Below are positions 1 to 37,258 of a stretch of 37,258 nucleotides of DNA, in pieces. Position 1 is the stretch's first letter. Each line of letters starts with the position of its first letter. Origin of the DNA: Fretibacterium sp. (lineage in GTDB: Bacteria > Synergistota > Synergistia > Synergistales > Aminobacteriaceae). A program made the position numbers and the translations under genes. The stretch covers positions 1 to 37,258 of the forward strand of contig JAAYOR010000030.1 of assembly GCA_012520235.1 (NCBI GenBank), given 5' to 3'. The notes under the pieces are model-generated. The model was given only the letters and a program-made list of their open reading frames with translations. It was not told the DNA's origin and searched no databases.

Positions 1-124
1 CAGTGAAAATAGTGTCCTCAGCCATCCTGATAGGAATGTCCGAACAGCCCGCTGCATCCAACGCGGCGCGAACTTTTTCGACAGCTCTCGTTTCCTGCTC
101 TTTCCGCCTCTCCTGTTCTGACAT
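1..124 (-). CDS. YbaK/prolyl-tRNA editing-like protein, N-terminal fragment
   Basis: The first 41 codons of a minus-strand gene run off the left edge of the window. The ATG (122-124) is preceded by AAGGAG at a good distance. After a charged start the protein reads VEKVRAALDAAG and then MAEDTIFT. This resembles the beginning of YbaK/ProX-type aminoacyl-tRNA deacylases, where a short helix is followed by a D/E-S/T-x-T segment. The catalytic region lies outside the window, so the call is tentative. The gene is divergent from rpsO. Confidence 0.45.
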   Translation of the reverse strand, partial: MSEQERRKEQETRAVEKVRAALDAAGCSDIPIRMAEDTIFT

Positions 125-235
125 CGTTCCCGTCTCCTTATTTGGAAGCACTAGTTAAATCAGCGGTCCCTTATCTTTAAATAGTATTTTACCTCATCAG
201 GGTAAAGTTCGCTGAAAAAAATCGTCCCCTTGCCC

Positions 236-264
236 TTGCCCGCAAGAAGTCTCAGTGATAAGAT
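236..264 (+). promoter_or_regulatory. Candidate sigma-70 promoter for rpsO
   Basis: TTGCCC (236-241) and TAAGAT (259-264) are separated by 17 bases, upstream of rpsO. It would give a leader of about 80 bases. That leader holds short inverted segments and is long enough for S15 autoregulation, which is known for rpsO in several bacteria. No specific S15-binding fold is demonstrated here. Confidence 0.5.
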
Positions 265-351
265 ACATCCCGGCCCGGAACTCGGATTCGCGTTTCAAAG
301 GATCGACGTCTTTCCTGGTCCGAGGCAACTTTAAGACAGAGGTGAAACATC

Positions 352-618
352 ATGATCCAGAAAGAGAAAAAACAGACAATCATCGCAAATTACAGGACCC
401 ACGACTTGGATACGGGTTCCCCCGAGGTGCAGGTCGCAGTGTTGACCGAGCGCGTGAGGGAGCTCACAGAACACCTGAAGGTGCATAAGAAGGACTTCCA
501 CTCCCGCAGAGGGCTCCTGAAGATGGTCGGCCGCCGCAGAAAACTGCTCCGTTACCTCAAGGATAAAGACTTTGCCCGTTATAAGAGCCTTATTGAGCGC
601 CTGGGGCTGAGGCGCTGA
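352..618 (+). CDS. rpsO: 30S ribosomal protein S15
   Basis: An 88-residue protein, the usual S15 length. It helps assemble the central domain of 16S rRNA in the small ribosomal subunit. The family core is visible: the TGSPEVQVA segment near residues 21-29, the [18 protein letters not shown] region that contacts rRNA, and a basic C-terminus with R-x-L-RYL. A GAGGTG ribosome-binding site lies upstream of the ATG. It stands alone: no pnp gene follows directly, unlike the common rpsO-pnp arrangement. A short GC hairpin overlaps and follows the stop codon. Confidence 0.97.
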
Positions 619-645
619 CCTCCACCCCTCAGGCAGGGGTCGGTC
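617..645 (+). terminator. Possible terminator or attenuator hairpin after rpsO
   Basis: ACCCCT and AGGGGT pair around CAGGC, with a flanking GACC/GGTC pairing. The following tract (CTTCGGGTTTCTTTC) is only moderately T-rich, so termination may be partial and rpmE may receive readthrough. Confidence 0.4.
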
Positions 646-719
646 TTCGGGTTTCTTTCAGGTTTCACACAGAAATAATTGCGTGAAGCAATTTTAAGTT
701 TTTTGGAGGTGTACATATC

Positions 720-947
720 GTGAAAAAGGGTATCCATCCCGAATATCAGGAGTGTCAGGTGAACTGCGCCTGCGGTAATTCCTTCGCCACACACTCCACC
801 CAAAAAGAAATTCGCGTAGGGGTTTGCTCTCAGTGCCACCCCTTCTACTCCGGCAAGCGAGGACGCGTTTTCTCGGAGGCTGGGCGACTCGAGAAGTTCC
901 AGAAAAAATACGCCGGCGTCGACTACGGCCAGAAGACCGAAGTATAG
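720..947 (+). CDS. rpmE: 50S ribosomal protein L31, zinc-binding type
   Basis: A 75-residue protein starting at GTG, with GGAGGT at 705-710. It is the L31 protein of the large subunit, at the central protuberance. The zinc form is indicated by the paired cysteines CAC near residues 16-18 and CSQC near 36-39, followed by HPFYSGK. The start [10 protein letters not shown] is the family norm. The upstream region has a small hairpin (AATTGC/GCAATT around 677-693) followed by T-rich sequence, which could be a weak control element. A strong terminator overlaps its stop codon. Confidence 0.96.
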
Positions 948-971
948 GGGCGCAAAGCCCCTATATTTTTT
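943..971 (+). terminator. Rho-independent terminator of rpmE
   Basis: TATAGGGGC and GCCCCTATA form a perfect 9-bp stem around GCAAA, followed by six T residues. The stem includes the rpmE stop codon (945-947), so gene end and terminator are merged. Confidence 0.93.
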
Positions 972-989
972 GACCTCCGAACTTCTCTT

Positions 990-1682
990 ATGTCTTGTCG
1001 GGTAAACCTTCTCACCCACACACCCCGTGCAGATGAGGTTGTCACTGCGGCTGCGCGCCTGTGTTATAGCGACAGCACAGCGGACAACCTTCTGACCGAG
1101 GAGCTCGCCTCTCTGTCCGTCCCTCTCCTGGAGCTCTTGCAGCGTAGCGGCCACCATTCACCCTTTGAGCACGCCTCCTTCACCTTTGCCGTGGACGGCC
1201 TGAGCCGGGTGACCTCTCATCAGCTGGTGCGTCATCGCATTGCCAGTTTCAGCCAGCAAAGCCAACGTTACGTCCGCATGGAGACACCCGACGTCATCCT
1301 CCCCCCCTCACTTCTGACCTGCTCCGAGGCGCAAGAGCTGTTTTTAAAGCAGGCCCGTGAAGCTCACGAAACCTATAAAAAACTCATCTCATTGGGTATC
1401 CCCCAGGAAGATGCCCGCTTTATCCTCCCTCACGGCTGGGAAACCCGGCTGGTCCTGACGATGAACGCGCGGGAACTGCACCACTTCTATCATCTCAGGC
1501 TCTGTCGCCGGGCCCAATGGGAGATCCGAGAGCTCGCTCGTCTTATGTTGATAGAGACTCGAAAGGCTGCCCCCCTCCTCTTTGCCCTTGCAGGCCCTTC
1601 CTGCTTGTTCCGGGAGTGTGAAGAGGCTCGTCCATGCGGCAGACCCTTTAATGATATGGAGGAACTCCTTGCGAAAGATTAA
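990..1682 (+). CDS. thyX: FAD-dependent thymidylate synthase
   Basis: A 230-residue flavin-dependent thymidylate synthase, which makes dTMP from dUMP using methylenetetrahydrofolate, FAD and NADPH. The diagnostic ThyX motif RHRxxSxxxxSxRY is present at residues 81-94, and the family start (LLTHTP...ARLCYS) supports the ATG at 990. Further conserved elements are the FEHASFTF segment and the C-terminal LFRECEEARPCG region. No Shine-Dalgarno sequence is visible before the ATG, which lies only 18 bases past the rpmE terminator, so how it is transcribed and initiated is unclear. The next gene overlaps its 3' end by 14 bases, indicating coupled translation. Confidence 0.96.
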   Translation: MSCRVNLLTHTPRADEVVTAAARLCYSDSTADNLLTEELASLSVPLLELLQRSGHHSPFEHASFTFAVDGLSRVTSHQLVRHRIASFSQQSQRYVRMETPDVILPPSLLTCSEAQELFLKQAREAHETYKKLISLGIPQEDARFILPHGWETRLVLTMNARELHHFYHLRLCRRAQWEIRELARLMLIETRKAAPLLFALAGPSCLFRECEEARPCGRPFNDMEELLAKD

Positions 1683-2625
1683 CTTTTTTCACTCATTTGC
1701 TGCTTCTCTTGCCCTGTGGACGGAGGAAGCCCGTCGTATCCCAATAGGAGGTCAGGCTGTTATTGAGGGCGTCCTGATGAAGGGCCGGGCCCGCTGGGCT
1801 CTTTCCGTGCGGAAGCCGGACGGCAGCCTTCACAGGGAGAGCTGGCTCAAGAGCTCCCGGGCCGAACGACGCCCCTGGAAGTTCCCTCTTCTCCGAGGGA
1901 TGGTCATCATGGTTGAGATGATGGCTACAGGCTTCAAGGCGCTGAACCGCTCTGCAGAAATAGCCCTGGAGGAAACTCAGGAGAAGATAACCCTTAAAGA
2001 CCTTCTACTGATCATCGCCACCGCCTTCGTGGCTGTAGCCGGTCTTTTTATCGCCCTTCCTCTCTGGCTCTCCGACCTCTCCCAATCCTTTTTCGGGCTC
2101 CTCCCCTTCTGGAGAAACCTTCTGGAAGGGCTCATCCGCGGAGGTATTTTCGTGGGCTACGTTGCTGTTATCGGCATCTGGGAAGACATCCGTCAGGTCT
2201 TTCGTTATCATGGAGCAGAGCACAAGACGATCAATGCCTTCGAGGAGGGTCTTGAGATGACACCTGAGAAAATCGCCGGGTGTTCGCGCATCCATCCCCG
2301 TTGTGGAACCTCCTTCCTCCTCATTGCCGTGATCGTGAGCATCTTTATCTTCTCTTTTCTCGGTGGTGGCGGGTTTTTGCGGCGTCTGTCCCTCAGACTC
2401 ATCACCCTGCCTCTGGTGATAGGGCTTTCCTATGAGATCATCCGCGCCGCATCCAGATCCGGCGCCTGGGGAAAGACTTTGATATCACCGGCCTTATCTC
2501 TGCAATATCTGACAACCCGCGAGCCGGATGCCTCCCAGATCGAAGTGGCGCTGGAATCCTTGAAGCTTGCCCTGGGGACGGACGACGAAACGCCCTCTCC
2601 CGCCCCAACTCCGATGGGAGCGTGA
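1669..2625 (+). CDS. DUF1385 (YqhQ-like) membrane protein
   Basis: A protein of 318 residues if it begins at the TTG at 1669, chosen because GGAGGA lies five bases upstream. An in-frame ATG at 1651 lacks such a site. It shows the DUF1385 hallmarks: [13 protein letters not shown] near the N-terminus, then FPLLRG, several hydrophobic segments in the middle and C-terminal thirds, and the conserved [14 protein letters not shown] motif, followed by HPRCGTSFL. The function of this family is not established. It often sits next to prfA, as here. It is likely translationally coupled to thyX and followed closely by prfA. Confidence 0.9.
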
Positions 2626-2629
2626 TGCC

Positions 2630-3703
2630 ATGAACCTGGAAGCCAAACTGGAAGCCATCGAACAGGATTTTATGGAGCTGGAGCAGAAGATGGCAGACCC
2701 GGAGATCGCCTCCGACCCCAAAAATCTTCACATGTTGGGGAAAAAGCACTCTCAGCTTGAGCCTGTCGTCCTCAAATACCGAGACTACAAGACCATGCAA
2801 GCTCGCATCGAAGAAGCCCGTACCCTCTTAAGGGACGGAGATGCAGAGCTGGAGGCCCTTGCTCGCGAGGAGCTGGACGAACTGGAACCTCAGGTGGACG
2901 GTTTCACGGAAGAGCTCAAGCTCCTCCTGCTGCCCCAAGACCCCAACGATGAAAAAAGCGTCGTCGTGGAGATACGGGCCGGAACGGGGGGTGAGGAGGC
3001 AGCCCTCTTTGCTTCCGACCTCTACCGCATGTACAATCGCTATTGTGAACGCCAGCGTTGGCGCATGGAAGTCATTGATTTCAACGAGACCGGGATCGGA
3101 GGGTACAAGGAGATCGTCTTTCGCATCGACAGCAGTGGCGCTTACAGCAAGCTGAAGTTTGAGAGCGGTGTACACCGCGTTCAGCGCGTCCCTGTAACTG
3201 AGGCGGGCGGACGCATTCACACATCTGCGGCCACCGTCGCCGTTCTTCCTGAGGCCGACGACGTGGAGATCGATATCCGCCCTGAGGATCTGAACATTGA
3301 TACATATCGTTCAAGCGGTGCAGGAGGGCAACACGTCAACATGACGGATTCCGCCGTCCGAATCACTCATCTGCCCACCGGCATCGTCGTCACCTGTCAG
3401 GACGAGCGCTCCCAGATTAAAAATCGGGCCAAGGCCATGACATATCTCAAGACAAAGCTCTACGACCTTGAAGTTCAAAAACAAGTCTCTGAACAGGCCT
3501 CCGAACGTCGCGGACAGATTGGCTCCGGAGACCGATCCGAACGCATCCGCACCTATAACTACCCTCAGAACAGGATCACGGATCACCGAATCAACCTCAC
3601 GCTCTACAAACTCGATTCCTACCTGGACGGGGATCTTTATGAGATGATGGACGCCATGACCCTTGCGGACCAGACCGAAAAACTTCAAAACCTGGAGGCA
3701 TGA
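2630..3703 (+). CDS. prfA: Peptide chain release factor 1
   Basis: A 357-residue class I release factor that reads UAA and UAG. The codon-recognition tripeptide PVT is at residues 188-190 (PxT marks RF1 rather than RF2's SPF). The catalytic GGQ is at 232-234, in the usual GAGGQHVN context. The ATG at 2630 follows GGGAG and matches the family start ([14 protein letters not shown]). An in-frame upstream extension to 2567 overlaps yqhQ and is unlikely to be used. The stop overlaps the prmC start in an ATGA junction, pairing the factor with the enzyme that methylates its GGQ glutamine. Confidence 0.97.
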
Positions 3704-4569
3704 AGACCTCTTCCAGCGCGCGCCTCTCATTGTGGGAAGCGCGCGCTATCGTCCGCAGGGAGCTTTCAGGCCTCCCCATTCGTAACGCGACCCAGGAAGC
3801 TGACCTGATTTTGCGCCATGTCCTCTCCTGTTCGCAGGCAGAGCTCCTGGCATATCCGGAACGAGAGCTCTCTTCCGATGCAGTCCGCCTTCTTCTCTCC
3901 CTCTCCTCACGTCGGGCAAAGCGCGAGCCCCTTCAATATCTCCTGGGGTACGAAGAGTTTTTTGGGTATCGCTACGAAGTTGCTCCAGGGGCTCTCATCC
4001 CCCGCCCGGAAACGGAGCTGCTTGTAGAACTGACCCTTGAACTCCTTCCACAGGAATCCTTCACGTTCCTCGACTGGGGGACGGGAAGCGGTTGCATCGG
4101 CGCAACGCTCCTTCTGAAACGCCCGCAAGCCCGAGGTTTTCTCGTGGAGAAAAACCCTCTCTCGCTCCGACTGGCCTGGAGGAATATGAAAAAATACGGC
4201 TTAATGAGCCGAGGGCTGCTGCTCCACTCCCACACTCCTCAGGACGTGCCTGTCCGGTGCGAGTGCGACCTGGTCATCAGCAACCCCCCATACATCCCAA
4301 CCGGCCTCCTGGAGACTCTGATGCCCGAAGTGCACTACGAGCCTCCCCTCGCTCTGGACGGGGGGGAAGACGGACTGGACTTTTATCGGCTCCTCTTTGA
4401 GCGGGCTCCTCTCTGGCTTCGTCCGGGAGGGCTGTTGCTTTTTGAGCTGGGGGACGCTGGCCAGGCCAGGATTCTGGAGGATTCATCCCCGAAAGCTTTT
4501 ACCTTTCTAAGAAAAGCATTGGATTTTTCCGCAATTCCTCGTTGCATGGTATGGAAATTTGAGGGATAA
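3700..4569 (+). CDS. prmC: Release factor glutamine methyltransferase
   Basis: A 289-residue SAM-dependent methyltransferase that N5-methylates the glutamine of the release-factor GGQ motif. The SAM-binding glycine loop DWGTGSG lies at 125-131 and the catalytic NPPY at 195-198. The N-terminal helical domain (about residues 1-90, ending in [13 protein letters not shown]) and IPRPETE are typical of PrmC. The ATG overlaps the prfA stop by four bases and is preceded by GGAGGC, so the two are coupled. The order prfA-prmC is widely conserved. Confidence 0.96.
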
Positions 4570-4651
4570 TAGGGTAATGGAAGCTAACTACACAGAGCTT
4601 TTAAACTTCTTTTATACAAAACATCCCAGAACAAAAAGGAGAGAATGACGT

Positions 4652-5842
4652 ATGGAAAAGAGAGAGCTTGTCATCATAGGAGCTGGCCCCGCCGGTATGA
4701 CCGCGGCCATTTACGGACGCAGGTCGGGACTTGACGTGTTGTTGCTTGAAAAGGGCGCAACCGGCGGTCAGATCAACGTTACGGAGGAGATCGAGAACTG
4801 GCCCGGAGTTCAGCATTCCACCGGCCCCGATCTCGGCAAAATGTTCCGCGAGCACGCTCTGAAGTTCGATACGGAAATTCGCACAGCCGACGCCAAGAAG
4901 GTTGAGCTCCGAGGCGACAAGAAGATCGTCGTGACGGACAAAGGCGAGATCGAGGCTGAGGCCATTATCGTAGCTACTGGGGCGCACTTCCGCCGTCTGG
5001 GCTGTGAGGGCGAGGCTGAGCGCATCGGCCAGGGCGTCAGTTTCTGCGCCGTTTGCGACGGGGCGTTCTTCGAGGACGAAGAAGTCGCCGTAGTGGGCGG
5101 TGGCAACACAGCTGTCGAGGAGGGCGTCTATCTCACCAAATTTGCCTCCAAAGTCTACATCATCCATCGCCGTGACGAATTCCGGGCTGATCGCGCAGCT
5201 ATTGAGCGCGCCCTGTCCAACCCCAAGGTCGTTCCCGTCTGGAATACCGTTGTGGAGCGGATTGAGGGTGACGGCATGGTGGAGAACCTTGTCCTGAAGA
5301 ACGTAAAAACCGGCGAGATATCCAACCTCAAGGTGCCGGGCGTCTTTATGTTCGTGGGACAAACCCCTGACGACGACTGTGTTCGCGGCCTGGTCGATGC
5401 CGTTAAAGGCGGCTGGATCAAGGTCAATGAAAACATGGAAACCTCAGTTGAGGGTATCTTCGCAGCAGGAGACGTCTGTGACAAACACCTGCGCCAGGTC
5501 ATCACTGCCGCCTCGGACGGCGCCATCGCTGCCATGGGCGCATCTGCTTATATTAATGAGCAGCTGCATCTCCGCACGACTCTTCTTGAGCCGGAGTCTG
5601 TGACAGCCTTCTTCTACTCCAGCATTGACGAGAAGCAGGTCCGTCTCTCCACCGCGGTTGAGTCCGCTGCCAAGGCAAAGGGCGTTAAGATCCCTCTCAT
5701 TGACGGATACAGGAACGCCCGCATGACGGAAAAGCTGAACCTGAGTGCCAGGCTGCCCGTCATGGTGGAGCTTCGCAAGGGTGAGGTCGCGCGGACAGAG
5801 ACCGTCACTTCTGAAGCCGACATCTCGAAGTTTCTTGGCTAA
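4652..5842 (+). CDS. trxB: Thioredoxin reductase with a C-terminal thioredoxin-like extension
   Basis: A 396-residue flavoprotein; ordinary TrxB is roughly 310-320. Residues 1-305 are a complete low-molecular-weight thioredoxin reductase: FAD site GAGPAG (10-15), redox pair CAVC (132-135), NADPH loop GGGNTA (149-154), NADPH-selecting HRRDEFRA (172-179) and the second FAD motif AAGDV (271-275). Residues about 306-396 form an added domain with a thioredoxin-like layout, including FFYSS, IPLIDGYRN and LPVMVELRKGE (the last resembling the cis-proline strand). It has no cysteine at the expected CxxC place, or anywhere else. AAGGAG precedes the ATG. The pfkB-like gene starts nine bases after the stop. 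Confidence 0.93.
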   Translation: MEKRELVIIGAGPAGMTAAIYGRRSGLDVLLLEKGATGGQINVTEEIENWPGVQHSTGPDLGKMFREHALKFDTEIRTADAKKVELRGDKKIVVTDKGEIEAEAIIVATGAHFRRLGCEGEAERIGQGVSFCAVCDGAFFEDEEVAVVGGGNTAVEEGVYLTKFASKVYIIHRRDEFRADRAAIERALSNPKVVPVWNTVVERIEGDGMVENLVLKNVKTGEISNLKVPGVFMFVGQTPDDDCVRGLVDAVKGGWIKVNENMETSVEGIFAAGDVCDKHLRQVITAASDGAIAAMGASAYINEQLHLRTTLLEPESVTAFFYSSIDEKQVRLSTAVESAAKAKGVKIPLIDGYRNARMTEKLNLSARLPVMVELRKGEVARTETVTSEADISKFLG

Positions 5843-5851
5843 AACGACATC

Positions 5852-6781
5852 ATGATCCTATCCGTGACACTCAATCCCTCCGTTGATATGGATTTCATCG
5901 TCAACGGACTGCGCGCCGGCGGACGATACCGGACCAACGTGTCACGACGCAGCCCGGGCGGCTCCGGAGTCAACGTCTCCATCATCCTGAGCCGCCTGGG
6001 ACATCCCTCTGTAGCAACGGGTTTTCTGGCCGGCTTCAACGCTTACTACATCCTGGAAGAACTGCGTCGCGAAGGCGTCACGACAAATTTCATCCACACC
6101 CAGGGCGAGACCAGGATCAGCGTTTGCATCACCGACCTGGCCGGCGATACAGAGACTCGTCTGCACGAAGCGGGGCTTCAGATCACCAAACGCGACGCGG
6201 AGGCTTTCTCCCGCAGCTACGATCGCATTTTGGGCCGAGTCGACCAAGTCGTCCTGGGAGGCTCTCTGCCCCCTGGGCTGAGTTCTGACTTCTGCATCAA
6301 CCTGCTGCGCAAAGCAAAGGACAGTTCTATCTCCGTCGTAGTCTGTCCCAGAGAAGAGGACAGGGAGATTATGCTGGCCGAGTATCCGACTATCGTTAGT
6401 CTCGATCTGGCGACGCTCGCTCCCGGCTACGACGACAAGGACTCGCAACTGCAAAAATTCCTCGCCCAGGCTGTGGAGCTTCATCGACACGGAACCCAGT
6501 GGGTCGTCACCTGTGAACCGGGAAGAGTTATCTTCTCAACGCCTCAGGGTACCTGGACCGCAAAGGGCTCTGCGGATGAGATGAAATACTCTTATGCCTC
6601 GGAGGACGCCCTCTTGGCAGGTTTGTTGGCTGCTTTAGACGAGCGTATGCCTTTTGAGGAGGCCCTGCGGTTCGCTGCCGCCTGTTTTTGGGAGTGTACC
6701 ACACATCCTGAAAAATTCCCGGCAAACCGGGAAGCTCTCGATCAATTCCTTCCTCAGCTCGTGATCGATAAACTTGATTAG
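5852..6781 (+). CDS. PfkB-family sugar kinase-like protein (1-phosphofructokinase type), degenerate
   Basis: A 309-residue protein with the overall layout of FruK/LacC-type PfkB kinases: LTLNPSVD-like start, PGGSGVNVS (35-43), GGSLPPGLSSDF (136-147) and a C-terminal SEDALLAGLLAAL helix. Several motifs depart from the active-kinase pattern. The lysine of PGGKG is serine. The NEPGP element is HEAGL. The KPN segment is missing (IVSLDLATL). The anion-hole GAGD is ASED (249-252), although the putative base Asp252 remains. It may be a pseudokinase, a kinase of altered specificity or a regulator. No strong ribosome-binding site is seen. It sits nine bases after trxB and is probably co-transcribed. 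Confidence 0.75.
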   Translation: MILSVTLNPSVDMDFIVNGLRAGGRYRTNVSRRSPGGSGVNVSIILSRLGHPSVATGFLAGFNAYYILEELRREGVTTNFIHTQGETRISVCITDLAGDTETRLHEAGLQITKRDAEAFSRSYDRILGRVDQVVLGGSLPPGLSSDFCINLLRKAKDSSISVVVCPREEDREIMLAEYPTIVSLDLATLAPGYDDKDSQLQKFLAQAVELHRHGTQWVVTCEPGRVIFSTPQGTWTAKGSADEMKYSYASEDALLAGLLAALDERMPFEEALRFAAACFWECTTHPEKFPANREALDQFLPQLVIDKLD

Positions 6782-6819
6782 AGAACCCTTGATTAAACCG
6801 GCATTCTCGCTCCGCTCCC

Positions 6820-6847
6820 GAAAGTTTTGAGGCAAGACAACCGACAA
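6820..6847 (+). promoter_or_regulatory. Candidate sigma-28 (FliA-type) flagellar promoter
   Basis: GAAAGTTT (6820-6827) and ACCGACAA (6840-6847) are 12 bases apart. They resemble the sigma-28 consensus TAAAGTTT-N11-GCCGATAA at 7 of 8 and 6 of 8 positions, with a spacer one base too long. The position, just ahead of fliS, fits late flagellar control. Confidence 0.45.
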
Positions 6848-6873
6848 TAAAGCTGAGGAAGGGGAGGATTCCA

Positions 6874-7407
6874 ATGGGAAACAACACGAACGTTCAAAGC
6901 GCCTATCAGGCGACTCAAATTTCCACGGCAACAAAAGAACAGCTCCTGCTCATCACCTATGACATCGGGATACGCTCTTGTCGCATTGCCGAGGCAGCTC
7001 TTGACACGGATCCGAAGACACAGGATCTTGCCTTGGCCAACCAGGAGATCCTGCGTGCGCAGGAAGTCATTCGGGAGCTCATGGTCACGCTGAACACCAA
7101 CAAGGGCGGTGAGATGGCACAGGGGCTGATGCGTCTTTACGACTACATGTATCAGCTGCTGATTGAGGCCAACGTCAAAAAAGAGCCCGGCAACGTGACA
7201 ATCGTTCGCGAGATGATGGAAGACCTCAAGAGCACCTGGGAAGAGGCACTCCTGAAGCTGCTTAAGGAATATCAAGATGCCCATCCCGAAGACGAGGAGT
7301 TCCGTAACGCCATTTCCGAAATGGAAAAAGCCTCGTCGAAAGCTCCTTCTACCCCTAAGGCTGCCCAACCCCAACCTCGCCCCGGAGGTCTGAACATTGC
7401 GGGATGA
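6874..7407 (+). CDS. fliS: Flagellar export chaperone FliS
   Basis: FliS holds flagellin in the cytoplasm before export. Residues about 8-125 match the FliS helical bundle: AYQATQISTATKEQLLLITYD at the N-terminus and NTNKGGEMAQGLMRLYDYM in the middle, close to the common NxxKGGEIAxNL pattern. The 177-residue length exceeds the usual 120-140 because of a tail (about 130-177) rich in Pro, Ala and Lys. GGGGAGG precedes the ATG. The last 11 bases overlap the next gene. No flagellin gene is in the window. Confidence 0.92.
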   Translation: MGNNTNVQSAYQATQISTATKEQLLLITYDIGIRSCRIAEAALDTDPKTQDLALANQEILRAQEVIRELMVTLNTNKGGEMAQGLMRLYDYMYQLLIEANVKKEPGNVTIVREMMEDLKSTWEEALLKLLKEYQDAHPEDEEFRNAISEMEKASSKAPSTPKAAQPQPRPGGLNIAG

Positions 7408-7873
7408 TTCATTTATAAAAGCCAAGGGCTACCTTCTACAGGAGCAGAGCCTGTACAAAGCCTTAAGGACAATGGTCTCGCGCGAACTTGAGGCCATTGT
7501 CCTTAACTGTGACATGGAGGAGCTGTTAGCTCTTATTGAGGCTAAAGTGCCTCTGATCGCCCAACTGGAAAGCCTGGCAGAAGCCTGGCAAAACCTTCTC
7601 TCCGAACTGGACATCAGGGAGACTTATGGGACTGCTGTGTTCTGGCAGAAGTTTCTCACCCTTTTTCCCCCTGATCAAGCCGATTTCCTCTCACAGCGTC
7701 TCCTGGAGAATCGCGCCGCGGCAGAAAACCTGATGGAAGCTGAGGGCAAAGCGGAGTCTGAGCTCAGAAAGCATGTCGACCACCTGAGGGAGAAGATGCG
7801 CTCCATGAGCAGAGGACGTAAAGCTTTTATTACGTACACCAAAATGGGAGGAGCGCAGTGTGACGAACTTTAA
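7397..7873 (+). CDS. FlgN-like flagellar chaperone (probable)
   Basis: A 158-residue, strongly helical, mostly charged protein with no signal peptide or membrane segment. It starts at TTG (7397) behind GGAGGT and inside the 3' end of fliS, so translation is likely coupled. Its size, its helical character with leucines spaced as in FlgN (MEELLALIEAKVPLIAQLE) and its place after fliS suggest the hook-filament junction protein chaperone FlgN. FlgN proteins are poorly conserved, so the name rests on context as much as on sequence. Confidence 0.6.
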   Translation: MRDDSFIKAKGYLLQEQSLYKALRTMVSRELEAIVLNCDMEELLALIEAKVPLIAQLESLAEAWQNLLSELDIRETYGTAVFWQKFLTLFPPDQADFLSQRLLENRAAAENLMEAEGKAESELRKHVDHLREKMRSMSRGRKAFITYTKMGGAQCDEL

Positions 7874-9008
7874 AGCAGCTTTACGGCAAAAAGTTTCTCT
7901 GCTGTGCTGTCTTCTCTTTCTTTTTCAACTTCTTTTCGCCTTCCCCTCTCTCGCAGCAACCGCAGCCAATAAGGTCCAAAAAACGGCCAGCGCCGATGTG
8001 AACCTGGACGAGTTAATCGTCGACCCGGAGCTTAAAAAAGAGCGCCAGATCGGACGGCGTACCGTGGAGCAGATAGAGAAGGAATGGCCTCTCATCGCCG
8101 AGCCTGCCCGCCTGACTCGTTTGAAGCTGATCCTGAGCCGTCTGAACCCCTACATGGAGCGCGAGATCCCCTACGAGGTTCGCATCGTCAACACAGAGGC
8201 GATAAACGCTTTCTGCATCTCCGGAGGGTTTATCTTCTTCACGTCCGGTCTCCTGGATATCCTGAGCACCGATGCGGAGATCGCGGCTATCATGGCTCAC
8301 GAGATGATCCACGCCGATCAAAAGCACAGCCTCAGGATGGCTGCCAAGTCCAATAAAGTGACTTTAGCCACTTTGGCTGCCATGCTCCTGAGCGGAGGCG
8401 CCGCTGCTCCCATAATCCTGGCTCAGGTGGCTCAGGTGGCGATCACCAACTCCTACTCCATTGAGTTCGAGAAAGAGGCGGACTCCATGGGGCTGGACGC
8501 CCTCATCAAAGCCGGTTACCCTCCCTCCGCAATGCTGACGGTCATGGAGAAGTTCTGCAACCAGGAGTTGCGTCAGCCCATCATCGATTATGGCATCTAC
8601 ATGACCCATCCAGAGGCTAAGGAACGAGTGCAAAGCACGACGCAAAGAATGGAGGAGCTGGGGCTCAAGATCATGAGGAAACAGCCTCTGGGCGTCTTGC
8701 GCACAAAGATCGAGACAAGCAAAGGGCGTCTAACCCTGATGATGGACAAAACGCCCATCTGGAGCGGCAAGAACACGCCCGAAGTGCAAAAAGCTTTTGA
8801 GGCGACCCTCGCCATCCTGGACGAAAATTTTCAGATGGAGACAGCACCGTATGACCTGCGTCTTGAAGGAGACTGCCTTTTTCTGAAAAATATAATTCTG
8901 GCGCAGAAAACACCCGGTGCTGAAGACCTCTCCTCGCTGCGCACGGGCCTCCTCCAGGCTCAGGGGCAGGCAAAGAGAGACCATCCTATGGCCAAATATT
9001 TCCATTAG
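7860..9008 (+). CDS. M48-family metalloprotease, exported
   Basis: A 382-residue zinc protease. Residues 1-32 are a signal sequence (basic start, long hydrophobic run, then LAATA). The zinc-binding HExxH is HEMIH at 147-151, and the third ligand is the glutamate of KEADSMG (Glu206). The short hydrophobic, alanine-rich stretch between them is typical of M48 (BepA/Oma1-like) proteins. No TPR repeats are obvious in the C-terminal 130 residues. The GTG start overlaps the preceding gene and follows GGAGGAG. It likely handles envelope protein quality control. Its linkage with flagellar chaperone genes is unusual and may simply be co-transcription. Confidence 0.9.
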   Translation: MTNFKAALRQKVSLLCCLLFLFQLLFAFPSLAATAANKVQKTASADVNLDELIVDPELKKERQIGRRTVEQIEKEWPLIAEPARLTRLKLILSRLNPYMEREIPYEVRIVNTEAINAFCISGGFIFFTSGLLDILSTDAEIAAIMAHEMIHADQKHSLRMAAKSNKVTLATLAAMLLSGGAAAPIILAQVAQVAITNSYSIEFEKEADSMGLDALIKAGYPPSAMLTVMEKFCNQELRQPIIDYGIYMTHPEAKERVQSTTQRMEELGLKIMRKQPLGVLRTKIETSKGRLTLMMDKTPIWSGKNTPEVQKAFEATLAILDENFQMETAPYDLRLEGDCLFLKNIILAQKTPGAEDLSSLRTGLLQAQGQAKRDHPMAKYFH

Positions 9009-9133
9009 AAGCGGGCAGATAGAAGAAGCTAAAACCCCCAAAGAGCAGGAGAAGGCCGCAAAAACACATAGCCCTCTCTTGTTTTTTGAGAAATCGTTGA
9101 TTATCTCCTACGCATAAAGCGACCCATCACAGT

Positions 9134-9841
9134 TTATTTTTTCGCCCGCGCCGCCAGCGCATCCAGCTCCTGGAGAAGGGGCTGGATACGCTTATCCTGG
9201 GCCCTCTGCTTCAGAGCGTCCGAGGCACTGATCTTCTTTTTCCAATACTCTTCGTTCCTCTTGACGCTGATGCTGATAACGGAACCCTCCAGGGAGAAGC
9301 CAGCAAAGAGCCCCTTTGACATGGAGTAGCTGTAGATAGAAGCTTTTATCTGGGCGTCCGTAGCTGCCTCTGCCCGGCGTCCCACCGGGCCCGCCGCCAC
9401 CGCAATGTCCCCACCCAATTTCACCTTGCTGCCTAAAAAGGCCTCAACGCCCTTCTTATTTTTCACGACGAGAACCAGAGACACCTTCTGCGCTCCAAGC
9501 TGAAGCCCCAGAGACCCGCCCCCGAGGTTATAAAAGCTGGGCCCATACCATTTGCCCCCCTCACGGCGCAGGATCAGACCCTCCCCGTATGTTCCTCCGA
9601 CGACAAACCCGGCCTTGACCAGAGATGGCACAAAGGCGACCGCCTGAGCTCCGGCAATCACATCAGCCATGCTCTCCACATCCTCCGCCTTCGTCATGCC
9701 CCGCAGCACCTCAACGGAATCCCGAATCAGCTCGTCCACGGAGGCTGCCCATGCAGCCTTTCCTCCCATAGAAAGCACCATGCCCATCAAAAAAAGGAAT
9801 GCCGCATCCAGCCAGATTTTTGATGCTCTCTTGTACTTCAT
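9134..9841 (-). CDS. Secreted SYLF-domain (YSC84/DUF500) protein
   Basis: A 235-residue protein with a signal peptide ending near AWAA (about residue 33). The mature part matches the SYLF lipid-binding family: an N-terminal helix with ASVDELIRDSVEVLRGM, then IAGAQAVAFVPSLVKAGFVVGG, a tryptophan-tyrosine segment (GGKWYGPSFYNLGG) and the glycine-rich LGLQLGAQ strand. Bacterial members are thought to bind membranes or lipids in the periplasm; the exact role is unknown. The start overlaps the stop of the Ppx/GppA gene as ATGA, making this the last gene of the minus-strand operon. It converges on the M48 gene. Confidence 0.9.
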   Translation of the reverse strand: MKYKRASKIWLDAAFLFLMGMVLSMGGKAAWAASVDELIRDSVEVLRGMTKAEDVESMADVIAGAQAVAFVPSLVKAGFVVGGTYGEGLILRREGGKWYGPSFYNLGGGSLGLQLGAQKVSLVLVVKNKKGVEAFLGSKVKLGGDIAVAAGPVGRRAEAATDAQIKASIYSYSMSKGLFAGFSLEGSVISISVKRNEEYWKKKISASDALKQRAQDKRIQPLLQELDALAARAKK

Positions 9842-10893
9842 CCCGCTCTCCCTCTTCTCAAGTTTTTTGAATTTTTTTGAGTTTTTCCGTCCAGAGCACT
9901 GTCAAACATCTCCAGCAGAAGCCCATGACGGAGCCCGTTGATGCTCACAGTCAGAGCGGGAAGCTCCAGCGCCTCCAGAATACCCCGAACGATGCAAGCG
10001 CTTGCCAGAATAATGTCCGCCCTGCGGGGCGGAAGTCCGGGAATAGCTCTCCGTTGCTCTACGCTGCAGGAGGCAAAGAGCTCCACCTGCCCCTCAACAT
10101 CCGCTCGGGTCAGCTCCAACCCATTCAGTTTCAAAGGGACAAAGGAGACGGCCCCCAGTTTCACCGAGGCCATCGCGACAACCCCACCCCCCAGACCAAT
10201 GAGAGAGAGGGAGGAGACCGGGCTCAGTTCCGCCTTCAAAATGGAGTCCACGTAGCTCAGAGCTTCCTGCAGAGCACTCTCCGTCACGGGGTCCATGGAC
10301 AGAAACCGCTCCGTCAGACTCACTGCCCCCAAGGGGATGCTGAACGACCTTTCAATACTCCGAGGAGTTCCAAAGACAAACTCCGTGCTTCCCCCGCCTG
10401 TATCAAATACAGCCAAAGGTGAGTCCAAAGGTCTTGAACAGTCAGCAAAAGCACTGAGCGCCCCTCTCCAGGAGAGGCGGGCTTCCTCGGTTCCGGAGAT
10501 GATCTCAAGGACAAGGCCCGTCCTCTCCTGAATCCTGCGGGCAAACTCCTCAGAGTTCAACGCCTGACGCAAAGCCATCGTTCCCACGAGGCGAGGACGG
10601 CTACCCAGCGCCTCAGCCCTTTTTGCAAGACGCTCGATCACCCTCAGCCCACTTTGCATCGTCGCCTCGCTCAACCTGCCCTCTTGCATCCCCCTTCCAA
10701 GCCCCACCACCTCGGTCGTGTCCAAAAGGGTCCGCAGCCCTCCGGACACCCGACGTGCCACCCGAAGCTTGATGGAGTTGCTGCCAACGTCAAGGACAGA
10801 GCGGACCTCGCCCTCACGCTGTCGGCATGCCATCCGGTTTTTATCACGTAAAGGGCGACCATGAGGACGCTTAGTTCTACGTCGCTTTGCCAT
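9838..10893 (-). CDS. Ppx/GppA-family exopolyphosphatase or pppGpp phosphatase
   Basis: A 351-residue protein from the ATG at 10893, chosen for the GGAG 10-13 bases upstream; a longer frame reaches 10941. It carries the ASKHA-fold signatures of Ppx/GppA: VLDVGSNSIKLRV (phosphate 1), EIISGTEEARLSWRG, and DTGGGSTEFVFG (phosphate 2). It lacks the C-terminal HD-like domain of long Ppx proteins, consistent with the short form. Members hydrolyse polyphosphate and/or pppGpp, and sequence alone does not settle which. The first 30 residues are unusually basic. It overlaps the yibE/F-like gene by 17 bases and the SYLF gene by four. Confidence 0.9.
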   Translation of the reverse strand: MAKRRRTKRPHGRPLRDKNRMACRQREGEVRSVLDVGSNSIKLRVARRVSGGLRTLLDTTEVVGLGRGMQEGRLSEATMQSGLRVIERLAKRAEALGSRPRLVGTMALRQALNSEEFARRIQERTGLVLEIISGTEEARLSWRGALSAFADCSRPLDSPLAVFDTGGGSTEFVFGTPRSIERSFSIPLGAVSLTERFLSMDPVTESALQEALSYVDSILKAELSPVSSLSLIGLGGGVVAMASVKLGAVSFVPLKLNGLELTRADVEGQVELFASCSVEQRRAIPGLPPRRADIILASACIVRGILEALELPALTVSINGLRHGLLLEMFDSALDGKTQKNSKNLRRGRAG

Positions 10894-12058
10894 CCTGCTT
10901 CTCCGTTTCCGACTGGCGGCTATATCGTTCCTGCAGCACAAAAAATGAGGCTGTAAAAGGGATCGTCAACAACAAGCCCACCGTCCCGGCCAGGCTCTGA
11001 ACCAGCTCCTCCGCAATGTAAGGGTCGTTGAACAGGCCTCGGATCTCTGCACCGGCGTTGGTGATGAGCAGCACCGTAGCCATGGAAGAGCCGATGTAGG
11101 CCAAGATAAGCGTGTTGATCATGCTCCCCAGCATCTCACCCCCCACGTGCATCCCGGCATACCAAAGTCTCCGCAGCGGAATGTCGGGGTCGTAATCGAC
11201 CAGCTCCGCCATGGAAGCTGTAATCGATATTCCGACGTCAAGGACAGCTCCTATCGCTCCGATGATGACCGAGGCCAGCAGAACCCCTCTGATATCTATT
11301 CCCGGCAGAGTGGAGGCCAGGAGAGCGGCGCTCTCACCCGCAAGGCCCGTCAACTTCCACATGAAGACCATGACCACGCCCCACAAAAAGCCGCCGGTCA
11401 CTCCACCCAGGCTCCCAAGAAGCGCCACAGTGCGATAACGGCTCCTCCGAACGACGCAGGCCACCGTCGCTACGGAAGTTATAAGAGCGGCCGCAAAGCC
11501 CAGAGGGATAGGACTCCAACCGGCCACGATCAGAGGCACAACCCCCCAGAGCAGACAGAGGATCGAGATGCCCAACCCCAGAAGAGCCCGGAATCCAGAC
11601 CAACCTGCAAAGACCAGGAGCAGGGATGACGTGAAGGAGACAATCCCCGCGACAGCAGGGAGGCGAAAGGCGTCGGCAATGGAGTATTGCCTTGCTCCAT
11701 CCTCAAAGGAGTCCTGGACCAGAAGGTACCGCCCTCCCGGAGTCGGATCAACCCCCGTCCCGGCCAGGCGGGTCACCAGGAGATCGTGCGTCTCTCCTTT
11801 CTGCGCCCCGGTCAGCAGCCTGACGGTTAAAGGTCGCTCAAGCATCTGAAAAGTCTCTTCCTCTGCCGTATCTTCACCGGAAGAAGAGGGAACCTTCCGC
11901 TCCGCTCCGGCAGCAAGCAGATGGACAACCAAAGACTCCCCGGAATCCCAGTGTCTCAGGGTCCAAAAGTTCACGGCACCGTACACCGCCCAAGAGAAGA
12001 GCAGAGCTGCCAGAAGCCGTAGGAGGACCTGTTTGCCAATCAGGGAAAAACCTCTCAC
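10877..12058 (-). CDS. YibE/F-like multi-pass membrane protein
   Basis: A 393-residue protein beginning at GTG, which shares bases with the stop of the MoaD-like gene (GTGA). It has an N-terminal membrane anchor (about 8-30), an extracytoplasmic domain of roughly 100 residues, then six or seven hydrophobic segments from residue 135 to the end. The conserved YibE/F block GAIGAVLDVGISITASMAELV followed by GMHVGGEMLGSMINTLILAY is clear. The family is widespread in Gram-positive and related bacteria and its function is unknown. It sits in the minus-strand operon between a beta-grasp protein and a Ppx/GppA phosphatase. Confidence 0.9.
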   Translation of the reverse strand: MRGFSLIGKQVLLRLLAALLFSWAVYGAVNFWTLRHWDSGESLVVHLLAAGAERKVPSSSGEDTAEEETFQMLERPLTVRLLTGAQKGETHDLLVTRLAGTGVDPTPGGRYLLVQDSFEDGARQYSIADAFRLPAVAGIVSFTSSLLLVFAGWSGFRALLGLGISILCLLWGVVPLIVAGWSPIPLGFAAALITSVATVACVVRRSRYRTVALLGSLGGVTGGFLWGVVMVFMWKLTGLAGESAALLASTLPGIDIRGVLLASVIIGAIGAVLDVGISITASMAELVDYDPDIPLRRLWYAGMHVGGEMLGSMINTLILAYIGSSMATVLLITNAGAEIRGLFNDPYIAEELVQSLAGTVGLLLTIPFTASFFVLQERYSRQSETEKQDGKAT

Positions 12059-12324
12059 AGGACGTCCCCCCCTCTCATCGGCATCAGGCTCACCGTATCC
12101 CCGTCGGCCAGCTCTTTCTCAAAAACTCCATGCCGCACGGGAGCGTTGTTGACGAGGATGATAGCCCGAGTATCCTGGTCACCCCCCAGGATGGAGTCCT
12201 CAAAGCCTTTGCCGTAGAGGTCTATCAAAGCCATCACGACATCCATCACGCGCCGCTCCGAGAGGAACACCTCAGACGTCCCGGCCAGGTCCGCCAACTC
12301 TCCGAACAGCAGCACCTTAACCAT
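12055..12324 (-). CDS. MoaD/ThiS-like beta-grasp protein
   Basis: An 89-residue protein from the ATG at 12324, preceded by GAGGAG; longer in-frame starts run into the upstream gene. The start VKVLLFGELADLAG and the later AIILVNNAPVRHG...DGDTVSLMPMRGG follow the MoaD/ThiS ubiquitin-like sulfur-carrier pattern (compare LFAxLRE and DEVAxxPPVxGG). In canonical carriers the Gly-Gly is the very C-terminus, but here residues 85-86 are followed by Asp-Val-Leu. Activation by adenylation would need trimming, or the protein has another role. No MoeB, MoaE or ThiF partner is nearby. It overlaps both neighbours. Confidence 0.8.
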   Translation of the reverse strand: MVKVLLFGELADLAGTSEVFLSERRVMDVVMALIDLYGKGFEDSILGGDQDTRAIILVNNAPVRHGVFEKELADGDTVSLMPMRGGDVL

Positions 12325-12796
12325 CCAGCCTCTCCTCAGAGTAAGAGCCCTCCAGGGGCTCAAGGACCTCCACGTTTGGGCTCCCGAACCGAACCCACTC
12401 ACAAAAAGCTTCCTTTTGGTCGGGGGGCAGGCGTATCAACCAACGGACGGAGTCCGAGCCCAGACGCGCCATCCCCGCTTCCCAGGAGGCACTGACCACA
12501 GCTGCCCAAGGCAGCAGAAGCCGCTTCACCCGTCGCCCGAGGACACAGGTCTCCTGCTCCAGCCCCATTTCGCCCAGAATAAAAGCACGTCGATAGGTAG
12601 CAATGGAGAGACACAGCACCCCGAGGATCACGTAAAGCAGAAAAGCGCTCAAATCCCTCTGCCCGGCAGGCAGCAAAAAACGCCGTAAACCGTCACCCAA
12701 CAGGAAGACCCCAAATCCCAAGCCTCCCCAGAGGAAGAGCGCAGGTTTTCTGTACTCCTCTCTGAGGGGTAGAAGTCTTCCGGCTTCGTCTCGCAT
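12317..12796 (-). CDS. Small membrane protein with PH-like C-terminal region
   Basis: A 159-residue protein I do not recognise firmly. Two hydrophobic segments (about 18-36 and 49-66) form a hairpin. The remainder is soluble, beginning YRRAFILGEMGLEQ and continuing with RVKRLLLPWAAVVSASW. This order, two helices and then a beta-rich segment with a Trp after I/L-PW, resembles bacterial PH-domain membrane proteins. It begins three bases after the permease stop and ends overlapping the MoaD-like gene by eight bases. No function is assigned. Confidence 0.7.
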   Translation of the reverse strand: MRDEAGRLLPLREEYRKPALFLWGGLGFGVFLLGDGLRRFLLPAGQRDLSAFLLYVILGVLCLSIATYRRAFILGEMGLEQETCVLGRRVKRLLLPWAAVVSASWEAGMARLGSDSVRWLIRLPPDQKEAFCEWVRFGSPNVEVLEPLEGSYSEERLDG

Positions 12797-12799
12797 CTC

Positions 12800-13729
12800 T
12801 CAATCCCTCTCCTCTCGATGGAAGGGGATCCCAAGGGCAGCCGGAGCTCTCAAAAGGATGCTGCGTCCCTTGCCCACGGCAATGATAAGCAGAACCAGGA
12901 TCGTCATCGCATAGGGCAACATCATCAAAAGAGGTGCAGGAATAGGGGTTCCAGCGGTCTGAAGCCGAAGCTGAAAAGCCTCAACCCCGCCAAAGAGATA
13001 CGCCCCAAGCGCTGCCTGAAAGGGGTTCCAGAGGGCAAAGATGACCATCGCAACCGCGATCCAGCCTCTCCCTGCAACCATGCCCTCAGCCCAGAACTTG
13101 TTGTAGACGACCGACATATAGCCACCCCCCAGAGCAACCAGCCCCGAGCCGACAATGCAATAAAAATAACGGAGCCGGGCTACGGGGAGACCCATCGCAT
13201 CAGCCGCTTTGGGGTTGTCCCCTATGGCGCGCAAGTTCATCCCCGGCCGCGTGAAGTTCAGATAGACATAAAGGACCACCACCAGAGCGAACGAAAGGTA
13301 GACCATCGCATCCTGATTGAAAAAAACCCGTCCCAGGACCGGAAGCTCCGCCAGACCAGGCAAAGGGAAGGAATGCAGTCCTGATATCGCGACCCCGATG
13401 TGATTACGCCCCATCAGAGCGCTGGCCCCGGAGCCAAACATCGTCATGGCGAGACCGCACACTACCTGATTGCTTCCCAGGGACACGCACAGAAAAGCGT
13501 GCAGCAGGCCCAGGCATCCCCCAAGGAGGAAAGCGAACAAGAGCCCCAGCCAGGGGCTGCCGGTCGAAAGCGTCACGACAAAGCCTGACAAGGCTCCCAT
13601 CAGCATGATGCCCTCAAGCCCCAGGTTGGTTATCCCACTCTTCTCCATGAGGATCTCGCCCAAGGTCGCATACAGGATGGGCGTTCCACTGCGCACCGCT
13701 GCGGCCAGAATAGGCGTCAAGGTTTCCAT
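12800..13729 (-). CDS. ABC transporter permease, nucleoside/BMP type (NupQ/YufQ-like)
   Basis: A 309-residue inner-membrane permease of the RbsC-like superfamily (BPD_transp_2). The opening ILAAAVRSGTPILYATLGEILMEKSG and NLGLEGIMLMGA are characteristic of the second permease of BMP-family (purine nucleoside or related) importers. About eight hydrophobic segments are visible, together with the conserved GMNLRAIGDNPKAADAMG cytoplasmic loop that docks with the ATPase. It starts three bases after the other permease. The substrate cannot be fixed from sequence; nucleosides are the usual ligand of this subfamily. Confidence 0.92.
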   Translation of the reverse strand: METLTPILAAAVRSGTPILYATLGEILMEKSGITNLGLEGIMLMGALSGFVVTLSTGSPWLGLLFAFLLGGCLGLLHAFLCVSLGSNQVVCGLAMTMFGSGASALMGRNHIGVAISGLHSFPLPGLAELPVLGRVFFNQDAMVYLSFALVVVLYVYLNFTRPGMNLRAIGDNPKAADAMGLPVARLRYFYCIVGSGLVALGGGYMSVVYNKFWAEGMVAGRGWIAVAMVIFALWNPFQAALGAYLFGGVEAFQLRLQTAGTPIPAPLLMMLPYAMTILVLLIIAVGKGRSILLRAPAALGIPFHREERD

Positions 13730-13732
13730 CTG

Positions 13733-14794
13733 TTATCTCCCCCCGTCCCAGGAAATTTTGTACTTGTAGAAAAACTCCCCTCCCAGCACAAAGAACAGGA
13801 TCAACCCCTGGAGGATCGTGCTCGTCGCAACGGGCAACCCCATCATAATCTGGAGCGCATCGCCTCCGGCCATCAGAGCTCCCATCAGGAACGCCACCAG
13901 GAGACTGACCAACGGGTTGAGGTGCGAAAGCCACGCTACGATAATCGCCGTATAACCATACTCCGCCGTAAAACCGGCCTGAAGCCGTCCCTCCAGCCCC
14001 GATACCTCACACATCCCAGCAAGGCCTGCTATTGCCCCGGAGAAGAACATGACAAGGACCACACTGCGTTCGTAGTTCATCCCCGCGTAGTGGGCTGCAC
14101 GCGCGTTGCTGCCGATGACCTGTATTTCATATCCCCAGCGGCTCCGGCGGAGCAGGAACCACATGAGAAGCGTCAGGAACAGGACGACGTAAAGCCCCAG
14201 GTGGATGCGCGTCCCCCACAGGGTGGGCAGACGGGCCGAGTCGATAAAAGGCTTCGTCATCGGGAAGCCCAGCGAAGCGGGATCCCTCCAGGGGCCGTAG
14301 ACAAAGTACTCCAGCCCTCGGATGGCAATGTAATTCAGCATGAGAGTGGAGATGATCTCATTGACGTTCCAGCGCGCTTTAAGGACTCCGGCAAAGCCGG
14401 ACCAGAGACCGCCCAGGAGCATTGCGAACAGGGCCATGAGCCCCAGCATCGCAAACGGGTTCTCCATAGGGAAATACCGTACCGCTGCTGCGGCAGCCAG
14501 AGCTCCCATCAAGGCCTGTCCCTCAGCTCCGATATTCCAGAGCAACATTGTGAAACAGGACATGGTGGCCAGCGAGACCATCGCAAGAGGAAGAGCCTTG
14601 ACAATAGTCTCGCTGAGGTCATAGGCACTCCCAAAAGCCGAGGAGGCCATCACCGTGTAGGCCTTGAGGGGAGAGACCCCTTGGAAGTAGAGAAAAAGGC
14701 TCCCTATGGCGAAGGCCATGAGGACGGAACACACCGGCACAGTCACTTTCAGCCAGGCAGAAGGGACCAGTCTCTTTTCAATTTTAAGCCTCAT
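13733..14794 (-). CDS. ABC transporter permease, nucleoside/BMP type (NupP/YufP-like)
   Basis: A 353-residue permease, the first of the pair. After an N-terminal helix it shows GVSPLKAYTVMASSAFGSAYDLSET, FNIGAEGQ-like LLWNIGAEGQALMGA, and ARWNVNEIISTLMLNYIA, all hallmarks of this subfamily. The docking loop is IQVIGSNARAAHYAGMN. It has roughly eight to ten membrane segments. Its start overlaps the ATPase gene end by 11 bases, which ensures coupled synthesis. The associated lipoprotein binding component is not present in the window. Confidence 0.93.
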   Translation of the reverse strand: MRLKIEKRLVPSAWLKVTVPVCSVLMAFAIGSLFLYFQGVSPLKAYTVMASSAFGSAYDLSETIVKALPLAMVSLATMSCFTMLLWNIGAEGQALMGALAAAAAVRYFPMENPFAMLGLMALFAMLLGGLWSGFAGVLKARWNVNEIISTLMLNYIAIRGLEYFVYGPWRDPASLGFPMTKPFIDSARLPTLWGTRIHLGLYVVLFLTLLMWFLLRRSRWGYEIQVIGSNARAAHYAGMNYERSVVLVMFFSGAIAGLAGMCEVSGLEGRLQAGFTAEYGYTAIIVAWLSHLNPLVSLLVAFLMGALMAGGDALQIMMGLPVATSTILQGLILFFVLGGEFFYKYKISWDGGR

Positions 14795-16349
14795 GGCAAC
14801 ATTCCTCTTCTTTCAGGACTTCCGATGCCCGGGAACCAGCCATCATCAGCCCTATCTTCTCGAAAGAGACAGCGGATGGCTCAGCCAGGACTCCCATAAA
14901 CTGCCCCTTGAAGATGACAGCCAACCGATCGCTCATGGCCATGAGTTCGTCAAGGTCCTCGGAGACCAGGAGGATGGCGCAGCCCTGTTCACGCGCGCAG
15001 AGGATCTGCTCCCTCACGTAGCGCGTTGCAGCGATGTCCAGGCCCCAGGTGGGGTGCATGGCTATCAGCACTCTGAGATCTCTTGAGAGCTCCCGGCCCA
15101 ACAGCAGCTTCTGCAGGTTGCCCCCGCTGAGATTGCGGACGGGGGTACGGCCTGAGGGAACGGAGACGTGGTAATTGTCAATGATGTTGCGGGAGTGCTC
15201 CTCACAAGAGCTCCAGTCGATGACGCCATGCCGGGAGAACGGAGCCTGCCAGTAGCTGCGTAAAACGGAGTTGACGTTGACGTCCAAATCCGCCGCCATC
15301 CCAACCTGCTTGCGGTCGGACGGGACGTAATGAACTCCCCGATCGATGAAGGCACGCGGGGAGGCGTGAGTCATGTCCTCTTCCTGAAGATAGATTTTCC
15401 CCTCCGTCACAGCCCTGAGGCCCACCACAGCCTCGCAAAGCTCTCTTTGTCCGTTTCCGGCTATCCCTGCTACGCCCAGTATCTCATGAGGCCTCAGGCA
15501 GAAGGAGAGGCCCTCCACCGCAGGGAGCCCCCTATCATTCAGCACGGAGATGTTCTCCACCTCAAGGAGCTCCGGCCCCGGCTGAAGAGGGCTCTTGAAG
15601 AGGTCGATGGGCACCTTCTCTCCCATCATCATTTCGGCCAGGGCTTCCGGAGTCGTCTCGTTTGTCATCACAGTCCCCGCATTCCGTCCCTTGCGCAGTA
15701 CCGTGACGCGAGAGGTCTCGTTCATCACCTCATGCATCTTATGGGTGATGAAGACGATCCCATGCCCCTCCTCCTTCATCCGGCGCATCGTCTTGAAAAG
15801 ATACCCCGCCTCCTGGGGCGTGAGAACAGCCGTCGGCTCGTCCAGAATCAGAACCTCAGCGTTGCGATAGAGCATCTGCAGAATAGCCACCCGCTGCTGT
15901 TCTCCCGTGGAGAGCTGCCAGACGAACGCGCTGGGGTCGATTTGCAGACCGTAATGTTCTGATATCTCGGCTATTCGGTCCTGAATTTTTCTGCGAGGGA
16001 GAAAGAAACCCGTCCCCTCCAGCCCCAGGATCATATTCTCCCAGACCGTCTGAGTCTGCACCAGCATGAAATGCTGATGGACCATCCCAATCCCGGCTGC
16101 AATCGCATCCTTGGGCGAACGGAAAACTCTCTGAGTCCCCTTGATAAAAATCTGCCCTTTCTCCGGAGCGTAAAGACCATAGAGCACGTTCATCAAAGTG
16201 GATTTTCCGGCTCCATTCTCACCCAGGAGCGCGTGGACCTCTCCGGCTTTCACAGAAAAATCAACATCATCGTTGGCAGTCACTCCCGAAAAAAGCTTGG
16301 TGATCCCCCGCATCTCCACCAGCGGAGTTGTCCGAGCTTCCCCTTGCAT
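14784..16349 (-). CDS. ABC transporter ATPase with two nucleotide-binding domains (NupO/YufO-like)
   Basis: A 521-residue protein from the ATG at 16349, which follows AAGGAGGAGAGG; the frame is open to 16427 but lacks such a site. Domain 1 has Walker A GENGAGKST (43-51), signature LSTGEQQRV and Walker B VLILDEPTAVL. Domain 2 has the usual degenerate Walker A (GIAGNGQREL), signature LSGGNLQK and the GLDIAA segment. This double-ATPase design powers RbsA/NupO-type importers. Domain 2 carries HPTWGLD where PTRGLD is usual. An 8-base-arm palindrome lies 35 bases upstream and could be an operator. Confidence 0.94.
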   Translation of the reverse strand: MQGEARTTPLVEMRGITKLFSGVTANDDVDFSVKAGEVHALLGENGAGKSTLMNVLYGLYAPEKGQIFIKGTQRVFRSPKDAIAAGIGMVHQHFMLVQTQTVWENMILGLEGTGFFLPRRKIQDRIAEISEHYGLQIDPSAFVWQLSTGEQQRVAILQMLYRNAEVLILDEPTAVLTPQEAGYLFKTMRRMKEEGHGIVFITHKMHEVMNETSRVTVLRKGRNAGTVMTNETTPEALAEMMMGEKVPIDLFKSPLQPGPELLEVENISVLNDRGLPAVEGLSFCLRPHEILGVAGIAGNGQRELCEAVVGLRAVTEGKIYLQEEDMTHASPRAFIDRGVHYVPSDRKQVGMAADLDVNVNSVLRSYWQAPFSRHGVIDWSSCEEHSRNIIDNYHVSVPSGRTPVRNLSGGNLQKLLLGRELSRDLRVLIAMHPTWGLDIAATRYVREQILCAREQGCAILLVSEDLDELMAMSDRLAVIFKGQFMGVLAEPSAVSFEKIGLMMAGSRASEVLKEEECCHEA

Positions 16350-16383
16350 TCGGCCTCTCCTCCTTTTGCAAATTGAATAATGC

Positions 16384-16399
16384 ACAAACTCCAGTTTGT
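16384..16399 (-). promoter_or_regulatory. Palindromic operator-like site upstream of the ABC importer
   Basis: ACAAACT and AGTTTGT form a perfect seven-base inverted repeat around CC, between the RluA-type gene stop and the ATPase start. The size and symmetry suit a dimeric repressor. It has no T-run, so it is not a terminator. No cognate regulator is in the window. Confidence 0.4.
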
Positions 16400-16423
16400 T
16401 AAAGAGGCGCAAAAAACTATCGG

Positions 16424-17362
16424 TCAAAGAGCCTCTATGTCATTCCAGCCCAAGGACCGGAATACTCCTGCCATGTCCCCCGGAACAGGGGCCTTGAATG
16501 AACGGCCCGAGAGCTCAGCCAGAGAGGGATCAAGCTCCTCGGGAAAAGTCAGGGTCCATGCGTGGAGCATGGGGCGCTTCACCTGTTTCCATCGGCGGTT
16601 AGCCTCAAAATTTCCATATTTTCTGTCCCCCAATATGGGGAGTCCGGCATGAGCCAGGTGTACGCGCGCCTGATGGGTCCGGCCCGTCAAAAGCTCGACA
16701 CGCACCAGAGACAGAGAAGACTCCTTGCCCCCTGCCAGACGATAAAAACGCGTATGGGCCTCTTTGCCCTCAGGGTCCACTCTCACCGTGTTGAGGGCCG
16801 AGTCCTTGAGAAGGGGGGCGTCTACCTCTCCGCTCGGTGGAGCATCTCCCACAACCACCGCCAGATACTCCTTCAAAAGATCCCTCTCTTTGAAAAGCCG
16901 CTCCAGCGCTCTCAGGCTGTCTCCCGCCAAAGCCACGATCAGGACTCCCGTGGTGTTGCGGTCCAGACGATGCACCGCAGCCGGGGCAAACCCTGCGGAG
17001 GGGGCATCCCCGAGGCTCCAGACGCGAGTGATCACACTGTCGCCTCCGGCTGTGTCCGGTTGGACCAGAAGGTTCGCCGGTTTGTTGAGGACCAGGGCCC
17101 CATCACCACGCCACAGGATGGAGAGAGCTCCTCTGTGACGCGGCAATGCCTTTGCTTCCGGCTCATCCCAACGGACATAAAGCTCCTGTCCCGCTCTCAC
17201 CCGGGCAGCCGGGTCCCGCACGCAAACCGCGTCCAGACGCACATACCCTTTCCTCAGGCCCTTCATGACGGCAGAGAGGGGAAGATTGGGCCAAATGGAG
17301 CGCAAGGTGCGATCCAAACGCCTCCCGTCATGATCCTTTGTCAGGACAAGGCGGAAACTCAT
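16424..17362 (-). CDS. RluA-family pseudouridine synthase
   Basis: A 312-residue RNA-modifying enzyme converting uridine to pseudouridine. An S4-like N-terminal domain covers residues about 14-70 (RLDRTLRSIW, then KGYVRLDAVCV). The catalytic HRLDRNTTG is at 131-139 with Asp134 as nucleophile. The substrate-side motifs LLTGRTHQARVHLAHAG and PILGDRKYG are intact. It is closest in layout to RluC/RluD types, but the target site cannot be told from sequence. The start overlaps the nuclease gene stop as ATGA. It ends 74 bases before the ABC ATPase start, the widest gap in this operon. Confidence 0.93.
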   Translation of the reverse strand: MSFRLVLTKDHDGRRLDRTLRSIWPNLPLSAVMKGLRKGYVRLDAVCVRDPAARVRAGQELYVRWDEPEAKALPRHRGALSILWRGDGALVLNKPANLLVQPDTAGGDSVITRVWSLGDAPSAGFAPAAVHRLDRNTTGVLIVALAGDSLRALERLFKERDLLKEYLAVVVGDAPPSGEVDAPLLKDSALNTVRVDPEGKEAHTRFYRLAGGKESSLSLVRVELLTGRTHQARVHLAHAGLPILGDRKYGNFEANRRWKQVKRPMLHAWTLTFPEELDPSLAELSGRSFKAPVPGDMAGVFRSLGWNDIEAL

Positions 17363-18468
17363 GAGATGGTCCGGGCCTCGTCAGAAACAGTCCGGTCCGG
17401 ACGCCAGAAACGACGCTGCAGGATCGGGTTATAGTCCGAGATGCTGCGCTCTGCCTCCAGCAAGCTCGTCTGGTCCTTCCAGAAAAAGAGCTTGAAATCC
17501 AGATCGTCAGAAGCTGCGACGATCATGGCCTCAGGCGTGGCCGGCAGAGTGGGAGAGCCGAACTCCCTGCTGCCGTGGTGGCTCACCAGAATATGACCTA
17601 TCTCAAGCGCAAGGCCAGGGTCCAGCTCCTCCTGCTCCGCCAGGTTCATGAAACGGCGATAACCCAGGACGATATGGTCCACGACCGTACCAGGAAGCGT
17701 CATCTGAGGGGCCGGTGAGAGGCGGTAAGTTTCAAGCTTGCCCAGGTCATGCAATAGAGCCCCGGCCACGACAACCTCCTCCTTGAGTTCCGGATACAGG
17801 GCCTCGTATTGCCGGACCATCAGCCTGGCAGATTTTGCCACAAAAAGAGAATGCTCAAGCAGACCTCCGACATAAGCATGATGCATGGAGACAGCCGCAG
17901 GGCAGATGCGAAACTCCTCCCAAATGCCAAGCTCAAAGAAGATCCGATTCAAAAAGCCTCTGACGGGCTCCCGAAGCCCGGCAATGAGGCCGCGTAGGTC
18001 CTCCTCCATCTCAACAAGGGGGATGGGAGAACGGCGCACAAAATCGTGGGGGGGATATTTTTCCTGATCCACGTAGTAAACGACGCTGAAATTGTACTGA
18101 TTCTGATCCCGAAACTCGACGACCTTCCCCTGCACTCCCACGCTGTTTCCCTCAAGCTTTAAAACCTTCTCATCCGTCAGGGCGTTGAGGCGGGTTCTTC
18201 CGTCCCCTTCAATATCCCACCATTCAGAGCTGCTCCATATTTTGCCGTCGAGCTGTCCCGTCTCATCCATGATAGAGATGTCCCAGAAAGGATTGCCGTT
18301 CTTGTCCTTTCGCTGAACGAAGCGGGAAGCCACCCCCACGAGAAAGAAACTCGCGTCCCTCGGAAGTTGTCGGACCTCAAGAACAGAGCTCCTCTTCCTC
18401 TCTTTGTTCTGTGCCTTTTTCACGTCAGCAGGGTTCTCCTGCCCGACGGTCTCCTGCCTTCGCTCCAC
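17359..18468 (-). CDS. YhaM-like 3'-5' exoribonuclease (OB fold plus HD domain)
   Basis: A 369-residue protein starting at GTG behind GAGGTGATC. Residues about 35-140 form an OB-type nucleic-acid-binding domain (FFLVGVASRFVQRKDKNG, then WDISIMDETGQLDGKIW). Residues about 190-345 form an HD hydrolase domain with HHAYVGGLLEHSLFVA, LLHDLGKLE and SHHGSREFGSP. That combination defines the YhaM/CbfA family of 3'-5' exonucleases. The first 30 residues are highly charged. It is the first gene of the ten-gene minus-strand run and is divergent from dcd. Confidence 0.92.
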   Translation of the reverse strand: MERRQETVGQENPADVKKAQNKERKRSSVLEVRQLPRDASFFLVGVASRFVQRKDKNGNPFWDISIMDETGQLDGKIWSSSEWWDIEGDGRTRLNALTDEKVLKLEGNSVGVQGKVVEFRDQNQYNFSVVYYVDQEKYPPHDFVRRSPIPLVEMEEDLRGLIAGLREPVRGFLNRIFFELGIWEEFRICPAAVSMHHAYVGGLLEHSLFVAKSARLMVRQYEALYPELKEEVVVAGALLHDLGKLETYRLSPAPQMTLPGTVVDHIVLGYRRFMNLAEQEELDPGLALEIGHILVSHHGSREFGSPTLPATPEAMIVAASDDLDFKLFFWKDQTSLLEAERSISDYNPILQRRFWRPDRTVSDEARTIS

Positions 18469-18575
18469 AAGATCACCTCAGTTATCGTATTAGAAATCCT
18501 TCTCTCATCCTGAAAATGATAACCCAACAGGCTCATGCCGTCCATGTCAAACCGCCTTCTTAAAAAAAGTTCCCC

Positions 18576-18604
18576 ATGACAGACAGAGAGGAACTCCCTA
18601 TAAT
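18576..18604 (+). promoter_or_regulatory. Sigma-70 promoter for dcd-nadK-recN
   Basis: ATGACA (18576-18581) and a perfect TATAAT (18599-18604) are separated by 17 bases. The predicted transcript would start about 78 bases before dcd. The intergenic region is otherwise without visible genes. Confidence 0.7.
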
Positions 18605-18688
18605 AAGGGCAGAAAACGAGACGCACTACTCGAACGATGATGTTATGGTCATTAAAAAATCATTGAAAATTTTTTGGAGGGTTTGGGC

Positions 18689-19210
18689 ATGATACTCTCG
18701 GGCAAAGAAATATTAAGTCACATCGGGCAGGAAATTATTATTGAACCCTTCGACCGGAAAAAGCTCAACCCTAACAGCTATAACCTTTCCCTGCATAATG
18801 AGATGCTGGTCTACTGCGAAAAGAGCCTGGACATGAAAAAAGAGAACGAGACGGAGACGCTCCTCATCCCCGACGACGGGCTCCTCCTGACCCCCGGGAG
18901 GCTTTACCTGGGTCGGACAGCCGAATACACCAGGACCGAAAAATTTGTACCGATGCTCGAAGGGCGCTCCTCCATCGGCAGGCTGGGTATCTGCGTCCAC
19001 GTCACAGCCGGCTTTGGGGACGTCGGCTTTGCCGGATACTGGACGCTTGAGATATTCTGCGTGCAGCCCGTCCGCATCTACCCTCACGTGGAGATATGCC
19101 AAGTCTATTATCACACGATCCAAGGCGATTACGACCCCTATCGGAGCGGCAAATACCAGAATAATACAGGAATCCAGCCCAGCCTGATATACCGGGAGTT
19201 TCAGGATTGA
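18689..19210 (+). CDS. dcd: dCTP deaminase
   Basis: A 173-residue trimeric nucleotide deaminase that supplies dUTP (or dUMP if bifunctional) for thymidylate synthesis. The start MILSGKEIL, the segment LNPNSYNLSLHNE, and the active-site block EGRSSIGRLG...HVTAGFGDVGFAGYWTLEI are diagnostic. The ATG is preceded by GGAGG eight bases away; an in-frame TTG at 18674 is less likely. Functionally it complements thyX earlier in the window. Whether it also has dUTPase activity, as in some bacteria and archaea, is not decided by the residues I can read. nadK follows after 67 bases. Confidence 0.95.
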   Translation: MILSGKEILSHIGQEIIIEPFDRKKLNPNSYNLSLHNEMLVYCEKSLDMKKENETETLLIPDDGLLLTPGRLYLGRTAEYTRTEKFVPMLEGRSSIGRLGICVHVTAGFGDVGFAGYWTLEIFCVQPVRIYPHVEICQVYYHTIQGDYDPYRSGKYQNNTGIQPSLIYREFQD

Positions 19211-19277
19211 TCCCCCCGAAGCTGCTATAATGAGAGAAGGCGCAGCCTTGCAACAGGCCGTCTCATGGAGGAACACG

Positions 19278-20153
19278 ATGAAAAAACTGGGCATGATCGT
19301 CAACGCGCACAAGCCAAAAGCCATTGAGATGGCTCAGCGTCTGCTGCTCTGGAGCCAGGAAAGAGGCGTCCCCCTTCTCTTGCCGCACCACGAAGCCTCC
19401 GTCCTATCCTCCGTCGGGCTCTCTGACGAAGAGTGGCTGCAGACTGTGGAGATAGCTCTGGTCATAGGAGGCGACGGCACTTTTTTACGCGCAGCCCGCT
19501 ATGTCCTGGACGCCGGAGTTCCGCTTTACGGCATCAACCTGGGGCATTTGGGCTTCCTCTCCTCAGGCAGGCCGGAGGATGTGGAAGAGGATCTGGAGGC
19601 CCTTCTGAGCGACACCTTCAACCTTCTGGAACGCCCTCTGCTGCGCTGCGTGCTGTACCGTGACGATATCCCCCTTCACACGCTCTTTGCCCTCAACGAC
19701 GTGGTGCTGAGCAAAAACGCCATCGCCCGCCTGCTGCACATCGAGGTGCGTTTCAACGACAACTTCTTCGGTGTTCTGCCGGCTGACGGTGTGATCGTCT
19801 CCTCCCCCACCGGCTCCACCGCCTACGCCCTGTCAGCCGGAGGCCCCATCATTCCCCCTCACCTCAACAGCATGCTGCTCGCCCCTCTGTGCGCTCACAC
19901 CCTCTATTCCCGGCCCCTGATGGCCGCTCCGACGGACGTGATCTCGCTCATCCCACGCGGCAGCTCCCGCGACATGACACTCACCCAGGACGGACAGCTT
20001 GCCTACGAAGTACTCCCCAACGACAGGCTGGACATCGCTCTGGACCGGGAAAAGAGCATCAGGACCATCTCTATGCCAAACCGCTCCTTCCTCGATCTCG
20101 TTCAGGAAAAACTGGGCTGGGGTAAGAGCTCCGCCTATGCTGAAAAAGAGTAG
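19278..20153 (+). CDS. nadK: NAD kinase
   Basis: A 291-residue enzyme that phosphorylates NAD to NADP. The catalytic GGDGT is at 64-68, in LVIGGDGTFLRAAR. The second and third conserved blocks, NLGHLGFLS and SSPTGSTAYALSAGGPI, are intact. The ATG at 19278 follows GGAGGA; the frame is open to 19230 without a good site. It is placed between dcd and recN. The nadK-recN neighbourhood is common in Gram-positive and related bacteria, although the usual tlyA and argR genes are missing here. Confidence 0.95.
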   Translation: MKKLGMIVNAHKPKAIEMAQRLLLWSQERGVPLLLPHHEASVLSSVGLSDEEWLQTVEIALVIGGDGTFLRAARYVLDAGVPLYGINLGHLGFLSSGRPEDVEEDLEALLSDTFNLLERPLLRCVLYRDDIPLHTLFALNDVVLSKNAIARLLHIEVRFNDNFFGVLPADGVIVSSPTGSTAYALSAGGPIIPPHLNSMLLAPLCAHTLYSRPLMAAPTDVISLIPRGSSRDMTLTQDGQLAYEVLPNDRLDIALDREKSIRTISMPNRSFLDLVQEKLGWGKSSAYAEKE

Positions 20154-20164
20154 AGCTCAGGGCC

Positions 20165-21826
20165 GTGTTGGACGAACTCTCCTTTTGGAATGTCGGAGGC
20201 GTGAGCCATTGTTCCCTGACCCTCTCCCCGGGACTGACCGTCCTCACCGGCGAAAGCGGGGCGGGCAAGAGTAGCATCGTCCGAGCCATTGAACTGTTGG
20301 CAGGAAAGCGCGCTCAAACCGCTGTCATCCGCGGGGGTGAGGAGGAGGCAGGCGTCGAGGCCGTCTTTGTCACCTCGCTGAACTTTGACGACCTGGACAA
20401 AACGCTCCGCCCCGAGGAGCAGAGCCTCTTTGCCCGGCGCACGATCTTCCGTACCGGACGGGGAAAGGCCGCGCTTCAGGGCAACTCCGTCCCCCTTGGC
20501 GTCTACGCCCGAGCTGCGAGCCGGCTGCTCCACATCCAAAGCCAATACGCCCAGATGGAGCTCCTGGACCCGGAGCGCCAGCTGGTGATGGTGGATTCAA
20601 GCGGAGGCAAAGAGAGCGCGGAGCTTTTGAGTTCTTTGCGCCGCGCCTTTGAGGCCGCTCGCCTGCAGGAGAGAGAGCTGCGCGCTCTGACCCAGCGCAG
20701 GGCTGAAATAGAGCTGCGCTACGCCAACGCCTCGGAGATCCTCCCCCTCGTCCGGAAGGTCAACCCTGAGCCGGGGCTGGAAAACGACCTGACGCGGCAG
20801 ATGTCGGACGCGCGAGACCGTTCGTCAATGCTGGGGAAAGCGCGCCAGAACCTGGACCGCCTCACCGGCGGGCTCTCCGAACAGGGCATCCTGGACGCCC
20901 TTAAAAACGCCAGCGAAGCGCTTCTCTCCATTTTTTCAGGCGAAGAAAGGGACCACTACGCGCAATTGCTCCACGAAGGGATGCAAAGCTTCAGAGAGAT
21001 CACTGAGGACGCTGAGCGCTGCCTGAACGCCGTCGAGGACGTGAGCCTGTTCAATGGGCTGGAAACACGCCTGGGCGCACTCCGGCGGCTCAAGCGCCTT
21101 GCAGGAGCTGAGACGGAGGAGGCGCTGCTGGCTTATTGCGCCGACGCCAAAGAGAACCTGGAATGGCTGGAGGGAAGCTACAAAGAGCTGGAGGAGAAAA
21201 CACGGCAGGCACGGGAGCTCCGCAGAGAGGCCAGCCGGTTGGCGCTCCTCGTCCGGGAGCATCGCAAGGCGACCGCCGCAAAGCTGGAGCGCGGGGTCAA
21301 CTCGCTTTTGAAGGAGCTGGGCATGGAGCAAATCACCTTCTCCATCCGGCTTCACGAGCTCTCAAAGCTGAGGGCCAACGGTGCGGACGAGGTGGAGTTC
21401 CTTCTGACCTCGGAACAGCGCTGCGGACGCGTCGATAAGATAGCGTCGGGTGGGGAGCTGAGCCGCCTGCTTTTAGCGCTCCAATTAGCCCTTCCTGACG
21501 AATGGCTGCCTCCGACCCTCGTGTTTGACGAGGTTGAGGCAGGCCTGGGAGGGCGCGCTGCTGTGCTCTCTGGCCTGAAGCTCAAGGAGCTCTCCCGACG
21601 CTGTCAGGTTCTGCTTGTGACGCATGAGGCCTCCATCGCTGCTCTGGGGGACACGCACATCGTCGTCAGGAGAGAGGGCGGCGAATCGCGGGTGGAGGTC
21701 GTCGAGGGGCAGGCACGGCAAAGGGAGATAGCCCGGATGCTGTCAGGCTCGCCCGACCTTGAGGAAGCTCTGGAGCACGCGCAGAAATTGCTGGAGGATG
21801 GAGGCAGAGAGCTACCGGAAAGTTAG
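20165..21826 (+). CDS. recN: DNA repair ATPase RecN
   Basis: A 553-residue SMC-like protein for double-strand break repair, of normal RecN length. Walker A GESGAGKS is at 29-36. The long central region (about 150-400) is coiled coil, rich in Glu, Arg, Leu and Ala. The C-terminal ATPase half has the signature SGGELSRLLLALQLAL and Walker B LVFDEVEAGLGG. The start is GTG at 20165, with only AGGG as a weak ribosome-binding site, 11 bases after nadK. The central coiled coil is GC-rich but in keeping with the neighbours. Confidence 0.95.
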   Translation: MLDELSFWNVGGVSHCSLTLSPGLTVLTGESGAGKSSIVRAIELLAGKRAQTAVIRGGEEEAGVEAVFVTSLNFDDLDKTLRPEEQSLFARRTIFRTGRGKAALQGNSVPLGVYARAASRLLHIQSQYAQMELLDPERQLVMVDSSGGKESAELLSSLRRAFEAARLQERELRALTQRRAEIELRYANASEILPLVRKVNPEPGLENDLTRQMSDARDRSSMLGKARQNLDRLTGGLSEQGILDALKNASEALLSIFSGEERDHYAQLLHEGMQSFREITEDAERCLNAVEDVSLFNGLETRLGALRRLKRLAGAETEEALLAYCADAKENLEWLEGSYKELEEKTRQARELRREASRLALLVREHRKATAAKLERGVNSLLKELGMEQITFSIRLHELSKLRANGADEVEFLLTSEQRCGRVDKIASGGELSRLLLALQLALPDEWLPPTLVFDEVEAGLGGRAAVLSGLKLKELSRRCQVLLVTHEASIAALGDTHIVVRREGGESRVEVVEGQARQREIARMLSGSPDLEEALEHAQKLLEDGGRELPES

Positions 21827-21847
21827 GAACTCACACTTCCCACAGGC

Positions 21848-21998
21848 TAAAAAAGAACCACGGATAAACACGAATAAATACAAAAAAAGAACCGCGAACC
21901 ACACGAAGGACACGAAAAAAACACGAAAAAGAAAAAACGAAAAAAGAAAAATAGGGCATGCAAACTTTCGCGTTTTTCGCGGTTAATTCTGTTCTCAA
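21848..21998 (+). repeat. Dispersed intergenic repeat, copy A
   Basis: An A-rich segment built of AACCACGGATAAACACGAAT-like units, ending in ATGCAAACTTTCGCG and CGCGGTTAATTCTGTT. A related element lies in opposite orientation at 27972-28085. Copy A carries an extra internal block (AACCGCGAACCACACGAAGG, then ACACGAAAA units). The open frame through it (21759-21986) is low-complexity Lys/Arg/Thr and not credible as a protein. Repeats of this look occur between genes in many unrelated bacteria and are often mis-annotated as small proteins. Confidence 0.8.
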
Positions 21999-22051
21999 GA
22001 TATTATGCCGTTAAGGCAGCTGCGAAGTTTGGGTCAAAAACCGTGGGCTCC

Positions 22052-22170
22052 GCCGTGGCTACCGGCCGCCTCACGGCGACCGATAGGTTGCCGACGGCGT
22101 TGCCGGTGCCTTGCCGCAAGGGAACAAGTTCCCTTGACCCTTTTGAGGGACCCAGAGTCCCGTGTCAAAA
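22052..22170 (+). other. Hairpin-rich non-coding stretch
   Basis: Three inverted repeats follow one another: GCCGTG/CACGGC (22052-22077), CAAGGGAAC/GTTCCCTTG around AA (22117-22136), and TTTTGA-GGGAC/GTCCC-TCAAAA (22141-22170, with a three-base bulge). They lie between recN and the next promoter and could end recN transcription or be remnants of a palindromic repeat. A short frame across them (22005-22199) has no ribosome-binding site and is unlikely to be a gene. Confidence 0.5.
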
Positions 22171-22178
22171 TAAAAACG

Positions 22179-22207
22179 TTGACTCGTTCCCATTTCTGAA
22201 CTAAAAT
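22179..22207 (+). promoter_or_regulatory. Sigma-70 promoter for the Synergist-CTERM protein gene
   Basis: TTGACT (22179-22184) and TAAAAT (22202-22207) are separated by 17 bases. The leader to the start codon would be about 140 bases and holds no obvious gene. Confidence 0.7.
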
Positions 22208-22355
22208 CTAAAATAGAAAAAAATATTATGTCATCTTCATCTTTCTCGCCTATCCTCCCGCTCGGAAAGGAGTGACCACCCCAGGCCAGCTTCTGAACTT
22301 TGCAGGCGCTTTTCGTTCCTACCAAACTTTATTTTTATGAGAGGAGTTCTTTGTG

Positions 22356-24266
22356 ATGCCGAGAAGATTTCTGAAAAAAACGTTGAGATGGACGCTTCTG
22401 TGGGCTGCGGTGCTGGCCTTCGCTTCCATGGCCTGGGCGGAACCGTATCTGTTCAATTATCACGGTTCCAACGCGGACATCCTGGACGGCAAGGCGGTGT
22501 ACGACGCGGCGGAGTTTACTCATGTCTGGATGTCCGTGGACGACGATACGGTGGCGACGGACGAACACTGGAATGCCAAGGGAAAGTTGACGGTTCTCGG
22601 GGGAAATTACTCCTTCTGGAACGGCACGAAGGATGAGGACGTTGCAGGCACCATCAGGACCTTCGATCTCCTCCCCGACTTTAAGGTCGGAGACGACTTC
22701 GTTTCCTACTTTCCGGCAGACGAGGAGGGTGAGGATATCGATTTCCGTGGGGCCGCTGACGACGGACTCAACGGCAAGGAGGTCCGGTGGGAGTTCCCTT
22801 CACTGCCGGCCCTGAACGGCAAGGCCAAGATCCCCACCTTCCGCAGCACGGCCAGGCAGCTTGGGAGCTACGTCCCCTACGTGGAGCTGGTCAAGTCTGG
22901 CTCTGACATCACGGGGGTCAGGTGGCGCATTGTCGACCCCAAGAACCCTGCCAAGGCTCTGCCTCTGAGCGTCAGGTCTAAGGTCCGGATCCGTGTCAAC
23001 GACCGCAGCAACAACAGGCATCATATAGGCGACTGGAAGGAATTTAAGGCGAACGAGGCCCCTAAAGGGATGGCGACGTTTGCGGCGCCCCTGGCCGAGG
23101 ACAAACTGAGATATGTGCAAGTACGCCTTATCGTCTACGAGGGGGACTCCCAATGCCAGTACCGCTGGTCCTTCTCCCCCCGTACTCAGAGTGACGCGGG
23201 CGTGGCGGACTGGGGCGACTTGAAGGAGAAGCCGTTCAAGCTGAAGGCGGGCGAGACCAGGACCATCAAGCTGCGCATGAAGGAGAATTTCACTGCGTGC
23301 TTTGGTTGGAAGAGCACCATCGTACACGACGAGACCGTTTTGAGCGCAAAGGGAACGGGGGTGGAAGTGATCTCTGGTGTTGAATGGCCGCATTTTGAGC
23401 TGAAGGGGCTGAAGCCCGGAAAGACGAAGCTGAGCGTCATCTACGTCGATTACATTGGTGAGGCCAGCCCCCGCTACAGCTCCGTCCCCGTCGACGTCTG
23501 GGTGACGGATGAGAAGGGCAACGTGCCGGTGGTTCCGGTTAGTCCGAATCTGCCTCAGACCTCGTCCGATGTTGAGGCGCAGCTCCCCGAGTTCACGGCC
23601 GTCTCTGCGGACGCCACCCCCGAGCAAAAGAAGGAGGCAGTTGAAAACACTGCCAAAGAAGTCCTTAAAGATAAGCTGCCTGCTTCCGACCTCACGGCAG
23701 ACCCGGAAACCGGCGCCGTAACGGCCTCGGAGAGTGCTGTCAAGGAGGCAGGAGAAAATGTCGTTCAGGATGATCAGGAGATCGCTGAGGTCAAGCCTCT
23801 GCCCATACTGAAGGTCTCCGTGCATACCAAGGGGAACGTCGTGGCTGTGGGTTTCTCTCTCAAAGGTTCCGACCTCTTTGCTAAGAAGGCGTCCGATGTT
23901 CAGCTCCTCAAGATCACCGGCCCCGGAAAGGGAGAGCTGCTGGCCTACACGTCAGGCTCCAATGCGGACGGTCATTTCACGGTCTTGGACGATGAGGGAA
24001 TGATCGTCTCGGACATCGCTTCGGAGAAATTCTACGTCCTCACCCTCTTCATCCGGGACGGAGGCAAGTTTGACCTTGACGGGGAAAAGAACGGCAGCGT
24101 GGCCGACCCGGCAGCGATCCTCTCTCTGAAAGCCAAAGACAAGGACGAAGGCAAGAGCGAGGACTCAAAAAAAACCGGCTCAAACGGCGGCTGCAACGCG
24201 GGCTTCGCGGGGGTTGGAATTGCTCTGCTCTCCGGAGCGGCGCTCCTCCTCCGCAAGAAGAGCTAA
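22356..24266 (+). CDS. Secreted Synergist-CTERM-anchored protein of unknown function
   Basis: A 636-residue exported protein, taken from the ATG at 22356; the adjacent GTG at 22353 is an alternative. GAGGAG lies upstream. A signal peptide covers residues 1 to about 29, ending AWA. The C-terminus has the sorting pattern: a Lys/Asp/Ser-rich spacer, GGCNAGF, a hydrophobic run, then RKKS. This matches the Synergist-CTERM signal, thought to be processed and anchored at the envelope. The middle (about 305-400) resembles a bacterial Ig-like fold (LKAGETRTIKL, then LKGLKPGKTKLSVIY). A Pro/Ala/Glu-rich linker (about 400-480) leads to a last beta-rich domain. The rest is unrecognised. It is a monocistronic unit with its own promoter and terminator. 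Confidence 0.88.
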   Translation: MPRRFLKKTLRWTLLWAAVLAFASMAWAEPYLFNYHGSNADILDGKAVYDAAEFTHVWMSVDDDTVATDEHWNAKGKLTVLGGNYSFWNGTKDEDVAGTIRTFDLLPDFKVGDDFVSYFPADEEGEDIDFRGAADDGLNGKEVRWEFPSLPALNGKAKIPTFRSTARQLGSYVPYVELVKSGSDITGVRWRIVDPKNPAKALPLSVRSKVRIRVNDRSNNRHHIGDWKEFKANEAPKGMATFAAPLAEDKLRYVQVRLIVYEGDSQCQYRWSFSPRTQSDAGVADWGDLKEKPFKLKAGETRTIKLRMKENFTACFGWKSTIVHDETVLSAKGTGVEVISGVEWPHFELKGLKPGKTKLSVIYVDYIGEASPRYSSVPVDVWVTDEKGNVPVVPVSPNLPQTSSDVEAQLPEFTAVSADATPEQKKEAVENTAKEVLKDKLPASDLTADPETGAVTASESAVKEAGENVVQDDQEIAEVKPLPILKVSVHTKGNVVAVGFSLKGSDLFAKKASDVQLLKITGPGKGELLAYTSGSNADGHFTVLDDEGMIVSDIASEKFYVLTLFIRDGGKFDLDGEKNGSVADPAAILSLKAKDKDEGKSEDSKKTGSNGGCNAGFAGVGIALLSGAALLLRKKS

Positions 24267-24300
24267 ACCTGAAACACCCTTTCCTCAATCCGCAAAACGG

Positions 24301-24340
24301 TAAAACGAACCGGACCCCGCACGGGGTCCGGTTCGTTTTA
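24301..24340 (+). terminator. Strong terminator after the Synergist-CTERM gene
   Basis: TAAAACGAACCGGACCCCG pairs perfectly over 19 bases with its complement around CA, giving flanking A and T runs on both strands. It can act in either direction. Confidence 0.93.
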
Positions 24341-24346
24341 GGCAAG

Positions 24347-24379
24347 AATAAAAATGGGACGGGCTGCACGGCTCGTCCC
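24347..24379 (-). terminator. Terminator of the ackA-yceD-rpmF side
   Basis: On the minus strand GGGACGAGC pairs with GCCCGTCCC (one A-C mismatch) and is followed by ATTTTTATT. It lies just past rpmF and back to back with the plus-strand terminator. Confidence 0.8.
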
Positions 24380-24423
24380 TGGACTATCCGTTATTTAACA
24401 AAGGCAACGGGGTTTCTCCGCTG

Positions 24424-24618
24424 CTATTCCTCTTCGTTCTCTCCCGCCGTGACCTTGCGTCCTCTGTAAAAGCCGCAGGAAGGGCAGGCCCTGTAGCTCA
24501 TCGTCATCTCTCCGCAGTTCGCGCAGACATGCGTCTCGGGAGCTTTAAGGGCTCCAAGCCATTGGGCTTTCCGCTGCGCGGTCCGCGCGTGCGAGGTTCT
24601 ACTCTTTGGCGTCGCCAT
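24424..24618 (-). CDS. rpmF: 50S ribosomal protein L32
   Basis: A 64-residue large-subunit protein. The start MATPKSRTSHARTAQRKAQW is the family norm, and the zinc-ribbon cysteines CANC and CPSC (near residues 32-35 and 45-48) are intact. A short acidic tail follows. AAGGAGG lies upstream, with a rather long spacing. It follows yceD, the standard partner, with a gap of 120 bases in which no further gene is seen. Confidence 0.96.
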   Translation of the reverse strand: MATPKSRTSHARTAQRKAQWLGALKAPETHVCANCGEMTMSYRACPSCGFYRGRKVTAGENEEE

Positions 24619-24738
24619 CTCGTCCTCTCAACCTCCTTCAAAAATCAGAAATTTTCAGCTTGCATAGCTTGTTCTAAAACTTCAGGGAAAGCGACCTCCT
24701 GGGAAAACAAGGTTTGCTTCCGAAAGCTGCCGTTCGCG

Positions 24739-25323
24739 TTAGTCAGAATCAAAGATAAAGGAACCCAATACAGCGAAGCGCGGATCCCCATCCTGCCTCT
24801 CGCAGCCGCAAGGGCCTTGATTCAAATCCGCCCCGCACTCGGGGCAGAGCCCCCTGCAGTCCTCCTTACAAAGCAAACGTATCGGTAACAGGAGCAAAAG
24901 CGTCTCCCAAACCTGATCCGCCAAGTCAATGGTGCGACCAAAAAACTCCACTTCGACCGGCAGAAAACCTTCGTCTGACTCCAGACGCGTATCCTTGCCC
25001 CATTCCAGATCGCATAGATGATAAAGATACATCAAATCATCCTGAATTGCAAGCGAAGCTTCGGCCAAACACCGAGCACACTCCCCTACAACCTCAGTCC
25101 TCAAAAAAAGCTGAACGGTCAGGAGAGCGGGTTCAAGCCAGTGCAGGGCCACGGAGACAAAACAGCCCTCCGGAAAAAGAAACCTCTGTCCTTCAAAGAG
25201 GATCCCCTCGGTCAAATGGATGTCCCAACTCTTCTCTACAACCGTCTCACAGTCGCTGCGAGGCGGCAATTCAACGATAAAATGCCAGTTCTTCGGCATC
25301 AGTCCCGACTTCAAGGACCTCAC
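24739..25323 (-). CDS. yceD: YceD/DUF177 family protein
   Basis: A protein of up to 194 residues of the family usually encoded next to rpmF and linked to 23S rRNA accumulation. It has the diagnostic paired cysteines: CARC in the middle (VVGECARCLAEASL) and CKEDCRGLCPECGADLN near the C-terminus. Start choice is uncertain. GTG at 25323 has a purine-rich site touching it, TTG at 25314 has better spacing to GGGGTGA, and ATG at 25299 lacks a site. It is downstream of ackA but separated from it by a strong hairpin, so expression may be reduced relative to ackA. Confidence 0.9.
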   Translation of the reverse strand: MRSLKSGLMPKNWHFIVELPPRSDCETVVEKSWDIHLTEGILFEGQRFLFPEGCFVSVALHWLEPALLTVQLFLRTEVVGECARCLAEASLAIQDDLMYLYHLCDLEWGKDTRLESDEGFLPVEVEFFGRTIDLADQVWETLLLLLPIRLLCKEDCRGLCPECGADLNQGPCGCERQDGDPRFAVLGSFIFDSD

Positions 25324-25333
25324 CCCTCAGCAA

Positions 25334-25363
25334 GGAAACAAGCCTCCCTCAAGAGAGGGAGGC
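25334..25363 (-). terminator. Terminator between ackA and yceD
   Basis: On the minus strand GCCTCCCTC and GAGGGAGGC form a perfect nine-base stem around TCTT, followed by TTGTTTCC. The T tract is interrupted, so it may act as a partial terminator that lets some transcription reach yceD and rpmF. Confidence 0.75.
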
Positions 25364-25385
25364 CTCGTTCGAGATTAAACGCGGC

Positions 25386-26585
25386 TCAGCGGTTGGCAAC
25401 CAGGCGTTTGGTATCGCGGGCGATCACCAGCTCTTCGTTCGTGGGGACCACCAACACTCGGACCTTGGAGCCCACTGTGCTGATCTCAGCCTCTTTGGAA
25501 CGGACATCATTCTTCTCCTGATCCAGCTCCACCCCAAGGAACTCAAGACCATCACAGACTCTGGAGCGGATGGTAGCGCTGTTCTCCCCAATCCCCGCCG
25601 TGAAGACCAGAACGTCAAGCCCTCCCATAGCTGCTGCATAGGCGCCAATGTATTTTTTGATCCCATAGGCCAGCACAGCTATAGCCAGCTTGGCACGGGG
25701 CTCTCCACGAGAGGCTGCATCCTCGACGTCACGAAGATCGCTGCTGAGCCCCGAGAGCCCCAGCATGCCGCTTTTTTTGTTGAGCATCCCGTCGATCTCC
25801 TTCACGTCCAGATTCTCCGCTTGAGCAATAAAGTTGATGAGGGCAGGGTCGATATCGCCGGAACGGGTCCCCATGATCACTCCGGCCAGAGGGGTAAAGC
25901 CCATGGAGGTGTCCACGGAACGCCCACCCTTGACCGCAGTGATGGAACTGCCGTTACCCAGATGGCAGGTCACGATCTTCAGCTTCTCGACGGGCTTCTG
26001 CAGAATCTCCGCCGCGCGATGCGAGACGTAATAATGGCTGGTGCCGTGAAAACCGTAACGGCGCACCCCATATTTTTCGTAATAACCGTAGGGAAGTCCA
26101 TACATAAAGGCATAGTCGGGCATGGTCTGATGGAACGCCGTATCGAACACGCCCACCTGCGGGATGTTCGGCAAGGCTGACGTGACGGCCTCTATCCCCA
26201 TGATGTTGGCCGGGTTGTGCAGGGGCGCAAGAGGGATGCATTCCTTAAGAGCGTCCATGACCTTGGGGTCCAGCCTGACCGAGGTGGCAAACTTCTCCCC
26301 CGCGTGGACCACTCGGTGCCCCACCGCAGTCAGCTCGTCCAGCGAGGACAGCACCCCGTGATCTTTATCAAGCAACGAGTCAAGGACCAACTTGATTCCC
26401 ACCTTGTGATCCGGGATGGCCGTGACCTGGACAACCGGCTCCATGCCTGTCTTGGTGTGTTTGATTTGAGAGCCTTCGATACCGATGCGCTCCACCAACC
26501 CCTTGGCCAGGACATTTTCCTTTTCCATGTCAAAAAGCTGATACTTGAGAGACGAGCTGCCGCAATTGATAACCAAAATCTTCAT
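25386..26585 (-). CDS. ackA: Acetate kinase
   Basis: A 399-residue enzyme interconverting acetyl phosphate plus ADP with acetate plus ATP, the final ATP-forming step of acetate fermentation. The start MKILVINCGSSSLKYQLF, the motif FDTAFHQTMPDYAFMYGLP, and RRYGFHGTSHYYVS are all diagnostic, and the C-terminal FTAGIGENSATIR block is present. The length is standard. Phosphotransacetylase is not in the window. A good promoter lies 55-83 bases upstream. It is divergent from tmcAL, whose product also uses acetate. Confidence 0.97.
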   Translation of the reverse strand: MKILVINCGSSSLKYQLFDMEKENVLAKGLVERIGIEGSQIKHTKTGMEPVVQVTAIPDHKVGIKLVLDSLLDKDHGVLSSLDELTAVGHRVVHAGEKFATSVRLDPKVMDALKECIPLAPLHNPANIMGIEAVTSALPNIPQVGVFDTAFHQTMPDYAFMYGLPYGYYEKYGVRRYGFHGTSHYYVSHRAAEILQKPVEKLKIVTCHLGNGSSITAVKGGRSVDTSMGFTPLAGVIMGTRSGDIDPALINFIAQAENLDVKEIDGMLNKKSGMLGLSGLSSDLRDVEDAASRGEPRAKLAIAVLAYGIKKYIGAYAAAMGGLDVLVFTAGIGENSATIRSRVCDGLEFLGVELDQEKNDVRSKEAEISTVGSKVRVLVVPTNEELVIARDTKRLVANR

Positions 26586-26639
26586 TTACGCATACCTGCC
26601 CTTCAAATGAAGCGCCTCCGCAGGGAGGGAGCTCCTGTA

Positions 26640-26668
26640 ATTTTACCCAACACTTTTTCAGATGCCAA
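26640..26668 (-). promoter_or_regulatory. Sigma-70 promoter for ackA
   Basis: On the minus strand TTGGCA (26668-26663) and TAAAAT (26645-26640) are separated by 17 bases. The predicted leader is about 48 bases. Confidence 0.7.
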
Positions 26669-26723
26669 AAACCGAAACACCCCCATGCCCTATCAGAAAC
26701 GGCCCATGCGCTATACTGATGCC

Positions 26724-27959
26724 ATGGAAAATCTGCATGACCCTGTCGTCGGTATCATTGCCGAGTACAATCCTTTCCACAACGGACACCTTTGGCACCT
26801 CACCGAAGTCCGTCGGCTGATGCCTCATGCACCCCTGGTTATGGTCCTGTCGTCCAACTTTACGCAGCGAGGACTTCCCTCTCTCGTGGACAAGTGGACT
26901 CGCACCAGGATGGCGCTCGCCCAGGGAGCAGACCTCGTGCTGGAGCTTCCGTTCGCCTTTTCCTGCAACGCTGCCCCCGAGTTCAGCGCCGGGGCTGTCG
27001 ACATCCTGGCCCAAACCCGCTTTGTGACGCACCTGTCTTTTGGCATGGAGAACCCTGATTGGGAACTGACTTCAATCCTTGATATTTTAATCCAGGAACC
27101 TCCGTCTTTCAAGCGAAACCTCAAAAAAAGACTGAGCTCAGGTCACTCCTATCCCAAAGCTCTGGCCAGGGCTCTTGAGTCAGAGCTCCCGGGAAGCGCC
27201 TCGTTCCTCGCCTCTCCCAACAACTCTCTGGCCCTCTCTTACCTGCTTCATACGCGAAAAAAAGGATACGCCCTCATCCCGCTCCCAGTTCTCAGGAGAG
27301 GGGCCGGTTACCATGCTGAGCTCCTCGGCCCTCTGCCCAGCGCGACAGCTGTACGGAAAGCCATCGCGCACGGAGCAGGCAAGGACGAGCTCGACAAAGC
27401 CCTTCCTTCAGCAACTTTAGCTCTGCTGGCCCAGGCGCAGACGGAGGGGCGGCTCTGCCTCGGGACGGAAAAACTCTGGCGTCTTCTTCAAAGCCTTCTG
27501 ATGAGGACCTCCCCCCTTCAGCTCCGATCCGTCGCGGGTATGGACGAAGGGCTGGAGCATCTCTTCCTCCGCCACGCGGAGGCTGAGTCTTACGAAGCCT
27601 TCATCGGGCGCTGTCTCTGTGCGCGATACACAAAAAGCCGTCTGCAGCGGCAAGTCGCACGTCTGCTGGTGAACGTCGAACGCTGGAATGCAGCGGCTCT
27701 CTCTCGCCTGGGGCCCCCCTACATCCGTGTGCTGGGTTTTGGAGAAAGGGGACGGCACCTTCTGAGAGAGCGGAATAGCTCCTCCACACCCTTTATCTCC
27801 AGACTTCCTGCGGCCCAGAAACTGGGACCACTGGCAAAAAGCGCTGCCGATATGGAGTTTCGGGCCTCGAAGCTCTACGAATTGCTACTGCCCACCCCAG
27901 ACCCGAAGCGCGAAGAGCGCTCCATTCCCCTTTCCGAGTCCACAACGCAGATGCCTTAG
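26724..27959 (+). CDS. tmcAL: tRNA(Met) cytidine acetate ligase
   Basis: A 411-residue protein of the YlbM family, close to the usual length. It activates acetate with ATP and acetylates the wobble cytidine of elongator tRNA-Met. The nucleotidyltransferase signature VVGIIAEYNPFHNGH is at residues 8-22 (HNGH at 19-22), followed by VMVLSSNFTQRGLPSLVDKW and ASPNNSLALSYL. The ATG at 26724 matches the family start; the frame is open to 26217 but that part overlaps ackA. No clear ribosome-binding site precedes it. A TATACT box ends six bases before the ATG, raising the possibility of a leaderless transcript, but no -35 element is evident. Confidence 0.92.
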   Translation: MENLHDPVVGIIAEYNPFHNGHLWHLTEVRRLMPHAPLVMVLSSNFTQRGLPSLVDKWTRTRMALAQGADLVLELPFAFSCNAAPEFSAGAVDILAQTRFVTHLSFGMENPDWELTSILDILIQEPPSFKRNLKKRLSSGHSYPKALARALESELPGSASFLASPNNSLALSYLLHTRKKGYALIPLPVLRRGAGYHAELLGPLPSATAVRKAIAHGAGKDELDKALPSATLALLAQAQTEGRLCLGTEKLWRLLQSLLMRTSPLQLRSVAGMDEGLEHLFLRHAEAESYEAFIGRCLCARYTKSRLQRQVARLLVNVERWNAAALSRLGPPYIRVLGFGERGRHLLRERNSSSTPFISRLPAAQKLGPLAKSAADMEFRASKLYELLLPTPDPKREERSIPLSESTTQMP

Positions 27960-27971
27960 TGGCATGACATG

Positions 27972-28085
27972 TTGAAAACAGAACTAACCGCGAAACACGC
28001 GGAAATCGCGAAAGTTTGCATAGCCTATTTTTTCCGTTTTTGTATTTACCCGTGTTCATTCGTGTCCATCCATGGTTCTTTTTTA
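27972..28085 (-). repeat. Dispersed intergenic repeat, copy B (inverted relative to copy A)
   Basis: Read on the minus strand it runs AAAAAAGAACCATGGATGG, ACACGAATGAACACGGG, TAAATACAAAAACGG, then TGCAAACTTTCGCG and CGCGGTTAGTTCTGTT. Each part lines up with copy A at 21848-21998. It lacks A's extra internal block and is better preserved in the CGCGG palindromic end. It lies directly after tmcAL and before a toxin-antitoxin pair. Confidence 0.8.
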
Positions 28086-28232
28086 GCGGATTTTTCAATT
28101 TTTTCGGCTTTTACCCTGTGCGAAGTTTGAGATTTTACAATGCCGCCTTGCTCCTTGATTTTTTTGTTGCTGAATGGCATGATTTCAAAGCACATTGCTG
28201 TGGCACAAAAACGAAAAGGGAGGGATTCGCCC

Positions 28233-28457
28233 ATGCCGACTCCACAGACATCGAATAGAGAAACGGCTCTACAACTAATCAACGCCCTACCGGAAAATCG
28301 TTTGCCCTACGTCATTGATCTTTTGAAAGGAGTACGTGGAGGAGAAGAGCCTCCCGACGATTGGGATTTGCGTCTACTGGCTCAGGCAGAACAGGAAAAC
28401 GATGGGTCGACGATTTCCCTGGAAGAACTGGCTGGAGATCTAGGCGTTGACCTATAG
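28233..28457 (+). CDS. Antitoxin of a RelE-type toxin-antitoxin pair
   Basis: A 74-residue small acidic protein from the ATG at 28233, preceded by GGGAGGG; the frame is open further up but enters the repeat. It has a helix ALQLINALPENRLPYVIDLL, followed by PPDDWDLRLLAQAE and an ISLEELAGDLGVDL end. Antitoxins of this plan pair with RelE/ParE-fold toxins in many bacteria. It lacks an evident ribbon-helix-helix start. The downstream toxin begins within its last codons, the classic arrangement, but that toxin is frameshifted. Confidence 0.75.
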   Translation: MPTPQTSNRETALQLINALPENRLPYVIDLLKGVRGGEEPPDDWDLRLLAQAEQENDGSTISLEELAGDLGVDL

Positions 28458-28694
28458 AATTGTCTTTGAAAAAACAGCGGAAAAATATTTGAGACGGCAG
28501 GAAAAAACCACACAGACCCGCCTTTTGAAGGCTATCAGCGTTTTGCCGGATATAGGAGACGTCAAAAAACTTGTGGGCAAAAGAATCTTTTCCGTTTACG
28601 TGTGGGCAGTGTCCGGGTTATTTTTTCCATGAACCCTGCCGAGGGAGTTCTGACTGTTATCGCCATCGGTCCCCGCAGTGACGTCTACAAATAG
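28447..28694 (+). pseudogene. RelE-family toxin, frameshifted
   Basis: It starts at TTG (28447), overlapping the antitoxin and preceded by GGAGAT. The first frame gives MTYRIVFEKTAEKYLRRQ...KKLVGKRIF and then degenerates. From 28593 the -1 frame continues RLRVGSVRVIFSM...GVLTVIAIGPRSDVYK to a stop at 28692-28694. Together they form a normal RelE/ParE fold of about 82 residues, with RLRVG and RVIF strands and the C-terminal IGPRSDVYK. One lost base (or two gained) near 28588-28592 explains it. No canonical slippery heptamer is present. Read as an inactivated mRNA-interferase toxin, or a sequencing error. Confidence 0.8.
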
Positions 28695-29053
28695 CCCCCA
28701 CCCTAAGACCCCAGGGACATCTGATATTCCTTTTTGGCTTCCCAGTATCGAAGGAGCCGGTACTTTTGTCCGGACAGATCTACCTAGAATCCCCGGTCAT
28801 CTCGGAATCATGCAGGCTTGTCTTTCGCCTTAGCGCTTTTAGCTTGCAAATCTGCTATTATGGAGCTGTAATCCTCCTTCTTTGCAGGACCGTAGAAGAA
28901 CACTCTGCCGGGTGACATTCTTCTACGGTATCTTATACGGTCGAGGCGTGGCCTGCACGATTCTAAACGGGACTTTACAGGACTAAAGACAACAAAAAAA
29001 CCCCGTCACAGACGGGGCTCTTGGACTTTTATAAACTGTTTGAAATGTAGTTT
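28695..29053. other. Intergenic region with a long perfect hairpin
   Basis: No gene is seen. ACCGTAGAAGAA (28889-28900) and TTCTTCTACGGT (28918-28929) form a perfect 12-base stem around 17 bases. A possible plus-strand promoter precedes it: TTGCAA (28844-28849), 17 bases, TGTAAT (28867-28872). That would start a transcript just before the hairpin. There is no T-run after the stem, so it is not a simple terminator. 28695-28843 shows nothing recognisable. Confidence 0.5.
28994..29017 (-). terminator. Terminator of tRNA-Cys
   Basis: On the minus strand CCCCGTC and GACGGGG pair around TGT and are followed by seven T residues. Confidence 0.9.
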
Positions 29054-29127
29054 TGGAGGCGGCACCCAGATTCGAACTGGGGATAAAGGATTTGCAGTCC
29101 TCTGCCTTACCACTTGGCTATGCCGCC
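29054..29127 (-). tRNA. tRNA-Cys (GCA)
   Basis: A complete cloverleaf of 74 bases including an encoded CCA. The acceptor stem is GGCGGCA/TGCCGCC with discriminator U. The D-arm has AGCCAAGTGGTAAGGC, the anticodon loop CTGCAAA gives anticodon GCA (29093-29095), and the T-loop is TTCGAAT. It has its own promoter and terminator, making it a single-gene unit. Confidence 0.96.
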
Positions 29128-29160
29128 TTGAGCGCCAAAAAGGCACCTCATTGCAACAAA

Positions 29161-29189
29161 ATTATAGCCGGAACCACGACCTCCGTCAA
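29161..29189 (-). promoter_or_regulatory. Promoter of tRNA-Cys
   Basis: On the minus strand TTGACG (29189-29184) and a perfect TATAAT (29166-29161) are exactly 17 bases apart. The start would be about 27 bases before the tRNA. Confidence 0.88.
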
Positions 29190-29251
29190 GTTTAGCGTCA
29201 CATACAAGTTTCATTCTGGAAAAAGGGAATAGAATCTTTTAAAAAATGTGC

Positions 29252-29280
29252 TTGACGCTTCTCCTTCAAGGTGGTATTTT
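29252..29280 (+). promoter_or_regulatory. Promoter of the trp leader-trpB unit
   Basis: TTGACG (29252-29257) and TATTTT (29275-29280) are separated by 17 bases. The transcript would carry a leader of roughly 310 bases before trpB, containing the leader peptide and two terminators. It is divergent from the tRNA-Cys promoter about 60 bases away. Confidence 0.75.
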
Positions 29281-29340
29281 AAGAGAGCCTTATGAAGGAA
29301 CTGTTTTTCATCTCAACAGGATCGAAGAGGGATGACGGAC

Positions 29341-29400
29341 ATGGACGACATCTTGAGTACTGCTACAGATAAATCGCTCTTTTGGTGGTGGCAGCTCTGA
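29341..29400 (+). CDS. trpL: trp operon leader peptide
   Basis: A 19-residue peptide, MDDILSTATDKSLFWWWQL, with three successive Trp codons (29383-29391) placed just before a stop codon that lies in a hairpin loop. GAGGG is about nine bases upstream. An in-frame ATG at 29332 would add three residues. Leader peptides with clustered Trp codons sense charged tRNA-Trp through ribosome stalling, and the downstream hairpins fit transcription attenuation. Confidence 0.85.
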   Translation: MDDILSTATDKSLFWWWQL

Positions 29401-29483
29401 AGCTGCCCTCTGTCCGTTTGCTCAAAACGCGCTGACAACGCGAGAGGCCGGAGGGATTTATAAAAACCCTTCGGCCCTTTTTT
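29390..29483 (+). promoter_or_regulatory. trp attenuator: pause hairpin, possible antiterminator, terminator 1
   Basis: Hairpin 1:2 is GGCAGCT/AGCTGCC (29390-29407), which contains the last Trp codon edge and the stop. A competing pairing, CCTCT (29407-29411) with AGAGG (29443-29447), enclosing CGCG/CGCG, would act as antiterminator. The terminator is GGCCGGAGGG/CCCTTCGGCC (29446-29476) followed by T residues. The antiterminator overlaps both others, though only slightly with the terminator arm. Confidence 0.75.
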
Positions 29484-29503
29484 ATGCGCTTCCTCACTTA
29501 CCG

Positions 29504-29541
29504 ACGCCCGGGGCCCTTCCGCCCCGGGCGTTTTACTTTTT
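29504..29541 (+). terminator. Second, stronger terminator ahead of trpB
   Basis: ACGCCCGGGGC and GCCCCGGGCGT form a perfect 11-base stem around CCTTCC, followed by TTTACTTTTT. It lies between the attenuator and trpB, 57 bases before the gene start, so transcription must pass two terminators to reach trpB unless a further promoter exists. Confidence 0.85.
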
Positions 29542-29597
29542 CAGTCAAGAGAATAACAGGTTATCTCAAATACTTTCACTATTTGGAGGAGAATACA

Positions 29598-30806
29598 ATG
29601 ACAACAATGACGATGAAACAGACTGGAACGGGCGTTGGCTTTTTTGGAGAGTATGGCGGGCAATTTATCTCGGAAGCGCTGAAAAAACGCCTCGACAAAG
29701 TGGCTGTCACTTTTCAAGACGCCCAACAGGACCCTGTTTTTCAGGAGGAATATCTGACTCTGCTCAAGGATTACGTGGGACGTCCTTCGGCCCTGACAGA
29801 GTGCTGCAGCATCAGCAGGGAGTACAGCCCAGCCGGGGCCCGGCTGTTCCTCAAACGCGAAGACCTGAATCACAGCGGGGCGCATAAAATAAACAACTGC
29901 ATCGGGCAGATCCTCCTGGCCCGCAGGATGGGAGCCAAAAAAATTCTGGCTGAGACTGGAGCAGGCATGCACGGAACAGCGACAGCCATGGCGGCAGCGC
30001 TCTTTGGCATGGAGTGCACTGTTTACATGGGGGCCGTCGACATCGAACGGCAACAACCCAATGTCGAACGGATGCGTACTCTAGGAACACGTGTTGTCTC
30101 TGTGGAGCATGGACAAAAGACCCTGCGGGAGGCCGTAGAAGCAGCTTTGGATGCTTATGTCCAGGATCCTGACAGCTTTTATCTCATGGGCTCCGCAGTT
30201 GGGCCCCACCCCTATCCCACCATCGTGCGGGAGTTTCAGAGCATCATAGGACGTGAAGCCAGGCAGCAGTTCATGGAACGCCTGGGTCATCTTCCGGACT
30301 ATGCCGTGGCCTGCGTAGGCGGAGGCAGCAACGCTATAGGGCTCTTTGCAGGATTTTTGAACGACCCCGAGGTCCAGCTCGTAGGCATTGAGCCCTCTGG
30401 ACGGGGAACCGGAAAGCTGGGCGATCACGCAGCCTCTATGACATTTGGCAAGCTCGACGTGCTCCACGGCTTTAAAAGCTACGTCCTCCTGGATGAACAG
30501 GGCGAGACCGCCCCTGTCTATTCCATAGCCGCAGGGCTGGACTACCCCGGCGTGGGACCAGAACACGCTTATCTCAAGGATTCCAAACGAGCCCTTTACG
30601 AAACGGCTACGGACAAAGAGGCCCTTGATGCCTTCAGAGTTCTCTGCCGAAAAGAAGGCATCATTCCAGCGCTTGAAAGCAGCCATGCCGTAGCCTACGC
30701 CTTAAAACTCCTGCCCACGCTCAAAAAGGGAGAGACAGTCCTTGTAAACCTCTCCGGCCGCGGGGACAAGGATTTCCATTCAATTCCTCAGGAATACAAA
30801 TCCTGA
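29598..30806 (+). CDS. trpB: Tryptophan synthase beta chain, without an adjacent alpha chain gene
   Basis: A 402-residue PLP enzyme that joins indole and serine to give tryptophan. The PLP lysine is Lys97 in HSGAHKINN, and the cofactor phosphate loop is GGGSNA. REDLNHSGAHKINN and the full length place it in the TrpB1 class, which normally forms a complex with TrpA. The ATG at 29598 follows GGAGGA; the frame is open to 29484, within the leader. No trpA or other trp gene adjoins it: an M20 hydrolase follows. It may work on salvaged indole or with a TrpA encoded elsewhere. Control by the leader peptide is strongly suggested. Confidence 0.95.
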   Translation: MTTMTMKQTGTGVGFFGEYGGQFISEALKKRLDKVAVTFQDAQQDPVFQEEYLTLLKDYVGRPSALTECCSISREYSPAGARLFLKREDLNHSGAHKINNCIGQILLARRMGAKKILAETGAGMHGTATAMAAALFGMECTVYMGAVDIERQQPNVERMRTLGTRVVSVEHGQKTLREAVEAALDAYVQDPDSFYLMGSAVGPHPYPTIVREFQSIIGREARQQFMERLGHLPDYAVACVGGGSNAIGLFAGFLNDPEVQLVGIEPSGRGTGKLGDHAASMTFGKLDVLHGFKSYVLLDEQGETAPVYSIAAGLDYPGVGPEHAYLKDSKRALYETATDKEALDAFRVLCRKEGIIPALESSHAVAYALKLLPTLKKGETVLVNLSGRGDKDFHSIPQEYKS

Positions 30807-30929
30807 AAGCCCCTCTCCTAAAAACTCTTCCCCGCTGCAAAGCCGGATCTGCGGTATGATAATGTCATCTCAGGCCTTACCTTACGGGATTTTTATTGTG
30901 GAGACGATACAAAGGAGAGGGTTGAACAC

Positions 30930-32105
30930 ATGTTGTCTGAGGCGCGAAAGCAGGAACTCATCACCTTTTGCCAGGAGGCAGTGCGCTGCAAAAGTCTTTC
31001 CGGTCAGGAGGGGCTCATGGCCTCTTTGCTCGCCGAGACCATGAAGCGCTCAGGTTTTGATGAGGTGAAAACGGATCGGTATGGAAACGTCGTAGGGAAA
31101 ATCGCCTTTGGACCAGGTGAGACGCTGCTGCTGGAGGGGCACATGGACCACGTGGACGTCTCGGATCCTTCTGCGTGGAAGCATGATCCCTACGGCGCCG
31201 AGATACAAGACGACCGCATTTACGGACGCGGAACCAGCGATATGAAGGGGAACCTGTGCGCCATGCTCCTGGCTGCGGCCTTCGTCAAACAGGACGGAAG
31301 CAAAAAAAACGGGACAATCCTGGTGGCGGGCTGCGTCCATGAAGAATGTTTCGAGGGCGTGGCCTCTGAAGAGATTGGGGAGATATGGAAACCGGACTGC
31401 GTGGTCATCGGAGAGGCTTCAAACCTCACGGTCAAACGCGGGCAGAGAGGGCGCGCGGAACTAACCGTGGAGACCCTGGGCAAACCGGCTCACTCCTCCA
31501 ACCCAAAGATGGGAATCAACGCAGTCAAAAAGATGGCTGTGCTGCTGAATGCCCTGGAGCGGGATTTTGTTCCTGAATCGCACCCCATCCTGGGAGATGG
31601 CATCCTGGAGGTGACGGACATCATCTCATCCCCCTACCCCGGCGCCTCTGTGGTCCCGGAGAGATGCAGAGCCACCTTTGACCGTCGGCTCCTTGTCGGC
31701 GAGACCCGGCAGGACGTTCTGGGCACTGTCGAGGCTTTATGCCACTCTCTTTCTGACTCGGACCCCGAGTTCAAGGCACATGTTTCCCTGGCCATAGGAC
31801 GCGAAACCTGTTATACGGGTGAGGAAATAGCGGCGGAACGATTCGCTCCCGGATGGCTCTTCGAGGCGGAGCACCCATTTATCCAAAAGGTGCTCTCCGG
31901 TCTGCGCTCCATAGGGCAGGAACCTGAGCTCTCGCACTATTATTTCTGCACCAACGGGTCGTACTACGCGGGCAAGGCAGGCATCCCCACCGTGGGCTAT
32001 GGCGGCTCGCTTGAAACTCTGGCCCATATCACAGATGAGTACATTGAGATTGATCAGCTTGTGAAGGCCTGTGAGGGGTATATGGGCATCATCGGCGCTC
32101 TGTAG
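30930..32105 (+). CDS. M20-family metallohydrolase, YgeY-like
   Basis: A 391-residue zinc-dependent amidohydrolase or peptidase. Metal ligands fit the M20 pattern: His71 and Asp73 in EGHMDHVDV, Asp104 in GRGTSDMKG, the catalytic pair Glu138-Glu139, and a late histidine in the LAHITDEYIEI region. The opening of the catalytic domain and SDPSAWKHDPYGAEI resemble YgeY, annotated in places as selenium-metabolism linked; no selenium gene is near. AAGGAGAGGG precedes the ATG. It lies 123 bases after trpB without an obvious terminator between, so the two may be co-transcribed. Substrate unknown. Confidence 0.88.
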   Translation: MLSEARKQELITFCQEAVRCKSLSGQEGLMASLLAETMKRSGFDEVKTDRYGNVVGKIAFGPGETLLLEGHMDHVDVSDPSAWKHDPYGAEIQDDRIYGRGTSDMKGNLCAMLLAAAFVKQDGSKKNGTILVAGCVHEECFEGVASEEIGEIWKPDCVVIGEASNLTVKRGQRGRAELTVETLGKPAHSSNPKMGINAVKKMAVLLNALERDFVPESHPILGDGILEVTDIISSPYPGASVVPERCRATFDRRLLVGETRQDVLGTVEALCHSLSDSDPEFKAHVSLAIGRETCYTGEEIAAERFAPGWLFEAEHPFIQKVLSGLRSIGQEPELSHYYFCTNGSYYAGKAGIPTVGYGGSLETLAHITDEYIEIDQLVKACEGYMGIIGAL

Positions 32106-32169
32106 AGGGATGAAGCTAAGCACCCTTAGGAGAGCTCTGCCGTGGACATGAGCAGCAAAGATGGGCAGC

Positions 32170-32195
32170 AAACATCCAAACATCTGGATGTTTTT
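32170..32195 (+). terminator. Possible terminator after the M20 hydrolase gene
   Basis: AAACATCC and GGATGTTT form an eight-base stem around AAACATCT, continuing into TT. Confidence 0.6.
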
Positions 32196-32227
32196 GCCAG
32201 CTTATTTTGGGGATGGTCATGGTGCTC

Positions 32228-32259
32228 CAAAAGCTCCTCCCGAACGGGAGGAGCTTTTG
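32228..32259. terminator. Bidirectional terminator between M20 gene and argH
   Basis: CAAAAGCTCCTCCCG pairs perfectly over 15 bases with CGGGAGGAGCTTTTG around AA, giving A and T runs for both strands. It ends seven bases before the argH stop. Confidence 0.88.
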
Positions 32260-32265
32260 ACAGGG

Positions 32266-33681
32266 TTAAAAATGGCTTTTATCCCATTTCTTCCGTCGTT
32301 TTTCAAGGGAGAGCTTCATCCTTGCAAGACGCTCTCTTCCCTCCGTAATTTGAAGTTTTACAGCTTCAAACCCTGTCCCGCCATAAGTGTTCCGTCGTTC
32401 CACGCTCGCCTCCAAAGAGAGCAGTTCCAGGACCTCCGGGCCCGATTCCGGAATAAGCTCACGCCATTCGTCAAGGGAAAGATCCTTCAGATACTTATCC
32501 TGGTGCAGGCAGTACTTCACCAGCTGTCCCACCTTCCAGTGCGCGTCTCGGAAGGGAACCCCTTTCAGGACAAGGTGCTCAGCCACATCTGTCGCCAGAG
32601 CAAAACCTTTCTCCAGCCCGGCTCGGGCCGCCTCAGCGTCCACCTCCGTCCTGGTCAGCATGGGAGAGAGCACCGTCAGGATAGCCTCCACCGTATCCAG
32701 CGAGGCCCAAAGTCCACGCTTGTCCTCCTGAAGGTCTCGGTCGTAAGTCATGGGAAGTCCCTTAAGGGTTATCAGTAAATCCATAAAATGGCCCAGGACC
32801 TGACCGGTTTTGCCACGGATCAGCTCCAGGACGTCCGGATTCTTCTTTTGGGGCATCATGCTGGACCCTGTGCAAAAAGAGTCGGGAAGCTTCAGCCAGC
32901 CGAACTCCTGAGAGGACCAGATGATCAGGTCCTCAGCCAGTCGTGAGGTGTGCAGAGCAAGCATAGAAGCGAAGTGGTGGACATCTGCCATATAATCCCT
33001 CTGCCCCACCGTGTCCAGACTGTTGCGGGTAGGGCAATCGAACCCTAATAATTCAGAGGTTATCTGACGGTCTATGGGCAGGGTTGAACCCGCCAGAGCT
33101 CCAGCCCCCAAAGGACATTCGTTTGTCGCAGAGAGGGCAAAGTTCAGCCTGTCACAATCTCGGGCAAAGGCCTCAAACCAGGCCATCCAATAATGCCCCA
33201 TGGAGATGGGCTGAGCCTGCTGTAAGTGCGTGTAGCCGGAGACGATGACGCGCAGTTGTGCCTCTGCACGGTTCAGCAGGACCTCCAGCAGAGTCAGTAG
33301 AGACAACTCCAGGGCAATCAACCGATCACGCAGGAACAGGCGCACTGTCGTCGCAGTCTGGTCGTTTCGGCTTCGCGCCGTGTGAAGTTTTGCGCCCAGA
33401 GGTTCAAGTTCGGTCAATCGACTCTCAACGTTCATGTGCACGTCCTCCAGAGCCTCGGAGGGCACAAAACGACCTTCCGCAATCTCATCACGGACCCGCC
33501 TCAGCCCCTCCTCTATTTTCTCGGCCTCCTGTTCCTGTAAGAGTCCAACCTTCGCCAGCATCCGCACGTGCGCGATGCTGCCCCGGATGTCGTGCTCGGC
33601 CATCCTCCAGTCCAGGTCCAGGGATTGGGTGAATTGCTGCACCATCAGCGCAGGCTCCTCCTCAAAACGTCCCTTCCACAT
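32266..33681 (-). CDS. argH: Argininosuccinate lyase
   Basis: A 471-residue enzyme of the fumarase/aspartase superfamily, cleaving argininosuccinate to arginine and fumarate. The superfamily signature GSSMMPQKKNP is at 272-282, the substrate loop TARSRNDQ near 101-108, and THLQQAQP with its catalytic histidine near 151-158. The last 20 residues are basic and slightly extended. argG is not nearby, so arginine genes appear scattered. It is the last gene of a minus-strand run, 32 bases after the DUF501 gene. Confidence 0.96.
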   Translation of the reverse strand: MWKGRFEEEPALMVQQFTQSLDLDWRMAEHDIRGSIAHVRMLAKVGLLQEQEAEKIEEGLRRVRDEIAEGRFVPSEALEDVHMNVESRLTELEPLGAKLHTARSRNDQTATTVRLFLRDRLIALELSLLTLLEVLLNRAEAQLRVIVSGYTHLQQAQPISMGHYWMAWFEAFARDCDRLNFALSATNECPLGAGALAGSTLPIDRQITSELLGFDCPTRNSLDTVGQRDYMADVHHFASMLALHTSRLAEDLIIWSSQEFGWLKLPDSFCTGSSMMPQKKNPDVLELIRGKTGQVLGHFMDLLITLKGLPMTYDRDLQEDKRGLWASLDTVEAILTVLSPMLTRTEVDAEAARAGLEKGFALATDVAEHLVLKGVPFRDAHWKVGQLVKYCLHQDKYLKDLSLDEWRELIPESGPEVLELLSLEASVERRNTYGGTGFEAVKLQITEGRERLARMKLSLEKRRKKWDKSHF

Positions 33682-33713
33682 CCGCTTACGCCTCCGTTAT
33701 CAAAAAATACGGT

Positions 33714-34304
33714 TCAACAAACCACACAGCCCTGTCCTTTGCAATCTTCAGCCAGCCCTTTTTCTTCAAGCCAGGCAACCCCGGGATGACGTCCCAAAGC
33801 CAGCCATGAGGCTGTTTGAAGATGCAGACATTTCACATTGACCTCAAAGCCATAACTGATGCCCCCCACCCCTGCAGTCCTCAGGCGTTCCCAGACCTCA
33901 GGCTTGAAAGCGCTGAGATAAGCGCGCCTCTCCCGGCTCAGCAGAGCCAGGCGCAAGCGTTGATGCTCCCGATTATAGCTCCTCCAACTCTTTACAGAGC
34001 GATGCGTCAACCAGAGCTCCAGTTCCTTCACACCGCCAGACGCTTCAAGAGCTCCTATGACACGAACCAGCCAGGGACACGAGAGCCAAAAGGTGGTAGG
34101 AAACGGAGCAAAGCCCTTCCCAAGGGGAGAACAGACAATCACGCGCGGGCGGCCAAAGCGACATCGAGCTGTCGTCCCCAGCATTAAAGCGGAGTCAAAC
34201 CGACGGCCAGCCATCTGTCGATTCAAACAAGCCAGAGCTTTAGGCGTCCTCTTCTCATAAAAAAAAGGAGGCATGAGCCCCCCAAAAAAAATGCCCTGAT
34301 TCAT
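33714..34304 (-). CDS. DUF501 family protein
   Basis: A protein of about 196 residues from the ATG at 34304; AAGGAG lies 11 bases upstream, and starts at 34343 or 34274 are alternatives. The core GTTARCRFGRPRVIVCSP followed by PFPTTFWLSCPWLVRVIGALE matches DUF501, a family of small soluble proteins of unknown function that usually has FPTLYYLTCP. The C-terminal half carries a cysteine-containing KCLHLQTASWLALGRHPGV, also typical. Between this gene and the S1-domain gene lie 98 bases with no clear feature. Confidence 0.82.
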   Translation of the reverse strand: MNQGIFFGGLMPPFFYEKRTPKALACLNRQMAGRRFDSALMLGTTARCRFGRPRVIVCSPLGKGFAPFPTTFWLSCPWLVRVIGALEASGGVKELELWLTHRSVKSWRSYNREHQRLRLALLSRERRAYLSAFKPEVWERLRTAGVGGISYGFEVNVKCLHLQTASWLALGRHPGVAWLEEKGLAEDCKGQGCVVC

Positions 34305-34402
34305 TCTCCGGCGTTCTCCTTCTGTTCCGGCAAAAGGGAGCATAAACTACAACAAGAGACACCTTCAGAAAAAAAAAGAAGCTCCCTGTTTTTTCTAGTG
34401 AT

Positions 34403-34828
34403 TTAACCCCTGGATTTGCCACCCGTTTTTTTTCTACCGGACTTCGAGGCGTTCAACTTGCTGTTGAGGTCCGCAATTTTAGACTCGCTGGATTTGAGGA
34501 AGGCAGCCATCTTCTTCTCAAAGTTATCCTTTTCGTCCCTTGTCACAGGTGCCTGAATGAGAGGACGTTCTTCCACCTTCTTCAGGGAAAGATCAATGCG
34601 TCCTTTTTCATCAATTTTGATCACTCGGACTCTCAGTTCTTGCTGCAAGGAGAGGATGTCCTCCACCTTTTTAACGAAGTTGAACGAGAGCTCCGAGATA
34701 TGGATCATCCCCCTCTGCCCTGTCGACAACCTGACGAAAGCACCATACGGCATGATTTGCTCCACCGTACAATCAACCAGCTCCCCCACTCGAACCGAAG
34801 AAGTCTCGACCTTCTTCTCCTCACTCAT
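34403..34828 (-). CDS. S1 RNA-binding domain protein
   Basis: A 141-residue protein from the ATG at 34828; GGGAGG lies 12 bases upstream, and a TTG at 34852 is an alternative. Residues about 10-85 are a single S1 domain (VGELVDCTVEQIMPYGAFVRL, then GMIHISELS and the closing RIDLSLKK). The tail is basic, with GRKKTGGKSRG at the end. Similar stand-alone S1 proteins (YabR/YugI-like) associate with ribosomes or RNA. The role here is unproven. Confidence 0.88.
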   Translation of the reverse strand: MSEEKKVETSSVRVGELVDCTVEQIMPYGAFVRLSTGQRGMIHISELSFNFVKKVEDILSLQQELRVRVIKIDEKGRIDLSLKKVEERPLIQAPVTRDEKDNFEKKMAAFLKSSESKIADLNSKLNASKSGRKKTGGKSRG

Positions 34829-34953
34829 GCGACTTGTGAACCTCCCAAGCAATTGATAATGATTCAGAACTCTATTTAGAAGAAGCCTTTCCGCAAGATG
34901 GGCAGTTCATACACCAAAAGAGCGCAGAATGTAATGCAGCTGCTCCGCTTGGG

Positions 34954-34987
34954 TTGCCCCCCGTGCCGAGTTGCCCCCCGTGCCGAG
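34954..34987. repeat. Tandem 17-base repeat, two exact copies
   Basis: TTGCCCCCCGTGCCGAG occurs twice head to tail (34954-34970 and 34971-34987) in the short gap between the S1-domain gene and the next minus-strand gene. It is a minor tandem duplication with no coding role visible. Confidence 0.85.
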
Positions 34988-35013
34988 GCTTAAAGAGAAG
35001 CTCTTCTTGAGGT

Positions 35014-35598
35014 TTACCTCCAATCGACCCATTGCCACCCCGGCTTTTGTCTCGGCCCCAGCCTCCTGTAAAGGTACAGACTTCGAGCTAAAAAGTGCCT
35101 GCTATGGGGATTATACCAGATCAGGAGCGTACCGCGCTGTTTGTTCAATACCAGCTTCACGAGCGCCTCCTCAATGATGGGACCAAACCAAGCCAAGATG
35201 AGCTCCCCCGTTTTTTGGGGACGCTCCTTCAACCAGGCCAGACGGTTTTCCTTCTCCAGCGGCAAAAGCATCGCCCGCTTCAGATCCTGAAGAGCGACAA
35301 CTCGCAGGGGTGAAAAGCCCCGGACAACGATCTCACGAGGAGCGTAAGAGCGTACCTTCTCTCCGTACACCCGCACCATGTGAGCAGGGAAGCGAAACTC
35401 TTTATTGTGACAGCGCAATCCCTCTAAGGGAAGAAGTGCAGCCGAAAGAACCCTGATGGACGTCCGTACCGGATGCGTCTCCACAACCCGGCGCAAAGAT
35501 ACAGTTTGGGGTACTTCAAAAGTCCACAGGTATGAATAGACCTTCACACGCCCCAGGAAATGGCGGGAGAAGTAATCTTTAAGTCCCTGGAAAGACAC
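35014..35598 (-). CDS. Uncharacterised basic protein near fapA
   Basis: A 194-residue soluble protein that I do not recognise. It has no signal peptide or membrane segment and is rich in Arg, Leu and aromatic residues (KVYSYLWTFEVPQTVSLRRV; GFSPLRVVALQDLKRAMLLPL; the end is Trp-rich). Its ATG lies one base past the stop of the preceding gene, so the two form a coupled pair in a FapA-linked cluster. Alternating hydrophobic strands suggest an alpha/beta fold. No catalytic motif can be picked out. Confidence 0.7.
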   Translation of the reverse strand: MSFQGLKDYFSRHFLGRVKVYSYLWTFEVPQTVSLRRVVETHPVRTSIRVLSAALLPLEGLRCHNKEFRFPAHMVRVYGEKVRSYAPREIVVRGFSPLRVVALQDLKRAMLLPLEKENRLAWLKERPQKTGELILAWFGPIIEEALVKLVLNKQRGTLLIWYNPHSRHFLARSLYLYRRLGPRQKPGWQWVDWR

Positions 35599-35599
35599 G

Positions 35600-36145
35600 T
35601 TATTCTTCTCCCAGAGAAGTCAGGGCCTTTTGAATTCGGCCAAACGGCTCCAGAAGCTCCATCGTCTCCGCCGCCTCCACAAGAATCCTCGACAGCTCCT
35701 GCATCTCCTCAGGGCGGGAACCGGAAGGCAAGGAAGCTCTCAAAGGTGCACTGAGAGAGTCCGCCTGGAGCATGTAAATCCCGGCCTCTCCTGTGGCTTC
35801 GACCTCTCCAGCTGCCTCCAGCGGCGCCGAGTTGGATGGCGCCAGGAAAATGGCCTTTCCCTTCCCAATCGTCTTGAGGGGCTGTAAAAGGTCGCCCTCT
35901 CGGCATACCCAAACAAGCGGCTTTGTCTCTACTGCTGAGAGGAGGCTCTCCAGGATCAACTCCTCCCGCAGATAGACGTCCAGTGCGCTGCCATATAAGA
36001 TTCGCTCCAGTTTGGAGGGGCGTATTGGATCCGTGTAGCGGAAGTCCATTGGGATTCCGCGAAAGTCAACCACCAGAGAGGCCCCTCGAAATTGCCCCTC
36101 CATTCCCTCGACGATGACATACCCCAAACTGTTATTTCCAGCCAT
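35600..36145 (-). CDS. Uncharacterised protein, partner of the downstream gene
   Basis: A 181-residue soluble protein, taken from the ATG at 36145 because AAAGGTGA lies six bases upstream; the frame continues to 36184. No family is recognised. A distinctive block runs MDFRYTDPIRPSKLERILYG and is followed by ALDVYLREELILESLL, a short helical stretch, then a mixed alpha/beta part with a glutamate-rich middle. It follows the FapA-associated small gene and precedes the basic protein by one base, so a linked function is likely. Confidence 0.7.
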   Translation of the reverse strand: MAGNNSLGYVIVEGMEGQFRGASLVVDFRGIPMDFRYTDPIRPSKLERILYGSALDVYLREELILESLLSAVETKPLVWVCREGDLLQPLKTIGKGKAIFLAPSNSAPLEAAGEVEATGEAGIYMLQADSLSAPLRASLPSGSRPEEMQELSRILVEAAETMELLEPFGRIQKALTSLGEE

Positions 36146-36286
36146 TTGACTCACCTTTCGTCCAATCCGACGCTCAGACAACAATAAGGCTCCCCGCCCT
36201 GCTCACCGTATATCCCCATGACAATCTGCCATTGGGAAAGCGCCAGAGAACCGAGAGGTTGTTTTTATCTTTCCGGCACACAAGTT

Positions 36287-36448
36287 TCAGGCATAAAGGT
36301 CAAAGGGCATCAAGAGCTCTTCGTGAGAGGCTTCCAGGAGTTCTTCCTCCTGCTCCTGAGGACGCGGGGAGTACGTTGCCCGTTCCTCTCTGCGCTCTCT
36401 GCGGCGCTCACGCTCCTCGTCTTCGTTCCTGCGGTGCACCTTCTGCAT
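36287..36448 (-). other. Continuation frame of the FapA-neighbour small protein
   Basis: A 53-codon open frame beginning at ATG 36448, with very charged sequence (MQKVHRRNEDEERERRRERR) and an acidic end (QEQEEELLEASHEELLMPFD). It overlaps the previous frame, offset by +1, and has no ribosome-binding site. It reads as the natural tail of the upstream small protein, whose own frame stops early. Confidence 0.6.
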
Positions 36449-36614
36449 CTCTAGAGGCCTGATTGGCCTGAACCGTCTGAGTTCGCCTCACACTTTCCTG
36501 GACGACCTGCTGTCCCTGTCCCGTCTGCTGCGCCGCCGCGATCGCGTCCTTGGAGATTTGGGCACTGTGCTCAACGTTAAAATGAGCCATCAAAAGGCTT
36601 ATGGGTTGAACCAT
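36408..36614 (-). CDS. Small FapA-neighbour protein, possibly frameshifted
   Basis: A 68-residue product starting MVQPISLLMAHFNVEHSAQI, preceded by GGGGAGGTG. Small proteins opening MVxPI or similar, then a glutamine-rich helix and a charged tail, commonly follow FapA/DUF342 genes in Firmicutes and related bacteria. Here the charged, regular tail expected for the family appears in the +1 frame (36448-36287), not in this frame, which ends RRRGA. A single inserted base near 36450 would reconcile them. The function is unknown. Confidence 0.7.
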   Translation of the reverse strand: MVQPISLLMAHFNVEHSAQISKDAIAAAQQTGQGQQVVQESVRRTQTVQANQASRDAEGAPQERRRGA

Positions 36615-36680
36615 AGGAACACCTCCCCTGCCTTGTATCGTTTGCCTTGTTAAGAGGTCACTGACTTAGTTGACGCTCTC

Positions 36681-37258
36681 TTAAGGTTTGTAATCGAAAG
36701 GTTTTGGACGCACTTCTCCCTCCTCGAAGACAAAGGAAGAAAATTTGAAATTCTCCCGCACGACGTAAACAACCCCTCGAATGAAGATGTGTACCCCGGG
36801 ATAACATATGTCCCTCACACGGACGATTCCCATGGAGCGGCTCATTTCAAGGCGTTGGTTGATCTCCTCAATCTCTACTGTGATGGGTTCCAGCGCGGCT
36901 TGGAGCTGGAACTTTGTCTTTGTCGCAAGCATGAGAAGCGCACGCTTCTTCTGGTCCAGCTGTCCGGCCATCTCCAGCTTTTTCAGGAATGCCAGATTTG
37001 CGTTCACCTTGGTCAGATTATCGCTGTGCTGAGTAGCCTGCTCCTGAAGCTCTCTTTTACGGGCAAGCAAGGCAGGAGGAAGGCCCACCAGGACTTCGGT
37101 TTTTGTCCCCATCTCGCTGCCAAGTATATGACAGCTCACCTCCAGCCCGGCCTCTATCTTGCCGCCGGCTATCTGTGATTTTTGGCCTCCCATCACAGTT
37201 ACAGAGTTCTGAGCCGAGACAGTGCTGTGCAGGAGAGCATTCTTAGCGTGAACATCAC
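36681..37258 (-). CDS. FapA/DUF342 polymer-binding family protein, C-terminal part
   Basis: The gene enters from the right edge of the window; the C-terminal 191 residues are visible. The reading frame continues upstream of the GTG at 37196 as AKNALLHSTVSAQNSVTVM, joining GGQKSQIAGGKIEAG. This is the beta-helical C-terminal repeat of FapA (DUF342), a family named after its polymer-formation or cell-surface links; it is often encoded near flagellar regulators. A coiled segment (about the middle third, LLARKRELQEQATQ) follows. The last 50 residues form the conserved end IRVRDICYPGVHIFIRG-like block. It ends 66 bases before the small neighbour gene. Confidence 0.85.
   Translation of the reverse strand, partial: DVHAKNALLHSTVSAQNSVTVMGGQKSQIAGGKIEAGLEVSCHILGSEMGTKTEVLVGLPPALLARKRELQEQATQHSDNLTKVNANLAFLKKLEMAGQLDQKKRALLMLATKTKFQLQAALEPITVEIEEINQRLEMSRSMGIVRVRDICYPGVHIFIRGVVYVVRENFKFSSFVFEEGEVRPKPFDYKP

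What the first reader, a model, noticed from the sequence alone, without database searches (positions are those of the whole stretch)
12055..12324. MoaD-like protein with residues beyond Gly-Gly, in a transporter operon
The 89-residue beta-grasp protein ends Gly-Gly-Asp-Val-Leu. Sulfur carriers must expose the Gly-Gly. A short tail implies cleavage (known for QbsE and some SAMP-like carriers, trimmed by JAMM-type proteases) or a non-carrier role. No E1-like or MoaE gene is adjacent; the neighbours are a nucleoside-type ABC importer and a YibE/F protein.
Basis: partly seen in the sequence, partly recalled or inferred. Interest (0 to 1): 0.55.

Follow-up and report, generated by a model that had tools for sequence, protein, structure and literature searches.

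The report
MoaD-like protein without working sulfur tail
A small ubiquitin-fold protein whose Gly-Gly looked like a sulfur-carrier tail is most likely not a carrier: the two glycines are coded by what looks like the ribosome-binding site of the next gene, and the protein is probably a small helper of the membrane protein made from that gene.

Summary
In detail: an 89-residue ThiS/MoaD-fold protein (minus strand, 12324-12055) ends ...SLMPMRGGDVL and overlaps the yibE/F start by 4 nt. The tail is not a working carrier tail. Its three closest orthologues (47-53% identity) also precede yibE/F and have no Gly-Gly. The four form one clade (99/100) apart from all GG-ending relatives. Carriers have Gly-Gly at P+4/P+5; here it is P+3/P+4, then Asp. 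The glycine codons (AGA GGG GGG) form a strong Shine-Dalgarno-like site 8 nt before the yibE/F start; a related genome has GAG GAG GGG (Glu-Glu-Gly) there. The genome, 98.9% complete, has no detectable E1 and no JAMM protease. In the same family, eight carriers with real tails sit beside an E1, and beside a JAMM in the four loci I scanned. The gene is under purifying selection. Best reading: a small GG-less ubiquitin-fold family, translationally coupled to YibE/F, likely an accessory protein in the manner of RnfH. One unresolved point: this genome alone in its family (1 of 81) has a MoaE-like domain, and no other MoaD.

The parts
12055..12324 (-). 89-aa GG-less-lineage ThiS/MoaD-fold protein (stop at 12057-12055)
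12067..12074 (-). Shine-Dalgarno-like site GAGGGGGG of yibE/F, inside the codons AGA GGG GGG (Arg-Gly-Gly); its end lies 8 nt before the GTG start
   Evidence: -10.4 kcal/mol; 8-mers this strong are 0.14% of the minus strand. The 16S 3' end used is the recalled consensus
12055..12058 (-). 4-nt stop/start overlap (GTGA) with yibE/F
10877..12058 (-). YibE/F membrane protein (393 aa), downstream of the MoaD-like gene in 4 of 4 orthologous loci
12317..12796 (-). 159-aa protein of unknown family with hydrophobic segments; 45% identical homologue at the same place in G010, not seen in the other two loci
12800..13729 (-). ABC importer permease (BPD_transp_2)
13733..14794 (-). ABC importer permease (BPD_transp_2)
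14784..16349 (-). ABC importer ATPase
9838..10941 (-). Ppx/GppA phosphatase, downstream of YibE/F here and in G010 and G071
   Evidence: G010 and G071 read by eye

Best explanation
A ThiS/MoaD-superfamily protein that has lost the carrier tail and works as a non-covalent accessory protein (subunit, assembly or stability factor) of the membrane protein YibE/F, with which it is translationally coupled. SHOWN: the fold family, lack of a conserved or in-register di-glycine, lack of E1 and Prok-JAB matches in this genome, one clade, constant linkage to yibE/F, purifying selection. INFERRED: that the Gly-Gly codons serve as the yibE/F ribosome-binding site, that the protein does not become a thiocarboxylate, and that it binds YibE/F. 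What YibE/F does is not known to me and was not established here. My split: not a functional sulfur carrier 0.88; acts with YibE/F, given that, about 0.7.
For: Orthologues in G010, G073 and G071 end ...SLMPLCEEGPE...SLMPLGDWDDASF...SLMPFGDENDV, each overlapping a yibE/F start by 4, 17 and 17 nt at the starts I took. One clade 99/100, stem 2.17, in 98% of 200 bootstrap trees; still 99 (SH-aLRT) with the last 12 residues cut off and six long rows left out. 35 of 35 P-containing carriers counted by eye (E. coli MoaD among them) have the last Gly at P+5; one further row (L136) has it at P+6. The window has Asp at P+5. Glycine codons = GAGGGGGG, -10.4 kcal/mol, 8 nt before the start; G010 GAGGAGGG, -11.3, 6 nt before. 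Own genome: one ThiS-family protein besides a hit inside a RelA/SpoT-like frame, no ThiF, no Prok-JAB. G010 too has one ThiS-family hit and no ThiF over the cut-off. dN < dS in 6 of 6 pairs, including the pair of genomes without an E1. AF2 model pLDDT 83, tail 86-89 below 50; nearest folds SAMP1, MoaD, CysO, Urm1. Precedent: ubiquitin-like RnfH, TmoB and YukD are described as adaptors or assembly factors (PMC1949818, PMC1779556, passages).
Against: No physical or genetic evidence of contact with YibE/F; co-location alone. 40 other loci of this YibE/F group lack the gene (by eye; one search finds only four such proteins in 185 genomes), so YibE/F does not need it in general. In the YibE/F tree the four hosts fall in two lineages, so losses or transfer must be assumed. 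G073 and G071 show no good Shine-Dalgarno in their tails (best -5.4 and -6.6), so the SD explanation covers 2 of 4; those two genomes also do have ThiF enzymes. G000 has a MoaE-like domain and no other MoaD. The genome is a 196-contig assembly, so an E1 in a gap is possible. The window's own profile match to moaD_arch runs to residue 86, i.e. through its GG.
Confidence: 0.62

Rival explanations
1. It is a sulfur carrier with a 3-residue tail that a protease trims (QbsE/CysO/HcyS style).
For: A Gly-Gly is present near the end; tailed carriers exist in the family: L164, L173, L168, L169, L170, L174, L177, L178.
Against: All eight tailed carriers have a ThiF match next to them (36-66 nt between the Pfam matches), and a Prok-JAB protein where I scanned (L164, L173, L169, L170). 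Here the genome has neither. GG out of register; orthologues have none.
Confidence: 0.05
2. It serves as the MoaD of a molybdopterin synthase made with the MogA-MoaE-like fusion on contig C2 of the same genome, perhaps charged without a classical E1.
For: C2 carries moeA, moaA, mobB-moaC and mogA-moaE-like genes but no moaD or moeB; G000 is the only one of 81 family genomes with a MoaE match and the only one of the four orthologues with Gly-Gly.
Against: The MoaE-like domain lacks the equivalents of E. coli MoaE His103 and Lys126 (their importance is recalled) and has relatives in only two other of 185 genomes, with no ThiS or E1 gene seen beside them. No E1. Register and tail as above.
Confidence: 0.06
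3. It is an accessory protein of the upstream ABC importer (or of the 159-aa protein), not of YibE/F.
For: It lies in the same directional cluster as the importer in G000, G010 and G073.
Against: In G071 the importer is not upstream, while YibE/F still follows; the stop/start overlap with yibE/F is kept in 4 of 4; the 159-aa gene was seen in 2 of 4 loci.
Confidence: 0.15
4. Relic: a decaying former carrier kept only as the leader that brings ribosomes to yibE/F.
For: Overlapping stop/start in 4 of 4; SD-like site inside the coding tail in 2 of 4; gene absent from the other loci examined.
Against: dN < dS in 6 of 6 pairs; 29 invariant residues among the four.
Confidence: 0.08

Closest known systems
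RnfH family (GG-less ubiquitin-like; beta/gamma-proteobacteria)
   Same: ThiS/MoaD-related fold, no C-terminal glycine motif, in some genomes encoded with a membrane complex (PMC1779556, passages). Foldseek lists chain H of the Azotobacter Rnf complex 8ahx, TMq 0.45; that chain H is RnfH is recalled.
   Different: Partner here is YibE/F, not Rnf or SmpB/START; sequence is nearer to MoaD/SAMP1.
MoaD family / SAMP1 (TIGR01687, NF041918; PDB 2l52)
   Same: Fold and sequence along most of the domain.
   Different: Below the curated cut-offs of both models; no conserved terminal Gly-Gly; no E1 in the genome.
CysO/QbsE/HcyS-type carriers (JAB + ThiF + carrier)
   Same: Residues beyond Gly-Gly, as in L164 and L173 of the same bacterial family.
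   Different: Those keep Gly-Gly at P+4/P+5 with E1 and JAB beside them; here neither.

Membership tests
ThiS/MoaD sulfur carriers | ubiquitin-like beta-grasp domain of the family | tested here: met
   Pfam ThiS 28.4 bits over cut-off 22.5; AF2 model matches MoaD/SAMP1/CysO
ThiS/MoaD sulfur carriers | conserved exposed C-terminal Gly-Gly | tested here: not met
   Ends GGDVL; three orthologues without GG; Asp at the position of the last Gly
ThiS/MoaD sulfur carriers | E1-like activating enzyme (ThiF/MoeB) in the genome | tested here: not met
   0 matches in own genome; 12 of 14 control genomes ring. Assembly 98.94% complete
ThiS/MoaD sulfur carriers | thiocarboxylate formed on the terminal Gly | not testable with these tools
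   needs mass spectrometry
QbsE/CysO/HcyS-type tailed carriers | JAMM/Prok-JAB protease to expose or regenerate Gly-Gly | tested here: not met
   0 Prok-JAB matches in own genome; 8 of 14 control genomes ring; other proteases not tested
Molybdopterin synthase small subunit (MoaD) | MoaE partner in the genome | tested here: inconclusive
   A MogA-MoaE-like fusion exists but lacks two recalled catalytic residues
NCBIfam TIGR01687 MoaD family | score over the curated cut-off 49.5 | tested here: not met
   40.5 bits; orthologues 45.7, 43.6, 41.0
GG-less ubiquitin-fold accessory proteins (RnfH as model) | ubiquitin-like fold without the terminal glycine, encoded with a membrane protein | tested here: met
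   4 of 4 loci with YibE/F
GG-less ubiquitin-fold accessory proteins (RnfH as model) | physical association with the membrane complex | not testable with these tools
   needs co-purification
RnfH family proper | sequence membership in the RnfH family | tested here: not met
   No RnfH model among the Pfam or NCBIfam matches up to E 0.1

The most novel reading that the evidence does not exclude
In this one genome the YibE/F-linked protein has been taken back into sulfur transfer: with no E1, no other ThiS/MoaD protein and a rare MogA-MoaE-like fusion, it would feed an unusual molybdopterin synthase, its Gly-Gly exposed by an unknown protease and charged without a ThiF/MoeB-type enzyme.
Probability: 0.05. 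Interest if true: 0.72.

Novelty: new member of a known kind. Interest (0 to 1): 0.3.

Why it matters
It gives YibE/F, a membrane family for which I found only passing mention in the held library (searches; one passage read), a candidate partner that can be tested by deletion and pull-down. It also shows a trap: a Gly-Gly at the end of an overlapping gene may only be the next gene's Shine-Dalgarno sequence read as protein, so a terminal GG should not be taken as proof of a sulfur carrier without orthologues, register and an E1.

Tried and rejected
Cleaved-carrier reading: rejected on orthologue tails, register, missing E1 and JAB. Own-genome ThiG hits: partial matches (123-224 of 247) to long frames; I read them as other TIM barrels and did not follow them up, so ThiG is shown neither present nor absent. 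The second ThiS hit in the own genome (C189) lies in a RelA/SpoT-like frame of about 800 aa and I take it as a TGS domain (recalled; no call names it). The first AF2 model, from one sequence, was poor (pLDDT 54.5) and was not used. Genome-contig scan: one relative, a Flavobacteriales protein ending exactly in GG. Viral-contig scan with A1: none. PDB sequence search with the MoaE-like domain: nothing useful. YibE/F papers: the prefix search drowned in unrelated words; whole-word YibE with 'membrane protein' gave 4 papers, of which I read one passage (PMC3924187); YibE with MoaD gave 0. PMC3227635 (CysO) was read in passages only. My profile missed eight ThiS-type proteins, whose tails I read apart. 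YibE/F loci: 44 examined, from 79 genomes with a match; the rest were not fetched.

Recalled, from no call: the 16S 3' end, which E. coli MoaE residues matter, HcyS/QbsE trimming, and that the genome is a Synergistota (a guess only; no call names the organism).

Full report
WHAT IS THERE. On the minus strand, 12324 to 12055, lies an ATG-started gene of 89 codons ending ...DGDTVSLMPMRGGDVL. It meets Pfam ThiS at 28.4 bits (cut-off 22.5) and NCBIfam moaD_arch at 40.5 bits, under its cut-off of 49.5. An AF2 model from two sequences has mean pLDDT 83, with residues 86-89 below 50; its best PDB matches are SAMP1, MoaD, CysO and Urm1. The gene lies between a BPD_transp_2/ABC importer with a 159-aa unknown protein and YibE/F, followed by Ppx/GppA and Ysc84 proteins. 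Its stop shares 4 nt with the GTG start of yibE/F.

ORTHOLOGUES. In 81 genomes of the same family, 14 (the window's own included) have a match to the protein. Three stand out: G073, G010 and G071 (52, 53 and 47% identity in the alignment). In all three the next gene is yibE/F and the overlap is kept at the starts I took (4 nt in G010, 17 nt in G073 and G071). None has a Gly-Gly in the tail...LCEEGPE...LGDWDDASF...FGDENDV. With the alignment of the four as query, 31 of 185 genomes of the phylum match; the four score 148-155 bits and the next 55.9. The four form one clade with 99/100 support on a stem of 2.17, and still do when the last 12 residues are cut and six long rows dropped.

THE OTHER RELATIVES ARE THE REAL CARRIERS. 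From 63 loci I recovered 45 distinct proteins, of which 38 end exactly in GG; the other seven are the four above, L164, L173 and L168. One of the 38 is a 22-aa fragment (L138) and one (L017) is from another phylum. Eight further ThiS-type proteins were missed by my profile and read apart: three end in GG and five carry 1 to 7 residues beyond GGG. Of 27 family genomes with a carrier that I listed, 21 have a ThiF on the same contig within about 3 kb; of the other six, four have a ThiF match elsewhere (one, G072, only partial) and two have none over the cut-off, both at most 80% complete.

TAILED CARRIERS IN THE SAME FAMILY. G009 (L164) and G073 (L173) have the classic set: a Prok-JAB protein, a ThiS-family protein ending PAIAGG+DGTWV or PAIAGG+GGICP, and a ThiF enzyme (with rhodanese domain in L173). 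Six more (L168, L169, L170, L174, L177, L178) end MGGG followed by 1 to 7 residues, beside a ThiF; Prok-JAB was confirmed in the two I scanned, L169 and L170. This is what a trimmed carrier looks like here. The window's genome has no ThiF and no Prok-JAB, at 98.94% completeness. G010, 99% complete, likewise has no ThiF over the cut-off and no other ThiS-family hit. G073 and G071 do have ThiF enzymes, but beside other carriers.

REGISTER. In the alignment, counted by eye, 35 of 35 carriers with the conserved proline (E. coli MoaD included) have the last two glycines at P+4 and P+5, as do the two tailed ones L164 and L173; one more (L136) is shifted by one, and three rows (L165, L168, L172) lack the proline. 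The window has Gly at P+3 and P+4 and Asp at P+5.

WHY THERE IS A GLY-GLY. The codons before the stop are CCG ATG AGA GGG GGG GAC GTC CTG TGA. GAGGGGGG pairs with the anti-Shine-Dalgarno at -10.4 kcal/mol and ends 8 nt before the yibE/F GTG; it is the strongest site in the 60 nt upstream. In G010 the same place reads GAG GAG GGG (Glu-Glu-Gly), -11.3 kcal/mol. Eight-mers as strong as the window's make up 0.14% of the minus strand of the window; 1 of the 17 other starts I scored has one as strong (labelled fliS); one of those 17 coordinates (labelled nadK?) was not a start codon. So the Gly-Gly is most simply the ribosome-binding site of yibE/F read as protein. Against this: G073 and G071 have no such site in their tails (best -5.4 and -6.6).

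SELECTION. dN is below dS in all six pairs (0.15-0.55 against 0.85-1.57, the latter near saturation). The protein is kept even in two genomes with no visible activating enzyme.

HOW IT MOST LIKELY WORKS. A cytoplasmic ubiquitin-fold protein made together with YibE/F by translational coupling and acting on it non-covalently, as subunit, assembly or stability factor. Published precedents are RnfH, TmoB and YukD, which the beta-grasp surveys describe as adaptors or assembly factors, and the 2006 survey says that most of its newly found ubiquitin-like families lack the terminal glycine (PMC1779556 and PMC1949818; passages only). The link to YibE/F rests on position alone. YibE/F itself is in 79 of 81 genomes, and among 44 fetched loci of its group only these four have the MoaD-like gene next door. 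In the YibE/F tree the four hosts fall in two lineages, so either the pair is old and was often lost, or it moved.

THE POINT THAT DOES NOT FIT. Contig C2 of the same genome has a molybdenum-cofactor cluster with MoeA, MoaA, a MobB-MoaC fusion and a MogA protein with a MoaE-like domain, without MoaD or MoeB. This genome is the only one of 81 with a Pfam MoaE match, and relatives of the domain occur in two others of 185, where no ThiS or E1 gene was seen beside them (by eye). Aligned with E. coli MoaE, Arg39, Arg104 and Lys119 are kept, while His103 and Lys126 are lost (which residues matter is recalled). It may not be a molybdopterin synthase at all; but that the single orthologue with a Gly-Gly sits in the single genome with a MoaE-like domain is a coincidence I cannot rule out as meaningful.

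VERDICT. Observation confirmed. Non-carrier reading supported, cleaved-carrier reading not. A small new GG-less ubiquitin-fold family tied to YibE/F; of modest interest.

Noticed in passing
L148 (G000:C2) 7549-11690, minus strand: Molybdenum-cofactor cluster with MobB-MoaC and MogA-MoaE-like fusions, but no E1 match and no other MoaD match in the genome.
   Followed up: partly
L182 1486-1860 and L183 1495-1857: Free-standing MoaE-like proteins in two distant genomes of the phylum, lacking the His103 and Lys126 equivalents of E. coli MoaE, with no ThiS or E1 gene seen beside them.
   Followed up: partly
   Followed up: partly
L168, L169, L170, L174, L177, L178: ThiS-like carriers ending MGGG plus 1-7 residues directly before a ThiF; PLP Cys/Met enzyme confirmed in L170 and Prok-JAB in L169 and L170 (others by eye); resembles the HcyS system (recalled).
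   Followed up: partly
window 12317-12796, minus strand: 159-aa protein with hydrophobic segments and no Pfam or NCBIfam match; 45% identical homologue in G010 at the same place.
   Followed up: partly
L138 (G089:C1): A MoaD gene that seems frameshifted: one frame holds the front of the domain, another ends in the GGG tail.
   Followed up: no
window 22353-24266, + strand: 637-aa secreted-looking protein with a C-terminal NGGCNAGF...LLLRKKS sorting-type tail; NCBIfam gives only a sub-threshold choice-of-anchor U match.
   Followed up: partly
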